Assembly: GCA_024710005.1 (NCBI GenBank)
Contig: JANJVQ010000022.1
Coordinates: 50,305-114,304 of the forward strand
Direction: 5' to 3'
Source of the DNA: Paludibacter sp.
GTDB lineage: Bacteria > Bacteroidota > Bacteroidia > Bacteroidales > Paludibacteraceae
Length of the DNA stretch: 64,000 nucleotides
The position numbers and the translations under genes were made by a program. Below are positions 1 to 64,000 of this stretch, piece by piece (position 1 is the first letter of the stretch; every line of letters starts with the position of its first letter). The notes under the pieces are model-generated. The model was not told the origin of the DNA, ran no database searches, and was given only the letters and a program-made list of their open reading frames with translations.

Positions 1-531
1 TACATGTAGCCCGACCCGCTTTGCAGCGGTTTCTAAATGCTCCCACTTTGCGATATTTTTTTTCTGCAGAAAGACCATCTCCCTGATCTCACGGAGAAAG
101 GAAATTGCTTTTTCATTATTCTGCATTTGTGCCGCTTTAAAAGCAATGGAAGGAGGATAAGAAGAATTCAGCGGGTCTTCCAGCCAAACATCACCATCGA
201 TGGGCATATCGTAATAAAGACTTGCCTCATCCCAGTGGCGGGCCACGTCAGAAGGCTGACTGATGCCTCCCCCGTTGTAACTCCAATCGGGCAACAAACC
301 ACCCATTCTGTATTCAATTTCAACGGTGTTGCCATATTCCAGCTTCAGTTTGCGCAACTGTGGCTCTATGCCCCAACACGATGAGCAGATAGGGTCTGTG
401 TAGTAAATAACCTTCACCGGTTTTTTTGTGAAGGTTATTTCATGGTTAACCGCATCCTCCTCCTTATCAGCAGGTATTTCACACATACCTGTTTCCAGGT
501 CGCACAATAAGGGATTATTCTTCTCTGTCAT
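1..531 (-). CDS. DsbA-family (FrnE/YjbH-like) thiol oxidoreductase, partial
   Basis: This gene runs off the left window edge, so it is absent from the ORF track; 177 codons are visible. Translation of the minus strand gives an ATG at 531 (MTEKNNPLLCDLETG), then after about 40 residues a thioredoxin-fold start VKVIYYTDPICSSCWGIEP. The C-x-x-C motif CSSC followed by WG and EP is typical of the DsbA-like FrnE/YjbH (SpxH) group, which act as cytoplasmic dithiol proteins or protease adaptors. Later segments (YRMGGLLPDW, PSIAFKAAQ, REIREMVFLQKK) fit that family. There is no signal peptide. The start lies 13 bp after the yceI stop, so the two are probably cotranscribed. The N-terminal extension with two extra Cys is unusual. 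The exact role is unknown. Confidence 0.8.
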   Translation of the reverse strand, partial: MTEKNNPLLCDLETGMCEIPADKEEDAVNHEITFTKKPVKVIYYTDPICSSCWGIEPQLRKLKLEYGNTVEIEYRMGGLLPDWSYNGGGISQPSDVARHWDEASLYYDMPIDGDVWLEDPLNSSYPPSIAFKAAQMQNNEKAISFLREIREMVFLQKKNIAKWEHLETAAKRVGLHV

Positions 532-544
532 TATGGCTATTTCG

Positions 545-1087
545 TTATGCTTGTTTTACAAATTGCACTTCGCCGGCGATTTTCACTTCATCACTCACCA
601 ACACACCACCGGTTTCTAAGGCTGCATTCCAATTCAGCCCCCAATCCTTACGGTTTATTTTTCCGCTAAAAGAAAATCCAGCTTTTATATTTCCCCAGGG
701 ATCTTTATTGGTTCCGCCAAACTCAACATCAAGCAACACCTCTTTACTTACGCCTTTAATAGTAAGCAATCCTCTGAGTTTATACTCATCGTCGTCCACT
801 TTTTTAAAATCAGTGCTTTCAAAAGTCATTGCCTGATGATTTTCTACATCGAAAAAATCAGCACTTTTAAGGTGGTTATCTCTGTCGGTGTTATTGGTAA
901 AAATTGACGAAGTTTCGATGCTTACTTTAACAGTAGCATTTTTAAAATCTTCATGATCAATTTCGGCGGTAAAGTTTTTAAACTCACCTTTCACATTGCT
1001 AATCATCAAGTGTTTTACTTTGAAGGTAAGTTCACTGTGTGTCGGGTCAAGTACCCATTTTGCTGCGTTATTTTTTACATTTTCCAT
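545..1087 (-). CDS. YceI family lipid-binding protein
   Basis: A 180-residue protein covering a whole YceI domain, an eight-stranded lipocalin-like barrel that binds isoprenoid or other amphiphilic ligands. Seen directly: the opening WVLDPTHSELTFKVKHLMISNVKGEF, the central RDNHLKSADFFDVENHQAMTFES and the closing GRINRKDWGLNWN-like strand are the family's characteristic blocks. It has no signal peptide, unlike the periplasmic E. coli protein, so it is probably cytoplasmic. A -7 box TATCTTTG lies about 30 bp upstream, so it may have its own promoter besides reading from the AraC gene. It is followed closely by a DsbA-like gene. The ligand and physiological role cannot be told from sequence. Confidence 0.93.
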   Translation of the reverse strand: MENVKNNAAKWVLDPTHSELTFKVKHLMISNVKGEFKNFTAEIDHEDFKNATVKVSIETSSIFTNNTDRDNHLKSADFFDVENHQAMTFESTDFKKVDDDEYKLRGLLTIKGVSKEVLLDVEFGGTNKDPWGNIKAGFSFSGKINRKDWGLNWNAALETGGVLVSDEVKIAGEVQFVKQA

Positions 1088-1116
1088 TTTCTGATTGTTT
1101 TATATTGTTTACGATG

Positions 1117-1124
1117 CAAAGATA
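1117..1124 (-). promoter_or_regulatory. -7 promoter box upstream of yceI
   Basis: TATCTTTG matches the Bacteroidota -7 consensus TAnnTTTG and lies 30 bp before the yceI start. No clear TTTG is present at the expected -33 position. Confidence 0.5.
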
Positions 1125-1175
1125 CAACCCGACAAAAAGCTGTGGGTAATAGTTTTCAGAAGAAGGGTTGTAATT

Positions 1176-2006
1176 TTACGCAATAAGGTTTTGCATCTCA
1201 TCGCGAAACTCGGATGGTGTTTGCCCCGATTTCTTTTTAAAAACATTGGAAAAGTACGATTTTTCGTTGTAACCCAGCTCAAAACCAATTTCGGAAATGG
1301 ATTTATTTGTGCTGGCGAGCAGATTCTTGGCTTCGGTAAGTTTTCGGGTTTCAATTATCTCCGAAACGCTTTGATTCATTATCTTCTGGCAAATCAGGTT
1401 CAGGTTACGGGATGACATGAATAATTTTTCGGCATAAAATTCAACGCCCAGCGGTCGGCGAAAGTTATCTTCCAAAATTTTCAGAAAGTTTACAAAGGTT
1501 TCGTTTTGTATGATGTTGTTGGTATTGTCATTTTCTGTGAGTTTTTTTCTTTCCGACTCAATCATGATAAACAGAACGCTTAACAGATGCCTTACAATTG
1601 ACAAATCAGGTGTTGCACTTTTCATTTCCTGGTCGATGATTTCGCACATGGCGCTTAACCGGTTGAAACAAGTGTCGGTCTGCAATACCTGATTGGCATT
1701 GTTGTGGAAACTATTGTATAGCTGAAAAATAGTTTCGGAAATAAATTCACTTTTAAAACGCAACACCCACATATCAAAATCACCATGTTGCAATTTGGTA
1801 ACAACCCGGTGCGCTTTCCCCTTTGCGATAAAACTAACCAATGGAGCCTGAACGGTATCAGCTTTAAAATCGATAAAATGTTCCAGCTCGCCCTTTATAC
1901 CCACGATCAACTCTTCAAAATCGTGTATGTGCGGCTCATCAGGCATGGCTGCAATTTCGTTTGCCCTTGCCGCATCAATTCTGAATATGCTAAAGAGTTG
2001 ATTCAT
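1176..2006 (-). CDS. AraC family transcriptional regulator
   Basis: The protein has an N-terminal cupin-like sensory half (PHIHDFEELIVGIKGELEHFIDF, with the usual H-x-H and E) and a C-terminal double helix-turn-helix of the AraC/XylS type (LASTNKSISEIGFELGYNEKSYFSNVFKKKSGQTPSEFR). The ORF track opens it 14 codons earlier; I prefer the ATG at 2006 (MNQLFSIFRIDAARANEIA) because the extension is hydrophobic and unlike family N-termini. The inducer is unknown. The yceI gene follows after 88 bp on the same strand and is the most likely target, with the DsbA-like gene behind it. No promoter consensus was recognised upstream. Confidence 0.92.
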   Translation of the reverse strand: MNQLFSIFRIDAARANEIAAMPDEPHIHDFEELIVGIKGELEHFIDFKADTVQAPLVSFIAKGKAHRVVTKLQHGDFDMWVLRFKSEFISETIFQLYNSFHNNANQVLQTDTCFNRLSAMCEIIDQEMKSATPDLSIVRHLLSVLFIMIESERKKLTENDNTNNIIQNETFVNFLKILEDNFRRPLGVEFYAEKLFMSSRNLNLICQKIMNQSVSEIIETRKLTEAKNLLASTNKSISEIGFELGYNEKSYFSNVFKKKSGQTPSEFRDEMQNLIA

Positions 2007-2134
2007 GAATATGAAGTATAGAAGTAATTTAGTTACATTTACTAACATCAGCAGATTCGGAATTGTTTAAATTTTTCTGTTAGATGCATAACTTTTCGAG
2101 TATGTTATTTAGTGCACCGTGAGAAACAGAATAA

Positions 2135-2383
2135 CTTATCCCAGAAAACAGAGATTTAATCACATTCGTTAGCAGTGATAAAAACAATTTAACCGCGCCA
2201 AACAGATGTTGTTATAATTATTTACCATCGGGCATTTCAGCTTTAGAACTGACATCCAAAAATTTAGAATACAAAACAGAATTAGAAGCTGTTACAGACA
2301 AAACAGGACTTGAGTTCAGCGAGAACAGTATCTTGTTAACGATAAAACAGGACTTTGCTGAAGATAGAACACCATCTATCTGA
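2135..2383 (+). pseudogene. Possible 3' remnant of a coding sequence
   Basis: A plus-strand frame stays open for 82 codons up to a TGA but contains no ATG, so it is missing from the ORF track. The predicted peptide looks protein-like rather than random (RCCYNYLPSGISALELTS, then NLEYKTELEAVTDKTG and SENSILLTIKQDFAEDR). I do not recognise the family. The best reading is the C-terminal relic of a gene whose 5' part has been lost, close to the repeat array that follows. It could also be chance in a region of moderate AT content. Confidence 0.35.
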
Positions 2384-2458
2384 AAATAGATGGGCATCTA
2401 ATGTCAACAAGTTAGGCATCTACCGTCAACGAGATGGACATCTCCGTTAGGATGTTGA
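2372..2458. repeat. Array of 14-bp dyads with 22-bp period, downstream of histidine kinase
   Basis: An 8-bp-arm hairpin (CCATCTAT/ATAGATGG) leads into three 14-bp units at 2387, 2409 and 2431, an exact 22-bp period. Units 1 and 3 are perfect dyads (TAGATG-GG-CATCTA and GAGATG-GA-CATCTC); unit 2 is imperfect. The 8-bp spacers begin ATGTCAAC, CCGTCAAC. The architecture (14 + 8 bp) equals that of the larger array at 3869-4036, although the half-site is inverted (AGATG..CATCT here, ACATC..GATGT there). Confidence 0.7.
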
Positions 2459-2482
2459 TTTTTCTGATTCTGGGAGCACTTA

Positions 2483-3637
2483 CTATGTAACATTAACCGG
2501 CAACGTAAATATAATCTCACTTCCTTTCCCCAACTCAGTTTTTATATGAATTTCGCCACCGTGTTTCTCGACAAATCTTTTGCAAAGCAACAAACCAAAT
2601 CCGGTACCTTTTTCGTTGGCTGTTCCCCGGGTTGAATGCATTTGTGTTGTATCAAATAGTTTGGATAAAACCTCGGGTGCGATGCCAACACCATTATCAG
2701 AAACTGTTATACTAACATCAGCATGGTTTTGTTCTGCATAAATATTGATATTTCCACCCTCAGCGGTGAATTTCAGGGCATTCGAAATCAGGTTGCGCAA
2801 AATAGTATTCAACATATCAATATCGGCAAACACCTTAATCTTTTCTGTTACAGCATTATTAATTGTTATGTTCTTTTCAGCGGCATTTGGAATGAATAAT
2901 TTCACAAGCTCATCGCAACATAATTTTAAATTAATTTCTTGGGGATCAAATGGCAATGCACCCGATTGCGACCGAGTCCACAACAAAATGTCTTCCAACA
3001 AATTAAATGCGTTAATGGCAGAACTGTTCACTGCTGTTATCAGTTTTTCAATCATATCCATATCATACTGACGGAGATCGTTTACCAATAAATCCAAACA
3101 GCCCAGTATCGAATTAAAAGGACTTCTTAAATCATGTGCAAGGATTGACATTAACGTGTCTTTATTGGCGTTTAATCTTTGAAGCTCTGCATTTTTAAGT
3201 TTTATATCTTCTTCAGTCTGCTTACGGGCGGTAATATCATCAATAATCCCGGTCCAAATAATATCCCGATTTTCAAGTATGCGGGGAGTTGATTTAAATT
3301 GTACCCAAATAATGCTACCATTAATTAAAAAACGGCCTTCCCACACAAAAGGCGTTTTTTTCAAATTAGCTTCTACATTTAATCTTGCAAATTCAGCCTT
3401 ATCAGATTCAAAGATTAAAGTACTAATAATGCCGGGGTTCCTTAAATAAAGAGATTTGTCCAACTGAAGTATTTCACAGAAGCGATCATTTACATATTCG
3501 ACGATGTATGGTGTGTCATGTGAACCAACCCATTTATCTTCAATCAAAGACACATCATGATAAACCCGCAACCGGTATACTCCGGATGGCAGTGTATTTG
3601 CTAAATCATCGTATAATCCATGTTCCAGTTTATGCAT
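2483..3637 (-). CDS. PAS domain sensor histidine kinase (orphan)
   Basis: A 384-residue soluble kinase. Residues about 40-135 form a PAS domain ending in the PAC-type stretch WTGIIDDITARK. A short helix leads to the phosphoacceptor H-box (ILAHDLRSPFNSILG) and then the HATPase domain with N-box (NLISNALKFTA), G1 (DNGVGI) and G2 (GTGFGLLLCKRFVEKHGG). No membrane segment, receiver or HTH is present and no response regulator gene lies nearby, so it is an orphan cytoplasmic sensor. The signal is unknown. Both flanks carry 22-bp-period dyad arrays, which makes this locus unusual. No good -7 box is visible just upstream of the start. Confidence 0.93.
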   Translation of the reverse strand: MHKLEHGLYDDLANTLPSGVYRLRVYHDVSLIEDKWVGSHDTPYIVEYVNDRFCEILQLDKSLYLRNPGIISTLIFESDKAEFARLNVEANLKKTPFVWEGRFLINGSIIWVQFKSTPRILENRDIIWTGIIDDITARKQTEEDIKLKNAELQRLNANKDTLMSILAHDLRSPFNSILGCLDLLVNDLRQYDMDMIEKLITAVNSSAINAFNLLEDILLWTRSQSGALPFDPQEINLKLCCDELVKLFIPNAAEKNITINNAVTEKIKVFADIDMLNTILRNLISNALKFTAEGGNINIYAEQNHADVSITVSDNGVGIAPEVLSKLFDTTQMHSTRGTANEKGTGFGLLLCKRFVEKHGGEIHIKTELGKGSEIIFTLPVNVT

Positions 3638-3805
3638 TGTTGTGATTTGTTTTCAGGCTTATACATTATCCTTTAATTTTATTCTCTGCATTAGAGATTT
3701 CGGCTTACAAACTTAAAAATAAAATCTGATATGATTAATTCATGCAGGATATTTTTTCAAAAAGTTCTTTATCACAAAAAATAATCAACCGTAAATGCAT
3801 TTTAC

Positions 3806-3857
3806 GCCCTACTACTTTGCGTTTTATGTAGGGCAGTTTTCAAAAAAGTGCCCTACA
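3806..3857. repeat. Overlapping alternative hairpins (GCCCTAC / GTAGGGC)
   Basis: TGTAGGGCA (3827-3835) and TGCCCTACA (3849-3857) form a perfect 9-bp inverted repeat with a 13-nt loop. A third copy, GCCCTAC at 3806-3812, could pair with the same central arm instead, giving two mutually exclusive hairpins. Confidence 0.6.
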
Positions 3858-3868
3858 CTTTGGTCCAC

Positions 3869-4036
3869 AAATAAACAATGTACTGTTTTCACATCAACGA
3901 TGTACTGATTATACATCGCTGATGTACCGATTATACAAGCCCGATGTAAGAACCGTACATCACCGATGTAATTGTTTTGCATCGCCGATGTAAATGTTGT
4001 ACATGGCTGATGTAATTTTTCAGATGCTCTGCATAA
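3869..4036. repeat. 22-bp period array of ACATC-N4-GATGT dyads
   Basis: Six clear 14-bp units start at 3891, 3913, 3935, 3957, 3979 and 4001, exactly 22 bp apart; degenerate units sit at 3869 and 4023. The consensus is ACATCRCCGATGTA, a near-dyad, and the 8-bp spacers are AT-rich and variable (ctgattat, ccgattat, attgtttt). The period equals about two helical turns, so bound proteins would lie on one DNA face. A 14-bp repeat with 8-bp spacer is far too short for CRISPR, and 22 is not a multiple of three, so it is not a protein repeat. Confidence 0.85.
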
Positions 4037-4113
4037 CGCTAAATTTTGCAAGCAAGTTTACCGGATATTAATGTTCGCTACCTACGGAAGCTTTTCCAAG
4101 AAATACAGCTTCA

Positions 4114-4148
4114 CTATTCGTTTTCCGCTTTCCATTTTCCGCTCTCCG
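4114..4148. repeat. Heptamer array A, abutting recD-like stop
   Basis: Five in-register heptamers (CTATTCG, TTTTCCG, CTTTCCA, TTTTCCG, CTCTCCG). The array ends at the base before the helicase stop codon (4149-4151). Reading with the gene, the purine-rich strand (GCGGAAA-like) is the coding strand. Confidence 0.85.
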
Positions 4149-5543
4149 CTAACCAACGTAATTCACCAAAAATACGTTTTCCGTAGCCCTCGTCAGTGCC
4201 GTGTACAGCCAACGATAATAATTGCGGTCGATTTCGGCATCGGGCATCATACCCATATCAATAAAGACTTTCTTCCACTGACCGCCCTGGGCTTTGTGGC
4301 AGGTGACTGCGTAGGCGAATTTTACCTGCAAGGCATTCAGGAATTCGTTTTCGAACATCTGTTTGTAGCGTTCGCGTTTGTTTTTGATGTCGGCATAATC
4401 TTCGGCAACGGCTTCGAAGAGTTTGCGACTCAGTTCGGCAGCTTGTGCAGGTGATTCGGATTGCAGACTTTCGAGCCATACCCGGGCATCGATTTCCCAG
4501 TCGAAATCAAGTGAACGCAGCGTGAGGTCGACAAACCGGAATCCATACATTTCCCTGAATTTGCGGATGCGGACCACTTCCACGATGTCTCCGTTGGCTA
4601 TAAAGTCAATTTCTTTATAAGGCTTATTCCAAAAATAGTTGTTACGCGTAATCATCAACAAGTCACCGTTCGAAATCTCTTCTTCCCGCATCATCACCCT
4701 TCCCCGGATACCATTGTTATACATATTGGCTTTTTTGTTAGAACGGGTAATCACGATGGTATCCTCCACTCCCACGCCGTCGTATGACTGTTGCACTTCG
4801 TCCACCAAATCCATTCCGCTCAACGCCTTAATATCCGTGAATTTTGATAATTTCAGCCTGGGCATAGCCGATGTTAATTCGTCTTCCAGGGCTTTTCTCA
4901 ACAGGGTGGCATTATACAGGATGCCGCTTTCTAAGGCTTGTCGCACCACCTGCGTGAGGGTGAACTCCGTAATTTTCAGTCCGTAACCCTCCAGCTTGTT
5001 TTTATCGAGCGCCGGACTGCTTTCCTGCATCACCGGAGGAAGCTGAGCCGTATCGCCGAGCAACAGCAGACTGCAATCAGCGCCATTATAGACAAAACGA
5101 ATCAGGTCATCGAGCAGAAAGCCCGTACCAAATTCGGTGTCACCACCCGTGTTGGAAATCATGGACGCTTCATCGACAATGAAAAGGGTGTTGGTATGCA
5201 GGTTATCGGCCAACTGAAATTCGCTTTCAGCCATGGATTTCTGCCGGTATATCTTCTTGTGGATAGTGAAGGCCGGAAAGCCGGCATAACTGCTCAGCAC
5301 CTTGGCAGCACGGCCGGTCGGCGCCAACAGCACCGTTTTCTGTTGTAGCTTGTGCAGCGAACGCACTAAGGCGCTCACAACGGAGGTCTTACCTGTTCCG
5401 GCATAACCCTTCAACAGAAAAGCTTTCTCCACAGCCGGGTCGGTCATGAAACCGCCCAACAGCCTGATCAACTCATGTTGCTGCTCCGTGGGTTCAAACG
5501 GAAGCTCCTTCGTGATAATATCGTACAAATAATTACCTAACAT
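4149..5543 (-). CDS. RecD-like ATP-dependent DNA helicase (UvrD_C_2 type)
   Basis: A superfamily-1 helicase of about 464 residues. Visible motifs are Walker A (GYAGTGKT), the motif II equivalent (VDEASM), the Q/motif III region (LLLGDTAQLPP), a motif near IV-V (IVITRSNKKAN) and the C-terminal UvrD_C_2 signature (YAVTCHKAQGGQWKKVFIDM, then YTALTRA). It lacks the long N-terminal part of RecD2 and matches the short helicase common in Bacteroidota. The role in recombination or repair is inferred from the family. I moved the start to ATG 5543 (MLGNYLYDI), because the track's extension is not family-like. A -7 box TACTTTTG ends only 4 bp upstream, suggesting a leaderless mRNA. It is divergent from kduI. 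Confidence 0.9.
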   Translation of the reverse strand: MLGNYLYDIITKELPFEPTEQQHELIRLLGGFMTDPAVEKAFLLKGYAGTGKTSVVSALVRSLHKLQQKTVLLAPTGRAAKVLSSYAGFPAFTIHKKIYRQKSMAESEFQLADNLHTNTLFIVDEASMISNTGGDTEFGTGFLLDDLIRFVYNGADCSLLLLGDTAQLPPVMQESSPALDKNKLEGYGLKITEFTLTQVVRQALESGILYNATLLRKALEDELTSAMPRLKLSKFTDIKALSGMDLVDEVQQSYDGVGVEDTIVITRSNKKANMYNNGIRGRVMMREEEISNGDLLMITRNNYFWNKPYKEIDFIANGDIVEVVRIRKFREMYGFRFVDLTLRSLDFDWEIDARVWLESLQSESPAQAAELSRKLFEAVAEDYADIKNKRERYKQMFENEFLNALQVKFAYAVTCHKAQGGQWKKVFIDMGMMPDAEIDRNYYRWLYTALTRATENVFLVNYVG

Positions 5544-5547
5544 CGTA

Positions 5548-5555
5548 CAAAAGTA
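5548..5555 (-). promoter_or_regulatory. -7 promoter box of recD-like gene (probably leaderless)
   Basis: TACTTTTG fits TAnnTTTG and is separated from the ATG at 5543 by only 4 bp, so transcription would begin at or next to the start codon. No TTG was found at the -33 spacing. Confidence 0.45.
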
Positions 5556-5576
5556 TAAAAAATATCGTTTTGATAA

Positions 5577-5607
5577 TTGGTAAACCAATTTATTTGGGTT
5601 ATCTTTG
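5577..5607 (+). promoter_or_regulatory. kduI promoter
   Basis: TTG (5577-5579), a 20-bp spacer and TATCTTTG (5600-5607) match the Bacteroidota sigma-ABfr consensus. Transcription would start near 5613, so heptamer array B lies in the mRNA leader. Confidence 0.75.
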
Positions 5608-5619
5608 CGATTGAATCGT

Positions 5620-5682
5620 CAGACGCCGGACGCCGGACATCAGACGCCGGACGACTGGAGACTGGTGACTGGAGACTGGAGA
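5620..5682. repeat. Heptamer array B in kduI leader
   Basis: Nine strict heptamers: five CAGACGC/CGGACGC-type units, then four CTGGAGA-type units, with no break in the 7-bp register at the switch. The array ends 16 bp before the kduI ATG. The same composite order occurs in array C before kduD. Confidence 0.9.
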
Positions 5683-5698
5683 CATTAAAAGAAAAAAT

Positions 5699-6541
5699 AT
5701 GAAAACAAATTATGAAGTTCGTTATGCTTCCCACCCGGAAGATGCAAAACATTACGACACAGCTCGTTTACGTAAAGAACATTTAATCGAGACATTATTC
5801 GCGGCTGATGAGGTGAATATGGTGTATACCCTGTACGACCGTTTGGTTGTAGGTGGCGCCATGCCGGTTAAAGAAGCATTGAAACTCGAATCTATCGACC
5901 CGTTGAAATCTGATTTTTTCCTATCGAGAAGAGAGTTGGGCATGTTCAACGTGGGTGGAGCAGGTAAGGTTGTAGTTGAAGGAGAGGTATTTGAACTGGG
6001 TTATAAAGAGGCGCTTTATGTTGGCGCAAGCAACCGCAACGTGGTTTTCGAAAGTGTGGATGCTGCTAATCCGGCCAAATTTTATTTCAACTCGGCACCG
6101 GCACACCGCAACTACCCCGACCGCAAAATCACCAAGGCAGATGCCATCGTGATGGAGCTGGGCTCTTTAGAGACCGCCAACCACCGCAACATCAACAAGA
6201 TGATGGTTCGCGAGGTAGTAGAAACCTGTCAGCTGCAAATGGGCATGACCGAACTGAAAACCGGTAGCGTTTGGAACACCATGCCGGCACATACGCACAG
6301 TCGCCGCATGGAAGCATATTTCTATTTCGAAGTGCCGGAAGGTGAAGTGGTATGCCACTTTATGGGCGAACCCACCGAAACCCGCCATATCTGGATGCAG
6401 GGCGACCAGGCCGTGATTTCTCCCGAATGGTCGATTCACTCCGCAGCAGCTACCAGCAACTACACCTTTATATGGGGTATGGCCGGTGAGAATTTGGATT
6501 ATAGCGATCAGGATTTCAGGAAACATACGGAGTTAAGATAA
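5699..6541 (+). CDS. kduI: 5-dehydro-4-deoxy-D-glucuronate isomerase
   Basis: KduI (EC 5.3.1.17) isomerises 5-keto-4-deoxyuronate to 2,5-diketo-3-deoxygluconate in the cytoplasmic breakdown of unsaturated uronates from pectin and similar polysaccharides. The 280-residue length is normal. The start MKTNYEVRYASHPEDAKHYDTARLR, the block FFLSRRELGMFNVGG and the zinc-binding cupin motif MPAHTHSRRMEAYFYFEV are diagnostic. It is followed by kduD after a heptamer array of about 75 bp. A promoter with both boxes lies about 90 bp upstream. No transporter or lyase gene is in the window, so the uronate source is not shown here. Confidence 0.97.
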   Translation: MKTNYEVRYASHPEDAKHYDTARLRKEHLIETLFAADEVNMVYTLYDRLVVGGAMPVKEALKLESIDPLKSDFFLSRRELGMFNVGGAGKVVVEGEVFELGYKEALYVGASNRNVVFESVDAANPAKFYFNSAPAHRNYPDRKITKADAIVMELGSLETANHRNINKMMVREVVETCQLQMGMTELKTGSVWNTMPAHTHSRRMEAYFYFEVPEGEVVCHFMGEPTETRHIWMQGDQAVISPEWSIHSAAATSNYTFIWGMAGENLDYSDQDFRKHTELR

Positions 6542-6544
6542 TAA

Positions 6545-6614
6545 CAGACACCAGACACCAGACACCAGACGCCAGACGCCAGACGCCAGAAGACTGGAGA
6601 CCGGAGACTGGAGA
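6545..6614. repeat. Heptamer array C between kduI and kduD
   Basis: Ten in-register heptamers start 4 bp after the kduI stop. Seven are CAGACAC/CAGACGC/CAGAAGA units, followed by three CTGGAGA-type units. The array ends 16 bp before the kduD ATG. Its architecture copies array B. Confidence 0.92.
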
Positions 6615-6630
6615 CATAAATAAAAAAAAC

Positions 6631-7410
6631 ATGAAACAATTTGATTTAACAGGAAAAATCGCCATGGTAACCGGGGCATCTTATGGCATCGGGTACGCGT
6701 TGGCAACCGCATTTGCAAAGGCAGGTGCTAAAATAGTTTTCAACGACATCAACCAGGAAATGGTTGACAAAGGACTGGCTGCTTACAAGGCGGATGGTAT
6801 CGAAGCATACGGTTACGTGTGTGATGTTACCGACGAAGATGGCGTGTATGCCACTATTGCTAAAATCAAAGAAGAAGTGGGCATTATCGATATCCTGGTA
6901 AACAATGCCGGTATCATCAAACGTATCCCCGCCATCGAAATGTCGGCGAAAGATTTCCGTCAGGTTATCGACATCGACCTGAACGGTCCGTTTATCGTAT
7001 CGAAAGCCGTTGCACCAGGCATGATCGAAAAGGGAGGCGGTAAAATCATCAACATCTGCTCCATGATGAGTGAACTGGGACGTGAAACCGTTTCGGCTTA
7101 TGCATCAGCCAAAGGTGGTTTGAAAATGCTGACCAAGAACTTAGCCTGCGAATGGGCTGAATACAACATCCAGGTAAACGGCATTGGTCCGGGTTATATT
7201 GCAACGCCACAGACAGCGCCTTTGCGCGAACCGGGACATCCATTTAACGACTTCATCATAGGAAGAACACCGGCTGCACGCTGGGGAACACCTGAAGATT
7301 TGCAGGGACCGGCTGTGTTCTTAGCTTCACCGGCATCCGACTTCGTAAACGGTCATATTTTGTATGTTGATGGAGGAATCCTGGCTTATATCGGCAAGCA
7401 ACCGAAATAA
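6631..7410 (+). CDS. kduD: KduD-type short-chain dehydrogenase (2-deoxy-D-gluconate 3-dehydrogenase / gluconate 5-dehydrogenase)
   Basis: A classical 259-residue short-chain dehydrogenase. The Rossmann motif TGASYGIG lies near residue 15, NNAG near 90, the catalytic Ser in the SMMSELG segment, and Y-x-x-x-K as YASAKGG. The end FVNGHILYVDGG is typical. Next to kduI it most likely reduces 2,5-diketo-3-deoxygluconate to 2-keto-3-deoxygluconate (EC 1.1.1.127), though gluconate 5-dehydrogenases are near-identical in sequence. Expression is probably from the kduI promoter through array C. Substrate specificity is inferred from context. Confidence 0.92.
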   Translation: MKQFDLTGKIAMVTGASYGIGYALATAFAKAGAKIVFNDINQEMVDKGLAAYKADGIEAYGYVCDVTDEDGVYATIAKIKEEVGIIDILVNNAGIIKRIPAIEMSAKDFRQVIDIDLNGPFIVSKAVAPGMIEKGGGKIINICSMMSELGRETVSAYASAKGGLKMLTKNLACEWAEYNIQVNGIGPGYIATPQTAPLREPGHPFNDFIIGRTPAARWGTPEDLQGPAVFLASPASDFVNGHILYVDGGILAYIGKQPK

Positions 7411-7498
7411 GTATTTCAATTTGAACCAGATGTATCTGGAACTTCATGATAGTTTTAAAAAAAACTAAAAAACAGTTTTTATAAAAAACGAGTTCGGT

Positions 7499-7534
7499 TC
7501 ATTCCCTGTAAAATGTTATATTTGCAGGGAATGA
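7499..7534 (+). promoter_or_regulatory. -7 box enclosed by a perfect 10-bp dyad (candidate operator)
   Basis: TCATTCCCTG (7499-7508) and CAGGGAATGA (7525-7534) are exact inverted copies. The 16-bp interval between them ends with TATATTTG (7517-7524), a consensus -7 box. A repressor bound to the dyad would cover the promoter of the DUF4861 gene. A transcribed hairpin is the alternative. The -33 element is weak. Confidence 0.6.
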
Positions 7535-7658
7535 GTTTTTAAGGGATCAGATTCCTTATTATAATCGTAACAACAGGTAACTATAATTAGATAACATTAC
7601 CCATTATTTGCAGAATTAATTTATTTCGCAATAAACTAATTTTAAGCATAGTGACAAA

Positions 7659-7915
7659 ACCTTATTTTATAAACCTTATTTTCTTACTAAAACAACCTTA
7701 GTAGGGAAAAATAATAATTATGACTACCTCTCTTACCTTATTACCTTATTTAATTTAATAAGGTTAAATAAGGTTTAGGATAATGTGACAATCATTTGCT
7801 ACTAAGGTTGTTTTAGTAAGAAAATAAGGTTAAAAATAAGGTTGAGATAACAAAATCAATATTTATTTCTACTAAGGTTGTTTTAGTAAGAAAATAAGGT
7901 TAAAAATAAGGTTGG
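7659..7915. repeat. Three-copy TAAGGTT element: one inverted, two direct
   Basis: A 46-bp element built from CTACTAAGGTTGTTTTAGT and AATAAGGTT blocks occurs at 7799 and 7869 in direct orientation (70 bp apart and nearly identical) and at 7659-7704 inverted. A 32-bp core is exact in all three. Between the inverted and direct copies lies a further palindromic TACCTTATT/AATAAGGT stretch. The whole could fold into one long AT-rich stem or alternate stems. Confidence 0.85.
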
Positions 7916-7989
7916 GATTCTGCAGTTTCCTGATCAACATAATAATTGCAAAACATAATTCAACATAGTATTCATTAAATTTTTATAGC

Positions 7990-9120
7990 ATGAAAAAAAA
8001 CAAAATCAGTATCCTTATTTTAATGTTAGCAACAGCAGTTTCCGGCTTTGCGCAGACAACCATTGAAATCGTCAATCAGTATCCATTCGACAGAGCAGAT
8101 GAAATCGTTGAAATTGCAGCATCCGAACTGGGTGGACTTTCAGGCACCAATTATGTGCTTACCGATGAAAATGGTCTGGAAATCCCCTATCAATTGATTT
8201 ATAACGGTACTGAAAGTGTTCAGGCTTTGCTGTTTCCGGCAACGGTTAAAACAGGAACCAAAGTGGCTTACACATTAAACGAAGGCACCCCAAAAGCAGT
8301 AAAAGCCAAAACTTCAGCACGCTTTGTTCCGGAAAGAAAAGATGACTTCGCATGGGAAAACGACATTGCCGCCTATCGCATGTACGGTCCGGCGCTTGCC
8401 GCTGAAAACCCATCCAATGGTATCGACCTGTGGTTGAAAAGAACTGAAGAACTGGTTGTGGATAGTTTCTACAGAGGTGAACTGAAATACGGCAAATCGT
8501 ATCACGAAGATCACGGTCAGGGACTTGATTGCTACAAAGTAGGTAATACCCTGGGTGCCGGTGGTGTTGCTCCGTATGTAAACGGTGAGTTGCTGGTCGG
8601 CAAACATTTCGACACCTATAAAGTACTGGATAACGGTCCACTTCGCTCCAGCTTTACACTTACCTATAACGAGGTTGATATCAACGGAAAGAAATACAAA
8701 AAGGAAGTCACCATCCACACCGATGCGGGAACCGTGATGAACAAAGCTGTGGTCAAACTGACCGGAGAGAAACAGCCTATGCAACTGGCAGCGGGCATTA
8801 CCCTGCACGATGGCAAAGGTTCTCTACAAAAAGGTACCGGACTGATTGTGTATGGTGAAAACGCTATTGCCGACAAAGATCAAAAAAACGTGGGAAAAAA
8901 TTATGTAGGCGTTGTGTTGCCGGACAAAGAAGACCTTTATAAAATTCAGAACCTGCATGCCCTGCTGATGAAAAATTACGTGCCAGGAGAAGAATTTACC
9001 TATTACTTTGGCGGAGGCTGGAGCCAATGGAAGTTCCCGACCCAGAAAGAATGGCTTGCCGCCGTACAACAATTCTCCAAACAAGTAAAATACCCGTTGA
9101 CAGTTAGGATAGTTAAATAA
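7990..9120 (+). CDS. DUF4861 family secreted protein
   Basis: A 376-residue protein with a Sec signal peptide (hydrophobic core ILILMLATAVSGF, then AQTT), so it is exported to the periplasm or beyond. The body matches DUF4861: the opening IEIVNQYPFDRADEIVEI, the block WENDIAAYRMYGPAL, and YYFGGGWSQWKFPTQKEW near the end. Family members accompany uronate and pectin or ulvan utilisation genes in Bacteroidota. Here it follows kduI-kduD, separated by a 579-bp repeat-filled spacer with its own likely promoter. The biochemical activity is not established; a role in processing uronic-acid-containing glycans is inference. It is convergent with the biotin carrier gene. Confidence 0.85.
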   Translation: MKKNKISILILMLATAVSGFAQTTIEIVNQYPFDRADEIVEIAASELGGLSGTNYVLTDENGLEIPYQLIYNGTESVQALLFPATVKTGTKVAYTLNEGTPKAVKAKTSARFVPERKDDFAWENDIAAYRMYGPALAAENPSNGIDLWLKRTEELVVDSFYRGELKYGKSYHEDHGQGLDCYKVGNTLGAGGVAPYVNGELLVGKHFDTYKVLDNGPLRSSFTLTYNEVDINGKKYKKEVTIHTDAGTVMNKAVVKLTGEKQPMQLAAGITLHDGKGSLQKGTGLIVYGENAIADKDQKNVGKNYVGVVLPDKEDLYKIQNLHALLMKNYVPGEEFTYYFGGGWSQWKFPTQKEWLAAVQQFSKQVKYPLTVRIVK

Positions 9121-9122
9121 AA

Positions 9123-9143
9123 GCGGAAAGCGGAAAGCGGAAA
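9123..9143. repeat. Heptamer array D (GCGGAAA x3)
   Basis: Three perfect GCGGAAA units begin 3 bp after the DUF4861 stop. They are the inverted partner of array E across the terminator. Confidence 0.85.
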
Positions 9144-9149
9144 ATTAAG

Positions 9150-9188
9150 AAAAGGAGCAGCAAACTATTGTTTACTGCTCCTTTTTTT
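9150..9188. terminator. Bidirectional intrinsic terminator
   Basis: Arms AAAGGAGCAG and CTGCTCCTTT, with inner AAAC/GTTT pairing, are followed by T8 on the plus strand and preceded by A residues that serve the minus strand. It sits between two convergent genes. Confidence 0.85.
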
Positions 9189-9203
9189 TATAACCATAAA
9201 TGG

Positions 9204-9231
9204 TTTTCCGCTTTCCGCTGTTAGCTTTCCG
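9204..9231. repeat. Heptamer array E running into biotin carrier gene
   Basis: In-register units TTTTCCG, CTTTCCG, CTGTTAG, CTTTCCG. The third unit contains the stop codon (9221-9223) of the convergent gene, and the fourth encodes its last residues. It is the inverted counterpart of array D. Confidence 0.8.
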
Positions 9232-9565
9232 CTTCCTCTTCCGCCGCTTCCAGTTCCAGCATCAACATATCCTTCGGAATGCGGTCTCCTACGTTTACAT
9301 TGACTTTCTTGATTTTAGCGGTAAAGGGCATTTGGATACGGTTACGCATTTTCATTGCTTCGAGAATGAGCAGGGGTTCGCCTTCCTGTACCACATCACC
9401 TTCTTTCACCGAAATTTCGATGATGGTTCCCGGAATAAACGACTGAATTTCATAAGGATTGGGATCAACCCAAGCCTTACGGTTCTTGTATTTATTGGTC
9501 AGTAATGTTTTGTATTTTCTGGCAGTAACTGCAAATTCCACTAAATCCTGATTTTTTTTTGCCAT
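9221..9565 (-). CDS. Biotin carboxyl carrier subunit
   Basis: A 114-residue biotinyl carrier. The biotin attachment motif EAMKM (EAMKMRNRIQMP) is near residue 75, and the flanking hammerhead PGTIIEISVKEGDVVQEGEPL and KVNVNVGDRIPKDMLMLEL are complete. The N-terminal 35 residues are a linker-like extension. It follows the carboxyltransferase gene by 50 bp, so both probably form one enzyme: methylmalonyl-CoA decarboxylase/transcarboxylase or an acyl-CoA carboxylase. The acidic C-terminus AAEEEAES is partly encoded by heptamer array E. Confidence 0.9.
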   Translation of the reverse strand: MAKKNQDLVEFAVTARKYKTLLTNKYKNRKAWVDPNPYEIQSFIPGTIIEISVKEGDVVQEGEPLLILEAMKMRNRIQMPFTAKIKKVNVNVGDRIPKDMLMLELEAAEEEAES

Positions 9566-9615
9566 GATGATTTGTTTTAAATTCTACATCTTAAAAATAA
9601 ACACACCAAAACAAA

Positions 9616-11160
9616 TCAGAATGGAGGAACCCCGTGTTTTTTATACGGACGGTGGTCGTCTTTGTTTTTGGAAACTTCCAACGCATGCAGGATGAGTTCG
9701 CGTGTTTCGAGCGGCTCAATCACGGCATCGATATATCCTTTGGCAGCAGCTACGAAAGGATTGGCAAATTTCTCGATATACTCTTCTACTTTCTGCTGAC
9801 GCATTGCATCCTGATCTTCAGCTTCCATGATTTCCTTGCGGAAGATGATATTGGCAGCTCCTTCCGGACCCATAACCGCGATTTCAGCACCCGGCCAGGC
9901 AAACATAAAGTCGGCGCCGAGGTGACGTGAGTTCATGGCAATGTATCCACCACCGTAAGCTTTACGCAGGATTACCGTGATTTTAGGTACAGTAGCTTCT
10001 GAATAGGCGTACAACATCTTGGCACCGTGACGGATTACACCCGCGTGCTCCTGGTCAACACCCGGCAGATAACCCGGCATATCTTCCAGTGTAACGATAG
10101 GAATATTGAAAGCATCGCAGAAACGAATGAAACGAGCCGCTTTATCTGAGGCATCGCAATCAAGCACACCAGCTAAATACATCGGTTGGTTAGCTACGAA
10201 ACCTACTGTTTCTCCATTCATACGTCCAAAGCCGATCACGATGTTAGGCGCCCAGAGTTCCTGTACTTCGAGGAATTTTGACTCATCGGAAAGCGCAAAA
10301 ATAATTTCACGCACATCATAAGGCTGTTTTGGATCAGCCGGGATGATGTTTTCTAAATTTTTATTGAAAGTTGGTTTTTTAGGGGCTATTTTAGCCGCTT
10401 TTTCCTGATTGCTGTGAGGAATCAGTCCAATCAAATCTTTAATCTGATTCAAACATTGAATCTCAGTCTGCGCATAAAAATGCGCGTTACCAGTAATTTC
10501 AGCATGTACACGGGCTCCACCCAGGTCTTCCTGTGAGATTTTCTCACCCAATACCGTTTCGATTACATTCGGACCGGTAATAAACATCTTCGAGATATTT
10601 TCTACCACGAATACGAAGTCGGTCAACGCCGGAGAATAAACCGCGCCACCGGCACAAGGACCGAGAATTACCGAGATCTGAGGAATAACACCGGAAGCCA
10701 TGGTATTGCGATAAAAAATTTCGCCATAACCGGCTAATGCACCGATACCTTCCTGGATACGGGCGCCACCAGAGTCGTTGATACCGATACAAGGCATTTT
10801 CATTTTCAGAGCATGGTCCATGATTTTGGTAATCTTACGGGCATGTTTCAAACCCAACGAACCACCCATCACGGTAAAGTCCTGTGCATAGATACAAACG
10901 GGAGCGCCATTGATGGTACCGGTACCGGTAATTACGCCATCACCGGCCAGTTCTTTCGTGTCCATCCCGAAATTGCGTTCCTCATGTTCCACAAACATGT
11001 CATATTCATGAAATGAATTCACATCCAACAAATAAAGGATACGTGCACGGGCAGTCATTTTACCCATTGCAGCCTGTTTCTCAATGGCTTTCTTACCACC
11101 ACCCATTTGAACCAGGGCTTTCTTTTGTCGCAATGCGATAATGTTTTTCTTTAAAGTCAT
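9616..11160 (-). CDS. mmdA: Acyl-CoA carboxyltransferase subunit (methylmalonyl-/propionyl-CoA type)
   Basis: A 514-residue crotonase-fold carboxyltransferase. Both oxyanion-hole segments are present (GPCAGGAVYSPAL in the N half and AYGGGYIAMNSRHLGAD in the C half), with GGARIQEGIGALAGYGE marking the acyl-CoA site. The length and order match MmdA/PccB. A biotin carrier follows, but no biotin carboxylase and no membrane OadB/OadG subunits are adjacent, which favours methylmalonyl-CoA decarboxylase or transcarboxylase (propionate metabolism) over an ATP-dependent carboxylase. This assignment is an inference. A clear promoter lies about 60-90 bp upstream. Confidence 0.88.
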   Translation of the reverse strand: MTLKKNIIALRQKKALVQMGGGKKAIEKQAAMGKMTARARILYLLDVNSFHEYDMFVEHEERNFGMDTKELAGDGVITGTGTINGAPVCIYAQDFTVMGGSLGLKHARKITKIMDHALKMKMPCIGINDSGGARIQEGIGALAGYGEIFYRNTMASGVIPQISVILGPCAGGAVYSPALTDFVFVVENISKMFITGPNVIETVLGEKISQEDLGGARVHAEITGNAHFYAQTEIQCLNQIKDLIGLIPHSNQEKAAKIAPKKPTFNKNLENIIPADPKQPYDVREIIFALSDESKFLEVQELWAPNIVIGFGRMNGETVGFVANQPMYLAGVLDCDASDKAARFIRFCDAFNIPIVTLEDMPGYLPGVDQEHAGVIRHGAKMLYAYSEATVPKITVILRKAYGGGYIAMNSRHLGADFMFAWPGAEIAVMGPEGAANIIFRKEIMEAEDQDAMRQQKVEEYIEKFANPFVAAAKGYIDAVIEPLETRELILHALEVSKNKDDHRPYKKHGVPPF

Positions 11161-11218
11161 AAAAACATTGATTTAATTAAACTTCGATTTAATTTGTATT
11201 TGTAATTTAAAAACGATA

Positions 11219-11248
11219 CAAAAGTAACACTTTTTTCTGACGCAACAA
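11219..11248 (-). promoter_or_regulatory. mmdA promoter
   Basis: TTG (11246-11248), a 19-bp spacer and TACTTTTG (11219-11226) on the minus strand match the Bacteroidota consensus. Confidence 0.7.
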
Positions 11249-11308
11249 CGCACAAGCAAGACTACTGTATTATAGCAATTTACAAAACAGAATCAATAAA
11301 TATACGAA

Positions 11309-11836
11309 TTATTTAACCCTTTTTGTATAGTATTTCAGTATGTTTCGACGGGAAGAAACAAATGCGGCAGTATATTCACTTTCATCGGCCTGATCGATGG
11401 TAATGATGAATTCACGGAGGAGGTCTTCGTCGGTAAGCGCATATTTATACAGCAATTTCATGGCCAGACTTTGCACCCCGATAGAAAAAGCGGGAGAAAG
11501 CATCCAGTCGTACAGCGTATTCAGCATGTCAACATTGATTGGATCAGGTACAGGAAATGAGTTCAGAATAGATAGTCCAATCCGGTGCATGCCCTGGTGT
11601 TTGGTTGTCAACACCATTTTTGTTATGCGGTCTAACTTATCCTGATCAAACCACTCCGGGTTGCGCTGACTTATCTTCTCGACAGCCCAGAGCACCCGCC
11701 AGGCTTTCTTATTATCTGCTTCGAAAGCCATGTTAAATAATGTGTCAAAGTCCACCTGATGATGGTAGATATGTAACAACAATTCTTCGAGGTGGTAACG
11801 GGATTGCAGGTTTTCAAAAAAAGCGTGGTAATCCAT
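11309..11836 (-). CDS. Hypothetical all-helical (ARM/HEAT-like) protein
   Basis: A 175-residue soluble protein that I cannot assign to a named family. Successive amphipathic helices (KKAWRVLWAVEKISQ, DKLDRITKMVLTTKHQGMHRIGLSILNS, SIGVQSLAMKLLYKYA) look like a short ARM/HEAT-type solenoid, suggesting protein binding. There is no signal peptide, membrane segment or catalytic motif. It starts 6 bp after the MltF-like gene, so the two are almost surely cotranscribed. Such pairs occur in Bacteroidales, but function is unknown. Confidence 0.75.
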   Translation of the reverse strand: MDYHAFFENLQSRYHLEELLLHIYHHQVDFDTLFNMAFEADNKKAWRVLWAVEKISQRNPEWFDQDKLDRITKMVLTTKHQGMHRIGLSILNSFPVPDPINVDMLNTLYDWMLSPAFSIGVQSLAMKLLYKYALTDEDLLREFIITIDQADESEYTAAFVSSRRNILKYYTKRVK

Positions 11837-11842
11837 GACAAG

Positions 11843-13210
11843 TTACATTTTTCCTTTGTATTTCTGATAGGTATCCAGCGTATTGCGCACGTAACGAATG
11901 GTCTCACCCGAGCGGAACCGGCCGTATTTCACCACCTCATCGTTGTAGTATTCGGGCTCATGCTTCTTTGATAGAAAATATTCTACGTGCTCAAACCAGA
12001 TGTACGGATTTTTACCATGTTTCTCAGCCAGGGCCATGGCATCGAGGATGTGGGCCGGACCTGAATTATAGGAAGCGAGGATAAACTTCTTCCTTTCGTC
12101 CTGATTCTCTATCTTCCTGAAAAGCAGATTTAAACTTTTGATATATTGTACACTGGCTTCAATATTTTTCTCCGGATTCAGTATATTATCCAGGCTCAAA
12201 CCGAACTTAGCCGCCGTTCGGGGCATTAACTGCATTAAACCCGAAGCTCCCATGCGCGACACCTGTGATGAGTCGAATCTGGATTCATGAAATGCAAGAG
12301 CAGCCAGCAAACGCCAGTCCCAGTTGATTTCCGCGGCATATTTTCTGAAATAGGCATCATATGGGGAAATAGCTCCTTTGGGTATAGAAATCTTTTTCGT
12401 TACAAAATAGGGATTTTTGATGCGGTATTTGCCGTATAACTGTGACCGTATCAACTCGGTTTCTGAACTGTTTTCCCAGTCGGTAATAAGTTCTTTAATC
12501 CGGTCATTTTGCTTGTTAACCAGCCAGCCGTTGCGTTGCAGGAACCCAACCGGAATACGGCAGTCGAGCCGGCGGTTGAAATCTTTGTGCTGCACCGCCG
12601 TCTTGTAATGGGCAATGGTGTAGGAAATCTTACGTTTGGTAACCATCTCGATAGCCTGATCCACGGAAACTGTATCGTCCAGCAATTGAATATCGATACC
12701 GCCACCCAGTTCCCGGTTCAGGTGCTGCATGCGCTGATGGTAAACAGAATTTCTGATGACATGCACGGTTTTGCCTTTCAGTTCACTGATATCGCTCACG
12801 GTCTGCAAACCGATTTCCTGCACCAGCACCATATACGAATCTTCCTGAAATGCCACAAAGTCAAACTCATCCTTGAGCGCTTTTGTTTCGTACATACTGT
12901 AGGCTATCAGATCAACCCGTTCGTTTCGAAGCATATTCAGCATTTCTTCCCGTGAACCGGCCAGGTGTACCTTCACCGGAATACCGCTGAAGGCAGCAAA
13001 ATGATTAACCAAATCATAATCATATCCCATGATTTCATCACCCCTGAAGTTAAAATAAGAGGAGGATCCGTACAATGTGGCAACATGCATGGTGTCTTGT
13101 GCCTGTTCTTCAGCGGATGAACCGGCCGAAAGCAGCTCATCGTTGGGTATATCCTGTTGGGTACAGGATATCAGTAACAGCAGCAAAAACAGGACGGAGC
13201 GGATAAACAT
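11843..13210 (-). CDS. mltF: MltF-like lytic murein transglycosylase (lipoprotein)
   Basis: A 455-residue envelope enzyme. It has a lipoprotein signal with lipobox LISC at residues 13-16. Residues about 40-265 form a solute-binding protein-like domain (GYDYDLVNHFAAFSG, LKGKTVHVIRNSVYH), and residues about 280-440 an SLT domain with catalytic Glu in AALAFHESRFD, followed by GASGLMQLMPRTAAKFG and ASYNSGPAHI. This two-domain layout is that of MltF, which cleaves peptidoglycan glycan strands to 1,6-anhydro products and may be allosterically controlled by the N-domain. It is anchored to a membrane facing the periplasm. The next gene follows after 6 bp. Confidence 0.92.
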   Translation of the reverse strand: MFIRSVLFLLLLLISCTQQDIPNDELLSAGSSAEEQAQDTMHVATLYGSSSYFNFRGDEIMGYDYDLVNHFAAFSGIPVKVHLAGSREEMLNMLRNERVDLIAYSMYETKALKDEFDFVAFQEDSYMVLVQEIGLQTVSDISELKGKTVHVIRNSVYHQRMQHLNRELGGGIDIQLLDDTVSVDQAIEMVTKRKISYTIAHYKTAVQHKDFNRRLDCRIPVGFLQRNGWLVNKQNDRIKELITDWENSSETELIRSQLYGKYRIKNPYFVTKKISIPKGAISPYDAYFRKYAAEINWDWRLLAALAFHESRFDSSQVSRMGASGLMQLMPRTAAKFGLSLDNILNPEKNIEASVQYIKSLNLLFRKIENQDERKKFILASYNSGPAHILDAMALAEKHGKNPYIWFEHVEYFLSKKHEPEYYNDEVVKYGRFRSGETIRYVRNTLDTYQKYKGKM

Positions 13211-13286
13211 ACTTTCATGGTTTGGATTTCAGCGGACTAAAATAACCATATTTTTTCAAACTCAGGCAATATAAACTGATTTTTTA

Positions 13287-15077
13287 TTACATCCGTTCCG
13301 GCACATCAATGCCCAGTAAGTTCATTCCTTTTCTGATAACATCTGCCACTGCGGCAGAAAGCACCAGACGGAAATATTTAATTTCGGGATTTTCTTCCCG
13401 CAGGATAGAAAAATCGTGATAGAACTGGTTGTATTCTTTAACGAGTTCGTACACATAATTGGCAATTACGGCCGGACTGAACTCCTGTCCGGCTTCCCTT
13501 ACGATAGTGGGGAATGCCGAAAGCAACTGCACCAGATTACTTTCTTTATCCGACAAAGGCAGATTTTCTGTCACAGGCACTTCGGTAATGATATCCTGTT
13601 CGGCAGCCTTCCGCAGTACCGACTTAATACGTGCGTGGGTGTACTGGATAAATGGACCGGTATTGCCATTGAAATCGATGGATTCTTTCGGGTTGAAAGT
13701 CATATTTTTTTTCGGATCGACTTTCAGTATGAAGTATTTCAGGGCGCCCAGTCCCACCATGCGGGCTATTTCGTCAATTTCTTCTTCAGATGATTGGTCG
13801 AGTTTACCCAGTTCACGCGCTGTTTCTCGGGCTGTATCAATCATTTCTTCCATGAGGTCATCGGCATCCACCACCGTACCTTCACGGCTTTTCATCTTGC
13901 CCTCGGGCAGTTCCACCATGCCGTAAGAGAAGTGCACCAAATCTTTACCCCACGCAAAGCCTAATTTATCAAGCAATAAGGCCAATACCTGAAAATGGTA
14001 ATTCTGCTCATTGCCCACCACGTACACCATCTTTTTGATTTCGTATTCGCTGTATCGCAAAGCTGCGGTACCAATATCCTGTGTCATGTATACAGAGGTT
14101 CCGTCGGCACGCAATAATAGTTTTTCGTCCAGACCATCAGCGGTTAAGTCGGCCCACACCGAACCATCTTCTCTTTTGTAGAAAACGCCCTTGTCAAGTC
14201 CTTCTTCTACCTTGGCTTTGCCATCGAGATAAGTTTGAGACTCATAATAAATCTTATCAAAATCAACACCCAGCTGTTTATAGGTTTCATCAAAACCGGC
14301 ATACACCCATCCGTTCATCTTCTCCCACAGACCATACACTTCCGGATCGTGGTTTTCCCAGGCCACCAGCATTTGTTGTGCCTGCTGAATCAGCGGCGCC
14401 GATTTTTTGGCATCGTCTTCCGACATCCCTTTTTTCATCAGCTCCTTAATTTCAGCCTTGTAGGCCTTATCAAATTCCACGTAATACTTTCCAACCAGGT
14501 GGTCGCCTTTCAGACCGGAACTTTCAGGTGTTTCGCCATTTCCAAACAGCTTCCACGCCAGCATGGATTTGCAGATATGAATACCACGATCATTGACGAT
14601 ATTGGTTTTCACCACCTTCCAGCCATTAGCCCGCTGAATCTGCGCAATGGAATACCCGAGCAGGTTATTACGGATATGTCCGAGATGCAACGGTTTGTTG
14701 GTATTCGGCGAAGAATATTCGACCATCATGATTTCATCGTCGCCATCCATATTGAATCCGAAATTTTCGGCGCTCCGGATTTTATTCAGCAACTGCAACC
14801 AGTAGTTTTTGCTGATGGAGAGGTTCAGGAATCCTTTGATCACGCTAAAACCGGTAATCAGTCCGTTGTTTTCCTGCAGATACTCCCCTATTTCCTGTCC
14901 CGTTGCCTCCGGCGATTTCTTAGCCGCTTTCACGAAAGGGAATGTCACCACTGTCAGGTCACCTTCGAATTCTTTTCTGGTTTTCTGTATTTGTATCTGT
15001 GTCGCCTCGAGTTCCAGAGCATACAACTCCGACACGGCATCTTTAACAATCAATTGAATGGAAGATTCTAAATTCAT
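13287..15077 (-). CDS. argS: Arginyl-tRNA synthetase
   Basis: A 596-residue class I synthetase that charges tRNA-Arg. Visible are the N-terminal Add-1 domain (QIQIQKTRKEFEGDLTVVTFPFVK), the HIGH-type motif in SSPNTNKPLHLGHIRNN, the degenerate KMSKS-type loop GKMKSREG, and the C-terminal DALR domain (FIQYTHARIKSVLRKA, ending GMNLLGIDVPERM). Length is normal. A -7 box lies 22 bp upstream and a 16-bp palindrome sits about 60 bp upstream. It is transcribed alone as far as can be seen. Confidence 0.98.
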   Translation of the reverse strand: MNLESSIQLIVKDAVSELYALELEATQIQIQKTRKEFEGDLTVVTFPFVKAAKKSPEATGQEIGEYLQENNGLITGFSVIKGFLNLSISKNYWLQLLNKIRSAENFGFNMDGDDEIMMVEYSSPNTNKPLHLGHIRNNLLGYSIAQIQRANGWKVVKTNIVNDRGIHICKSMLAWKLFGNGETPESSGLKGDHLVGKYYVEFDKAYKAEIKELMKKGMSEDDAKKSAPLIQQAQQMLVAWENHDPEVYGLWEKMNGWVYAGFDETYKQLGVDFDKIYYESQTYLDGKAKVEEGLDKGVFYKREDGSVWADLTADGLDEKLLLRADGTSVYMTQDIGTAALRYSEYEIKKMVYVVGNEQNYHFQVLALLLDKLGFAWGKDLVHFSYGMVELPEGKMKSREGTVVDADDLMEEMIDTARETARELGKLDQSSEEEIDEIARMVGLGALKYFILKVDPKKNMTFNPKESIDFNGNTGPFIQYTHARIKSVLRKAAEQDIITEVPVTENLPLSDKESNLVQLLSAFPTIVREAGQEFSPAVIANYVYELVKEYNQFYHDFSILREENPEIKYFRLVLSAAVADVIRKGMNLLGIDVPERM

Positions 15078-15099
15078 GATGATATCTTTTTAGGGAGTG

Positions 15100-15146
15100 C
15101 AAAGATAAGAAAAATAATAAATTAAATTTGTTCAGGATGTCCTGAA
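15100..15146 (-). promoter_or_regulatory. argS -7 box and upstream palindrome
   Basis: TATCTTTG (15100-15107) fits TAnnTTTG. TTCAGGA-TG-TCCTGAA (15131-15146) is a 7-bp-arm palindrome near the expected -33 position, so it could be an operator. The canonical TTTG is missing. Confidence 0.45.
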
Positions 15147-15167
15147 GTAATATTGTATTAACTATTA

Positions 15168-15510
15168 ATGCGAATGTTTGTTAATAATGACGCACATTTA
15201 ATCAACCAAGAACAGGTTCGAGGGGGGGTTGCTTCGTCGGCTACGCCTCCTCGCAATGACGGTGCGTTGGTTAGGTCAGTATTACGTCGCGAGAGATTTT
15301 GCGAACCTATTTAGTGAATTGTAGCGACGGGTTCGGCGGACAATAGCGCCCGTCGTGCAAAAACCAATGATGTTTTGCACAGATATGGTCGACGGGTATT
15401 TATTATAATTCGATGACCTCGTCATTGCGAGTCGGTGCAACCGACGAAGCAACCACCTGAAAGTTTGTACTTGGTTATTCGCACGTCATTGCGAAGTGAG
15501 GAATCTCCGG
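15168..15510. repeat. Composite REP/MITE-like element (TCATTGCGA...GAAGCAA type)
   Basis: Three copies of a dispersed-type palindromic repeat are visible: inverted at about 15228-15261 (TTGCTTCGTCGG ... CCTCGCAATGACG), direct at 15420-15457 (CGTCATTGCGAG ... CCGACGAAGCAAC, with inner GTCGGT/ACCGAC stem), and a partial direct copy at 15484-15510. The outer flanks also match inverted (TGCGAAT, AACCAAG). Internal hairpins CGACGGG/CCCGTCG and TGCAAAA/TTTTGCA lie between. Similar GTCATTGCGAGG-GAAGCAA repeats are known as scattered elements in many bacterial genomes. It encodes no protein. Confidence 0.7.
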
Positions 15511-15650
15511 TGCAAATAAGCAAAAAAAAACAACTCCTGATTCGAATTATTTGTTATTTTTGCAAGCAATAGATTATACTCGCTTTGTAAAAACCTTATT
15601 GATTGATATTAAAATATGACTGTTATTTGATTCATTCAATTTGAATTGTC

Positions 15651-16175
15651 ATGAAAAAACATCAAATTATCATTATATCCTTATTTCTATTATTGGGAAG
15701 TTGCAACCTTGAAACATATCAATGCTGGTCCAGAATACAATCATTAAATTTGTATCCTGTTGTTAAAAACAAGACTTCTGAAAAATCTACTATAAAAGGT
15801 TGGTATCATTCCGAATTTCAAAATCAGTTGTTAAACTTTGCTATAGAATTCAATCATGATTATTGTAATGAGCATTACTTTATGAGATATGAATATTATT
15901 GGGAAAATTACCCAATTGAAAATTCCATAAGGATCACTTGCAATAAAGATATTACAAATGGTGTGGATACAATTAAATCAGGAGTTGAATTAAATGAATG
16001 TTTCGACATAATGACTTACGATGAATCAGGAACATTCAGGTTAATTTCAATTTTACTTTCTGAAAAATCAACTAACACCTATCAATTTGATGATAAATAC
16101 TATACATTTAATGTTTCATTAAATACTTCTGACAGCATCCAGATGATAGATTCATGTTTAATCAAAAGATTCTAA
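15651..16175 (+). CDS. Hypothetical lipoprotein
   Basis: A 174-residue protein with a lipoprotein signal (hydrophobic IIIISLFLLLG, lipobox GSC at about residue 17), so it is probably lipid-anchored in the cell envelope. I recognise no family. The mature part is rich in aromatic and polar residues (YEYYWENYPIENSIRITCNKD) and probably beta-rich. It begins right after the REP-like element, is clearly more AT-rich than argS or carB, and is followed after 2 bp by a second lipoprotein gene. This suggests a two-gene unit that may have been acquired separately. It has no motif that indicates function. Confidence 0.75.
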   Translation: MKKHQIIIISLFLLLGSCNLETYQCWSRIQSLNLYPVVKNKTSEKSTIKGWYHSEFQNQLLNFAIEFNHDYCNEHYFMRYEYYWENYPIENSIRITCNKDITNGVDTIKSGVELNECFDIMTYDESGTFRLISILLSEKSTNTYQFDDKYYTFNVSLNTSDSIQMIDSCLIKRF

Positions 16176-16177
16176 CT

Positions 16178-16693
16178 ATGAAACCATTTATTTTTTGCTT
16201 TTTGGGGATAATAACTCTTTTATCAGCTTGTTTTAATGATGAGCCCATGTATTTTCGCAGCAAATTTTATCCGGTTGTTACAGAAGGAAGCAACCAACAG
16301 TATCAGCACAGAAAAAGTGCACATTTTCATCCATCAACCCCAATTACAATCATTTTAGACAGCAGGATTGATTATAAAAACGAGAATTGGGAAGGCAAAT
16401 TTGACTTGATTAAACAAGAAACTGCACTCCTTAGATTCGACAGGGATATTATACTAACCAACGAAACTATTCCCAAATACTCCAATCTGTTAGAAACAAA
16501 TTATGCTGAGATTGAAACATTAATGGGCTCATTAAATGGCGAACCAAGACCTTTGTATTATATTATCTGGATAAATAAAAACTTAGAAATTGATTATGAA
16601 TTAAATAAAGGATATCATACGATATACTTTAAAGCCAGAACCGAGCAAAATAATATCATAAACGATTCTACCATTATTTACATCGGAAATTGA
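16178..16693 (+). CDS. Hypothetical lipoprotein
   Basis: About 171 residues. I set the start at ATG 16178 (MKPFIFCFLGIITLL) because it gives a proper lipoprotein signal with lipobox SAC before FNDEP; the track's earlier start lies inside the upstream gene. The mature part shows no known motif. The start is 2 bp after the stop of the preceding lipoprotein, so they are translated as a pair. Composition is AT-rich like its partner. It is convergent with carB, with 10 bp between stops. Function unknown. Confidence 0.72.
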   Translation: MKPFIFCFLGIITLLSACFNDEPMYFRSKFYPVVTEGSNQQYQHRKSAHFHPSTPITIILDSRIDYKNENWEGKFDLIKQETALLRFDRDIILTNETIPKYSNLLETNYAEIETLMGSLNGEPRPLYYIIWINKNLEIDYELNKGYHTIYFKARTEQNNIINDSTIIYIGN

Positions 16694-16703
16694 ATATATT
16701 ATC

Positions 16704-19700
16704 TTAATACTCGTCCCAGCTCTTAATCTTAATATCTTCCAACGTCATATTACAAAATGCCTGGATGAACGCTGAGGCCAACCGGGCATTCGTCAGCAAC
16801 GGGATGTTGAAATCCACGGCGCTGCGGCGGATGATGTAGTCGTTGCGCAACTCCCGCTCTGTCGTGTTTTTGGGGATATTGATGACCAAATCAAAATGCT
16901 TTTTCGCCAAGAGACTTTTCACATTCAGTTCGCCATCCTCATCCGGCCACTGTACCGCTATGGCTTCTACCCCGTTTTCGGCCAAGAAACGCTGCGTTCC
17001 GCGGGTAGCGTAAATTTTATATCCTTTTTGTTGCAACAGACGCGTGGCTTCCATCAATTCCACTTTCGATTTGGGCTCTCCGGAAGATATCAGGATGCTC
17101 TTTTTCGGAATTTCGAAACCTACCGACAGCAAGGATTTCAATACCGCTTCGGAATAATCATCACCTATACAACCCACTTCACCGGTAGAGGACATGTCCA
17201 CACCCAGAATCGGATCGGCATTGTGCAGCCTCGCGAAGGAGAATTGCGATGCTTTGACACCAATATGATCCACATCGAAAACGGACGAGTCAGGCTTGCT
17301 GTATGGAGCATTCAACATGATGCGGGTAGCTGTTTCGATGAAGTTGCGCTTGATGACTTTCGATACGAATGGAAATGAACGCGAGGCACGCAGGTTACAT
17401 TCGATTACCTTGATGTAGTTATCCTTGGCTAAGAACTGGATGTTAAACGGTCCGCTAATATTAAGCTCTTTGGCAATCTTCTTCGAAATGCGTTTGATGC
17501 GACGCATGGTTTCAAAGTAAATCTTCTGTGCCGGGAAGACGAGGGTAGCATCGCCCGAATGCACACCGGCAAACTCTACATGCTCTGAAATCGCGTATTC
17601 AACCACTTCTCCGTTCTGGGCTACAGCATCAAATTCTATTTCTTTCGCGTTCTGCAGAAATTCTGAAACAACAACAGGATATTGTTTTGACACTTTAGCT
17701 GCCAATGACAAGAACTTGCGCATTTGCTCTTTGTTGTAGCAAACGTTCATGGCTGCACCGGAAAGCACATAAGACGGACGAATCAGTACCGGAAAACCAA
17801 CTTCTTCGATGAAAGAATCAATTTCGTCGAAGCTGGTCAACTCTTTCCAGCGTGGCTGGTCGATGTCCAACTCATCAAGCATGGTCGAAAACTTATGACG
17901 GTTCTCTGCACGATCGATTGACGCTGCTGAGGTTCCGAGAATAGGAACTTGCTGACGGTCGAGTTTCGTCGCCAGGTTATTCGGTATTTGTCCGCCCATC
18001 GACAACACAACTCCTTTCGGAGATTCAATATCGACCACATCCAATACCCTTTCGAAAGATAATTCATCAAAATAAAGACGGTCGCACATATCGTAGTCGG
18101 TCGAAACCGTTTCGGGGTTGTAGTTAATCATCACAGATTCGTAACCCAAGTTCCGTGCAGTTACTACGGCATTCACCGAACACCAGTCGAATTCCACGGA
18201 AGAACCAATGCGGTATGCGCCTGAACCTAACACCACTACGGCTTCTTTATCAGATTTCGCAGGTTGATAGGCTTTTTCTGAACCATAGGTAAAATACAGA
18301 TAGTTAGTATCATCCGGATGGTCGGATGCAACGGTGTTGATGCGACGGATAACCGGCGTTACGCCTTTACTTTTACGAAGTTCACGTACTTCCAGCACTT
18401 CTTTTTCCATCGTACCGGTCGGATTTTCCACATAACGGGCAATCTGGAAATCAGAGAAACCAAGTCGCTTGGCTTCCGCCAGGACTTCTTTCGGCAAATC
18501 AGCAATTTTGTTGTATTGCTCCAGTACTTTGGTGTACTTATAAATATTTTCTAATTTTTCGAGGAACCAGGTATCGATTTTTGTCAGCGCTTCAATCTGA
18601 TTCACAGTATATCCTTTCTCAAAAGCATCAGCAATAGCAAAGATGCGCAAATCCGTCGGTTTGGAAAGCGCATCTTCAATATTATCGAAAGTCAAGTCTT
18701 TGTTGCCCACAAAGCCGTGCATACCCTGACCAATCATACGCAATCCTTTCTGGATGATTTCTTCAAACGACTGACCGATAGACATGATTTCGCCCACTGA
18801 TTTCATCGAAGAACCGATTTCGCGACTCACACCCTGGAATTTGGTGAGGTCCCAACGGGGAATCTTCACAATCATATAGTCTACAGAAGGCGCTACATAA
18901 GCCGAGTTGGGCGTACCCATCTCCCCAATCTGGTCGAGCGAATAACCCAACGCCAGTTTAGTAGCCACGAAAGCCAGCGGGTAACCCGATGCTTTGGATG
19001 CCAGTGCTGAAGAACGACTCAGACGGGCATTGATTTCGATGATGCGATAGTCGTTGGTTTCAACATTAAACGCGTACTGGATGTTACATTCACCCACGAT
19101 GCCGATGTGACGAACTACCTGACGGGCAACATCTTCGAGATAAGCAATCTGATCCTTGGTAAGGGTAATAATCGGCGCCACCACGATACTTTCACCGGTG
19201 TGAATACCCAGCGGGTCGAAGTTTTCCATCGGAACCACGGTAAAGCAATGGTCATTTTTATCGCGTATGACTTCAAATTCAATCTCTTTCCAACCTTTCA
19301 GACTTTCTTCCACCAGAATTTGTTTCGAATGAGCCAGGGAGCTTTTACACAGTGTGATAAACTCTTCTTCATTGTCACATATACCAGACCCCAATCCACC
19401 CAATGCATAAGCAGAACGCACCATCACCGGGAAACCGATTCGGCGACCCACTGTCAGCGCATCTTCCAGATTTTCTACCGCCTGCGAAACCGGCGTTTTG
19501 GCCTCAATTTCATTCAGTTTCTTTACAAACAAATCACGGTCTTCCGTAATCATGATGGCCTCGACGGAAGTCCCCAGCACACGTACATTATATTTATCCA
19601 GTGTACCGTTCAGATACATTTCCGTACCGCAGTTCAGTGCCGTCTGTCCCCCGAAAGCGAGTAAAATACCATCCGGTTTTTCCTTGATGATAATCTGTTC

Positions 19701-19919
19701 TACAAAATAAGGAGTGATGGGAAGAAAGTAAACCTTATCGGCAATACCTTCCGATGTTTGAATTGTAGCGATGTTGGGATTGATGAGGATAGTTTCAATG
19801 CCCTCTTCTTTCATGGCTTTTAACGCCTGCGACCCTGAATAGTCAAATTCTCCTGCCTGTCCGATTTTTAAGGCACCTGATCCTAAGAGGATCACTTTTT
19901 TAATAGTGTTCTCTACCAC
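16704..19919 (-). CDS. carB: Carbamoyl-phosphate synthase large subunit
   Basis: About 1071 residues with the duplicated ATP-grasp layout of CarB, which makes carbamoyl phosphate for pyrimidines and arginine. Seen are the N-terminal KKVILLGSGALKIGQAGEFDYSGSQA, AFGGQTALNCG, GECNIQYAFN, the second-half repeat VVLGSGAYRIGSSVEFDW, and a C-terminal MGS-like allosteric domain (KGYKIYATRGTQRFLAENG). The track opens it at a TTG at 19952, which lies inside tRNA-Gly; I prefer the GTG at 19919 (MVENTIKKVILLG), which matches family N-termini. No carA lies next to it. The upstream tRNA is on the same strand 25 bp away. Confidence 0.95.
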   Translation of the reverse strand: MVENTIKKVILLGSGALKIGQAGEFDYSGSQALKAMKEEGIETILINPNIATIQTSEGIADKVYFLPITPYFVEQIIIKEKPDGILLAFGGQTALNCGTEMYLNGTLDKYNVRVLGTSVEAIMITEDRDLFVKKLNEIEAKTPVSQAVENLEDALTVGRRIGFPVMVRSAYALGGLGSGICDNEEEFITLCKSSLAHSKQILVEESLKGWKEIEFEVIRDKNDHCFTVVPMENFDPLGIHTGESIVVAPIITLTKDQIAYLEDVARQVVRHIGIVGECNIQYAFNVETNDYRIIEINARLSRSSALASKASGYPLAFVATKLALGYSLDQIGEMGTPNSAYVAPSVDYMIVKIPRWDLTKFQGVSREIGSSMKSVGEIMSIGQSFEEIIQKGLRMIGQGMHGFVGNKDLTFDNIEDALSKPTDLRIFAIADAFEKGYTVNQIEALTKIDTWFLEKLENIYKYTKVLEQYNKIADLPKEVLAEAKRLGFSDFQIARYVENPTGTMEKEVLEVRELRKSKGVTPVIRRINTVASDHPDDTNYLYFTYGSEKAYQPAKSDKEAVVVLGSGAYRIGSSVEFDWCSVNAVVTARNLGYESVMINYNPETVSTDYDMCDRLYFDELSFERVLDVVDIESPKGVVLSMGGQIPNNLATKLDRQQVPILGTSAASIDRAENRHKFSTMLDELDIDQPRWKELTSFDEIDSFIEEVGFPVLIRPSYVLSGAAMNVCYNKEQMRKFLSLAAKVSKQYPVVVSEFLQNAKEIEFDAVAQNGEVVEYAISEHVEFAGVHSGDATLVFPAQKIYFETMRRIKRISKKIAKELNISGPFNIQFLAKDNYIKVIECNLRASRSFPFVSKVIKRNFIETATRIMLNAPYSKPDSSVFDVDHIGVKASQFSFARLHNADPILGVDMSSTGEVGCIGDDYSEAVLKSLLSVGFEIPKKSILISSGEPKSKVELMEATRLLQQKGYKIYATRGTQRFLAENGVEAIAVQWPDEDGELNVKSLLAKKHFDLVINIPKNTTERELRNDYIIRRSAVDFNIPLLTNARLASAFIQAFCNMTLEDIKIKSWDEY

Positions 19920-19944
19920 GCTTGATATTAGTTTTATTGTTTCG

Positions 19945-20017
19945 AGCGGCAAACGGGGTTCGAACCCGCGACCTTCGGCTTGGGAAGCCGACGCTCTACC
20001 AACTGAGCTATTGCCGC
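19945..20017 (-). tRNA. tRNA-Gly (CCC)
   Basis: A complete cloverleaf: acceptor GCGGCAA/TTGCCGC, D-arm GCTC..GAGC, anticodon stem TCGGC/GCCGA with loop TTCCCAA (anticodon CCC), and T-arm GCGGG TTCGAAC CCCGT. CCA is not encoded. It lies directly upstream of carB on the same strand and may be cotranscribed with it. Confidence 0.95.
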
Positions 20018-20028
20018 GTTATAAGTCA

Positions 20029-20056
20029 GCGAAAAACTGAGAGCGGAAAGCGGAAA
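20029..20056. repeat. Heptamer array F
   Basis: Units GCGAAAA, ACTGAGA, GCGGAAA, GCGGAAA in strict register. It lies upstream of tRNA-Gly and is the inverted counterpart of array G across about 80 bp. Confidence 0.8.
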
Positions 20057-20135
20057 GTAAAATTTTTAATACTTCAACTTAAACACCAGAAAACATAGCT
20101 TCAAAAAACAATAGAAATATAAAGGAGATATTCCG

Positions 20136-20205
20136 TTTTCCGCTTTCAGTTTTCCGCTTTCAGTTTTCCGCTATTTACTATTCGCTATTCGTTATTCGTT
20201 ATTAT
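20136..20205. repeat. Heptamer array G, abutting rnfA stop
   Basis: Ten strict heptamers: TTTTCCG alternates with CTTTCAG, then CTATTTA, CTATTCG (two), TTATTCG, TTATTAT. The last base overlaps the rnfA stop codon (20205-20207). The gradual change from TTTTCCG to TTATTCG keeps the register. Confidence 0.92.
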
Positions 20206-20780
20206 CATTTCACGATTCCTGCAAACCCCATAAACGCCATCGCCAGTAATCCGGCTACGAGCAGGGCGGCAGGTGTTCCTTTCATTCCGCGCGGCAAAGA
20301 TACTAAATTTAATTGTTCCCTGATACCGGCAAATAAAATTAATGCCAGTCCGAAACCTATGGCCGTTGAAATAGCAAAAACAACACTTTGTAAGAGGGTG
20401 AAATCCTTTTGGATAACCATAATGGCAACACCCAAGATAGCACAGTTGGTTGTAATCAGTGGAAGAAAAACACCCAAAGCCTGATAGAGTGCAGGTGAAA
20501 TTTTCTTGAGAATAATTTCTACCAGCTGTACCAGTGCTGCAATGATTAAAATAAAGGAGATTGTTTGCAGATAACCAATCTGCAAAGGTTCAAGCACATA
20601 AACCTGAATTAAAAAGGTAACAATGGTTGCTATGGTCATTACAAATGCCACAGCGCCACTCATTCCCAGCGCGGTATCAATCTTTTTCGACACCCCCAGA
20701 AATGGACAAATTCCCAAAAATTGTGACAACACGATGTTGTTCACAAATACGGCTCCGATGAATATTAATATATACGTCAT
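20205..20780 (-). CDS. rnfA: Rnf complex subunit A
   Basis: A 191-residue membrane protein with six predicted helices, the RnfA/NqrE fold. The opening YILIFIGAVFVNNIVLSQFLGICPFLGVSKK, with a conserved Cys in the first helix, and LPLITTNCAILGVA in helix 4 are typical; these two Cys coordinate an intramembrane iron-sulfur centre with RnfE in the known structures. Rnf couples ferredoxin oxidation and NAD+ reduction to Na+ or H+ export. It is the last gene of the rseC-rnfBCDGEA operon. A 12-bp perfect hairpin separates it from rnfE. Confidence 0.96.
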   Translation of the reverse strand: MTYILIFIGAVFVNNIVLSQFLGICPFLGVSKKIDTALGMSGAVAFVMTIATIVTFLIQVYVLEPLQIGYLQTISFILIIAALVQLVEIILKKISPALYQALGVFLPLITTNCAILGVAIMVIQKDFTLLQSVVFAISTAIGFGLALILFAGIREQLNLVSLPRGMKGTPAALLVAGLLAMAFMGFAGIVK

Positions 20781-20808
20781 TGTTTGGTGATTTTTTATTT
20801 TTTATCCG

Positions 20809-20836
20809 GTAGAGACGCAATGAATTGCGTCTCTAC
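20809..20836 (-). repeat. Perfect hairpin between rnfE and rnfA
   Basis: GTAGAGACGCAA and TTGCGTCTCTAC form a perfect 12-bp stem with loop TGAA. No T tract follows, and it lies inside an operon. It is probably a REP-like element or a processing/stability hairpin, not a terminator. Confidence 0.75.
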
Positions 20837-20841
20837 ATTAT

Positions 20842-21441
20842 TTAATTTTTTGTTGTTTTCAATTTATTAAATATGGCAATCAGGTAGGCCAGCGCGATAA
20901 ATGCACCAGGTGCCAGAACGAAAAGCAACATACCGTAATTTTCCGGGAAAATAGTCATGCTGAACACCTTGCCGGTTCCAAGCAATTCACGGGTGGTACC
21001 AAGCAAGGTCAATGCCATGGTAAAACCCAAACCCATTCCTAAGCCATCAAAAAACGATTTGAAAACAGTATTTTTGGCAGCAAAGGCTTCCGCTCTTCCG
21101 AGCACGATACAGTTCACCACAATCAGCGGGATAAAGAGTCCCAGACTTTCATACAACGCAGGAACATAAGCCTGCATCACCATTTCCACCAGCGTAACGA
21201 ATGTAGCGATAACCACGATAAACGCTGGAATACGCACCTTGTCAGGGATCAGGTTTTTCAACAGCGAAACAACCATGTTGGCAGACAGAAGAACAAAAGT
21301 GGTTGCCAGTCCCATACCTAACCCATTGATTGCTGAAGAAGTCGTCCCCAGTGTCGGGCACATGCCTAACAGCAGCACAAAAACAGGATTTTCTTTGATA
21401 ACCCCGTTTAAAAGTGTTTTTAAATTTGAATTTGCAGCCAT
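20842..21441 (-). CDS. rnfE: Rnf complex subunit E
   Basis: A 199-residue membrane protein homologous to RnfA, with six helices. NPVFVLLLGMCPTLGTTSSAINGLGMG near the N-terminus and FIPLIVVNCIVLGRAEAFA in the middle carry the two conserved Cys that, with those of RnfA, hold the membrane FeS cluster. It starts 9 bp after the rnfG stop, in the usual order G-E-A. Part of the same operon, driven from the promoter before rseC. Confidence 0.96.
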   Translation of the reverse strand: MAANSNLKTLLNGVIKENPVFVLLLGMCPTLGTTSSAINGLGMGLATTFVLLSANMVVSLLKNLIPDKVRIPAFIVVIATFVTLVEMVMQAYVPALYESLGLFIPLIVVNCIVLGRAEAFAAKNTVFKSFFDGLGMGLGFTMALTLLGTTRELLGTGKVFSMTIFPENYGMLLFVLAPGAFIALAYLIAIFNKLKTTKN

Positions 21442-21450
21442 ATATCCTCC

Positions 21451-22080
21451 TTAATTTGTTTGAGCCACTTCATTTTCTACAGAAGTTGCTCCAGTTAATC
21501 CATCATAATTTTGCGAGTAGGCGCTGTAAGCGTACCGGACAGCCTCCAGAAATGCATTGGACGAAATGGTTGCAGCCGTTATGGCATCAACTTCTCCGCC
21601 ATTTTTGGTTACATTCAGGTTGTTTCTGGAACCGTTTAGTCCGCGAATATCCTGATTTCCTTTTTCTGTTTTAAACCAATCCACCATTTTAGTTCCCAAG
21701 CCGGGAGTTTCTTTTTGCTCCAATACCGAATAGTTGATAATATTTCCCTTTGCATCAAAGCCCACCATTATTTTTATCTCACCACTGAATCCGTTTTTGG
21801 AATAGGTCTGAACCGCTGCACCCACAAATTCATCTCCGGCATAAGCCTGATACACATAATACGGCTCCGGCATTCCTTCGATTGTGATGGTATCGGTTCC
21901 TTTTATCAACACATCCGGAGGCAGTACCTCCATGATGGCATTTTCCTGTTTAGCCCTTTTCGAGGCTTCAATCGGTTCTTTGGTGAGGTTGTACACCGAA
22001 CCCAGTGCCACTGCTGCAACCAACGTAATCGACGTCAGCACAAGCACCATATTTCTGAAAGTTGATTCTAATTTTGCCAT
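21451..22080 (-). CDS. rnfG: Rnf complex subunit G (FMN-binding)
   Basis: A 209-residue periplasmic flavoprotein anchored by one N-terminal helix (MVLVLTSITLVAAVALGSVYNLT). The FMN-binding domain carries the flavinylation motif as ITAATISSNA near residue 170; the second Thr is the expected covalent FMN site, and the usual Gly of TGAT is Ala here. The segment EQKETPGLGTKM is also typical. Heptamer array H fills the entire gap to the upstream rnfD gene. Confidence 0.94.
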   Translation of the reverse strand: MAKLESTFRNMVLVLTSITLVAAVALGSVYNLTKEPIEASKRAKQENAIMEVLPPDVLIKGTDTITIEGMPEPYYVYQAYAGDEFVGAAVQTYSKNGFSGEIKIMVGFDAKGNIINYSVLEQKETPGLGTKMVDWFKTEKGNQDIRGLNGSRNNLNVTKNGGEVDAITAATISSNAFLEAVRYAYSAYSQNYDGLTGATSVENEVAQTN

Positions 22081-22090
22081 TTTTTTTGTT

Positions 22091-22174
22091 GTCTACAGTC
22101 TACGGTCTACGGTCTACAGTCTACAGTCAGCACTATTAGCTATTAGTTATTCGCTTTCCGTTTTCCGCTATTTT
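22091..22174. repeat. Heptamer array H between rnfD and rnfG
   Basis: Twelve consecutive heptamers with no break: five GTCTACA/GTCTACG, then GTCAGCA, CTATTAG (two), TTATTCG, CTTTCCG, TTTTCCG, CTATTTT. The array fills the gap from 1 bp after the rnfD stop to 11 bp before the rnfG start. It is the best single example of family switching in register. Confidence 0.95.
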
Positions 22175-22175
22175 T

Positions 22176-23138
22176 TCACTTCACTTTTTCCCCGAATCGT
22201 TTCGGTTTCACATAAAAATTTATCAGAGGCGTAAATCCATTCATGATGAGAATCGCGAACGAAACCCCTTCCGGATACGCTCCCCAGGTACGGATAACTA
22301 CTGTCAGCACACCGATCCCCACGCCATAAATCCACATCCCTTTTGGGTTCATGGGAGACGTTACATAATCAGTTGCCATGAAGATTGCTCCCAACATCAA
22401 ACCACCTGTAAGCAAATGTACCAATGGAGAAATGTATGTTGCAGGATCAACCCAATACAGTATCCCGGAAAAAACGATGACAGTTACGAAAATACTCACC
22501 GGAATATGCCAGGTGATGATTTTTCGTATCAGCATATACACCAGGCCAATTAACAATGCTAACGCGGAAACTTCACCGAGCGATCCGGGCATATTTCCCA
22601 GAAACATATCTTTTGCTGAGGGTATAGCCGAACTGCCTTCATTGAGCAAAGAAAGTACTGTTGCACCTGTAGCCGCATCGAGATAATTCATCGAGAAAGG
22701 TTCAACCACTGGCCAGGTCGTCATCTCCACCGGAAAGGAAATCAGCAGAAAAACACGTCCAACTAATGCCGGGTTGAAAGGATTATTTCCTAATCCTCCG
22801 AAACTCATTTTGGCGACACCGATAGCAACCAACGCACCAATCAAGATCATCCAGATGGGTAAGTTGGATGGCAGGTTGAATGCCAGCAGCAAACCTGTCA
22901 GGGCAGCCGAGCCATCCAAAATCGTTTTTTCTCCTTTGATTAAAAATCGTTGAATCAGGTATTCGAATAACACACAAGCCACGATGGCGGTCACGGTGAC
23001 AATCAACGCTCCCATTCCGAAGAAATACAATGAGGCCAGCAAAGCCGGAACAAGCGCGATGATTACGCCGGTCATATTTTTACTTACCGAGTCACCTCCA
23101 TGGATATGCGGCGCAGGCGATATGATTAATTTTTCCAT
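22176..23138 (-). CDS. rnfD: Rnf complex subunit D
   Basis: A 320-residue membrane protein of the NqrB/RnfD family with about nine to ten helices. The motif AATGATVLSLL contains the Thr that carries covalent FMN. SPAPHIHGGDSVSKNMTGVIIALVPAL at the N-terminus and PFNPALVGRVFLLISFP are family blocks. It follows rnfC after 11 bp. The C-terminus VKPKRFGEKVK ends 1 bp before array H. Confidence 0.96.
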   Translation of the reverse strand: MEKLIISPAPHIHGGDSVSKNMTGVIIALVPALLASLYFFGMGALIVTVTAIVACVLFEYLIQRFLIKGEKTILDGSAALTGLLLAFNLPSNLPIWMILIGALVAIGVAKMSFGGLGNNPFNPALVGRVFLLISFPVEMTTWPVVEPFSMNYLDAATGATVLSLLNEGSSAIPSAKDMFLGNMPGSLGEVSALALLIGLVYMLIRKIITWHIPVSIFVTVIVFSGILYWVDPATYISPLVHLLTGGLMLGAIFMATDYVTSPMNPKGMWIYGVGIGVLTVVIRTWGAYPEGVSFAILIMNGFTPLINFYVKPKRFGEKVK

Positions 23139-23149
23139 AATGATTTCTG

Positions 23150-24481
23150 TTATTTAGCGTTCCTGTTACGAATAATACCTCCTACCGTTGCTTTACCATA
23201 ACGGATATAATCCAGTAGCGGACGGTTCGATGGACAGGTATAACTACAACTGCCACATTCAATACAATCCATCACGCGATCTGCTTCCATTTCCGGCCAC
23301 ATATTTCTCTCGCTCTGCGCCATCAGCAGGTACGGTTCCAGTCCCATCGGACAAACCGACACGCATTTGGAACAACGAATACAATTCTGAACGGGTTTAC
23401 GAATGGATTCTTCATCCCGCATGTACAATACACCGGCACTACCTTTGGCCATCGGCACATTCAGGTTCATCAACGAACGCCCCATCATCGGTCCGCCACC
23501 AATGATTTTACCCGTACCTTCGGGCACACCTCCTGCCTGCTCTACTACATGAGCCAGGTAAGTTCCGAGACGAACACGATAATTGGAAGGATTGGGGGCA
23601 TCTTTACCTGTGACAGTCATCACGCGCTCAAACATGGGTTTGTTTTTCTGAACAGCTTCGTAAACAGCGAAAGTTGTACCCACGTTAAACACCACCGCGC
23701 CGACTTCCACCGGAATCCTGCCACTGGGTACCTGACGGCGGATTACTGCATCAATCAGCTGTTTCTCACCACCCTGAGGATATTGCACTTTCAGGGGTTC
23801 AATGGTAATACCTTTAAATGTAGTTGCTAATTGCTTCAGGTGACTGATGGCATCAGGCTTATTATTTTCAATGCCGATGATTGCTTTTTCTACTCCCAGG
23901 GCTTTCATCAGAATCGAAACACCAACCAGGATTTCCTCACCGCACTCCAGCATCAGCTGATGATCACAAGTCAGGTAAGGCTCACATTCCACCGCATTGA
24001 TAATCAACACTTCTGCCTTCTTTCCCGGAGGTGGAGAAAGTTTCACGTGAGCGGGAAAGGTAGCGCCACCGAGGCCTACTATACCTGCATCCTGTACTTT
24101 TTTTATAATCTCTTCTTTGGTAAGATTACATTCTCTGTTAATAACCGGACTTCTGTCAATGGTTTCCAGCCATTCATCACCGTCAACATCAATAAATACG
24201 GCGGGACGCTTATATCCCGAAGCATCCAGTTGTACGTCAATCTTATTTACCTTACCTGATACAGAAGCATGTACATTAGCTGAAACAAATCCATTAGCTT
24301 GTCCGATCATCTGCCCCACTTTCACCAGATCACCTTTCTTGACAATTGCCTCGCTGGGATTTCCAATATAATGTGCCAATGGAATGGCAACCATCTTCGG
24401 AATCTCAGCCTGTTGAATCTTTTTGCCGGCTGAGAATTTATTTTCTGCCGGATGTACACCTCCAATTCTGAAAGTCTTCAT
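23150..24481 (-). CDS. rnfC: Rnf complex subunit C
   Basis: A 443-residue cytoplasmic subunit that binds NADH/FMN. Order: N-terminal RnfC barrel (HPAENKFSAGKKIQQ), an FMN/NAD domain (GIVGLGGATFPAHVKLSPP, INAVECEPYLTCDHQ), a SLBB segment, and two 4Fe-4S motifs, CIRCSKCVSVCP and CIECGSCSYTCP. It lacks the long Ala-rich C-terminal tail of the E. coli protein, as is common in anaerobes. It is followed by rnfD; the 225-bp gap to upstream rnfB holds array I. Confidence 0.97.
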   Translation of the reverse strand: MKTFRIGGVHPAENKFSAGKKIQQAEIPKMVAIPLAHYIGNPSEAIVKKGDLVKVGQMIGQANGFVSANVHASVSGKVNKIDVQLDASGYKRPAVFIDVDGDEWLETIDRSPVINRECNLTKEEIIKKVQDAGIVGLGGATFPAHVKLSPPPGKKAEVLIINAVECEPYLTCDHQLMLECGEEILVGVSILMKALGVEKAIIGIENNKPDAISHLKQLATTFKGITIEPLKVQYPQGGEKQLIDAVIRRQVPSGRIPVEVGAVVFNVGTTFAVYEAVQKNKPMFERVMTVTGKDAPNPSNYRVRLGTYLAHVVEQAGGVPEGTGKIIGGGPMMGRSLMNLNVPMAKGSAGVLYMRDEESIRKPVQNCIRCSKCVSVCPMGLEPYLLMAQSERNMWPEMEADRVMDCIECGSCSYTCPSNRPLLDYIRYGKATVGGIIRNRNAK

Positions 24482-24706
24482 GCTTTGTTGTTATATTATT
24501 TATATATAAAAATCACAAGTCTTATATTATCAGTCACCAGTCTGTATTTCAGTCGCTACCTACGGCAGCTCTGCAAGGTGGTGTGTTCTCCATAACCCAG
24601 TAAGCAAGCATACTGGTTACTAAACTTCGCTTCCTCCGGAAGCAAAACCCAACAAATCAGATTCCCGTTTTCCGCTCTCAGTTTTCCGCTATTCATTATT
24701 CACTTC
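24482..24706. other. rnfB-rnfC spacer
   Basis: A 225-bp non-coding spacer inside the operon. It contains array I at its rnfB end, a partly preserved CAGTCAC/CAGTCTG stretch near 24528-24546, and small hairpin-prone sequence. No promoter consensus was recognised. Confidence 0.5.
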
Positions 24707-24709
24707 CTA
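24668..24709. repeat. Heptamer array I, ending with rnfB stop
   Basis: Six units: TTTTCCG, CTCTCAG, TTTTCCG, CTATTCA, TTATTCA, CTTCCTA. The last three bases of the last unit are the rnfB stop codon. Confidence 0.85.
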
Positions 24710-25558
24710 ATTTACTATTGCCTCTTCCTTTTTCTTCTTCGGTGCCGGGAAATTGACATCGGTAATGGCATTTGTCGGACATACGATCACACATTCACGA
24801 CATAACTTACATTTATCATCGTGGATAAATGCTAAACTATTGTTAATGGTGATGGCTTCATGCGGACAAACCTTCTGGCATTTGGCACAACCGATACAGC
24901 CAACTTCACAGGCTTTTCGGGTAATATGCCCTTTATCTTCATTGCGGCAATTTACGTATACACGGCGACCTTTAGGACCCTTTTTCCTGAGCTCAATCAA
25001 CAACTTAGGACAAGCACGCACACAGGCTCCACAGGAAGTACATTTATCTTCATCCACTTCCGGAATTTTAGTAATAGGATTTACCTTTATGGCATCAAAT
25101 TCGCAGGAGAGCTCACAATCACCAAAGCCCAAACATCCCCAGGAACAATTGGTTTCGCCACTGTAAAGGTTATGGGCGATAAAACAATGCTTTACCCCAT
25201 CATATTCATTATTATGCGGACGATGCTCACAGGTTCCGTTACAACGAACAACAGCTACAGTCGGAGCCTTGGCTACAGCTACCTTGCCCAAAATCTCCGC
25301 CACTTTCTTCATGGTATCATTACCACCAACCGGACAAAACAAATCGCCCAACTCGTCCGATTTAACACAAGCATCGGCAAATCCGCGACAACCCGGGAAT
25401 CCACATCCACCACAATTCGCAGCAGGCAATGCTTCTTCAACCTCGTCTATCCGTGGATCCTCAAAAACGTGGAATTTCTTGGCGACAACATACAAAATAA
25501 CGGCTGCAACAGAACCTATTACCCCCAGGGTAATCAAAGAAATCAATACTAAATTCAT
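24707..25558 (-). CDS. rnfB: Rnf complex subunit B (ferredoxin-like)
   Basis: A 283-residue electron-entry subunit with one N-terminal membrane helix. The RnfB 4Fe-4S domain is CGGCGFPGC with downstream Cys (ADACVKSDELGDLFCP). After it come CSWGCLGFGDC and three ferredoxin motifs: CTSCGACVRACP, CIGCAKCQKVCP, CKLCRECVIVCP. It accepts electrons from reduced ferredoxin and passes them to the membrane subunits. It lies between rseC (28 bp upstream) and rnfC. The Lys/Glu-rich tail ends at array I. Confidence 0.97.
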   Translation of the reverse strand: MNLVLISLITLGVIGSVAAVILYVVAKKFHVFEDPRIDEVEEALPAANCGGCGFPGCRGFADACVKSDELGDLFCPVGGNDTMKKVAEILGKVAVAKAPTVAVVRCNGTCEHRPHNNEYDGVKHCFIAHNLYSGETNCSWGCLGFGDCELSCEFDAIKVNPITKIPEVDEDKCTSCGACVRACPKLLIELRKKGPKGRRVYVNCRNEDKGHITRKACEVGCIGCAKCQKVCPHEAITINNSLAFIHDDKCKLCRECVIVCPTNAITDVNFPAPKKKKEEAIVN

Positions 25559-25586
25559 GTGTTTCTCTATTGAATTTTATGCTCAT

Positions 25587-26006
25587 TCAAGCTCCATTCT
25601 TTTTGATCTGGAACTTTAATTTTGATTTTAATCTGGAATTAAAAAAAGATAATATAATGAAATAAGGAAGTAATGTACCCAGCGCAATGCTACCGGAAAT
25701 CGCCTCATTATCAATATAATTTTTGAGAATAAAAAGGGTGAGAAGGATAATTAAAAAGGGAATGACAAAAGCAAGTAAAACAGCAAACAATCCCATGGAG
25801 CTTTGTCCATATAAGGTTACCTGTTCACCAACTTTGTAATCAGAACCATCAGATTCGATGTCGACAAATTTATCTTTCATGTCGGCAGCCGAGCAGGCAC
25901 CTTTAGCATGACAACTACTACAGGCCGATTCCTGCAGTATTTGTACCCTGATGTGTCTTCCATCTATCTGGTGAATAACACCAGCATGTTCGATTAATTG
26001 GCTCAT
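25587..26006 (-). CDS. rseC: RseC/MucC family SoxR-reducing-system protein
   Basis: About 139 residues. The start is set at ATG 26006 (MSQLIEHAGVIHQIDG), because the track's extension runs over the promoter leader. The N-terminal domain has a Cys cluster (ACSSCHAKGACSA) that may bind FeS, followed by two membrane helices (LFAVLLAFVIPFLIILLTLF, and a second near the C-terminus). RseC proteins associate with Rnf/Rsx complexes. It is the first gene of the Rnf operon, directly behind a consensus promoter. Confidence 0.92.
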   Translation of the reverse strand: MSQLIEHAGVIHQIDGRHIRVQILQESACSSCHAKGACSAADMKDKFVDIESDGSDYKVGEQVTLYGQSSMGLFAVLLAFVIPFLIILLTLFILKNYIDNEAISGSIALGTLLPYFIILSFFNSRLKSKLKFQIKKNGA

Positions 26007-26035
26007 TTTGTAATCCCGACATTGCAATTCGGGCA

Positions 26036-26066
26036 CAAATGTACTATAAATTTTGAATTACCGCAA
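26036..26066 (-). promoter_or_regulatory. rseC-rnf operon promoter
   Basis: TTG (26064-26066), a 20-bp spacer and TACATTTG (26036-26043) on the minus strand. The expected start near 26030 gives a 5' leader of about 25 nt. Confidence 0.75.
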
Positions 26067-26088
26067 TAATAAATGATAAATATTTATA

Positions 26089-26116
26089 GCGGAAAGCGGA
26101 AAGCGGAGAGCGGAAA
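26089..26116. repeat. Heptamer array J
   Basis: Units GCGGAAA, GCGGAAA, GCGGAGA, GCGGAAA. It is the inverted partner of array K, about 80 bp away, so the serS transcript could form a stem of about 28 bp. Confidence 0.88.
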
Positions 26117-26198
26117 ACTAATGTTGTATTAATCTAAAATTTGTTACTCAGATGAATCTTTATTTCAAGATTAAACTGACTTAGTATACTACAGCACG

Positions 26199-26233
26199 TT
26201 TTTCGTTCTCCGCTCTCCGTTTTCCGCTTTAAT
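26199..26233. repeat. Heptamer array K, overlapping serS stop
   Basis: Units TTTTTCG, TTCTCCG, CTCTCCG, TTTTCCG, CTTTAAT. The serS stop codon (26229-26231) lies in the last unit. It is inverted relative to array J. Confidence 0.85.
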
Positions 26234-27500
26234 TTATTACATCAAATCCTGTATAAGAAACCAGCGCTGTCGGAATCCTGATTCCATCCGGAGTTTGGTT
26301 ATTCTCGAGCAGTGCCGCAACGATGCGGGGCAATGCAAGTGCACTACCATTGAGGGTATGACAAAGTTGGGTCTTTTTATCGTTACCTTTGAAACGGCAT
26401 TTGAGCCTGTTGGCCTGATAGCTTTCAAAATTTGAAACCGAGCTTACTTCCAACCAACGTTCCTGCGCAGCCGACCATACCTCAAAATCGAAAGTCAGTG
26501 CCGACGTGAAACTCATGTCACCACCACACAAACGCAGAATCCTCCAGGGAAGTTCTAATTTTTCAACGAGGGTTTGTACGTAACTTACCATCTCTGCAAG
26601 AGATTCATAAGACTTCTCCGGATGCTGAATCTGTACAATCTCCACTTTATCAAACTGATGCAGGCGGTTTAACCCGCGCACATCCTTACCGTAGGAACCC
26701 GCTTCCCTGCGGAAACAGGCTGAATAGGCTGTATTTCTAATGGGTAATTCGTTCTCACTGAGAATTACATCCCGGTAAATATTCGTCACCGGTACCTCAG
26801 CAGTCGGAATCAGGTATAAATCATCCAAAGTAGCATGATACATTTGTCCTTCTTTATCGGGCAACTGTCCTGTTCCGTATCCTGAAGCAGCATTCACCAC
26901 ATAAGGTGGTTGCACTTCCAGATAGCCGGCTTCACGCGCCTGATCGAGGAAGAAATTGATGAGGGCACGTTGCAATCGGGCGCCTTTGCCTTTGTAAACC
27001 GGAAAACCAGCACCTGATATCTTCACGCCTAACTCAAAATCAATCAAATCATACTTTTTAGCTAAATCCCAGTGCGGCAAAGCTCCTTCAGGCAATTGCG
27101 GCACAACCCCACCCGACCGTTCAATTACATTATCCTCAGCATGCTTACCTGCGGGGACAGAATCATGCGGCAGATTAGGAATCTGAACCAACAAATCATT
27201 CAATTGTTGCTCATAAGAAGCCTGTTTTTCTGTCAATTCCCGGATGGTTTCTTTCAACTCTGCTGTTTTTTCCTTGGCTGCATTCGCTTCATCTGTTTTA
27301 CCCTGTTTGAACAACATGCCGATTTCTTTCGACAAAGCATTAGATTGTGCCAGGGCATTATCAGCAGCAGTTTGGGTTTGCTTGCGTTGTTTGTCCAGCT
27401 CAACTACCTGAGCAATAATTTCTTCAGCTTTGAAATGCTTCTTAGCCAAACGGTCAATGACTTCAGCGGTATTTTCGGTGATGTATTTGAGTGTAAGCAT
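26229..27500 (-). CDS. serS: Seryl-tRNA synthetase
   Basis: A 423-residue class II synthetase. The N-terminal 100 residues form the long tRNA-binding coiled coil (LDKQRKQTQTAADNALAQSNALSKEIG). The catalytic core shows motif 2 (NTAYSACFRREAGSYGKDVRGLNRLHQF) and motif 3 (NGSALALPRIVAALLENNQ). Length is normal. Arrays J and K follow the stop as an inverted pair. The region upstream holds a large inverted repeat and no consensus promoter that I can place. Confidence 0.98.
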   Translation of the reverse strand: MLTLKYITENTAEVIDRLAKKHFKAEEIIAQVVELDKQRKQTQTAADNALAQSNALSKEIGMLFKQGKTDEANAAKEKTAELKETIRELTEKQASYEQQLNDLLVQIPNLPHDSVPAGKHAEDNVIERSGGVVPQLPEGALPHWDLAKKYDLIDFELGVKISGAGFPVYKGKGARLQRALINFFLDQAREAGYLEVQPPYVVNAASGYGTGQLPDKEGQMYHATLDDLYLIPTAEVPVTNIYRDVILSENELPIRNTAYSACFRREAGSYGKDVRGLNRLHQFDKVEIVQIQHPEKSYESLAEMVSYVQTLVEKLELPWRILRLCGGDMSFTSALTFDFEVWSAAQERWLEVSSVSNFESYQANRLKCRFKGNDKKTQLCHTLNGSALALPRIVAALLENNQTPDGIRIPTALVSYTGFDVIN

Positions 27501-27517
27501 TATTTTATGTTTTTTAT

Positions 27518-27646
27518 ACCATATAAGTCATATAAGTAACATATAAGCCTGATGTAATAAATTAATAACAAACAGTCTGATTTATAATGTATATCAATTA
27601 CTATTAAGAGTTATAACTTATATGTCGCTTATATGACTTATATGGT
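27518..27646. repeat. 30-bp inverted repeat of CATATAAG units upstream of serS
   Basis: Left arm 27518-27547 (ACCATATAAGTCATATAAG then ACATATAAG) and right arm 27617-27646 are inverted copies differing at about two positions, with a 69-bp centre. Each arm contains three ATATAAG motifs. It lies between the rpmA terminator and serS, in the serS upstream region. Confidence 0.8.
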
Positions 27647-27652
27647 GAATTT

Positions 27653-27701
27653 AAAAAAAATCTCCCGCAATTTTACACTACGGTAAAACAACAGGAGATT
27701 C
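27653..27701 (-). terminator. rplU-rpmA terminator
   Basis: Minus-strand stem AATCTCC/GGGAGATT with inner GTTTTAC/GTAAAAT pairing, followed by a run of T. It lies 41 bp after the rpmA stop. Confidence 0.85.
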
Positions 27702-27742
27702 GTTATTTTTAAGTCTTATAGCCTTTTCAGACTAAGGGCTTA

Positions 27743-28006
27743 TTAATTCGCTTCGATAGGTTTTACAGAAACGTAAGATTTGTTATCTCTTTTCTTTCTG
27801 AATTCCACGATACCGTCAACCAATGCGAATAAAGTATGGTCTTTACCTAATCCCATGTTTTCACCCGGGTGGTGTACTGTTCCGCGCTGACGAACGATGA
27901 TGTTACCTGCTTTGGCAAACTGACCACCGTAAATTTTCACTCCAAGTCGCTTACTTTCCGATTCACGACCGTTCTTCGAGCTACCAACTCCTTTCTTATG
28001 TGCCAT
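27743..28006 (-). CDS. rpmA: 50S ribosomal protein L27
   Basis: An 87-residue L27, a large-subunit protein near the peptidyl transferase centre. [29 protein letters not shown] and [23 protein letters not shown] are family signatures. It begins directly with MAHKKG, without the cleaved N-terminal extension seen in Firmicutes. It follows rplU by 24 bp and has its own terminator downstream. Confidence 0.98.
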
Positions 28007-28030
28007 TTTCTCTAATTTTTAATCGGTTAA

Positions 28031-28345
28031 TTAAGCTACAATCTCTTTAATTTTTAACTCGGTAAAATCCTGACGGTGACCGTTGCGTTTACGATATCCC
28101 TTGCGACGTTTTTTATGAAAAACAATCACTTTTTCACCACGCAGGTGCGATACCACTTCACAAACCACTTTTGCACCTTCAACAACGGGAGTACCTACAG
28201 TAACTGCACCGGCATTGTCAACGAGCAAAACTTTATCAAACTCAACTTCTGAAGCAATCTCAGCTTCATTCATACGGTGTACATACAGTTTTTTTCCGGC
28301 TTCCACCTTAAACTGCTGACCCAAAATTTCTACAATTGCGTACAT
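28031..28345 (-). CDS. rplU: 50S ribosomal protein L21
   Basis: A 104-residue L21 that binds 23S rRNA. The opening [25 protein letters not shown] and the end [24 protein letters not shown] are characteristic. It is the first gene of the rplU-rpmA operon. Its leader of about 75 nt contains a small self-complementary GCAGCGCTGC that might act in regulation, but this is speculative. Confidence 0.98.
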
Positions 28346-28424
28346 CTTATTGTGTATTATAATTACATCGGGAAGGTGAGTTGCCTGAGGCAGCGCTGCT
28401 TAAAACCCTCTTCGAAACGGAGCG

Positions 28425-28456
28425 CAAAGATAAAAAATGTTTTTCGATTATACAAA
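28425..28456 (-). promoter_or_regulatory. rplU-rpmA promoter
   Basis: TTTG (28453-28456), a 20-bp spacer and TATCTTTG (28425-28432): a full match to the Bacteroidota consensus. Confidence 0.85.
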
Positions 28457-28463
28457 CTTCATC

Positions 28464-30089
28464 TTATTTTTTTACTCTATTGGAATCTTCGACCGACTTT
28501 GGGATAGTTGACTCATTGCCATCTCTTTCAGCCCGGTAATGCGGCGACATGATTTCAATACCTTTTTCGGCGCATACATCCAAAATATGTTGATGTAATT
28601 CTGAATAAATCGGGGCCAGTGCATTCGACTCGGATGTGTATACGTTTAATTGATATGACACATAAAAATCATCGAGACTGGTTTGCAATACGAAAGGTTT
28701 TTTATTTTGCATCAGGCTTCCAGTCCTGGCAGCAGCCTCCAACAAGGCTTCATGCATTGTCTTCCAGTGCACATCGTATCCGATTGTGACAGTCGTATGT
28801 ATAATCAACCCCTCTTCTTTCGCCATCGCAGAATAATTAGTTGTATTACCCGATAAAACGGCTGAATTAGGAATCGTTATTTCTTCATTTTTAATGGTCC
28901 TTAAACGGGTAACCAGCAGGTTTTTTTCTACCACATCTCCTGTAACATCACCCAATTTTATCCGGTCGCCTATTTTAAACGGACGCATGTAAGTAATCAC
29001 CAATCCGGCTACCATGTTACTGATTGCACTTGATGATCCCAAAGACACCAACAAGCCCAGGAATACAGAAACTCCCTGGAAAATGGGCGAGTTTGATCCA
29101 GGTAATTTTGGAAAAATCATAACCAACATAAAGGCATACAAAAGAAATTTAATTATACTAAATGTTGGTATAGCCCAATCAGCATGAAAACCGGAAATCT
29201 TTAATTTTTCTGCTTCAATCTCAGTGAAAATGTATTTAACAAATTTTATCAGGTAATTAAACACAAAATAAATCACTATAATTGTAAACAAATTTGGCAG
29301 ATAATTCCAAATTGAAATCAAAATACTCTTTAATGGACTCCAGAGTAACTCAAATAAGGTTGCCGCCCATCCTCTTGAAAAAGGAAAAATACTGAAAATT
29401 AAGGGTAGTAAAAGGTAAATCAGAATAATTATGATTGCCCATTTAAATATCTTAAGCAGCCAAAAAACAACATTTAGTTCCTGTTCTGCCGTCAGAAAAG
29501 TATAATCTTTATAAGAAAGGTTCTTAAGCCATCTATCTTTATTGTCTGATATCCGTTTCTCAACATACTGATGTCCACGTTTGATAAGTCTTATCATCAA
29601 CCAGATTCCCGCCAACACCAACAACACCAAACCGATACGGATGATTACAGTAAGAAAGCTCCTGTCTTTCCTGGTATTTTCAAATGCTGCCTGAATCAGT
29701 TTAATGTACTCATCTGCCAGCTCCTGACTACTAACACCCTTATTCACAACATCATTCTCCGATACACTCATGATGATGATTTCACCACAAATTATATCTA
29801 CATAACTCCCGCTTTGACTTGTCGTAATCTTATTATTACTAAAGTAGTCATCATCAAATATTTTTTCAAGTCTTAAAGTAATTTTTTCTGCTCTTTCCTC
29901 AGCAGTCAGAGATCCTTGCCGGCTGTCGATGTAAAACAGCGTATCTACATAAAAAACAACCGGATAGGCCTTTTGGGTTTCACTACCCGTTTCTGAAACA
30001 ACTAACTGGTCAGACGAAGTATTTTGTGCAAAAGAATCGAAAATAAAGAACGTGCACAAAAAAAAGAACAAATACAGGAATTTTCTCAT
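28464..30089 (-). CDS. MscS family mechanosensitive ion channel
   Basis: About 541 residues. The ATG at 30089 gives a clean signal peptide (FLYLFFFLCTFFIFDSFAQ); the track's longer start does not. A periplasmic N-domain of about 130 residues is followed by about five membrane helices. The MscS pore helix and beta domain follow, marked by LVSLGSSSAISNMVAGLVITYMRPFKIGDRIKLGDVTGDVVEK and IPNSAVLSGNTTNYS. Such channels release solutes on hypo-osmotic shock; this is a larger MscS subtype. The Lys/Arg and Ser-rich tail is short. Its promoter lies within the end of trpA. Confidence 0.93.
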   Translation of the reverse strand: MRKFLYLFFFLCTFFIFDSFAQNTSSDQLVVSETGSETQKAYPVVFYVDTLFYIDSRQGSLTAEERAEKITLRLEKIFDDDYFSNNKITTSQSGSYVDIICGEIIIMSVSENDVVNKGVSSQELADEYIKLIQAAFENTRKDRSFLTVIIRIGLVLLVLAGIWLMIRLIKRGHQYVEKRISDNKDRWLKNLSYKDYTFLTAEQELNVVFWLLKIFKWAIIIILIYLLLPLIFSIFPFSRGWAATLFELLWSPLKSILISIWNYLPNLFTIIVIYFVFNYLIKFVKYIFTEIEAEKLKISGFHADWAIPTFSIIKFLLYAFMLVMIFPKLPGSNSPIFQGVSVFLGLLVSLGSSSAISNMVAGLVITYMRPFKIGDRIKLGDVTGDVVEKNLLVTRLRTIKNEEITIPNSAVLSGNTTNYSAMAKEEGLIIHTTVTIGYDVHWKTMHEALLEAAARTGSLMQNKKPFVLQTSLDDFYVSYQLNVYTSESNALAPIYSELHQHILDVCAEKGIEIMSPHYRAERDGNESTIPKSVEDSNRVKK

Positions 30090-30113
30090 GGCAGTCCGAA
30101 TTTGATTACCTGA

Positions 30114-30143
30114 CAAAAATAACTATTTTTTGAGATTATCCAA
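30114..30143 (-). promoter_or_regulatory. Promoter of MscS gene inside trpA 3' end
   Basis: TTG (30141-30143), a 19-bp spacer and TATTTTTG (30114-30121). The channel gene could thus be expressed independently of the trp operon. Confidence 0.6.
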
Positions 30144-30893
30144 CAAAACTTCTACGGCAGTGCCAATTTGATGCTGTTCGCCGAGGGTTTTGATGAAAGC
30201 CGAACCTATAATTGCTCCTGAGGCATGTTGATTGACCATTTCGAGGGTTGCTTTATTAGAAACCCCAAAACCAATCAACCTTGGATTTTTCAATCCCATG
30301 GCATTGATGCGATTGAAATAGGCAATGCGACTGTCGAACGATTGTTGAGTGCCGGTCACGGCTGCCGAAGAAACCATGTAGATAAATCCGTTTGTATGTT
30401 CATCGATTTCACGGATTCTGCCTTCAGAAGTTTCAGGTGTAATCAGAAAAATGAATTTCAGATTAAAACTTTCAGCAATAAGTTTGTATTCAGCCAAATA
30501 ATCCGACATAGGCAGATCCGGTATAATCATGCCGTCCACACCAACCCGACTGCACTCCCGGCAAAAGTTTTCAAAACCGAATTGCATCACGGGGTTGAGA
30601 TAACCCATCATCACCAATGGAATTTGGATTTCCCGGCGTATATCGGTCAACTGACTGAACAACTTGCGAATGCTCATGCCATTTTGCAGGGCTTCATGGC
30701 TCGACTGCTGAATAACAGGTCCGTCAGCCATCGGATCGGAAAACGGAATCCCTATTTCGACCAAATCAACACCATTTGCCTGTAATGCTTTTAGTACCGG
30801 CACTGTATCTTCTAATTGTGGGAAACCGGCTGTAAAATAAACTGAAAGAATATTCTTCTGTTTCTTTTCGAACAATTGATTGATTCTATTCAT
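30123..30893 (-). CDS. trpA: Tryptophan synthase alpha chain
   Basis: A 256-residue TIM barrel that cleaves indole-3-glycerol phosphate to indole. The catalytic Glu lies in VDLVEIGIPFSDPMADGPVIQ and the second acid in GVDGMIIPDLP. The phosphate-binding end GFGVSNKATL and GAIIGSAF are present. Its ATG overlaps the trpF stop by 4 bp (translational coupling). It is the last gene of trpBEGDCFA. Confidence 0.97.
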   Translation of the reverse strand: MNRINQLFEKKQKNILSVYFTAGFPQLEDTVPVLKALQANGVDLVEIGIPFSDPMADGPVIQQSSHEALQNGMSIRKLFSQLTDIRREIQIPLVMMGYLNPVMQFGFENFCRECSRVGVDGMIIPDLPMSDYLAEYKLIAESFNLKFIFLITPETSEGRIREIDEHTNGFIYMVSSAAVTGTQQSFDSRIAYFNRINAMGLKNPRLIGFGVSNKATLEMVNQHASGAIIGSAFIKTLGEQHQIGTAVEVLLDNLKK

Positions 30894-31519
30894 AACTCGT
30901 TAAGCTGTTTGATAAATTGTTGTAATAATTCATAATCTTTGATTGCCGGAGCAGTTTCGAATCTGCTGTTTAAATCAACTCCCCTGAAATATGGATGATT
31001 GATCTTTTGTATCTCGCAGACATCATCCGAACCAATTCCCCCACTGAGGAAAAAAGGGGTATCTCCATGATAAACATCAAGTAAACTCCAGTCAAACTTG
31101 GAGCCTGATCCTCCGTAAGAAGCTGTCTTCGTATCAAACAAGAAATAATCGACCTGACGATTATAACGCGCTGCATTTTTAAAATCTTCAGCTGAATGTA
31201 TTTGAAAAGCTTTCAATACTATTAAACCTTTATTTTTCAGGAAACTGCAAAGATCAACTGACTCATCTCCATGTAACTGTACTGCCTGCAAATCGTATAA
31301 TTCCACCTTTTGCATGATATCTTCTTCGGAAGCATTGACAAAAACCCCGGTTTTTGTCGTGTTCTGACCAAATCTGATATGCTTTAGCGCTTCAGGTGAT
31401 GATACATACCTTGGAGATTGAGGATAGAAAATGAATCCCATAAAATCAGGAGTGAGTGTCAACACTTCACGTATGTTGTCAGCATCGCGCATGCCGCATA
31501 TTTTAATTAAAACATTCAT
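30890..31519 (-). CDS. trpF: Phosphoribosylanthranilate isomerase
   Basis: A 209-residue TIM barrel performing the Amadori rearrangement of PRA. KICGMRDADNIREV carries the catalytic Cys, and the catalytic Asp lies in FLFDTKTASYGGSGSKFDWSLL. It is a separate protein, not fused to TrpC. It follows trpC after 26 bp that contain part of heptamer array L, and overlaps trpA by 4 bp. Confidence 0.96.
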   Translation of the reverse strand: MNVLIKICGMRDADNIREVLTLTPDFMGFIFYPQSPRYVSSPEALKHIRFGQNTTKTGVFVNASEEDIMQKVELYDLQAVQLHGDESVDLCSFLKNKGLIVLKAFQIHSAEDFKNAARYNRQVDYFLFDTKTASYGGSGSKFDWSLLDVYHGDTPFFLSGGIGSDDVCEIQKINHPYFRGVDLNSRFETAPAIKDYELLQQFIKQLNEL

Positions 31520-31526
31520 TTTTTCA

Positions 31527-31554
31527 AGTGGTGAGTGGTCAATGGTCAGTGGTT
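31527..31554. repeat. Heptamer array L across trpC stop
   Basis: Units AGTGGTG, AGTGGTC, AATGGTC, AGTGGTT. The trpC stop codon (31546-31548) lies inside, so the last codons of trpC (RTNH) are partly array sequence. Confidence 0.82.
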
Positions 31555-32340
31555 AGTTCGTTTTTTTAGTTTCTCAACAAAACTGGTTAATGCTTTTGCA
31601 GGATTTAGTTCTTTCATGAAGTTTTCTCCCATCAGAAAGCCCTGATATCCTGCATTTTTAAGCACATTAACCGTTTCAGGAGAAGAAATGCCACTTTCAC
31701 TTATTTTGACAAATTGATCCGGAATCAATCCTGCCAGTTCAAGCGAAACATTTGTACTGACTTCAAAAGTTTTTAAATTACGGTTGTTCACACCTACCAT
31801 ATCCACAAAATCATTGATATATACAAGTTCTTCCCTGTTATGAATTTCCAGTAACACTTCCAGCGACAACGCTTTTGCCTGCCGGGCAAGCTCGAGCGTA
31901 TCATCTACTGTTAACGCCGCTGCAATCAATAAAATCACATCAGCTCCCATCGCTTTTGCTTCGAATAACTGATAAACATCAATGATAAAATCCTTACGCA
32001 GGATGGGACAATGCACATGCGGACGGGCTGCTGTCAGGTCTTCAGGTACGCCGCCGAAATACTTGCTGTCGGTCAAAACAGAAATGCCGGCTGCCCCTGC
32101 TTCATCATATCCCGAAGTAATCTCCACCACGTCCGCCTCTTCGTGTATCCAACCTTTCGAAGGTGATTTTCTTTTAAACTCAGCTATAATGCCTGAAGAT
32201 GATGCAATCAACCTGTCTTTCAGAGAAATGCATTTTCTACTGAAATAGGGTGCGGTTCGTAAATCATCAATCGTTACTAATTTTTTACGATTTGCAACTT
32301 CTGTTTTTTTATCTGCAATTATGTTGTCTAATATCGTCAT
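31546..32340 (-). CDS. trpC: Indole-3-glycerol phosphate synthase
   Basis: A 264-residue TIM barrel. Catalytic Glu and Lys motifs are visible: IAEFKRKSPSKGWI, ISVLTDSKYFGG, ILRKDFIIDVYQ and VGVNNRNLKTFEV, with SESGI near the end. The length is normal for a monofunctional enzyme. The C-terminus KKRTNH is overlapped by array L. A perfect hairpin lies in the short spacer to upstream trpD. Confidence 0.97.
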   Translation of the reverse strand: MTILDNIIADKKTEVANRKKLVTIDDLRTAPYFSRKCISLKDRLIASSSGIIAEFKRKSPSKGWIHEEADVVEITSGYDEAGAAGISVLTDSKYFGGVPEDLTAARPHVHCPILRKDFIIDVYQLFEAKAMGADVILLIAAALTVDDTLELARQAKALSLEVLLEIHNREELVYINDFVDMVGVNNRNLKTFEVSTNVSLELAGLIPDQFVKISESGISSPETVNVLKNAGYQGFLMGENFMKELNPAKALTSFVEKLKKRTNH

Positions 32341-32363
32341 GCCTCCTTAATTATACATTATTT

Positions 32364-32382
32364 GGGCGCAAGGGTTGCGCCC
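32364..32382 (-). repeat. Hairpin GGGCGCAA/TTGCGCCC in trpD-trpC spacer
   Basis: A perfect 8-bp stem with a 3-nt loop, flanked by CCTACG. The same GCGCAA...TTGCGCC module recurs at 33446 and, decayed, at about 34180. Confidence 0.75.
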
Positions 32383-32394
32383 CTACGTTTTCTG

Positions 32395-33390
32395 TTAATT
32401 GTATATTTCAATAAATTTCCGAAACGCATTGATTGCCGATCCACTTTGCAGCGATTCCATGGCTTCTGTTTTACAATCTTCGATTGATTTAAGCGGACAA
32501 CGGGTCTGGATTGCCAAAGCGGCATTGATAATCACCGCATCTCTTTGTGCAGTTGAAGCTTTATTCTCAAGCACATTCAGGAAAATTGCCGCAGCATCCT
32601 GTACAGTTGCACCGCCCCATAAAGCCTGTTGTTCAATCTTATTAAAGCCCAATTCTTCCGGAGTAAAAATAAATTCGCCTGTATTGTTTACTACCTTAGT
32701 GGTATCTGTCAGCGATATTTCATCATAACCATCCAAGCTGTGTACGATGCTATACTGAGCACCTAAACGTTGATAGATATAGCTATACAACCGCATCATC
32801 TTCAGGTTATAAACACCCAAACACTGATATTTGGGTTGCGCCGGATTGATAAGGGGTCCGAGCACATTGAAGAATGTTCGCACACCCAGATTTTTCCTCA
32901 CCGGCGCCACATGTTTCATCGCAGGATTGAAAATAGGTGCATGCAAATAAGCAAAACCCGAACCATCCAAAGATGTTTTCAAGACTGACTCATCCGTAGT
33001 AAATTTTGCACCAAAATATTCGAGTACATTGGAGGAACCACTCACTGATGTTGCTCCATAGTTGCCGTGCTTGGCGACTTTATAACCGGCGCCTGCCACC
33101 ACAAAACAAGCAGCAGTTGAGATATTGAAAGTGTTTTTTCCATCACCTCCTGTCCCTACAATATCCATAATCCCGAAGTCCGACAAATCAACCTTCACAG
33201 CCATGGAAAGCAAAGCATCCCTGAACCCGATGATTTCATCCAATTCAATGCTACGCATCAGGTACACCGAGATAAAAGCAGCAATCTGCGCCTCGTTGTA
33301 TAATCCTGCTGCCATATTGGTCATCACCTCTGTGGCCTCATTCCTCGATAAGGATTGATGATCGAATAATCTGTTTAAAATTTGTTTCAT
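32395..33390 (-). CDS. trpD: Anthranilate phosphoribosyltransferase
   Basis: A 331-residue enzyme joining anthranilate and PRPP. The signature DIVGTGGDGKNTFNISTAACFVVAGAG, the KHGNYGATSVSGSSNVLE block and the ARKNLG-like PVRKNLGVRTFFNVLGPLINP are intact. It is not fused to trpG. It lies after the trpG-trpD spacer that holds two hairpins and array M. Confidence 0.97.
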   Translation of the reverse strand: MKQILNRLFDHQSLSRNEATEVMTNMAAGLYNEAQIAAFISVYLMRSIELDEIIGFRDALLSMAVKVDLSDFGIMDIVGTGGDGKNTFNISTAACFVVAGAGYKVAKHGNYGATSVSGSSNVLEYFGAKFTTDESVLKTSLDGSGFAYLHAPIFNPAMKHVAPVRKNLGVRTFFNVLGPLINPAQPKYQCLGVYNLKMMRLYSYIYQRLGAQYSIVHSLDGYDEISLTDTTKVVNNTGEFIFTPEELGFNKIEQQALWGGATVQDAAAIFLNVLENKASTAQRDAVIINAALAIQTRCPLKSIEDCKTEAMESLQSGSAINAFRKFIEIYN

Positions 33391-33417
33391 GTTTTTATAT
33401 TTATGTCTAATTTATCC

Positions 33418-33462
33418 CCCGCCAGTGAACTGGCGGGCCAGACAGGGCGCAAGCATTGCGCC
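33418..33462 (-). repeat. Two hairpins in trpG-trpD spacer
   Basis: CCCGCCAGT/ACTGGCGGG (33418-33437, 9-bp stem, 2-nt loop) is followed by GGCGCAA/TTGCGCC (33446-33462). The same pair recurs in the trpE-trpG spacer, making a 50-bp direct repeat. Confidence 0.82.
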
Positions 33463-33536
33463 TACGGCCTACGGTCTCCGCTTTCCGTTCTCCGCTATTC
33501 GCTATTCACTATTCACTATTCACTATTCGCTAATAA
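33460..33536. repeat. Heptamer array M, abutting trpG stop
   Basis: Eleven heptamers in register: GCCTACG (two), GTCTCCG, CTTTCCG, TTCTCCG, CTATTCG, CTATTCA (three), CTATTCG, CTAATAA. It ends at the base before the trpG stop codon (33537-33539). Confidence 0.92.
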
Positions 33537-34103
33537 TTACTGTTCCAACCAATTTCTCAACATCTCCTCCCCTTCCGGTGTCAGCACCGATTCCGGATGA
33601 AATTGTACACCCCGCACATCAAATTGCTTATGCGCCAATGCCATGATCATGCCGGACTCATCGACTGCAGTCACCTTCAAACAATCGGGCAAAGATTCCT
33701 TCTCAACAGCCCAGGAATGATATCGGCCTACGGTCATTTTTCCCGGCAAATTGTTGAACAACACATCATTTTCAAGTACTTGTATTTCAGACGTTACACC
33801 ATGATGCACCTCCGGCAGGTTTATCAGCTTACCTCCAAATGCTTCAGCGATGGCCTGTTCGCCCAAACAAACACCCAATATACTTTTAGAAGCGGCATAA
33901 GTCTTTATCAAATCCAATAGAATCCCCGACTCGGAGGGTACTCCCGGCCCCGGTGACAAGATAATTTTGTCATAAATCGCTATTGCTTCTAAAGCAATCT
34001 GATCATTGCGGTGTACTTCAACATCATTATATCCGAGCTTTTTCAGCGCATGCACGATGTTGTAGGTAAAAGAATCGTAATTGTCGAATACTAATATTTT
34101 CAT
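33537..34103 (-). CDS. trpG: Anthranilate synthase component II (glutamine amidotransferase)
   Basis: A 188-residue class I glutaminase that feeds ammonia to TrpE. Motifs: VFDNYDSFTYN, LSPGPGVPSESG, the catalytic Cys in LGVCLGEQAIAEAFGG and the His-Glu pair in QFHPESVLTPEG. The residue after the nucleophile loop is Glu (GVCLGEQ) where many homologues have His. It may also serve para-aminobenzoate synthesis. The stop abuts array M. Confidence 0.96.
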   Translation of the reverse strand: MKILVFDNYDSFTYNIVHALKKLGYNDVEVHRNDQIALEAIAIYDKIILSPGPGVPSESGILLDLIKTYAASKSILGVCLGEQAIAEAFGGKLINLPEVHHGVTSEIQVLENDVLFNNLPGKMTVGRYHSWAVEKESLPDCLKVTAVDESGMIMALAHKQFDVRGVQFHPESVLTPEGEEMLRNWLEQ

Positions 34104-34152
34104 GTTTTTTTTTAATCTAATGTCAAACGACTAATCTTATGCATCGATATCC

Positions 34153-34201
34153 CCCGCCAGTGAACTGGCGGGCTAGACAGGGCCAAGCATTGCGCCCCTA
34201 C
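34153..34201 (-). repeat. Hairpins in trpE-trpG spacer
   Basis: CCCGCCAGT/ACTGGCGGG (34153-34172) is perfect. The following GCGCAA...TTGCGCC module has lost bases on one side. It is a near copy of the element at 33418-33462. Confidence 0.78.
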
Positions 34202-34202
34202 G

Positions 34203-34230
34203 CTCTCCGCTTTCCGCTATTCACTATTCG
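34203..34230. repeat. Heptamer array N across trpE stop
   Basis: Units CTCTCCG, CTTTCCG, CTATTCA, CTATTCG. The trpE stop codon (34217-34219) is the first three bases of the third unit, and the array continues into the coding region, giving the C-terminus ANSE. Confidence 0.88.
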
Positions 34231-35623
34231 CTAACTGAATCGCCCGCTTCAACGCCGCCAACTTATTATTTACTTCCTGCAATTCACTTTCTTCATCAGA
34301 TTTCGCTACCACACCTGCTCCGGCCTGATAATACAGGGTATTTTGTTTGCTTACAAAGGAACGGATGGTGATGGCCTGGTTGAAACTGCCATCGAAACCA
34401 ATATAACCCAAACAACCTCCGTAGGGTCCTCGGTCATGCGGTTCAATCTCATCAATCAGCTGCATTGCCCTGATTTTTGGTGCGCCCGACAATGTTCCGG
34501 CCGGAAATGTATCGGCAAAAAGCTTGATGACTTTAGTCTCAGGTCTGAGTTTTCCGCTGACACTTGAGACCAGATGCAACACATGCGAATAATATTGCAC
34601 TTCCCTGAAAACTTCCACTTCCACATTTTCAGTATTGCGACTCAGGTCGTTGCGCGCCAAATCAACCAACATCACATGTTCGGCATTTTCTTTTTTATCC
34701 TTGCTTAACTTTTCTGCCAGCTCCAGGTCTTTTTCATCATCACCGGTGCGACGGAAAGTCCCGGCTATCGGTTTAATAAATGCTTTCTGTTTTTTTCCAT
34801 CCACCACCAAATGTGCCTCCGGCGATGAGCCGAAAATCCGGAAATTTCCAAAATTAAAATAAAACAAGTAGGGAGAAGGATTGACGGAGCGAAGTGTGCG
34901 GTACAACATAAAATCATCGCCCCTGAACTGCTGATAAAACCTTCTTGAAAGCACAATCTGAAAAACATTCCCCTTGAAACATTCTTCTTTGCCACGTGCA
35001 ACCATTTTTCTAAAATCATCATCAGAAATATCGCATCTCTCCTCACCTACCGGTTGAAAATCGAATGTGGCAATGTTATTATTCAACAGCACTTTCTCAA
35101 TCACATCAATTTCAGATTTCTCTGCTTCCTGCAGGTTCTCAATGATGGTCAACTCATTATTAAAATGATTAATCGCGATAATGTACTTAAACAGCACATA
35201 ATGCAAACCCGGCATCGAACCCGGGACCGTTTCACGCGCATGCAGTTTGACATCTTCAAAATACTGTACCGACTCGTAAGAGGTATATCCCAGCAAACCA
35301 TTAATCAGTCCTTTTTCTGTTGGCTGATTAATCAATTCAAATGATTTGAGAAAAACATCAAAACGATCCGCCACCGTCATTTTATCCGCAACTTTCGTTT
35401 CAATTTGCTTTCCATCCGGATATTCTTCTTTGATCAGAAATCGGTTCACCGAAATACCACCCACGGGTGCAAAACCTATATACGAAAAACTGTTTTCGGT
35501 CCCGTGATAATCAGAGCTCTCCAGCAGCACCGAGTTGGTATACAAATCCCGTATTTTCAGATATATACCCACAGGTGTCTGCATATCTGCCAGCATTTTT
35601 TTTGTATGTACGTATAATTTCAT
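34217..35623 (-). CDS. trpE: Anthranilate synthase component I
   Basis: A 468-residue chorismate-binding enzyme. The tryptophan feedback motif LLES is present near residue 34 (SVLLESSDYHG), so allosteric inhibition is likely. The catalytic domain shows RFYQQFRGDDFMLYRTLR, PIAGTFRRTGDDEKD, the HVMLVDLARNDLSR block and AGTLSGAPKIRAMQLIDE. It is cotranscribed with trpB upstream and trpG downstream. Its last residues (ANSE) are encoded by array N. Confidence 0.97.
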   Translation of the reverse strand: MKLYVHTKKMLADMQTPVGIYLKIRDLYTNSVLLESSDYHGTENSFSYIGFAPVGGISVNRFLIKEEYPDGKQIETKVADKMTVADRFDVFLKSFELINQPTEKGLINGLLGYTSYESVQYFEDVKLHARETVPGSMPGLHYVLFKYIIAINHFNNELTIIENLQEAEKSEIDVIEKVLLNNNIATFDFQPVGEERCDISDDDFRKMVARGKEECFKGNVFQIVLSRRFYQQFRGDDFMLYRTLRSVNPSPYLFYFNFGNFRIFGSSPEAHLVVDGKKQKAFIKPIAGTFRRTGDDEKDLELAEKLSKDKKENAEHVMLVDLARNDLSRNTENVEVEVFREVQYYSHVLHLVSSVSGKLRPETKVIKLFADTFPAGTLSGAPKIRAMQLIDEIEPHDRGPYGGCLGYIGFDGSFNQAITIRSFVSKQNTLYYQAGAGVVAKSDEESELQEVNNKLAALKRAIQLANSE

Positions 35624-35659
35624 ATAAAATATTTTTTCTTCAGATTGAACGCAATTATC

Positions 35660-35679
35660 CCCCGGGTTAAAACCCGGGG
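35660..35679 (-). repeat. Hairpin CCCCGGGTT/AACCCGGGG in trpB-trpE spacer
   Basis: A perfect 9-bp stem with a 2-nt loop, 7 bp from heptamer array O. No T tract follows, and it lies inside the operon. Confidence 0.8.
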
Positions 35680-35686
35680 CTATAGA

Positions 35687-35707
35687 TTATTCGTTATTCG
35701 CTATTCG
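35687..35707. repeat. Heptamer array O, inside the end of trpB
   Basis: Units TTATTCG, TTATTCG, CTATTCG. The stop codon is the first three bases of the first unit, so the C-terminal residues RIANNE are array-encoded. Confidence 0.85.
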
Positions 35708-36874
35708 CTTAACATACGTTTCCATATCCTTATCACCCCTGCCAGAAACCGTCAATACAACAACATCATCGGGTTTAAAGTTTGGCTGTTCCTTTTTCAG
35801 CACGCCCAGCGCATGAGCCGATTCAATGGCCGGAATGATTCCTTCCATTTTCGTAAGTTCAAATGCAGCCACAAGGGCCTCATCATCGTTAATGGCATGA
35901 ACTTTTGTTCGTCCAATTTGCGCAAAATGAGCATGTGCAGGTCCAACTCCCGGATAGTCCAGTCCGGCCGAAATAGAATAAGGCTCAATAATCTGCCCAT
36001 CCTCATCCTGCATCAGCAACGTTCTGAAACCGTGGATTATTCCTACCGTTCCGACATGTATTGTAGCAGCAGTTTCCCCCGATTCAATACCCAAACCACC
36101 TGCTTCCGCCGAAATAATCTTCACCCGTTCATCATTCAGATAATGAAAATATGTACCCATAGCATTGCTGCCACCGCCCACACAAGCAATCAGGTAATCC
36201 GGATAATTCCGGTTTATTTGTTCCTGTAATTGTGACTTAATTTCTTCTGATATAACCGACTGAAAATAGGCCACCATATCCGGATAAGGATGCGGTCCGA
36301 CCGTGGAACCAATGATGTAAAACGAATCGGGATTAGAGCACCAGTAACGAATAGCTTCATTTGTAGCATCCTTCAGGGTCATGTTACCACTGGTCACCGG
36401 CTCGACTTTGGCGCCCAGCATGTTCATTTTCTGCACATTCAGGAACTGTCTGTCCACATCCGTTTTACCCATAAACACGATACATTCCAAGCCCATGAGG
36501 GCACAGGCAGTGGCAGTAGCCACACCATGTTGTCCGGCGCCGGTTTCAGCAATAATTCGTGTTTTTCCCATGCGTTTGGCCAATAATATCTGACCCAGTG
36601 CATTGTTGATTTTATGCGACCCGGTGTGATTCAGGTCTTCTCTTTTCAGGTAGATGTTGGTTCCGTATAAAGCCGACAGCCTTTTCGCATGATACAATGG
36701 AGAAGGTCTCCCTGCATAGTGTTTCAGCAAATCATAATATTCAGCTTTAAAAGCCGGATCAGCTTTTGCTTCATCGAAAGCAGCTTTTAAACGTTCAACA
36801 GAGCCATGTAGTATTTCAGGGATGTAAGCTCCTCCGAATGTTCCGTAATATCCTTTATTATCCGGTTGATTCAT
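35687..36874 (-). CDS. trpB: Tryptophan synthase beta chain
   Basis: About 395 residues, a PLP enzyme condensing indole and serine. The PLP lysine lies in LNHTGSHKINNALGQ, the catalytic Glu in AETGAGQHGVATATACAL, and the phosphate loop is CVGGGSNAMG. It is the TrpB1 type that partners TrpA. I chose ATG 36874 (MNQPDNKGYYGTFGGAY), since the track's extension would run through the attenuator. It is the first structural gene of the operon, 66 bp behind the leader terminator. The C-terminus RIANNE is encoded by array O. Confidence 0.97.
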   Translation of the reverse strand: MNQPDNKGYYGTFGGAYIPEILHGSVERLKAAFDEAKADPAFKAEYYDLLKHYAGRPSPLYHAKRLSALYGTNIYLKREDLNHTGSHKINNALGQILLAKRMGKTRIIAETGAGQHGVATATACALMGLECIVFMGKTDVDRQFLNVQKMNMLGAKVEPVTSGNMTLKDATNEAIRYWCSNPDSFYIIGSTVGPHPYPDMVAYFQSVISEEIKSQLQEQINRNYPDYLIACVGGGSNAMGTYFHYLNDERVKIISAEAGGLGIESGETAATIHVGTVGIIHGFRTLLMQDEDGQIIEPYSISAGLDYPGVGPAHAHFAQIGRTKVHAINDDEALVAAFELTKMEGIIPAIESAHALGVLKKEQPNFKPDDVVVLTVSGRGDKDMETYVKRIANNE

Positions 36875-36939
36875 TATTATATTGAAATTAGAAATGATTT
36901 TTATCTTTTGCACACCCATCCGGGCTATCATTATTATTT

Positions 36940-36980
36940 AAAACAAAAAAGGCTTATCGTGAGTTCCGACAAGCCTTTTC
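36940..36980 (-). terminator. trp attenuator terminator
   Basis: Minus-strand stem AAAAGGCTT/AAGCCTTTT followed by TTTTTTGTTTT. The loop contains ACTCACGA, which is complementary to TCGTGAGT at the end of the leader peptide gene. The terminator can therefore be replaced by an antiterminator. Confidence 0.88.
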
Positions 36981-37017
36981 AAATATAATTCATTTGATAA
37001 ATACATGTTTATAACAC

Positions 37018-37083
37018 TCACGAACCGAAATTCTGCAAGCGCCACCACCAAGCTGTATTTATTAAATTCTGTTTCATTTTCAT
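37018..37083 (-). CDS. trpL: trp operon leader peptide with three Trp codons
   Basis: A 21-residue ORF, below the ORF-track cutoff, with three consecutive TGG codons in the segment NTAWWWRLQNF. The TGA stop (37018-37020) lies inside TCGTGAGT, the arm that can pair with the terminator loop. A ribosome stalled at the Trp codons would leave this arm free to form the antiterminator; one reaching the stop would mask it and allow termination. This is classical attenuation, inferred from the arrangement. A consensus promoter lies 14 bp upstream of the ATG. Confidence 0.88.
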   Translation of the reverse strand: MKMKQNLINTAWWWRLQNFGS

Positions 37084-37096
37084 ATTAATTCGACGA

Positions 37097-37128
37097 CAAA
37101 GATATAAATGTAATTTTAATTATACAAA
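37097..37128 (-). promoter_or_regulatory. trp operon promoter
   Basis: TTTG (37125-37128), a 20-bp spacer and TATCTTTG (37097-37104): a perfect consensus. Start of transcription is expected near 37090, a few bases before the leader ATG. Confidence 0.88.
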
Positions 37129-37146
37129 TTTAATTACAATTTTTTA

Positions 37147-40098
37147 TCACAAAGTCTTTTTAACTTCGGTTTCCTCAAAACTTTCAATCATGTCACCAAC
37201 GCGGATGTCGTTGTAATTTTTGATATTCAAACCACATTCGTAATTGGTTCCGACTTCTTTCACATCTTCTTTGAAACGTTTCAGGGATTCCAGTTCGCCG
37301 GTATAAATTACAATGCCGTCGCGGATAATGTGCACTTTGTTCGTTCTCTTAATTTTACCTTCGCGAACGAGACAACCTGCAACCGTACCAACCTTTGTAA
37401 TCTTGAATACTTCACGAACCTCAACTGTGGCCGTAACTTCTTCCTTGATTTCAGGAGAAAGCATACCTTCCATTGCCGATTTAATTTCTTCAATTGCATC
37501 GTAGATGATAGAATACAAGCGCACATCGATTTCCTCTTTTTCAGCCATCTTACGGGCAGAAGCGGTCGGACGAACCTGGAAACCGCAAATAATTGCATTG
37601 GACGCAGCTGCCAGCAAAATATCAGAATCCGAAATCGCCCCAACAGCCTTATGAATGACATTTATCTGAATATTCTCTGTTGAAAGTTTGAGTAAGGAGT
37701 CAGCAAGCGCTTCCACAGAACCGTCCACATCCCCTTTTACAATGATATTCAGCTCTTTGAAATCTCCCAAAGCGATACGACGACCCAATTCGTCCAGGGT
37801 AAAGTGTTTCTTGGTACGCAAACTTTGCTCACGTTGCAGTTGTTCCCGTTTATTGGCAATTTCACGCGCTTCCTGTTCGGTTGCCATCACATTGAAATTG
37901 TCGCCGGCCTGTGGGGCTCCATTCAAACCAAGAATCAACACCGGTTCAGCAGGTTTTGCCTCCTGAATACGCTGATTTCTTTCATTAAACATGGCTTTCA
38001 CCCTGCCGTGATAAATTCCGGCCAACACCACATCTCCCATTTTCAGGGTACCATTCTCAACCAATATGGTTGAAATATAACCCCGACCTTTATCAAGCGA
38101 TGATTCAATCACTGAACCTACAGCTCTTTTATTCGGATTGGCTTTCAGTTCAAGCATTTCAGCTTCAAGCAATACTTTTTCAAGCAGTTCTGCTATACCC
38201 ATACCCTGTTTGGCTGATATATCCTGCGATTGGTATTTACCACCCCAGTCTTCAACCAAATAATTCATGTTAGCAAGCGTTTCCTTGATTTTTTCAGGAT
38301 TTGCACCTGGCTTATCAACCTTGTTGATGGCAAAAATCATCGGCACTCCCGCAGCAGATGCGTGGTTAATCGCTTCAATCGTCTGGGGCATCACATTATC
38401 ATCAGCCGCCACGATGATAATCGCGATATCTGTCACTTTTGCACCACGGGCACGCATGGCGGTAAATGCTTCGTGACCGGGAGTATCGAGGAATGTAATG
38501 CGCTGACCGTTATCTAATTTCACATTATAGGCACCGATGTGCTGTGTAATACCACCGGCTTCACCCGCGATTACATTAGTTTTGCGGATATAGTCGAGTA
38601 AAGAAGTTTTACCATGGTCAACGTGACCCATCACCGTTACAATCGGGGCACGTGGTTGCAGATCTGCTTCATCATCCGGCTCATCCTCACCAATGGCTTC
38701 TACCACATCCGCACTAACGAACTCAGTTGTAAAACCAAATTCATCAGCAACAATATTGATTGTTTCGGCATCAAGACGCTGGTTGATTGAAACCATCATA
38801 CCAATACTCATACAAGTGGCTATTACCTGATTGACAGAAATATCCATCATTACAGCCAATTCACTTACCGTTACAAACTCGGTGAGTTTCAATACCTTTT
38901 CCTGTTCGCGTTCCTGCATTTCCAACTCACTCTGGCGGGCAGAAAAGCTATCACGTTTTTCTCTGCGGTACTTAGCGCCCTTACCTTTTTTGTTGGTTCC
39001 GGCCATTCTTGCCAAGGTTTCTTTGATCTGACGTTGCACTTCTTCTTCGTCAACAACCGTTTTCAAAGGCTTCTTAAATTTATCCTTAGCCAGTTTAGCC
39101 TGCATGCCACCTGCCTGAGCCGGTTTTTTCGAATGATCTACCGGGAAATGTTCGATATCTACTTTTTGATTTGAGAAACGTTCCCGTTTCTTTTTCTTTT
39201 TGATATCTTCTTCTGTTTCTACATGATTCTTTTTCTTTTCATCAATCGCATTTTTGGCTTTTTCCTCCCTTTCCTTTTTCTTTTGTTCTTTTGTTTTGGG
39301 TTTGGGACGGGTAGTTTGATTCAGTGCATCCAGGTCAATACGACCCAACACAACCGGTTTAATTTCAACCACAGGTCTGGCAATGGAGAACACTTCATCT
39401 TCATCATCTTTTTCTGATTCGACTTCAGGCTCTTGCTCTTTTTCTACAACCACTTGTTTTTCTTCTTCCTGCGAATCAACTTCTTTAGAAACAACTGGTT
39501 CGATTTGAGGAGTAATTTCAGGTTGCTCCGAAACTTCCACTTCCTGATTGATTTCCGGTATAACTTCTACTGAGTGTTCTTCAGCAACTGCTTCCTGAAC
39601 AATTTCAACTGGTTCTTGAACCAGCTCATTAACAACAGGAATCTCAACTTCTTCTTTTTCAACCACTTTAAGTTCCTCAACAGGTTCTGTTGTTTTTACC
39701 GGTTCTTGCACAACCGGTTCAGGTTTTATCGGTTCAGGCTTTTTGTTGATAGCATCCAAATCAATTTTACCAACCTGTTTGATTGAAGGCAACTGATCAA
39801 CCGGCACCTCAACGGGGATGATATTTTCTGCTTTCTCTGCTGTTTTCTTAGCGCCATAACCTTCCAACGCAACGGTTGATGCCTTTTCTTTCTGGTGGCG
39901 CTCCTGACTGATGCGTTCCGACTCCATTTTCAGAGCCATGTCTTTATTGAACTCTTTTACCAATAACAAGTGAAGTTCATCCGACAATTTCAGGTTGGGA
40001 TCAACGGCAATCTTGTTTCCTTTTTTGGCTAAAAAGTCAACTGCTGTGGTTATACCGATATTTAATTCTTTACAAGCTTTACTTAATCTGATGGGCAT
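37147..40098 (-). CDS. infB: Translation initiation factor IF-2
   Basis: A 983-residue IF-2 that places initiator tRNA on the 30S subunit. The N-terminal IF2_N domain ([26 protein letters not shown]) is followed by a long Glu/Val/Pro-rich low-complexity linker of about 300 residues, then the GTPase with G1 GHVDHGKT, G3 DTPGHEAF and G4 NKVDKPG, and the C-terminal IF2 domains ending GDMIESFEE. The large acidic linker is usual for Bacteroidota. It follows nusA in the rimP-nusA-infB operon. The trp promoter begins right after its stop on the same strand. Confidence 0.98.
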
Positions 40099-40180
40099 GT
40101 TATAATCTATAATTTTTTAAGTAAGTTATACGAAATGGAAACAGAAAGCGATACGCAAAATATCATTTTTTACGAAATGC

Positions 40181-41446
40181 CTACATTTCTGTTTCTTCTT
40201 CAAATTCAGCGCGTAAAATAGCAAGCACTTCATCTATAGTTTCTTCCTCAAGGTCTGTCCTTCTGATCAAATCCTGACGTGGAACAGCAAGCACACTCTT
40301 AGCTGTATCATAACCGACATTCTTGAAGGCATCAATTACCCACTGTTCTATTTCATCATTGAATTCATCTAAGTAGATATCTTCGGTTTCTTCTTCATCA
40401 TCCAACTCACGATAAACATCCAGGGTATAACCTGTCAGCATACTGGCCAGCTTAATATTCAACCCTCCTTTACCAATTGCCTGCGAAACTTCTTCCGGTT
40501 TCATGTAGATTTCGGCTTTTTTATCCGCTTCGCTTAAACGGATTGAAGAAATCTTTGCCGGACTCAATGAACGCTGGATAAAAAGACTGATGTTGTTGGT
40601 GAAATTAATTACGTCGATATTTTCATTCCGCAATTCACGTACAATACCATGGATACGGGAACCCTTAACCCCCACACAGGCGCCAACCGGATCAATGCGG
40701 TCATCATAGGACTCAACAGCCACTTTGGCTCTTTCACCAGGCATACGGGCAATTTTCTTGATGGTTATCAATCCTTCGTTGATCTCGGGAACTTCGAGTT
40801 CAAACAATCTTTCCAGGAAAACCGGGGATACCCTCGAAAGAATAATTTTAGGATTGTTGTTTTTATTTTCCACCATGGCTACGACTGCACGAACTGTATC
40901 ACCCTTGCGATAAAAATCTGATGGAATCTGCTCTGACTTTGGCAAATACAATTCATTACCCTCATCATCAATCAGCAACATTTCCTTCTTCCATATCTGA
41001 TATAATTCAGCGCTGACAATCTGCCCCACTTTTTCACTGTATTTGGCAAATACATTTTCTTTCTGAAGCTCCAGTATCTTGGACGATAAGGTTTGTCTGA
41101 GATTCAAAATCGCCCTGCGACCAAAACTCATGAAGTCAACCGTATCGGTCACTTCTTCACCTACCTCATAATCTTCATCAATTTTTTTCGCATCAGAAAG
41201 TTTGATTTCCAGGTTGTCATCTTCAAATTCATCATCCTCAACCACTGTACGGTTGCGATAAATTTCGAAGTCACCCTTATCCGGATTGATAATCACGTCG
41301 TAATTATCGTCACTTCCGAACATTTTCGCGATTACACTTCTGAAAGACTCTTCCATAACGGAAATCAGCGTGGTTCTGTCGATACTTTTCAACTCCTTGA
41401 ATTCCGAAAAGGTATCGATCAAGTTAATCGTTTCTTTTTTGCTCAT
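40181..41446 (-). CDS. nusA: Transcription termination/antitermination factor NusA
   Basis: A 421-residue NusA. N-terminal RNA polymerase-binding domain, then S1 (GQIVSAELYQIWKKEMLLIDDEGNELYLPKSEQIP), KH1/KH2 (DPVGACVGVKGSRIHGIVRELRNENIDV, SQAIGKGGLNIKLASMLTGY) and a short C-terminal acidic region with helix-hairpin-helix-like residues. It starts 3 bp after the rimP stop. It modulates pausing and termination. The last codons (ETEM) include GAAACAGAAA, which recurs inverted about 50 bp downstream in the 82-bp gap to infB. Confidence 0.97.
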   Translation of the reverse strand: MSKKETINLIDTFSEFKELKSIDRTTLISVMEESFRSVIAKMFGSDDNYDVIINPDKGDFEIYRNRTVVEDDEFEDDNLEIKLSDAKKIDEDYEVGEEVTDTVDFMSFGRRAILNLRQTLSSKILELQKENVFAKYSEKVGQIVSAELYQIWKKEMLLIDDEGNELYLPKSEQIPSDFYRKGDTVRAVVAMVENKNNNPKIILSRVSPVFLERLFELEVPEINEGLITIKKIARMPGERAKVAVESYDDRIDPVGACVGVKGSRIHGIVRELRNENIDVINFTNNISLFIQRSLSPAKISSIRLSEADKKAEIYMKPEEVSQAIGKGGLNIKLASMLTGYTLDVYRELDDEEETEDIYLDEFNDEIEQWVIDAFKNVGYDTAKSVLAVPRQDLIRRTDLEEETIDEVLAILRAEFEEETEM

Positions 41447-41449
41447 GGC

Positions 41450-41917
41450 TTATTTGAATCTAATGATCAGTTTTGTTGTTTTTATATTTTTGAATGATAA
41501 TGTAATTTCTTCCTGAACGTTTTTTTTACGTTTTGCACCTTCTTCTTTAATCGTTTTTTCAACTGTCAACACAACAGCATCAGACGACACAGAACTCAAT
41601 ACTCCTGCCAGCTTCTTTCCCTCTGTAGTCAGCACCTCTACTTCTTTTCCGATATTTTTCTCGTATTGCTTTAATACTTTAAACGGCGAACTTAAACCGG
41701 CAGAGCTGACTTCAAGTTCAAAGTCCTCTACCTCACGATCCAGTTTTGATTCCAAAAAACGGTTCAACGCCACGCAATCGTCCAACGAAACGCCATTGAA
41801 AGAATCAATTTCCACCTGAATCCGGTTATCCTGATTCACTTTTAAATCTACGAGATAGTGCTCACTTTCCCGAATATAGGACTCAACTATCTGACTAACA
41901 ATACTTTTATCTAACAT
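41450..41917 (-). CDS. rimP: Ribosome maturation factor RimP
   Basis: About 155 residues, a 30S maturation factor. The start is ATG 41917 (MLDKSIVSQIVESYI); the track's upstream extension reads through the leader hairpin. The conserved DLKVNQDNRIQVEIDSFNGVSLDDCVALNRFLESKLDREVEDFELEVSSAGL region is intact (the E-V-S-S-AGL signature). It is the first gene of rimP-nusA-infB and has a strong consensus promoter. Confidence 0.95.
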   Translation of the reverse strand: MLDKSIVSQIVESYIRESEHYLVDLKVNQDNRIQVEIDSFNGVSLDDCVALNRFLESKLDREVEDFELEVSSAGLSSPFKVLKQYEKNIGKEVEVLTTEGKKLAGVLSSVSSDAVVLTVEKTIKEEGAKRKKNVQEEITLSFKNIKTTKLIIRFK

Positions 41918-41940
41918 CTTTTGACTTATTTCAACAATAA

Positions 41941-41958
41941 AGGGGACTGCCGTCCCCT
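41941..41958 (-). promoter_or_regulatory. Hairpin in rimP leader
   Basis: AGGGGAC/GTCCCCT (7-bp stem, 4-nt loop) lies between the predicted transcription start and the rimP ATG, followed by TTTATTG on the minus strand. It could be an attenuator or protein-binding element; there is no direct evidence. Confidence 0.5.
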
Positions 41959-41979
41959 CCACATTTCAAATATCGCATG

Positions 41980-42010
41980 CAAAGATAGTCTTTTTTTCTT
42001 AAATAACAAA
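41980..42010 (-). promoter_or_regulatory. rimP-nusA-infB promoter
   Basis: TTTG (42007-42010), a 19-bp spacer and TATCTTTG (41980-41987) on the minus strand. Confidence 0.82.
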
Positions 42011-42019
42011 TTTTCATTA

Positions 42020-43072
42020 TTATCTTTCTACATATTGTTGCTGATAATAAGACTGATATTGCCCGCTTGTAACATTATCCATCCACTCCTGATTAGCCAG
42101 ATACCAGTCGACTGTTTTTTCCAGTCCTTCTTCAAACTGAAGTGAAGGTTTCCATCCCAGTTCACGTTGCAATTTAGATGAATCAATGGCATATCGCAAA
42201 TCGTGACCGGCACGGTCTTTTACAAAAGTAATGAGTTTAGCCGACTCTCCCGCCTCGCGCCCCAGCTTCCGGTCCATGATTTCACAAAGTTTTCTGATCA
42301 GGTCTATGTTCGTCCATTCGTTATTTCCACCGATATTATAAGTCTCACCAACTACACCGTCATGGAAAATCACATCAATAGCCCGGGCATGATCATTCAC
42401 CCACAACCAGTCACGCACATTTTCTCCTTTTCCGTAAATGGGAATCGGTCTGTTATTTTTTATATTATTGATTGACAACGGAATCAGCTTCTCAGGAAAA
42501 TGATTAGCTCCGTAATTATTGGAGCAATTGGAAATCACAACCGGCAAACCATAAGTATGATGGTATGCCCGGACAAAATGGTCGGAAGAGGCTTTCGCAG
42601 CAGAATAAGGACTTCTCGGATCATAAGCTGTCTCTTCCGTAAAAAAACCCGTATCACCTAACGAGCCATACACTTCATCAGTAGAAATGTGGTAAAAACG
42701 CTTTCCCTCCATGTTGCCTTTCCAGCTTTCTTTAGCTGCATTCAACAAATTAGCAGTACCAAAGACATTCGTTCTGATAAAAGCAAACGGATCGGTAATA
42801 GACCTGTCGACATGCGACTCGGCAGCCAGGTGAATCACGCCGTCAAACTGATACTTAGCAAACAGTTCCGGAATAAAACTTTCATCCGTAATATCTCCTT
42901 TGACAAAAGTATAATTGGACAATCCATCAATATCTTTCAGGTTTTCCAGATTACCTGCATAAGTCAACGCATCCAGATTTACCACCTGATATTCAGGATA
43001 TTTAGTCACAAACAAACGAACAACGTGCGAGCCTATAAATCCGGCCCCACCGGTAATTAATAATGTTTTCAA
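42020..43072 (-). CDS. rfbB: dTDP-glucose 4,6-dehydratase
   Basis: A 350-residue extended short-chain dehydrogenase that makes dTDP-4-keto-6-deoxyglucose for rhamnose-type sugars. Seen are the NAD motif GGAGFIGSHV, the catalytic region YHISTDEVYGSLG, YSAAKASSDHFVRAYHHTYG with Tyr and Lys, and NNYGANHFPEKLIP. No rfbA, rfbC or rfbD follows, so the pathway genes must be elsewhere. A -7 box (TATTTTTG, 43107-43114) lies about 35 bp upstream. It is divergent from the HU/SPOR gene. Confidence 0.97.
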   Translation of the reverse strand: MKTLLITGGAGFIGSHVVRLFVTKYPEYQVVNLDALTYAGNLENLKDIDGLSNYTFVKGDITDESFIPELFAKYQFDGVIHLAAESHVDRSITDPFAFIRTNVFGTANLLNAAKESWKGNMEGKRFYHISTDEVYGSLGDTGFFTEETAYDPRSPYSAAKASSDHFVRAYHHTYGLPVVISNCSNNYGANHFPEKLIPLSINNIKNNRPIPIYGKGENVRDWLWVNDHARAIDVIFHDGVVGETYNIGGNNEWTNIDLIRKLCEIMDRKLGREAGESAKLITFVKDRAGHDLRYAIDSSKLQRELGWKPSLQFEEGLEKTVDWYLANQEWMDNVTSGQYQSYYQQQYVER

Positions 43073-43106
43073 TGTTGTCTATATTTTAAAATTTGGTTAG
43101 CGCTTG

Positions 43107-43114
43107 CAAAAATA
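43107..43114 (-). promoter_or_regulatory. rfbB -7 box
   Basis: TATTTTTG fits TAnnTTTG, 34 bp before the ATG. The -33 element is not clear. Confidence 0.4.
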
Positions 43115-43186
43115 CACAGAAATTCCAGGTTTAAAAAATTATTGGATTTTTTTCAACAAAAAGTAGCTTTTCCAGAATCTTTATTT

Positions 43187-43194
43187 TATTTTTG
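43187..43194 (+). promoter_or_regulatory. -7 box of HU/SPOR gene (leaderless)
   Basis: TATTTTTG ends 4 bp before the GTG at 43199, which would make the transcript leaderless. The -33 element is weak. Confidence 0.4.
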
Positions 43195-43198
43195 TGTC

Positions 43199-44116
43199 GT
43201 GGAAACAATTTTCAGGAACATAGAAAAACTGTTAGCGACTAATGATCACGCAGTTGTTCCGGGTTTGGGTGGATTTGTTGTACAGCAGCAACCGGCCCGG
43301 ATCTCGGGTAAATACATCGTTGCACCCAGGGCAACCATCAGCTTCAATCCACTGATCAGTCAAAACGACGGCATGCTGGCCATAGAAATTTCCCGGCAAA
43401 AAGGAATCAGCTATCGTGAAGCGACGGTTATCGCTGAAAAAGAAACCAGGGAATTTCTAACGAAACTGAAAGCTGTTCGTAAAATGGCGTATGGACGTTT
43501 GGGAACTTTTTTCTTAGAAAATGACTCGCACCTGATTTTCACTCCGGCAACCGATTTGTCATTCTTACCTGCTAATGTTGGATTACAGGATTTATTGTTA
43601 CCAACAATAAATCAGACATCAAAAGACATTGTATTTACCATTTCGGCAAGGAAGATGATGAAATATGCCGCCATTTTCATCACTTTTATAGCACTGCTTT
43701 TTTCACCGCGTCTCAACGAATCCACGAATATCACAAGAGCAGATTTCAGTCAGCTAAACCGGGTTGAACTACCCGAGATCACAGTTTCACCCATGATTGA
43801 AACAACAATACAGGAGATTCAACCTCAGGAACCGGCAAAAGAGTCGGCAAAAGAGTCGACTGAAGACATTTTGCTTCAAGACAAAAACAACTATAAAGTA
43901 ATTGTTGCTGCCTTCGACTTGCCGGAAAAAGCCATGCTTTTACGCGACAAACTCAAGAAGGAAGATTATCCCGAATCTGAAATCATCGTAACCAGCAACA
44001 ACACCCGGGTTGCTATCCGCTCGTTCAGCAACATTATTTCCGCAGTGAACTACATGGAAGAGGTTCGCAATGAAGACCCGCGGTTTGCCGACGCGTGGGT
44101 GATGAAGAGTGAATAG
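43199..44116 (+). CDS. HU-CCDC81 and SPOR domain protein
   Basis: About 305 residues. The N-terminal part has the paired HU-like domains found in Bacteroidota CCDC81-type proteins (VVPGLGGFVVQQQPARISG, NPLISQNDGMLAIEISRQKGISYREA). One membrane helix follows (YAAIFITFIALLF), then a Pro/Glu-rich linker and a C-terminal SPOR domain (YKVIVAAFDLPEKAMLLRDKL, VAIRSFSN) that binds denuded peptidoglycan at division sites. The ORF track opens at a TTG at 43142; I prefer GTG 43199, which aligns with family N-termini and follows a -7 box. It may link chromosome or cytoplasmic partners to the septum. The last residues (KSE) run into array P. Confidence 0.85.
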   Translation: METIFRNIEKLLATNDHAVVPGLGGFVVQQQPARISGKYIVAPRATISFNPLISQNDGMLAIEISRQKGISYREATVIAEKETREFLTKLKAVRKMAYGRLGTFFLENDSHLIFTPATDLSFLPANVGLQDLLLPTINQTSKDIVFTISARKMMKYAAIFITFIALLFSPRLNESTNITRADFSQLNRVELPEITVSPMIETTIQEIQPQEPAKESAKESTEDILLQDKNNYKVIVAAFDLPEKAMLLRDKLKKEDYPESEIIVTSNNTRVAIRSFSNIISAVNYMEEVRNEDPRFADAWVMKSE

Positions 44117-44135
44117 TGGTTAGTGGTTAGTGAGT
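44108..44135. repeat. Heptamer array P across HU/SPOR stop
   Basis: Units AGTGAAT, AGTGGTT, AGTGGTT, AGTGAGT. The TAG stop (44114-44116) spans the first unit boundary. Confidence 0.85.
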
Positions 44136-44190
44136 TTAATAATCTATGAGTTTAAAAATTCAAGAGTTTAAGAGTTTAAGGAAATCTTTT

Positions 44191-44218
44191 TTAATTCTTA
44201 ATTTTTAATTCTTAATTC
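44191..44218. repeat. Heptamer array Q (TTAATTC type)
   Basis: Units TTAATTC, TTAATTT, TTAATTC, TTAATTC directly before the rpsP -7 box. The stretch before it holds GAGTTTAA copies at 8-bp spacing that are loosely complementary. It is AT-only apart from C, so chance is a bit more likely here than for the GC-rich arrays. Confidence 0.65.
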
Positions 44219-44225
44219 TTTTTCC

Positions 44226-44233
44226 TATCTTTG
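44226..44233 (+). promoter_or_regulatory. rpsP -7 box
   Basis: TATCTTTG fits TAnnTTTG, about 50 bp upstream of rpsP. The region where -33 should lie is array Q and lacks TTG. Confidence 0.5.
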
Positions 44234-44285
44234 CAGCCGCTTTTCGAGAAAAAGCAACAGGTATAATCATTTAATAAAGACAAAA

Positions 44286-44849
44286 ATGCCAGTAAAAATC
44301 AGATTACAACGTCATGGTCGCAAAGGATATGCTTATTATCATATCGTAATTGCCGACAGTCGTGCGCCACGTGATGGCAAATTCATTGAACGAATTGGTT
44401 CATACAACCCGAACACCGATCCTGCTACGGTAAACCTGAAGTTCGACAGAGCTTTGTATTGGATGCAGGTAGGCGCTCAACCTACGGACACAACCCGTAA
44501 CATCCTTTCTGCTGAAGGGGTACTCATGAAAAAACACTTGTTGGAAGGTGTAAAGAAAGGCGCTTTCGATGAAGCAGAAGCCGAAAAACGTTTTGCTGCA
44601 TGGCAAACAAGCAAAGAAAGCAAAGTAAACAAAACAAAAGAACAAATTGCTGCTGAAAAAGCTGCAGCTGCCAAAGCCCGTCTTGCCGCTGAAGTAGAGG
44701 TAAACAAAGCTAAAGCCGCTGAACTTGCTAAGAAATTAGCTGAAGCGAAAGCTGCTGAAGCTGAAGCACAGGTAGAAGCTGCACAGGCTGAGGCTCCTGC
44801 TGAAGCTGAAGCGCCTGTAGAAGAAAAAGAAGCTCCGGCTGCAGAATAA
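44286..44849 (+). CDS. rpsP: 30S ribosomal protein S16 with Ala/Glu-rich extension
   Basis: A 187-residue protein. The first about 85 residues are S16 ([42 protein letters not shown]), followed by a low-complexity Ala/Glu/Lys tail of about 100 residues ([22 protein letters not shown]). S16 is usually about 80-90 residues; such tails are common in Bacteroidota. The tail's role is unknown. The opposite-strand ORFs across the tail are shadows of its biased codons. A strong terminator follows. Confidence 0.98.
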
Positions 44850-44864
44850 ATTTCAAATTTTATC

Positions 44865-44916
44865 AACAAAACAGGTCAATTTCCGGACATATTCTGGAAA
44901 TTGACCTGTTTTGTTT
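44865..44916 (+). terminator. rpsP terminator
   Basis: A nearly 20-bp perfect stem (ACAGGTCAATTTCC/GGAAATTGACCTGT plus flanking A/T pairs) followed by TTTTGTTTT. Confidence 0.92.
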
Positions 44917-44940
44917 TATCAAAACTAACCTGTAAATTTG
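44910..44940 (+). promoter_or_regulatory. Promoter of DUF4010 gene
   Basis: TTG (44911-44913), a 19-bp spacer and TAAATTTG (44933-44940). The -33 box overlaps the T tract of the rpsP terminator. Confidence 0.6.
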
Positions 44941-44989
44941 TCGGAAAAAATTTCGAAGAAATAAATTCAACATTATACTTCTCACCATC

Positions 44990-46306
44990 ATGGACGAATT
45001 GATCAATATACTGCCTGAAGAGTTGGTAACATTTGTTCTCACCACCCTTTTTTCGCTGCTGATAGGACTATCCCAACTGAAATTTCAGCTTAAACACGAT
45101 GAGGACAAAGGAGGTATCACATCTTTCGGTACAGACCGGACTTTTACTTTCATCGGAATTCTGGGCTACATACTTTATATGCTTGAGCCAACGGGTTTTA
45201 CTTTGTTTATTGGTGGTGGACTTGCTTTGATTGTATTATTAGGATTAAACTATGTTACGAAGGCATGGAAACATGAGGATTTTGGCATGACTACCATCTC
45301 CATCGCCCTCATTACCTATTGCTTAGCTCCCATCATCATAACTCAACCCCTGTGGTTCTCGCTGACTATTGTGGTGCTGATTCTTATGCTGACAGAGATG
45401 AAACCAACTTTCAAACGTTTCGCCAATAAAATGAGAAACGATGAATTAATCATACTTGCCAAGTTCCTTGCTATCAGTGGCATTATCTTGCCAATACTAC
45501 CTGACAATATTTTAATTGAAGGCACAAAACTTACTCCTTATTCAATCTGGTTAGCTACAGTTGTTGTCTCTGGCATTTCCTACGCTTCATACCTGCTTAA
45601 AAGATATGTTTTTAAATCATCAGGGATATTCATATCCGGACTGATTGGAGGCTTATACAGTAGTACTGCCACCATCACACTTTTAGCTAAAGATGCCAAA
45701 ACAGCCCCTGAAGCTAAATTATCAAAATATGCCGGATCCATGATCGTTGCGAAAAGCATGATGTTCCTTAAATTCATGTTTTTAATTTATATCTTCAGTA
45801 AAGAAATTTTCACGCTAATTTACCCATATCTCATTTTTTTAACGTTGGCATCTGCCTTCATCTCTTGGCTCATTTACCGTAAATCCCTTAACAAGGAGGA
45901 AAAAGCCACTGAAGATGAACATGACGATAAGGATTACAAAAATCCATTGGAATTTAAAGTGGCACTAATATTCGCGGCGTTATTTGTGTTCTTCACGATA
46001 ATAACCACATACACGATTCGATATACAGGAAACAGCGGGTTAACGATATTATCATTATTAAGCGGACTAAGCGACATTACGCCTTTCGTACTTAACTTAT
46101 TACAGAACGTTGCAGAAATACCAAGGCAAATAGTGGTTATTGCAGTTTTATTGGCCATGCTCAGCAATACAGCCGTTTCCATGTTTTACATCTATTTTTT
46201 CTCCGGACAACGGATGGATTTACAGAAGAAAGTCTTATGGGGATTTCTGGCAATCGTCATCCTGACAGGCATTGCCGCCGGAATTATGTATTTGTTTACC
46301 ACCTGA
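44990..46306 (+). CDS. MgtC/SapB-DUF4010 family membrane protein
   Basis: A 438-residue membrane protein with about a dozen helices. The N-terminal part resembles MgtC/SapB (FVLTTLFSLLIGLSQLKFQLK, ITSFGTDRTFTFIGILGYI) and the rest is DUF4010 (SGIFISGLIGGLYSSTATITLLAK, LAMLSNTAVSMFYIYF). The function is not established; MgtC-like proteins affect magnesium or phosphate homeostasis in other bacteria. A hydrophilic cytoplasmic loop (NKEEKATEDEHDDKDYKN) separates two membrane blocks. It is monocistronic judging from its own promoter. Confidence 0.85.
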   Translation: MDELINILPEELVTFVLTTLFSLLIGLSQLKFQLKHDEDKGGITSFGTDRTFTFIGILGYILYMLEPTGFTLFIGGGLALIVLLGLNYVTKAWKHEDFGMTTISIALITYCLAPIIITQPLWFSLTIVVLILMLTEMKPTFKRFANKMRNDELIILAKFLAISGIILPILPDNILIEGTKLTPYSIWLATVVVSGISYASYLLKRYVFKSSGIFISGLIGGLYSSTATITLLAKDAKTAPEAKLSKYAGSMIVAKSMMFLKFMFLIYIFSKEIFTLIYPYLIFLTLASAFISWLIYRKSLNKEEKATEDEHDDKDYKNPLEFKVALIFAALFVFFTIITTYTIRYTGNSGLTILSLLSGLSDITPFVLNLLQNVAEIPRQIVVIAVLLAMLSNTAVSMFYIYFFSGQRMDLQKKVLWGFLAIVILTGIAAGIMYLFTT

Positions 46307-46369
46307 TAAATACATCGATTCTTTTAATAATTTTTTCGTACATTTGTACATTATTTTTATTCATATAAA

Positions 46370-46663
46370 ATGCAAAACACCGTCAACATCGCCCTGCAGA
46401 TCCTGCCGGCATCCAAAGATAAACACCCGTACACCCTTGTGGATGAAGCCATCAGCATCATCGAAAACTCCGGATTGAAATACCGCGTAACGCCTTTTGA
46501 AACCGTGATGGAAGGAAGTTATGATGAAATCATGGAAGTGGTAAAAAAAGCGCAGGAAGCTTGTTATGCCTCTGGAGCAGACAGTCTGATGACTTACCTG
46601 AAAATCCAGAGTGCAAAAACTGATGTATGTATCGAGGATAAAATGGAAAAATACGATATCTGA
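46370..46663 (+). CDS. Thiamine-binding (MTH1187/YkoF-like) protein
   Basis: A 97-residue protein of the small ferredoxin-like-fold family once called DUF77. The segments NTVNIALQILPASKDKHPYTLVDEAI, SGLKYRVTPFETVMEGSYDEIMEVVKKAQ and ADSLMTYLKIQ are typical. Members bind thiamine or its hydroxymethylpyrimidine part and may act in salvage. No thi genes lie nearby. A -7-like TACATTTG lies 24 bp upstream. It precedes a glycosyltransferase gene by 20 bp. Confidence 0.85.
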   Translation: MQNTVNIALQILPASKDKHPYTLVDEAISIIENSGLKYRVTPFETVMEGSYDEIMEVVKKAQEACYASGADSLMTYLKIQSAKTDVCIEDKMEKYDI

Positions 46664-46683
46664 TTACATCTAAGCTGCTTACC

Positions 46684-47487
46684 ATGCTGCATGTTTCTAT
46701 CGTCATATATAAACATCTGTACAGCGAAACTGAATCGCTGATTCATGTTTTAAGGGAATCGGAAGTCGTTGAAAAAATTTACATCATCGACAACTCACCT
46801 GTTCCTTCCTGTGATTTTAAGCAGGAGGGACTCACCTATATCTTCACAGGAAAAAACATCGGCTATGGTGCGGCACATAACATCGCGCTACGGAAAACGA
46901 TAGCTGCCGGCGTTCCCTATCATCTGGTTGTAAATCCCGATATTACCATGGATGCGCATATCCTGAAAGAAATGGTGGAATACCTGGAACAAAACACGGA
47001 CATCGGCCACCTGATGCCAAAAATTGTTTATCCCTCGGGCGAAACACAATACTTATGCAAACTTATCCCGGCTCCTTCAGATTTGATTTTCAGAAGGTTT
47101 CTCCCAAAGAAGTGGACTGAAAAACGCATGTACCGGTTCGAAATGCGTAATACAGGATACGATAAAATCATGGATATTCCTTATCTTTCGGGTTGTTTCA
47201 TGCTGCTCAGAACAGAAGCCCTTAAAAAGGCCGGTTTATTTGATGAACGTTTTTTCCTGTATCCGGAAGATATCGATTTAACACGCAGGATTGGAATTCA
47301 TTACAGAACCGTTTTTTATCCCCGGGTTTCAGTCGTTCATCATCATGCGCAGGAATCCTATAAAAGTCTTTACATGATGCTTGTTCATAGCTGGAATTTG
47401 ACGAAATATTTCAACAAATGGGGATGGTTTTTTGATAAACAAAGAAAAGAAATCAATCAGCAATACATTAAAAAATACAACTTATGA
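46684..47487 (+). CDS. Glycosyltransferase family 2
   Basis: A 267-residue GT-A enzyme similar to rhamnosyltransferases. Seen are VSIVIYKHLYSETESLI, FTGKNIGYGAAHNIALRK, the DxD-type LVVNPDITMDAHIL, and YLSGCFMLLRTEALKKAGLFDERFFLYPEDIDLTRR, the usual acceptor-side signature. It probably adds a sugar to a cell-surface polysaccharide. It overlaps marC by 4 bp (ATGA). No other glycan genes adjoin. Confidence 0.9.
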   Translation: MLHVSIVIYKHLYSETESLIHVLRESEVVEKIYIIDNSPVPSCDFKQEGLTYIFTGKNIGYGAAHNIALRKTIAAGVPYHLVVNPDITMDAHILKEMVEYLEQNTDIGHLMPKIVYPSGETQYLCKLIPAPSDLIFRRFLPKKWTEKRMYRFEMRNTGYDKIMDIPYLSGCFMLLRTEALKKAGLFDERFFLYPEDIDLTRRIGIHYRTVFYPRVSVVHHHAQESYKSLYMMLVHSWNLTKYFNKWGWFFDKQRKEINQQYIKKYNL

Positions 47488-48062
47488 ACTTCAGTTTTGT
47501 AGAAATTACAAGTGCTTTCATGGTACTCTTTGCCATTATCGACATTTTGGGTTCAATCCCCATTATTCTGAATATCAAAAAGAAGGACAAAAATATTTAT
47601 GCATTCTGGGCCAGTTTGATCGCCCTCGTTATTTTAATTTTGTTTTTATTCACCGGAGAAGGTATCCTGAAATTGTTCAGTGTTGACATCCAGTCATTCG
47701 CTGTTGCAGGAGCGTTAATCATATTCATCTTCGCCATTGAAATGATTTTAGATATCGAGATTTTCCGCAACAACGGGCCCAAAAACACTTCTTCTTTTAT
47801 TCCGTTGGCTTTTCCATTGATTGCGGGCCCGGGGTCATTTACTACCTTGCTGTCACTACGTGCCGAATATCAGATTGAAAATATTATTGTTGCCTTGGTA
47901 TTGAACTTAGCCTTCGTGTACCTGGTGCTAAAATCGACCAATCGCATTGAAAGATTATTCGGAGAGGCCGGCATTTACATTCTACGTAAATTCTTCGGTA
48001 TCATCCTGTTGGCAATCGCAGTAAAACTATTTACCACAAATTTGAATCACCTGCTTCAATAA
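47484..48062 (+). CDS. MarC family integral membrane protein
   Basis: A 192-residue protein with six predicted helices. SAFMVLFAIIDILGSIPIIL at the start and IPLAFPLIAGPGSFTTLLSL in the middle are hallmarks of the MarC/UPF0056 family, whose transport role is not known. It is translationally coupled to the glycosyltransferase gene by a 4-bp overlap and converges with purM, overlapping it by 7 bp at the 3' ends. Confidence 0.94.
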   Translation: MNFSFVEITSAFMVLFAIIDILGSIPIILNIKKKDKNIYAFWASLIALVILILFLFTGEGILKLFSVDIQSFAVAGALIIFIFAIEMILDIEIFRNNGPKNTSSFIPLAFPLIAGPGSFTTLLSLRAEYQIENIIVALVLNLAFVYLVLKSTNRIERLFGEAGIYILRKFFGIILLAIAVKLFTTNLNHLLQ

Positions 48063-49222
48063 TGGAATGTTCCAAACGGACTTTCGATGATCAGCTCTTT
48101 TTGTCCGGATTGCTCTACATATCCGACAATTTGAGCCTCAATATTGAATGAACGGGAGATTTCGATGACCTGGCTTGCCTGTTCCGCTGGCAGGTAAATT
48201 TCCATGCGATGTCCCATATTGAACACTTTATACATCTCTTTCCAGTCGGTTTTGGATTCCTGCTGAATTAGCTGGAACAAAGGCGGAACAGGAAAGAGAT
48301 TGTTTTTCACCACCCTGAGTTGATCGACAAAATGCAGAATTTTGGTTTGTGCTCCTCCTGAACAATGCACCATGCCATGAATAAACGGACGTAATTCGGC
48401 CAGTATTTTTTTGATGACCGGCGCATAGGTGCGTGTAGGCGAAAGCACTAATTTACCGGCATCCAAACCGGTCTCAGCAATCATATCAGTTAATTTACAC
48501 GAACCTGAATACGCTAAATCTCCCGGAATATCAGGATTGTAGCTCTCCGGGTATTTTTCAGTCAGGTAATTGGCGAATACATCATGACGGGCCGAGGTCA
48601 GTCCGTTGCTCCCCATCCCCCCGTTGTATTCCTTTTCATAAGTTGCTTGTCCCGATGAAGATAAACCGACAATCACGTCACCCGGACGGATATTCGCATT
48701 GTCAATCACATCAGCACGTTTCATGCGACAAGTAACGGTGCTGTCGACAATGATGGTACGCACCAAATCGCCCACATCGGCCGTTTCACCTCCGGTGGGA
48801 TAGATATTTACCCCCATGGCGGCAAGTTCCCCGACCAATTCATTGGTTCCGTTGATAATGGCTGATATCACTTCTCCCGGAATGAGGTTTTTATTGCGAC
48901 CAATGGTCGATGAAAGCAAGATATTATCCGTAGCCCCCACACAAAGCAAATCATCAATATTCATAATCAGCGCATCCTGTGCAATGCCCTTCCACACATT
49001 CAAATCTCCGGTCTCCTTCCAATAAATATAGGCTAATGAAGATTTTGTGCCAGCCCCATCAGCATGCATGATATTGCAATACGCAGGATCATTACCCAGA
49101 AAATCAGGGACTATCTTGCAGAAAGCCTTAGGATAAAGTCCTTTATCAATGTTTTTGATTGCATTGTGCACATCTTCTTTCGATGCTGAAACTCCACGCT
49201 GATTGTATCTTTGATCACTCAT
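48056..49222 (-). CDS. purM: Phosphoribosylformylglycinamidine cyclo-ligase
   Basis: A 388-residue AIR synthase of the longer Bacteroidota type. Motifs: SDQRYNQRGVSASKEDVHNAI, the DGAGTKSSLA loop, the ALIMNIDDLLCVGA metal-binding stretch, PTGGETADVGDLV and NMGHRMEIYL. It closes the imidazole ring in purine synthesis. The 3' end overlaps marC by 7 bp. Upstream lies a short ACAAAAGGC-type 9-bp repeat and array R. Confidence 0.93.
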   Translation of the reverse strand: MSDQRYNQRGVSASKEDVHNAIKNIDKGLYPKAFCKIVPDFLGNDPAYCNIMHADGAGTKSSLAYIYWKETGDLNVWKGIAQDALIMNIDDLLCVGATDNILLSSTIGRNKNLIPGEVISAIINGTNELVGELAAMGVNIYPTGGETADVGDLVRTIIVDSTVTCRMKRADVIDNANIRPGDVIVGLSSSGQATYEKEYNGGMGSNGLTSARHDVFANYLTEKYPESYNPDIPGDLAYSGSCKLTDMIAETGLDAGKLVLSPTRTYAPVIKKILAELRPFIHGMVHCSGGAQTKILHFVDQLRVVKNNLFPVPPLFQLIQQESKTDWKEMYKVFNMGHRMEIYLPAEQASQVIEISRSFNIEAQIVGYVEQSGQKELIIESPFGTFHY

Positions 49223-49307
49223 ATATAATTATTTAATAATTTTAAACCACAAAAGGCACAAAAGGAGGCAAAAGAAAAAACAAATATTTATTCGTTAAAC
49301 TACCAAT

Positions 49308-49349
49308 TTATCCGCTCTCAGTTTTCCGCTTTCAGTTTTCCGCTTTATT
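49308..49349. repeat. Heptamer array R across malQ stop
   Basis: Units TTATCCG, CTCTCAG, TTTTCCG, CTTTCAG, TTTTCCG, CTTTATT. The malQ stop codon (49332-49334) is in the fourth unit, and the array encodes the C-terminal residues KAEN. Confidence 0.88.
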
Positions 49350-52031
49350 CGCTCTTCCACTATCTTCAATCACCTTCCTGATTCTTTCATTCAAGGAATT
49401 CAGTTTCAGCAAGTCCTCCAAACTGATATGCATACGGTAACACCAGAAGTTCCGGGGGTTAGCAGGCACATTAATCCGTTCTGCTTCCGGATTCTCATGG
49501 GCATATCTGCCATCAATAGCTAACCAATCCTGCCATGGTAAAATTACCAACATAGCATTCGATTCCAAATGTTGATTAATAATTCTCTCTGCAATCCACG
49601 GCTCACATTGCTCGGGAGCGACACCCTGTATTCCGAGCGCTTTGTTGTAAAAACGCTGTGTTATGTTTCTATCCTCAAGCCACCAGGCCCTGATTGGATT
49701 CATGTCGTGTGTCGAAGTTGTACAAACCGACCGGTACGGTGCATCCTGAGGCATGGCAAATTCATGGTGTGGTTTTTTCGGCATACGTTGAATCTCCAGG
49801 CTCAGAATTTCCAGTTTGTTCATCACATCTGGCACAGAATCGGGCACCATACCCAGATCCTCGCCGCAGACCAACATATCGGTTGAAGCAATCAATGCCG
49901 GTAATTTTTTCATTGCCTGTTCTTTCCAGAAAGCATTGTGCCGGTGGTAATAATAATCAACATAAATACCGTCCAGCAGACGACGGGTTTCGTCGGGTAA
50001 ATCACGGAAAGTGGCCGAACTGTGCATCGATATCCGCGGATGAAATTTATCCGGCTGTCGGGTATCCCGTATGAAAAGAACTTCACAATGAAGCATATAC
50101 AAACCATCCCTGATCATCACCTCTTTGGTCCCGAAATTATAACCCAGCGAAGCAAAATAGGCTTCAACCTTTTTCTGGGTATCAAATGCCGGTTTGAATT
50201 TGTAGTTTTGCCAGCCGTCCTGATCAAAGTACTCCCGAAGGACATCGGCTGTATATTTTCCGAAAGTTGCATGCAACACATGTTCTCTCAGGTAAGGCTT
50301 CAGAAAACGATTTTCGTCCCAGTACAAACCCTTCTTCTGTAACTCTTCCACCGTAAACGGAAGAGAAGGACTGAAACTGCCCGTCAATCCCCATACATCC
50401 TGTTGAGGGATTTCCCATATCCTGAAAAATCCGAGTATATGGTCAATCCGGTAAGCATCAAAATACTCCGCCAGTTTCTGAAAACGTTTAATCCACCAGC
50501 GGTAATTATCTTTTTCCATGAGTTCCCAGTTATAGGTAGGGAAACCCCAGTTCTGACCAGTTGCTGAAAAGTCATCCGGCGGTGCTCCGGCCTGCATACT
50601 GGTATTGAACATCTCCGGCTCCATCCAGGCGTCTACACTTCGCGGACTCACACCAATCGGTATATCACCTTTAATGGTAATTCCCTGACTGCGGGCGTAA
50701 TCATGCACTTCAGTCAGTTGTTTATTGAGATGAAACTGAACAAAATAAAACAGGGCAATTTCGTCATAAAAATCACTCCCGGGAGCAGCCAACTCTTCAA
50801 TTTCAGCCGCATTGTATTGACTCTTTTCTGGCCATTTAGAAAACTCTGGAGTTCCATATTTATCCCTCAGATAAGAAAAAACGGCATACGGAACAAGCCA
50901 GGATTTATTTTGCTGAAAAAAGAGTTTGTATTCTTCCGAACTGAAAAGCTTTTTAGATGAATCCTGATAAACTTCTTTACAGAATTCCCATTTCACATTC
51001 ATCACATTCTGATAATCCGAAAAGGATTTGGCATTCAGCGCTTTTTTTTGTTCAGCATAATAAGCCTTGCGAACCGGATCCTTTATTTTCCCAACAGCAT
51101 CCAGATGCAAATAAATGGGATGCAAGGCATACACCGAAACCGCATTATAAGGATAAGAATCATAATTACTGTGATACAGGATGGTATCGTTGATGGGAAG
51201 CGTTTGTATCATTTGCTGGCCAGTAAGTTTTGCCCAGTCAATCATCAGTTTCAGATCATAAAACTCACCGGTTCCGAAACTTTTTTTACTTCTCAGCGAA
51301 AAAACCGGGATAGCGACCCCGGCTCCTCTCCAGGAAGGAATGGTACGCATAAAATTTTCATCGGTCACAACATGAAAACCTTCTCCCGAAAGTTTGTCAA
51401 CTTTCCGGTTTGGTCCCCCACCCCATGCCAAGACTTCATCAGTAGCTGTATCAACAATAAGATATTTGTATTCCAACGGGAACTTTATCTTACCCGTTTC
51501 CATATAAACCGACCAAACCGGATAATTTAACTCATCAAGTCTGACTTTTCTGTTTACATCCCAGTTCCCCAGAAAATCCTGATTTCCAACAATGGCAAAA
51601 TGCCTCCCCGGTTCCATCTGTTGACAAAATAGCTGCAAGCGAAAATTGCCCCCTTCAGGCTGATTAGACTTTAGGAGTTCGCGTTTAAAATAACAATCCC
51701 TGAATACTGTGGTGGAAAAAGGACTTTCTCCGAATGAATCCCGCCAGGAATCGTGTAAAAACACCTGTTTTTGTCCTGAAGGCAAGTGAACTTCCCGCAT
51801 CTCACCCGATTCACGGATAAATTTACCGGAATTATCCAGTAGTTCGTATTGATAATGAAGGAAAGTAATCCGGTCATCAAGAGTCAGTTCTTTTTTCCAG
51901 TAAAAATGCTGATTGCAATGCATTTCATGGGAAACGACACGTATATCTCCGGATTCACCCGTTTCTTTCAGTAGTAATTGAATCTTACCACCCCATTGGG
52001 TTACAAAATGTATGTTGAATGTTATTAACAT
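49332..52031 (-). CDS. malQ: 4-alpha-glucanotransferase with N-terminal starch-binding domains
   Basis: An 899-residue GH77 enzyme transferring maltodextrin units. The first about 250 residues hold two CBM20-like starch-binding modules (HFAIVGNQDFLGNWDVNRKVRL in the second). The catalytic domain follows with GVAIPVFSLRSKKSFGTGEFYDLK, the nucleophile region YRIDHILGFFRIWEIP, GEDLGMVPDSVPDVM and TSTHDMNPIRAWW. This CBM20-GH77 layout (DPE2-like) is normal for Bacteroidales. A -7 box lies 23 bp upstream. The C-terminus RANKAEN is partly encoded by array R. Confidence 0.95.
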   Translation of the reverse strand: MLITFNIHFVTQWGGKIQLLLKETGESGDIRVVSHEMHCNQHFYWKKELTLDDRITFLHYQYELLDNSGKFIRESGEMREVHLPSGQKQVFLHDSWRDSFGESPFSTTVFRDCYFKRELLKSNQPEGGNFRLQLFCQQMEPGRHFAIVGNQDFLGNWDVNRKVRLDELNYPVWSVYMETGKIKFPLEYKYLIVDTATDEVLAWGGGPNRKVDKLSGEGFHVVTDENFMRTIPSWRGAGVAIPVFSLRSKKSFGTGEFYDLKLMIDWAKLTGQQMIQTLPINDTILYHSNYDSYPYNAVSVYALHPIYLHLDAVGKIKDPVRKAYYAEQKKALNAKSFSDYQNVMNVKWEFCKEVYQDSSKKLFSSEEYKLFFQQNKSWLVPYAVFSYLRDKYGTPEFSKWPEKSQYNAAEIEELAAPGSDFYDEIALFYFVQFHLNKQLTEVHDYARSQGITIKGDIPIGVSPRSVDAWMEPEMFNTSMQAGAPPDDFSATGQNWGFPTYNWELMEKDNYRWWIKRFQKLAEYFDAYRIDHILGFFRIWEIPQQDVWGLTGSFSPSLPFTVEELQKKGLYWDENRFLKPYLREHVLHATFGKYTADVLREYFDQDGWQNYKFKPAFDTQKKVEAYFASLGYNFGTKEVMIRDGLYMLHCEVLFIRDTRQPDKFHPRISMHSSATFRDLPDETRRLLDGIYVDYYYHRHNAFWKEQAMKKLPALIASTDMLVCGEDLGMVPDSVPDVMNKLEILSLEIQRMPKKPHHEFAMPQDAPYRSVCTTSTHDMNPIRAWWLEDRNITQRFYNKALGIQGVAPEQCEPWIAERIINQHLESNAMLVILPWQDWLAIDGRYAHENPEAERINVPANPRNFWCYRMHISLEDLLKLNSLNERIRKVIEDSGRANKAEN

Positions 52032-52053
52032 GTTATACTGTTTATTATGCCGG

Positions 52054-52061
52054 CAAAGTTA
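52054..52061 (-). promoter_or_regulatory. malQ -7 box
   Basis: TAACTTTG fits TAnnTTTG, 23 bp before the ATG. No TTG at the -33 spacing. Confidence 0.4.
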
Positions 52062-52151
52062 CTAAAATAACAGGCATATTGACATGTATGTAAACCTAAA
52101 ACCACTGAAACATCCGAAAACGTTTGCTTTAAAAACATCATCTTAAACGAT

Positions 52152-52191
52152 GAAGGATGTCTAAAAGCCTGCGACTTAATAGACATCCTTC
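52152..52191 (-). terminator. Hairpin after tRNA-Cys
   Basis: A perfect 12-bp stem GAAGGATGTCTA/TAGACATCCTTC with a 16-nt loop, 4 bp after the tRNA. The following T tract is interrupted, so termination is likely but not certain. Confidence 0.65.
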
Positions 52192-52195
52192 TTTG

Positions 52196-52266
52196 AGGTA
52201 CTTGGCGGATTCGAACCGCCGTAGACGGTTTTGCAGACCGGTGCCTAACCACTCGGCCAAAGTACC
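52196..52266 (-). tRNA. tRNA-Cys (GCA)
   Basis: Acceptor GGTACTT/AAGTACC with discriminator U as expected for Cys; D-arm GGCCGAGTGGTTAGGC; anticodon stem CGGT/ACCG with loop CTGCAAA (GCA); T-arm GGCGG TTCGAAT CCGCC. CCA is not encoded. It has its own consensus promoter. Confidence 0.95.
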
Positions 52267-52282
52267 CTTTGTTTTTGGTTTG

Positions 52283-52313
52283 CAAAGATAATGTAATTTT
52301 TTTATGTGACAAA
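52283..52313 (-). promoter_or_regulatory. tRNA-Cys promoter
   Basis: TTTG (52310-52313), a 19-bp spacer and TATCTTTG (52283-52290), 17 bp before the tRNA. Confidence 0.82.
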
Positions 52314-52356
52314 TAGAAAAATCCACTGTTTGATGTTTTATGGGGTGCAAAACAAC

Positions 52357-52399
52357 AATAATACCGGTAATGAATTCAGAATCAATTACCGGTATTATT
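52357..52399 (-). terminator. Terminator of ECF sigma operon
   Basis: A perfect 15-bp inverted repeat AATAATACCGGTAAT/ATTACCGGTATTATT with a 13-nt loop, followed on the minus strand by GTTGTTTTG. It lies 22 bp after the last gene. Confidence 0.8.
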
Positions 52400-52421
52400 A
52401 TCTCAACATTACAAAACTTAT

Positions 52422-52883
52422 TTATTGCTGTTGTTTTGGTCCACGATGCTGACCCGGAACCTTTTGCATTAATTCTCTCTTGTATGATTTTTCGGCCAAA
52501 AGTAAACGGTTGATAGTTTGTGCAGGTAATATTTTCTTTAATTTTATGTAATATTTTTGTTGAATCCGGGCATTATCCAACTCGAAATTTACCATGGCAT
52601 CGTTAATTGCTTCGTAATTTGTGCCTGATATTTCAGATTTTCGGCGATTATCCCTGAAAACATCCCTGTATTTTTCAAGCAAATCCCACAATTCAAGTTC
52701 TGTTTCCATAAACACTGGCTCAACCTTTTGTATATCAGCATCCGACAATCTCGATTTTTCAATTACAAAAGTCCATTTTTTATTGATGACATCATCCTTA
52801 GAAAAGCGTGGACCTCTTTCCTGTCCAACTAATCCGCCAAAAAATAAAACCAAAACGCTTAACAATATTATTTTCTTTTCCAT
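52422..52883 (-). CDS. Periplasmic Spy/CpxP-like protein
   Basis: About 153 residues. ATG 52883 (MEKKIILLSVLVLFFGGLVGQ) gives a signal peptide; the track's longer start overlaps the previous gene. The mature protein is small, highly helical and charged (DADIQKVEPVFMETELELWDLLEKYRDVFRDNRRK, ILPAQTINRLLLAEKSYKREL), in the style of LTxxQ-motif Spy/CpxP proteins, which are periplasmic chaperones or stress sensors. It ends in a Pro/Gln tail. It is the third gene of a sigma factor operon, which suggests a role in sensing envelope stress; this is inference. Confidence 0.7.
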   Translation of the reverse strand: MEKKIILLSVLVLFFGGLVGQERGPRFSKDDVINKKWTFVIEKSRLSDADIQKVEPVFMETELELWDLLEKYRDVFRDNRRKSEISGTNYEAINDAMVNFELDNARIQQKYYIKLKKILPAQTINRLLLAEKSYKRELMQKVPGQHRGPKQQQ

Positions 52884-52905
52884 ACAATCATGATTTTTTT
52901 TCAGA

Positions 52906-53232
52906 TTATTCATTATCATCCGACTCAACCGGATAGTAGTCCAACACGACTGTTTGGTCTATCTGAGACATCACATACATTTCATACAAATCAGCATCCA
53001 TCTTCCTGTTATTTTGATAAACAACATAGAACACATTGCCCATGAGAAACAAGCCGACGAACATGGCTGCCAGATAGAACCAGGGCTTCAATAACTTTTT
53101 CGCTGAAAGTCTGTCTTTAGCAATCTTCGTGTCTATTTCAGCAGCAAAACTTTCGAAATAGTTTTCCGGCACTGTAAAGGGATTTCTGTTGCCGGTTTCT
53201 TTCAATATTTTATGTAATTCTTTATCCATCAT
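52906..53232 (-). CDS. Single-pass membrane protein of sigma factor operon (anti-sigma candidate)
   Basis: 108 residues. A cytoplasmic N-terminus (KETGNRNPFTVPENYFESFAAEIDTKI, a start motif common in such Bacteroidota proteins), one membrane helix (PWFYLAAMFVGLFLMGNVFYVVY) and a short acidic periplasmic tail. There is no zinc-binding anti-sigma motif. Its position directly after the ECF sigma gene and its topology make it a candidate anti-sigma factor. The following Spy-like gene starts 22 bp downstream. Confidence 0.7.
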   Translation of the reverse strand: MMDKELHKILKETGNRNPFTVPENYFESFAAEIDTKIAKDRLSAKKLLKPWFYLAAMFVGLFLMGNVFYVVYQNNRKMDADLYEMYVMSQIDQTVVLDYYPVESDDNE

Positions 53233-53318
53233 AATTTTAATACCTACATTTAGACTTTTAATATATCAAAAGGTTTAATTTCTGAAACGTTAAAGTGATT
53301 CATCTGCCGGATAATTGT

Positions 53319-53876
53319 TTAAGTTACTTTCTCTTCGGTCAGATATTTCTCTATTTTTTTTACGGCATGATGATACGATGCTTTCAATGCACCTACTGAT
53401 GTTTCGAGGATATTTTCCATTTCTTCGTAAGTGAGGTCATCAAAATATTTCATATTAAATACCAGTCTTTGTTTTTCCGGCAGTGTAAGAATTGCTTGCT
53501 GAAGTTTCATTTCGGCTTCATTACCCGAAAAATAGGTATCAGCCTGTAACTGACCAAGCAACAGACCTTCCACATCATCAATTCCGGAGATATTACGCAT
53601 CCTTTTGTTGGTCAGGAAAGTCAAGGTTTCATTTGTAGCAATGCGATACAACCAGGTTGATATCTGCGACTCTCCCCTGAAACCGGCGAGGCCATTCCAG
53701 GCTTTCATAAATGTGTTCTGCAGCACATCATTGGCATCCTCGTGCGATAACACCATCTTTCTGATGTGCCAATACAAACGCTCCTGATACAAACGCACCA
53801 GTTTGGAAAAAGCTTGTGCATTTGTTTTCGGATTGACCAATTGGCTTAAAATATTATGCTCTTCTATATCTGCCAT
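53319..53876 (-). CDS. ECF-type RNA polymerase sigma factor
   Basis: A 185-residue sigma-70 family protein. Region 2 covers about residues 25-90 (QERLYWHIRKMVLSHEDANDVLQNTFMKAWNGLAGFRGESQISTWLYRIA) and region 4 about 125-180 (LPEKQRLVFNMKYFDDLTYEEMENILETSVGALKASYHHAVKKI). It lacks regions 1 and 3 as ECF factors do. It heads a three-gene operon with a membrane protein and a Spy-like protein, ending at a strong terminator. The regulon is unknown. Confidence 0.94.
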   Translation of the reverse strand: MADIEEHNILSQLVNPKTNAQAFSKLVRLYQERLYWHIRKMVLSHEDANDVLQNTFMKAWNGLAGFRGESQISTWLYRIATNETLTFLTNKRMRNISGIDDVEGLLLGQLQADTYFSGNEAEMKLQQAILTLPEKQRLVFNMKYFDDLTYEEMENILETSVGALKASYHHAVKKIEKYLTEEKVT

Positions 53877-53948
53877 TTATGTATTTTAAATCACATCAGA
53901 TTGCTTAGACTATATTGCTTTTGAAAAGTTTAATCAGACTTTAATTAA

Positions 53949-54785
53949 TCACGGAATAATTCCCTTAATCATCCTGTTATTGCCTGCAATATCTTTTTTA
54001 ATTTCAAGTTGCTGAAAGTTCATTTCCCGAAGCATCAGAAGACATGCATGCCCAAAATCACGATGAACTTCAAAAAACAGTTTTCCTCCTGCATGAAGAT
54101 GACGTTTTGCAAATTCTGCTATTTTCCGGTAGAAAATCAAAGGATCGTCATCCGGGACAAACAAAGCAGCTTCCGGCTCAAAATTCTTTACATGGTCCGA
54201 AATTTCAGTTCGTTCGGCATAGGGAATATAGGGTGGATTGCTTACTATTACATCATACCGGTTATCAGTATTATGCTCTTCTAAAACATCCATATAAAAG
54301 AAATCAACCTGATTTTCATTAAGTTCTGCGTTTTTGCGGGCAGTTTGCAAACTTTCCAACGACACATCACAAGCATGCACATCTGCCTGTGGCATAAAAT
54401 ATTTAAGAGCGATGGCAATACAGCCACTACCAGTACCTATATCTAAAATCACACTATTCTCTGCTGATTCTTTTACAATCCATTCAACCAACTCCTCCGT
54501 TTCGGGACGTGGAATCAATACCGACGGATCTACTCTGAAAATCAACCCGCAAAACTCAGTTTCACCTAATACATACTGTACAGGCATACCGGTTTTAAGC
54601 TTTTCAAGATAAAAATTCAATAAATCCCACTGATATGCAGAAAAAATTGTATTTTTGTTAACTAAAATTTCCGTAAAACTGAATCCGGTGATTTTTGATA
54701 TGAGTAGCCGGACGACCGATTGCAGCTCATTTTCTGTATAATAAGCTGATAATTCGGACCGGATGTGATTAATGGCATTTTGCAT
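53949..54785 (-). CDS. prmC: Release factor glutamine methyltransferase
   Basis: A 278-residue SAM-dependent enzyme that methylates the GGQ glutamine of RF1/RF2. The N-terminal helical domain precedes SDPSVLIPRPETEELVEWI, the SAM motif LDIGTGSGCIAIAL and the substrate motif VSNPPYIPY. The ATG at 54785 is only 19 bp from the divergent ribD ATG. A -7 box TATCTTTG ends 5 bp before it, implying a leaderless transcript. Confidence 0.95.
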   Translation of the reverse strand: MQNAINHIRSELSAYYTENELQSVVRLLISKITGFSFTEILVNKNTIFSAYQWDLLNFYLEKLKTGMPVQYVLGETEFCGLIFRVDPSVLIPRPETEELVEWIVKESAENSVILDIGTGSGCIAIALKYFMPQADVHACDVSLESLQTARKNAELNENQVDFFYMDVLEEHNTDNRYDVIVSNPPYIPYAERTEISDHVKNFEPEAALFVPDDDPLIFYRKIAEFAKRHLHAGGKLFFEVHRDFGHACLLMLREMNFQQLEIKKDIAGNNRMIKGIIP

Positions 54786-54798
54786 GCATGCAAAGATA
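54781..54798. promoter_or_regulatory. prmC -7 box and 12-bp palindrome between divergent genes
   Basis: TGCATGCATGCA (54781-54792) is a perfect palindrome overlapping the prmC start codon, and TATCTTTG (54791-54798, minus) is a consensus -7 box. The two start codons are 19 bp apart, so the promoters must overlap the genes. Confidence 0.5.
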
Positions 54799-54804
54799 GG
54801 AAAA

Positions 54805-55866
54805 ATGAATTACGAAGAAAAATACATGTATCGTTGTTTGCAACTGGCAACTTATGGTGCCGGCCATGTTGCTCCCAATCCGATGGTTGGTGCCGTGTTG
54901 GTTCACAATGACCGCATTATCGGTGAAGGTTATCATCACCGGTTCGGAGAATCGCATGCCGAGCCAAATGCCATACATAGTGTAAAAGACACATCTTTGC
55001 TAAAAGAATCAACACTCTATGTCAATCTGGAGCCCTGTTCCCATTTCGGCAAAACACCACCCTGTGCAAATCTCATTGTAGAAAAAGGCATTCCAAGGGT
55101 CGTAATCGGAACCCTGGACCCAAATCCGAAGGTTTCGGGCAAAGGGATAGAAATACTCCGAAACGCTGGCGTAGAAGTTATTACAGGAGTAGCAGAGGAT
55201 GCCTGTGAGGAATTAAATAAACGTTTTTTCATCTGGCAAAAAGAGAAAAGACCTTATGTGTTGCTTAAATGGGCACAAACCAGAGATGGTTACATCGACA
55301 GGATCAGAACGAATGCGGATACGCCGCCTTTACAGATTTCCGATAACATCACCAGGCAATTAACCCACAAAGTCAGATCAGAAAATCAGGCAATCATGGT
55401 TAGCACCAATACCGTTTTTCTCGATAATCCTTCCCTAACAGTGAGAAACTGGCCGGGCAAAAATCCGATTCGAATCATGCTCGATCGAACCGGCAGGATA
55501 CCCCTGGATTATGTAATTTTTGATCAGACTGTTAAAACCCTTGTATTTACTGAAAACCCACGCGAGAATACAGATAAAATTAACTATATATTTCTGCGTT
55601 TTGATGACAAGATGCTTCATAACATGCTGAAAATAATTGCTTCACAGGGCATACATTCAGTTTTGGTTGAAGGTGGTTCAAGTTTATTAAACAGTTTTAT
55701 TACAAGTGGGTTGTGGGATGAAGCACGTACAGAAGTTTCGGATACAACAATCGGTAACGGTGTCCCCGCCCCGGCAACTGGTACTGCCGCCGAAAACGTA
55801 AGCATAATCAACAAGCATTTGTATTTTATATATTATAACAGAAACAAAAAATTCTCTCATGAATAA
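54805..55866 (+). CDS. ribD: Bifunctional diaminohydroxyphosphoribosylaminopyrimidine deaminase / reductase
   Basis: About 353 residues, riboflavin pathway. The N-terminal deaminase shows the zinc site as SHAEPNAI and EPCSHFGKTPPCANLI; the C-terminal reductase shows LLKWAQTRDGYIDRI and SVLVEGGSSLLNSFI. The start is ATG 54805 (MNYEEKYMYRCLQLA); the track's start lies within prmC. The 3' end overlaps cls by 8 bp. It is divergent from prmC. Confidence 0.95.
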   Translation: MNYEEKYMYRCLQLATYGAGHVAPNPMVGAVLVHNDRIIGEGYHHRFGESHAEPNAIHSVKDTSLLKESTLYVNLEPCSHFGKTPPCANLIVEKGIPRVVIGTLDPNPKVSGKGIEILRNAGVEVITGVAEDACEELNKRFFIWQKEKRPYVLLKWAQTRDGYIDRIRTNADTPPLQISDNITRQLTHKVRSENQAIMVSTNTVFLDNPSLTVRNWPGKNPIRIMLDRTGRIPLDYVIFDQTVKTLVFTENPRENTDKINYIFLRFDDKMLHNMLKIIASQGIHSVLVEGGSSLLNSFITSGLWDEARTEVSDTTIGNGVPAPATGTAAENVSIINKHLYFIYYNRNKKFSHE

Positions 55867-57283
55867 CCTGCTGTTCATCATATTGGTTGTATTTTATTTC
55901 TATATGATTGTCAGCGCCATTTCGGTGTTGTTATTAGAAAACCGTAACCCTGTAAGATCCTTATCCTGGGTGCTGGTGTTGGTTTTGCTACCCGTAATTG
56001 GTATATTGCTGTATTTTTTGATAGGTCAGAATTACAGAAAACAAAAAATAATTTCCAAGAAAAGCATCAAACATGAAACCAAGTTGCCTTATAAAGAACT
56101 CAAACCTGATGCTTTCACGGAATTCATCACAAGCCCCAATCAACTGAATATGATTAATTTATTGTACAAAAACAGTGATGCATCTGTTTATGCTTACAAT
56201 AAAATTGATGTACTGGCCGATGGGGAATCCACCTTCTCGGCAATGTTTGAAGCCATCAAAAACGCAGAAAACCATATTCACATCGAATTTTTTATTTTTG
56301 AAGACGACCGGATTTCAAACTATCTGAGAGAATTGCTCATAGAAAAAGCAAAAGCCGGAGTCAGGGTCAGGATGATTTACGATTACCTGGGTAGTTTCGA
56401 CCTGTCACGGAAATACCTGCGGACGCTTAAAGAGGCAGGTGTTTATGTGAGACCATTTTTGCCATTAAGACTCAGGCTCAGAAGAAGTAAAATTAATTTC
56501 AGGAATCACCGGAAAATTTTGATTGTGGACGGAAAGTACGGCTTTACAGGCGGATTGAATTTCGCCGACCGGTATATCTTTGGAAATACGCTGGGAAAAT
56601 GGCGTGACACATTTGTCCGTTTTGAAGGAGCTGCTGTACACGGATTGCAATCGCTTTTTCTCACTGACTGGTACTTCGTTGAGCGCAAGCTGATTACGGA
56701 TATAAAATACTATCCAAAGCCAAAGAAATACGAGCAGAATCTCATTCAGATTGTCAGTAGCGGACCCGATTCCGACTGGGAATGTATCATGCAGGGCATT
56801 GCATCGGGAATCATGGCAGCTCATGATTATGTTTACCTCCATACACCCTATTTTGTACCCAATGATGTAATATTGAATGCTGTAATTATTGCTGCCCTGA
56901 GTGGAGTTAACATAAAACTGATGATCCCCAAAGAATCTGATTCAAAATTTTCAGATGCCTGTACTTTCAGTTATCTGGGCGAAATACTCGAAGCTGGCGT
57001 AAAGGTGTATCAATACGAAGAAGGTTTCCTACACAGCAAAGCAATTGTTATTGATGATTTCATTTCAATTGTGGGATCGGCCAATCTGGATGAAAGAAGT
57101 TTTAATCAGAACTTTGAGGCTAATGCTTTTATCTACGAAAAGAAAACTGCTCTTGAACTCAAAAAATTATTTGAGAACGACATGCAGAATTGCCGGGAGA
57201 TTACACTTGACGACTGGCATAACCGAAAAAGAAGTCAAAAACTGAAGGAATCATTTGCACGCCTTTTCAGTCCGATTATATAA
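55859..57283 (+). CDS. cls: Cardiolipin synthase
   Basis: A 474-residue phospholipase D-type enzyme that joins phosphatidylglycerols. Two N-terminal membrane helices (YFYMIVSAISVLLLE, LVLVLLPVIGILLYFLIG) precede two HKD motifs: HRKILIVDGKYGFTGGLN and HSKAIVIDDFISIVGSANLDERS. Both catalytic His/Lys/Asp sets are intact. The ATG overlaps the ribD end by 8 bp, so the two are cotranscribed. Confidence 0.96.
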   Translation: MNNLLFIILVVFYFYMIVSAISVLLLENRNPVRSLSWVLVLVLLPVIGILLYFLIGQNYRKQKIISKKSIKHETKLPYKELKPDAFTEFITSPNQLNMINLLYKNSDASVYAYNKIDVLADGESTFSAMFEAIKNAENHIHIEFFIFEDDRISNYLRELLIEKAKAGVRVRMIYDYLGSFDLSRKYLRTLKEAGVYVRPFLPLRLRLRRSKINFRNHRKILIVDGKYGFTGGLNFADRYIFGNTLGKWRDTFVRFEGAAVHGLQSLFLTDWYFVERKLITDIKYYPKPKKYEQNLIQIVSSGPDSDWECIMQGIASGIMAAHDYVYLHTPYFVPNDVILNAVIIAALSGVNIKLMIPKESDSKFSDACTFSYLGEILEAGVKVYQYEEGFLHSKAIVIDDFISIVGSANLDERSFNQNFEANAFIYEKKTALELKKLFENDMQNCREITLDDWHNRKRSQKLKESFARLFSPII

Positions 57284-57335
57284 TGATATTCAGTATTTAT
57301 TTTGTACTTTTGCAAGCATCAAAATTCAGGTATTT

Positions 57336-57890
57336 ATGCAGGAAAACATATTCAAATCCACCATGTTCAACGGGCTCATACTGGGCGTACTTTTCTCCGT
57401 TAACTTTTTGTTTACCAGTTCAAAAACGATTCCATTCGTATTGTTGTCCTATGTAATAATAGCTTTCATTATTGTTTTGATGTACCGGATGGCCAAACGA
57501 TACCGGGACACCGAATGCGGAGGATACATTGGATACTGGCGGGTTTTTAATTATGTTGTACTGACTTTTTTGTTTGCAGGAATTATTTCAACTGCTTTTA
57601 AAATCATCTACACCAAATACATCAACCCTGATTTTCTTCCGGCACTTTTTGAAGAAAGTATGCGACAGGTTGAACAAAATCGTGGAATTTTTGAAAGTCT
57701 GAACCTGCCTTTAGACGACAAATACTACGAAGAGCTTGAAAGACAGATGAAACCTGTCAACTACTCTATTCAAACCATCTGGATAAATGTCTTTTTGGGA
57801 GCAATTTTAGGGTTGGTGCTGGCTGGTTTCGTAAAAAAACAAAAAGGAATTTTTGAGGAAGAGACACCCAATGAAGAACAAAAATTATAA
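57336..57890 (+). CDS. DUF4199 family membrane protein
   Basis: About 184 residues with four predicted helices (NGLILGVLFSVNFLF, FVLLSYVIIAFIIVLMYRMA, YVVLTFLFAGIISTAFKIIY, IWINVFLGAILGLVLAGFV). This topology, the tract GGYIGYWRVFNYVVLTFLFAG and the Glu-rich tail fit DUF4199, a Bacteroidota family of unknown function. ATG 57336 is preferred; a -7-like TACTTTTG lies 23 bp upstream inside the cls end. A glycosyltransferase gene follows after 11 bp, as is usual for this family. Confidence 0.85.
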   Translation: MQENIFKSTMFNGLILGVLFSVNFLFTSSKTIPFVLLSYVIIAFIIVLMYRMAKRYRDTECGGYIGYWRVFNYVVLTFLFAGIISTAFKIIYTKYINPDFLPALFEESMRQVEQNRGIFESLNLPLDDKYYEELERQMKPVNYSIQTIWINVFLGAILGLVLAGFVKKQKGIFEEETPNEEQKL

Positions 57891-57901
57891 TTACCAATTC
57901 C

Positions 57902-58852
57902 ATGAATATATCCATAGTTGTACCCCTTTATAACGAAGAAGAATCATTACCCAAACTCCATGAGTGGATTGAGAGGGTTATGCAAGAGAACCAATTTACT
58001 TACGAAATAATTTTTGTAAACGATGGAAGTACAGATCGTTCCTGGCAGGTAATCGAACAGCTGCAAGCTCAATCTCCGAATGTCAGGGGCATTAAATTTC
58101 GTAATAATTATGGAAAATCACCAGCCTTGTTTTGCGGATTTCAGGCAGCGAAAGGAGATGTGGTTATCACCATGGATGCTGATTTACAGGACAGTCCCGA
58201 TGAAATCCCTGAATTATACAGGATGATAACTGAAGAGGAATACGATCTGGTTTCCGGGTGGAAAAAGAAACGTTATGATTCTAAACTGGCTAAAAACCTA
58301 CCCTCAAAAATTTACAATGCCACAGCGAGAAAAGTAACCGGATTGAAACTCCACGACATGAATTGTGGTTTAAAAGCCTATCGGAATGAGGTCATTAAGA
58401 ACATTGAAGTATATGGAGAGATGCATCGTTACATTCCTTTTCTTGCAAAAAACGCAGGATTTACCCGCATTGGAGAAAAAGTTGTAACACACAGAAAACG
58501 CGAATTTGGCACCACCAAATTCGGTCTCAGCCGTTTCGTAAACGGGTATCTGGATTTGATGACACTCTGGTTTCTGTCAAAGTTTGGTAAAAAACCGATG
58601 CACTTCTTTGGTTTATATGGCAGTTTGATGTTCTTACTTGGTTTAATTTCAGTCGTGGTAGTTGGGGCTGTTAAACTACATGCGATCATCAATCAAACGA
58701 GAGCTGCCCTGGTAACCGACAGCCCCTATTTTTACATCGCGCTGGTTGCCATGATCTTAGGCACTCAGTTGTTCATGACCGGATTTCTGGGTGAAATTGT
58801 GGCCAGAAATTCAACCGAAAGAAATAATTACAAAATTGAAAAAGAAATCTGA
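57902..58852 (+). CDS. Glycosyltransferase family 2 (polyprenyl-phosphate type)
   Basis: A 316-residue GT2 of the DPM1/ArnC type. VVPLYNEEESLPKLHEWI, FVNDGSTDRSW, MDADLQDSPDEIPELY and the LHDMNCGLKAYRNEV block are intact. Two C-terminal helices (LYGSLMFLLGLISVVVVGAV, IALVAMILGTQLFMTGFLG) anchor it. It probably transfers a sugar to polyprenyl phosphate. The acceptor is unknown. It pairs with the DUF4199 gene upstream. Confidence 0.93.
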   Translation: MNISIVVPLYNEEESLPKLHEWIERVMQENQFTYEIIFVNDGSTDRSWQVIEQLQAQSPNVRGIKFRNNYGKSPALFCGFQAAKGDVVITMDADLQDSPDEIPELYRMITEEEYDLVSGWKKKRYDSKLAKNLPSKIYNATARKVTGLKLHDMNCGLKAYRNEVIKNIEVYGEMHRYIPFLAKNAGFTRIGEKVVTHRKREFGTTKFGLSRFVNGYLDLMTLWFLSKFGKKPMHFFGLYGSLMFLLGLISVVVVGAVKLHAIINQTRAALVTDSPYFYIALVAMILGTQLFMTGFLGEIVARNSTERNNYKIEKEI

Positions 58853-58890
58853 TTCATTTTCAGGTTGCTTTACAAATAAACATTCGGCAT

Positions 58891-59406
58891 ATGGAAATTT
58901 TCAAATACATATTACCGGCATTTATCGTGATGATGACAGCTTATTTGCTGTTTGACAAAATGTTATCCAACGAGGAAAAAAGAAGAAAATTTGAACTCAC
59001 AAAAAAAGACCGTGCCTCATTCGTTCCTTTACAGCTAAGGGCTTACGAGCGATTGATGCTGTTGCTCGAACGCAGTAACCCGGCTAATATGGTGCTTCAG
59101 ATTATCAAACCCGGGATGTCCTGCATGGAATTTCAATCTCAGTTGACCGATCATATCAGAAAAGAATTTGAACACAATTATGCCCAACAATTATATGTTA
59201 GTGATGAACTGTGGTCGGCCATAAAAAACACGCAGGACAATCTGATTAAACTGATAAACACAACCGCAATCCGTTTTAAAGCTGATGAACCTGCCACTCA
59301 ACTGGCAGAGCAAATTATCCGTTTATATGCTGAGACAGATGACAATCCGACACAAATTGCCATTGGTATTTTAAAAACAGAAGTAAGAAATCAGTTTTTC
59401 AGGTAA
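58891..59406 (+). CDS. Conserved Bacteroidota protein with one membrane helix (DUF7935-like)
   Basis: 171 residues. An N-terminal membrane helix (ILPAFIVMMTAYLLF) leads to a cytoplasmic helical domain. Blocks LQLRAYERLMLLLERSNPANMVLQ, EFEHNYAQQLYVSDELWSAIKNTQDNLIKLINTTA are strongly conserved in Bacteroidota, as far as I recall under the label DUF7935. Function unknown. It lies 38 bp after the glycosyltransferase and 6 bp before the next lipoprotein gene. Confidence 0.75.
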   Translation: MEIFKYILPAFIVMMTAYLLFDKMLSNEEKRRKFELTKKDRASFVPLQLRAYERLMLLLERSNPANMVLQIIKPGMSCMEFQSQLTDHIRKEFEHNYAQQLYVSDELWSAIKNTQDNLIKLINTTAIRFKADEPATQLAEQIIRLYAETDDNPTQIAIGILKTEVRNQFFR

Positions 59407-59412
59407 ATATCC

Positions 59413-59877
59413 ATGAAAATATTCATTACATCACTTACTTTCATCTTATTGTTTTTTTCCTCTTGCACACAAGAAGAAGCTTGCAGGGAAAATAAACAGG
59501 TATTGTTCAGAACCGGGTTTTACACTTCGGGAACAAGTAATAGCCTGAACATCGATAGTATTACCGTATTTGGTCTGAATAATAATTCAATTGAGGTGGA
59601 TTCATTATATAAAAATGTCAAAAATATCAATAAAATAGCTTTACCTTTGAACAATTCGACAGAAGAGAGCATTTTCGTTTTGAATATTAATGGAATACAC
59701 GATACATTAAATATTCAGTATTCAAACAAAGAGTACTTTATTTCTTATTCCTGTGGGATGGTTATTACGCATCATGTTGATACGGTTATAAGTACCAACC
59801 ACACGATAAAAGGTTACAAAATTGTAAATCGCGATATAAACACAACAGATGTACAACATTTACAGATATTGCTTTAG
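59413..59877 (+). CDS. DUF6452-like lipoprotein
   Basis: 154 residues with a lipoprotein signal (FITSLTFILLFFSSC, lipobox SSC). The mature part, with RTGFYTSGTSNSLNIDSITVFGLNNNS and YFISYSCGMVITHHVDTV, fits DUF6452, a family that in Bacteroidota usually precedes a DUF6048 gene, as here. Its 3' end overlaps the next gene by 29 bp. It is probably part of a small envelope module of unknown function. Confidence 0.75.
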   Translation: MKIFITSLTFILLFFSSCTQEEACRENKQVLFRTGFYTSGTSNSLNIDSITVFGLNNNSIEVDSLYKNVKNINKIALPLNNSTEESIFVLNINGIHDTLNIQYSNKEYFISYSCGMVITHHVDTVISTNHTIKGYKIVNRDINTTDVQHLQILL

Positions 59878-60535
59878 TCTGCTGTTGGTGTGTTGCGTAA
59901 CAACATTAACCGGGCAAAACGTAAAAACAGAACAAAACGACAGTATCAGGAAGTTTGAACTTAATAGCTTACGGGTTGAAGTTGATATATCTCCTGTTAT
60001 TACCACGTTTCTGAATCGAGGTGATGTTTATCAATACGAGGGTGCTATTCAGGCTGAAATCAACAAGCGGTTTTATCCGGTCTTTGAAATTGGTTATGCC
60101 GGGGCTGACAAACTTACCACATCAGGAATAGACTATCAGGGAAATGCACTTTTTTATCGGTTAGGAATGGATTTTAACCTGATAAAGAATCATACGAGTG
60201 AAAATAAGTTTACGAATTATTTTCTGATAGGTGCCCGCTTAGGTCATACGAACTTTGATTATAACCTGCAAAATATTACTTTTGAAAATGAATATTGGGA
60301 CACTAATTTTCAAAAAGATTTCCGGGGAGAATCTTTTAATTTATGGTTTGAAATAACAGCAGGTATCAGGGTCGAAATCTATAAAAGAGTATATATCGGG
60401 TGGACAGCACGCATCAAAAACCTGATAAACAAACCTGACCCGGGAGAATATAAACCCTTTTACATTCCCGGATTCGGCATCAACGGTGATGGATCTGTGT
60501 GGGCATTTAATTACATGTTAGGATATAAATTTTAA
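59849..60535 (+). CDS. DUF6048-like outer membrane beta-barrel protein
   Basis: 228 residues with a signal peptide (YCFSLLLVCCVTTLTGQ). Repeated amphipathic strands (VEVDISPVITTFLNRGDVYQYEGAIQAEINKRFYPVFEIGYAG, TNYFLIGARLGH, FEITAGIRVEIYKRVYIGWTARI) and a terminal aromatic (MLGYKF) indicate an outer membrane barrel, matching DUF6048. It overlaps the DUF6452-like gene by 29 bp, so translation is coupled. Function unknown. Confidence 0.78.
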   Translation: MYNIYRYCFSLLLVCCVTTLTGQNVKTEQNDSIRKFELNSLRVEVDISPVITTFLNRGDVYQYEGAIQAEINKRFYPVFEIGYAGADKLTTSGIDYQGNALFYRLGMDFNLIKNHTSENKFTNYFLIGARLGHTNFDYNLQNITFENEYWDTNFQKDFRGESFNLWFEITAGIRVEIYKRVYIGWTARIKNLINKPDPGEYKPFYIPGFGINGDGSVWAFNYMLGYKF

Positions 60536-60551
60536 TCAAAAATAAATAATA

Positions 60552-62576
60552 ATGAATTCAATTGCAACTTTAAATCGGGCAGCAGATAACATTCGCATAC
60601 TTGCTGCATCCATGGTTGAAAAAGCAAAATCGGGGCACCCCGGTGGCGCTATGGGAGGAGCAGACTTTATCAACGTGTTATATTCCGAGTTTTTGGTATA
60701 TGATCCTGAGAATCCAACCTGGGCAGGTCGTGACCGGTTCTTTCTGGATCCGGGACACATGTCACCCATGTTGTACTCAGCATTGGCTTGTACCGGAAAA
60801 TACAACCTGGATGAGTTAGCACAGTTCCGTCAGTGGGGCTCTCCAACTCCGGGTCATCCTGAGGTAGATGTAAAACGTGGAGTTGAAAACACTTCCGGTC
60901 CGCTTGGGCAGGGACATGCCTATGCGGTTGGAGCGGCTATTGCGGCTAAATTTTTAAAAGCACGTTTCGGAGATGTGATGGGACAAACCATATACGCTTT
61001 CATCTCAGACGGAGGTATTCAGGAAGAGATTTCCCAGGGGACAGGACGAATTGCCGGTCACCTCGGACTCGACAACCTGATCATGTTTTATGATTCGAAC
61101 GACATCCAGCTATCAACTAATACTGATGCAGTTACAAGTGAAGATGTCGCGATGAAATACAAAGCCTGGAACTGGCATGTAATCGAAATCGATGGAAACA
61201 ATGCAGAACAAATCAGAAAGGCCCTTACCGAAGCAAAAGCCGAAAACTCGCGTCCAACCCTCATCATTGGCAAGACGATCATGGGTAAAGGAGCAAGGAA
61301 AGCTGACGGATCAAGTTATGAGCGCATGTGTGCAACTCATGGCATGCCACTCGGAGAAGCCGGTGCATCATTTGAAGAAAGTATCAGGAATCTTGGGGGG
61401 AATCCTGAGAATCCATTTGTATTCTTTGAAGAAACCAAAGCCCTATATGCAAAACGCGCTGAAGAATTAGCAGTGATTATGGCTGAAAAATATGCAGAAG
61501 AAGAAAAATGGGCTAAATCAAATCCTGCTTTAGCCGAGAAATTGGCCTTGTTCTTCTCCGGTAAAACCAATATAAACTGGGAAGCGATTGCTCAAAAGCC
61601 CAATCAGTCGACCAGGGCTGCATCAGCAACAGTGCTTTCCGAATTGGCAGTACAGGTAGAAAATATGATTGTCGCTTCAGCCGACTTATCCAATTCTGAC
61701 AAAACAGATGGATTTTTAAAGAAGACTACTGCTTTCACCAAAGGTGATTTCAGTGGCGCCTTTTTACAGGCAGGAGTTGCAGAGTTAACAATGGCCTGTT
61801 TAAGTATCGGGATGAGTTTACATGGAGGAGTGATACCAGCTTGTGCAACATTCTTCGTATTTTCGGATTATATGAAACCGGCCATACGTATGGCAGCGCT
61901 GATGGAACAACCTGTAAAGTTTATCTGGACGCATGATGCATTCAGGGTAGGAGAAGACGGTCCAACGCACGAACCGGTAGAACAGGAAGCTCAAATCCGT
62001 TTAATGGAGAAATTAAAGAACCACAACGGTCAGAATTCAATGCTGGTACTTCGTCCCGCTGATGTAGAGGAAACGACTGTGGCCTGGAGAATGGCCATAG
62101 AAAACACCCATACACCTACCGGTTTAATCCTTTCACGACAAAATATCAATGACCTTCCGGCTGTTAACTCACGTAAAGATGAAGCCAAACAAGCTGAAAA
62201 AGGAGCTTATGTGGTGAATTGTGATGGCAATCCCGATGTAATACTTTTAGCTTCCGGATCAGAAGTATCGACCTTGAATGAAGGTGCTGCTTTGTTGCGC
62301 GCTGAAGGCATTAAAGTGCGTTTAGTCTCAGTTCCATCTGAAGGTTTATTCAGGGCTCAACCCGTAGCATATCAGCAAAGCGTGTTACCCTCCGGCATCA
62401 GGATATTTGGACTGACGGCCGGTTTACCGGTAAATCTGGAAGGATTGGTTGGCGCTAACGGCAAAGTTTTTGGTCTGGAATCGTTCGGGTTCTCTGCCCC
62501 CTATAAAGTGCTCGACGAGAAGCTTGGTTTCACGGGTCAAAACGTATACAATCAGGTTAAATCCATGCTATCATAA
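60552..62576 (+). CDS. tkt: Transketolase
   Basis: A 674-residue thiamine-diphosphate enzyme of the pentose phosphate pathway. The N-terminal GHPGGAMGGAD and DPGHMSPMLYSAL, the ThDP/Mg site in GDVMGQTIYAFISDGGIQEEISQG with NDIQLS, and the pyrimidine-domain residues (TFFVFSDYMKPAIRMAAL, THDAFRVGEDGPTHEPVEQ) are present. It is full length. A terminator follows 14 bp after the stop. Confidence 0.98.
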   Translation: MNSIATLNRAADNIRILAASMVEKAKSGHPGGAMGGADFINVLYSEFLVYDPENPTWAGRDRFFLDPGHMSPMLYSALACTGKYNLDELAQFRQWGSPTPGHPEVDVKRGVENTSGPLGQGHAYAVGAAIAAKFLKARFGDVMGQTIYAFISDGGIQEEISQGTGRIAGHLGLDNLIMFYDSNDIQLSTNTDAVTSEDVAMKYKAWNWHVIEIDGNNAEQIRKALTEAKAENSRPTLIIGKTIMGKGARKADGSSYERMCATHGMPLGEAGASFEESIRNLGGNPENPFVFFEETKALYAKRAEELAVIMAEKYAEEEKWAKSNPALAEKLALFFSGKTNINWEAIAQKPNQSTRAASATVLSELAVQVENMIVASADLSNSDKTDGFLKKTTAFTKGDFSGAFLQAGVAELTMACLSIGMSLHGGVIPACATFFVFSDYMKPAIRMAALMEQPVKFIWTHDAFRVGEDGPTHEPVEQEAQIRLMEKLKNHNGQNSMLVLRPADVEETTVAWRMAIENTHTPTGLILSRQNINDLPAVNSRKDEAKQAEKGAYVVNCDGNPDVILLASGSEVSTLNEGAALLRAEGIKVRLVSVPSEGLFRAQPVAYQQSVLPSGIRIFGLTAGLPVNLEGLVGANGKVFGLESFGFSAPYKVLDEKLGFTGQNVYNQVKSMLS

Positions 62577-62589
62577 ATTATCTAAAACG

Positions 62590-62632
62590 AAGGGTGAGTT
62601 GAAGATTATCAATCTGACGCTCACCCTTTATT
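62590..62632 (+). terminator. tkt terminator
   Basis: A 9-bp stem AAGGGTGAG/CTCACCCTT with a 21-nt loop, then TTATTATTTT. Confidence 0.8.
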
Positions 62633-62642
62633 ATTTTCACAC

Positions 62643-63854
62643 ATGAGAAAAATATATTTACTAATAATTTTTGTGACAGTAATAAACAGTCTGTCGGCAC
62701 AAAACACAAAAGCAACTTTAGAACTATACGGTTTTGTAAGAAATGATTTCTATTATAATTCGCGACAATGCGAAGAAGGCATTGATGGAGTTTTTCATTT
62801 TTACCCTAAACCCATCAGATTAGATAATTCAGGGCAAGATGAAAATGCTGTTCCACAAGCCAACATGCTCAGTATTGCTACCCGGGTCGGACTCAACATC
62901 AAGGGACAACCCATTTTAGGAGCACAATCCTCAGGAAAAATAGAAGCCGACTTTGCCGGATTTGGTGTTGCAAATTATGTTGTCAGGATACGTCATGCGT
63001 ACATGCAATTAAAATGGGAAGAATCAACACTGCAAATCGGCCAGAACTGGCATCCCATGTGGGGATCGGTTATTCCGGTCACGGTTTCTTTGAATGCAGG
63101 AATGCCGTTTCAACCCTTCAACAGAAGTCCTCAACTTCGTATTACACATAATCTAAAAGAAAATTTCGCTTTGACCGGAGCTGCTGTTTACCAAATGCAA
63201 TATACCTCCTCCGGTCCAAAAGGTTTTTCGCCCAATTATTTAAGAAACTCATTGATACCAGAGCTTTTCGGTGGATTTGAATATAAAGGTGAGCATTGGG
63301 TTACCGGAGCCGGAGTTGACATGAAAGTAATCAAACCGGACGATAAAAGTCTTTCTTCAATCTCTGCAATAGCATATTCTCAGTTTACACAAGACAAATT
63401 CACTGCAAAAGCGAGGTTAACTGTGGGACAAAACCTGAGTGATCAACTACTTGCAAACGGATACGGTAAGACATACAACAGTTCAACTGGAGAATACGGA
63501 TACACCAATCAGAAAATTATATCAAGCTGGGTAAATCTTGTTTACGGTAGAAAATGGCAAATCAGTTTATTTGGAGGGTATGCTCAGAATTTAGGTAGCA
63601 GCATGCCACTTCATAATGATAACGGACGAATAACCATTTACAGCAGGGGATTCTACACCGATACCCAGGAAATGATTAGCAGTATGTTCAGGGTCTCACC
63701 AACCCTTATTTATAATCTGTCCAATTTCAGTTTTGGGGTTGAATATAACCTGACAGGTGTTACATACGGTACGATTCAGACAAATGGCAAAACAACACAA
63801 AACTACACGGTTAATAACCATAGGATTATTGGCTCTGTAAGCTATTATTTCTAA
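62643..63854 (+). CDS. Putative outer membrane porin (beta-barrel)
   Basis: 403 residues with a signal peptide (YLLIIFVTVINSLSAQ). The mature chain begins KATLELYGFVRNDFYYNSRQ and continues with alternating strands (VVRIRHAYMQLKWEESTLQIGQNWHPM, KFTAKARLTVGQNL, SWVNLVYGRKWQISLFGGYAQNLG) ending in SVSYYF, an outer membrane barrel signature. The block HAYMQLKWEESTLQIGQNW resembles DcaP-type porins. The substrate is unknown. It is 9 bp after the tkt terminator region. Confidence 0.75.
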   Translation: MRKIYLLIIFVTVINSLSAQNTKATLELYGFVRNDFYYNSRQCEEGIDGVFHFYPKPIRLDNSGQDENAVPQANMLSIATRVGLNIKGQPILGAQSSGKIEADFAGFGVANYVVRIRHAYMQLKWEESTLQIGQNWHPMWGSVIPVTVSLNAGMPFQPFNRSPQLRITHNLKENFALTGAAVYQMQYTSSGPKGFSPNYLRNSLIPELFGGFEYKGEHWVTGAGVDMKVIKPDDKSLSSISAIAYSQFTQDKFTAKARLTVGQNLSDQLLANGYGKTYNSSTGEYGYTNQKIISSWVNLVYGRKWQISLFGGYAQNLGSSMPLHNDNGRITIYSRGFYTDTQEMISSMFRVSPTLIYNLSNFSFGVEYNLTGVTYGTIQTNGKTTQNYTVNNHRIIGSVSYYF

Positions 63855-63883
63855 TAAACCGTAACCATTCGGCCAACTACATC

Positions 63884-63914
63884 TTGCCCTCCTGATTCTT
63901 TGCCTTTATCTTTG
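63884..63914 (+). promoter_or_regulatory. Promoter of the partial gene at the right edge
   Basis: TTG (63884-63886), a 20-bp spacer and TATCTTTG (63907-63914), 13 bp before an ATG. Confidence 0.7.
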
Positions 63915-63927
63915 CGGCAAAAAAGTT

Positions 63928-64000
63928 ATGTCAAGAAACAGACGCAGTCAAGAAGACTGGTTTTCGCTGATTGAGGGATGTGAGGAATCCGGTTTGGGGA
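63928..64000 (+). CDS. Unknown protein, 5' end only
   Basis: An ATG 13 bp behind a consensus promoter opens a frame that continues past the window edge; 24 codons are visible (MSRNRRSQEDWFSLIEGCEE, then SGLG). The charged start and the W-x(9)-SGLG pattern faintly recall the N-terminus of IS66-type TnpA or small HTH proteins, but this is too short to assign. Confidence 0.55.
   Translation, partial: MSRNRRSQEDWFSLIEGCEESGLG

Follow-up and report, generated by a model that had tools for sequence, protein, structure and literature searches.

The leader of a DUF4861 gene in Paludibacter sp. holds a cluster of near-identical inverted and direct repeats, and the question is what these repeats are and how they came to lie there. 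The window, that is the whole stretch of DNA analysed, spans 64,000 nucleotides of this genome (G000). A sequence-only reading had described one inverted and two direct copies of a 32-bp core; the arrangement was confirmed at that place, with a core that by eye is exact over 33 bp (inverted copy at 7672-7704, direct copies at 7799-7831 and 7869-7901). The direct copies form part of a 46-bp block, CTACTAAGGTTGTTTTAGTAAGAAAATAAGGTTAAAAATAAGGTTG, which stands on the + strand at 7799-7844 and again at 7869-7914. Over 53 nt they are 96% identical at a spacing of 70 bp, and the inverted copy (7667-7704, - strand) shows 95% complementarity across 38 nt. The window contains 11 instances of the motif AATAAGGTT where 1.2 would be expected, with 8 of the 11 falling in the 256 bp between 7658 and 7913, and within the window CTAAGGTTGTTTTAG at 0 mismatches is confined to the same element. 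The element thus reaches slightly beyond the extent first described, and has a palindrome at its centre (Table 1).

Table 1. Features of the DUF4861 leader (window positions) and sites of the second repeat family (contig positions).
Feature	Position	Strand	Remark
TAnnTTTG box, similar to the Bacteroidetes -7 promoter element	7517..7524	+	Consensus match; conserved in 3 relatives
Outer repeat AACCTTATTTT, left arm	7658..7668	-	
Left-arm core AACCTTATTTTCTTACTAAAACAACCTTAGTAG	7672..7704	-	Reverse complement, without mismatch, of positions 1-33 in each right arm
Left spacer	7705..7734	n/a	Without complementarity to the right spacer
Inner palindrome ACCTTATTACCTTATTT ... AATAAGGTTAAATAAGGTTTA	7735..7777	n/a	In the C15 copy, tnpA occupies the loop here
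Right spacer	7778..7798	n/a	
Right arm, copy 1	7799..7843	+	
Right arm, copy 2 (extra tandem arm, period 70 bp)	7869..7913	+	Sister genome G069 has the second arm too
DUF4861 gene (PF16153; BT_3233-family polysaccharide utilisation protein)	7990..9120	+	Downstream gene
C16-type repeat sites	C2:25601; C7:158428; C10:66555; C30:215077		C2 site just after a tRNA-like sequence

The element is predicted to fold strongly. As single-stranded DNA, 7657-7845 reached -49.5 kcal/mol compared with -14.6 +/- 2.6 for shuffled sequences (z -13.3), and the RNA fold of the full stretch had a z of -11.3. In the latter the left arm pairs with the second right arm, so that alternate stems are possible; the earlier suggestion of alternate long stems is therefore supported by both DNA and RNA folding. 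With the promoter-like TAnnTTTG box upstream, the element would fall within the 5′ UTR of DUF4861. This box is overlapped by an inverted repeat, TCATTCCCTGTAAA / TTTGCAGGGAATGA (7499-7534), which is conserved in three relatives and is a possible operator.

A genome search of the kind that the sequence-only reading had proposed returned 23 arm matches representing ~12 loci on ~10 contigs. Nearly all of these loci contain an inverted arm pair ~100 bp apart, and the copies follow a single plan of left arm, ~30-nt spacer, inner palindrome, spacer and inverted right arm. Every copy in this genome is intergenic, with adjoining genes in all orientations. The flanks beyond AACCTTATTT...AAATAAGGTT are, by eye, unrelated among the copies. 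Target-site duplications, a further check that had been suggested, were likewise not seen by eye at the copy ends in this genome, nor was a common outer sequence. Two contig ends (C10, 117742-117926; C35, 62271-62395) fall inside an apparent single copy of the element, where the palindrome probably broke the assembly. The repeats in the DUF4861 leader are one copy, plus an extra arm, of this dispersed palindromic element.

One copy contains a gene. On contig C15 (110774-111431), perfectly inverted arms of 92 nt surround an ORF of 156 aa, located in the inner loop, which matched Y1_Tnp in Pfam (70.8 bits) and an IS200/IS605 transposase in NCBIfam (score 58 vs 55). An AlphaFold model of the product (pLDDT 81.6) was compared to the PDB with Foldseek, and the top 30 matches were all IS200/IS605-family transposases (ISDra2 and IS608 TnpA among them) or the REP-associated transposase 4er8. 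The protein carries the motifs PEHIH, WQ and YILNQKTHH. Among its relatives, which are 148-156 aa long, Y---Q--HH is found in 78 of 79, and WQ is invariant in the 15 aligned. Judged from these motifs and the predicted fold, C15 TnpA belongs to the IS200/IS605 superfamily as an HUH/single-tyrosine transposase with a Y---Q--HH signature. The earlier proposal of a MITE remnant with an extra copy was thus close, in that the feature is a multi-copy, non-autonomous palindromic element with an additional right arm; the presumed mover, however, is a Y1 rather than a DDE enzyme. Similarly, further copies do exist in the genome, one of them with a transposase between its arms, as would be expected of the ordinary multi-copy IS end that had been raised as a counter-explanation, but this enzyme is of the single-strand Y1 type and not that of a TIR/DDE IS.

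Contig C16 (L041, 800-2100) encodes a paralogous Y1 transposase, 46% identical to C15 TnpA, that has a repeat family of its own, AACTTGATT..CAACTTCAGTGA. Behind this gene stands an array of arms, AACTTGATT ... CAACTTCAGTGA, built on the same plan as those of the C15 family. Arms of the C16 type are dispersed in the genome, mostly as direct arrays (9 arms on 5 contigs, control 0; Table 1). One genome therefore holds two enzyme/repeat pairs, different in sequence and alike in arm design, with one tnpA per repeat family. Two more Y1 genes with the Y---Q--HH motif, on C12 (L039, 1234-2081) and C20 (L037, 2040-2160), are flanked by apparent type I restriction-modification genes and sit among short palindromes (CACCCCTTCGGGGTTT). 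Within this genome the 13-mer ACCCCGAAGGGGT is restricted to the C12 locus, and the CCCCGAAGGGG palindromes beside the C12 gene were rejected as a dispersed family, all five copies being at that locus. A further Y1 gene, on C34 (L038, 1302-1927), has on its flanks an inverted repeat of ~63 nt, unrelated in sequence to the C15 family.

A scan of GTDB genomes yielded 276 TnpA relatives, and 80 loci were read, including loci from Paludibacter, other Bacteroidales, Prolixibacteraceae, Chitinophagales and Ignavibacteria. Eleven further relatives encode a TnpA of 60-75% identity between arms of the C15 plan. When the upstream and downstream flanks of tnpA were compared in mutually inverted orientation across 76 loci, the mean local score was 57.3 for a locus's own flanks, 31.4 for flanks of different loci and 20.0 for shuffled flanks, and at 62 of the 76 the own-flank score exceeded the largest shuffled score. 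At least three arm motifs were present no more than 350 bp from tnpA in 34/38 loci, compared with 1/38 at 2 kb. Of 247 genomes from the order, 34 contained the arm pattern, the richest with 24 arms (reversed control 0), as did 7 of 396 genomes sampled across the phylum (control 0). Within the order, arms co-occurred with a tnpA of the clade (11/16 vs 23/231, p = 2e-7; tnpA rows sorted into the clade by hand), the latter 23 genomes having arms without a clade tnpA at E <= 1e-20. Several tnpA loci are broken.

Moreover, the arms vary together with the enzyme. Arm motifs fall into the types CCTTA, CCTCA and CCCTTA, and a change of type runs throughout a locus, through all sub-repeats and both arms. 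Mapped on a TnpA tree built from few columns, with 40 of 76 inner branches weakly supported, the motif type requires four changes; scored by itself, CCTCA requires 3 compared with 16.4 in shuffled data (0/500 as low). Arm sequence tracks the TnpA tree, arm motif and enzyme having co-evolved.

Arms are also matched within copies. For 11 copies in the Paludibacter sp. genome, a left arm scored 36.95 against its own right arm and 31.72 against the right arms of other copies, a difference reached in 0/10,000 permutations (p < 1e-4), whereas the spacers showed no such within-copy resemblance in the same comparison (p = 0.18). In the RNAalifold stem, variable pairs are retained through two-sided changes (UA/GC; UA/AU/CG; AU/UA/CG). 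Such matching fits arms that are either constrained to pair or converted by one another. The sister genome G069 has the leader element together with its extra arm, and all three arms there differ from the window by the same base at one position; for this single case, conversion is a simpler account than pairing. The view that the repeats are young or actively homogenised can be kept in part, given the copy-specific variants common to a copy's arms and the joint change of three arms between species, but the copy itself is older than that species split.

Comparison to close relatives reveals both presence and absence of copies. The DUF4861-leader element is shared with G069 and missing in G027 and G029, which keep the gene. 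Both G027 and G069 lack the C12 copy along with ~95 bp of flank, the C2 copy in G069 has been cut down by partial deletion to the outer left repeat, and the C25 copy is common to this genome and G027. A base-exact empty site was not found at the three loci compared. Many of the copies in G051 lie within an unrelated MITE, which has the TIR GGCATTTTTCAT and what look like target duplications of 8 bp; dispersal there is thus at least partly by hitch-hiking, not by TnpA. The enclosing MITE (L215-L233) is ~300 bp long and its copies are near-identical.

Taken together, we consider the leader feature to be, with a probability of roughly 0.7, one non-autonomous member of a dispersed family of palindromic, TIRtron/REPIN-like elements that are mobilised in trans by a Y1 TnpA. 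The family itself and the strong linkage of its candidate transposase to the arms are observed directly, whereas mobilisation in trans is inferred from linkage, co-evolution and homology, and cleavage would be strand-specific. Weighing against this reading are the 23 genomes with arms but no clade tnpA, the comparison of three loci that gave no base-exact empty site, the hitch-hiking copies of G051 and the presence of a single tnpA per repeat family. In the autonomous form, tnpA would stand between the two inner halves, with the left and right arms outside them. When the region becomes single-stranded, as on the lagging strand, the arms and inner palindrome would pair into one long hairpin, and TnpA, recognising CCTTAGTAG and the CCTTATT iterons in the arms, would nick and rejoin the ends so that the element moves, with or without tnpA in its loop. 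The extra right arm would have arisen by tandem duplication. Given the promoter-like box upstream, an effect of the element on DUF4861 is possible, and any such effect of a 5′-UTR hairpin on expression would be a by-product.

Four other readings were weighed. TnpA may no longer act as a transposase and may instead be a domesticated endonuclease, serving the chromosome by maintaining or processing these palindromes, the copies having spread long ago. The low copy number of tnpA, as in RAYTs and in subclass 1.2 of the Y1 transposases (PMC6006769), and the arm complementarity retained in nearly every copy would be in keeping with this, but the distribution across order and phylum is patchy, copies are present or absent among close species and several tnpA loci are broken, and we regard such a role as unlikely. 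Alternatively, the arms could be the hairpins of a canonical REP/REPIN system, each guided by GT[AG]G and moved by a RAYT (TnpA-REP). The doublets are indeed intergenic and inverted, a cognate single-copy Y1 gene is flanked by the repeats and the arm contains a GTAG. However, that GTAG is not placed at an arm-hairpin foot, the arms are not palindromes, and the local hairpin TTACTAA..TTAGTAG is absent from several copies and relatives while left-to-right pairing is retained. The protein moreover has Y---Q--HH rather than the class 2 Y---NP, and there are about a dozen copies rather than hundreds; a canonical REP system is accordingly improbable. An ordinary DDE-type MITE, with the arms as long TIRs moved by an unrelated double-strand transposase, would account for long inverted repeats in AT-rich intergenic copies, and the 8-bp duplications in G051 might seem to favour it; those belong to the enclosing MITE, a separate element, whereas copy ends in the Paludibacter sp. 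genome lack both duplications and common outer sequence, a Y1 transposase lies between the arms in the 80 relatives (loci that were chosen by TnpA) and the arms track that enzyme, leaving this reading with very little to recommend it. BrickBuilt MITEs of P. gingivalis were also rejected as a match, being of IS5 type with different TIRs and repeats. Finally, that the element is a structured RNA leader (attenuator) of DUF4861, its two right arms forming alternative stems, is scarcely credible in spite of its position between promoter-like box and ORF, its very stable RNA fold and its retention in G069, as the same element stands at about a dozen unrelated loci beside genes in all orientations, the G027 and G029 leaders do without it, and an Rfam scan of the window matched tRNAs only and not the leader element.

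Amongst known systems, the nearest published concept to an element mobilised by a Y1 TnpA is the TIRtron, and among protein groups subclass 1.2 comes closest. In TIRtrons (TIRYT; Di Nocera et al. 2013, PMC3733652), Y1 genes lie between terminal inverted repeats that can form genomic families. C15 shows the same arrangement, a Y1 gene between inverted repeats (92-nt arms) that differ from REP hairpins and belong to a family of ~12 dispersed copies; in both, the flanking repeats can form dispersed families made up of dimers or clusters. The two differ in that many TIRYT TIRs carry GGGGWSAS, whereas here CCTTA iterons are found with an inner palindrome in the loop. Published TIRYTs are class 2 proteins (20 of 26 in subclass 2.1, the others in 2.2 and 2.5; PMC6006769), whilst C15 TnpA is class 1-like by its Y---Q--HH motif.

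Judged by signature and length, C15 TnpA would fit TnpA-Y1 subclass 1.2 (Quentin et al. 2018, PMC6006769), a low-copy Y---Q--HH group of Bacteroidetes and Cyanobacteria, with which it shares ~148 aa, WQ, the signature, low copy number and a Bacteroidetes host. The HuH motif is [ED]H[VI]H here, whereas it is DH[IV]H in that study. There, subclass 1.2 has 'no' in the REP column, which is an observation on the subclass and not its definition, and is generally without IS200-type terminal structures; here, in contrast, a flanking and dispersed repeat partner is present, near tnpA in most loci. The automatic search in that survey required GT[AG]G at the foot of a GC-rich hairpin, which AT-rich arms would fail, and this may explain how they escaped notice. 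In the open-access literature searched, no paper describing a repeat partner for subclass 1.2 was found.

REPINs and RAYTs (Nunvar 2010, PMC2817692; Bertels and Rainey 2011, PMC3116915) resemble the present system in their short intergenic inverted doublets with one cognate Y1 gene and in that every TnpA within a genome has its own repeat family. They differ in that the arms here lack a hairpin of their own with a 5′ GT[AG]G foot, copies are few, the protein is class 1-like and tnpA sits in the element loop; membership of the REPINs fails because single arms are not hairpins. With IS200/IS605 elements (IS608, ISDra2) the system shares the HUH and single-tyrosine fold (Pfam, NCBIfam and Foldseek agreeing), the HUH-Y motifs and the lack of visible target duplications. 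Here, however, long-range inverted arms replace the subterminal hairpin at each end, there is a single autonomous copy and no tnpB lies between the arms.

We tentatively suggest that these elements represent an undescribed Y1/repeat class of Bacteroidota and neighbours, in which subclass 1.2 enzymes, each with its own arm code, would recognise iteron-bearing long-range inverted arms and not hairpins, filling genomes with palindromes kept complementary within each copy. The pairing of enzyme and arms supplies an orphan group of single-strand transposases with a candidate substrate, making its activity directly testable, and two enzyme/repeat pairs with different arms in one genome offer a ready test of specificity. 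The element family also accounts for a set of long palindromes in Bacteroidota chromosomes, which could affect neighbouring genes and break assemblies.
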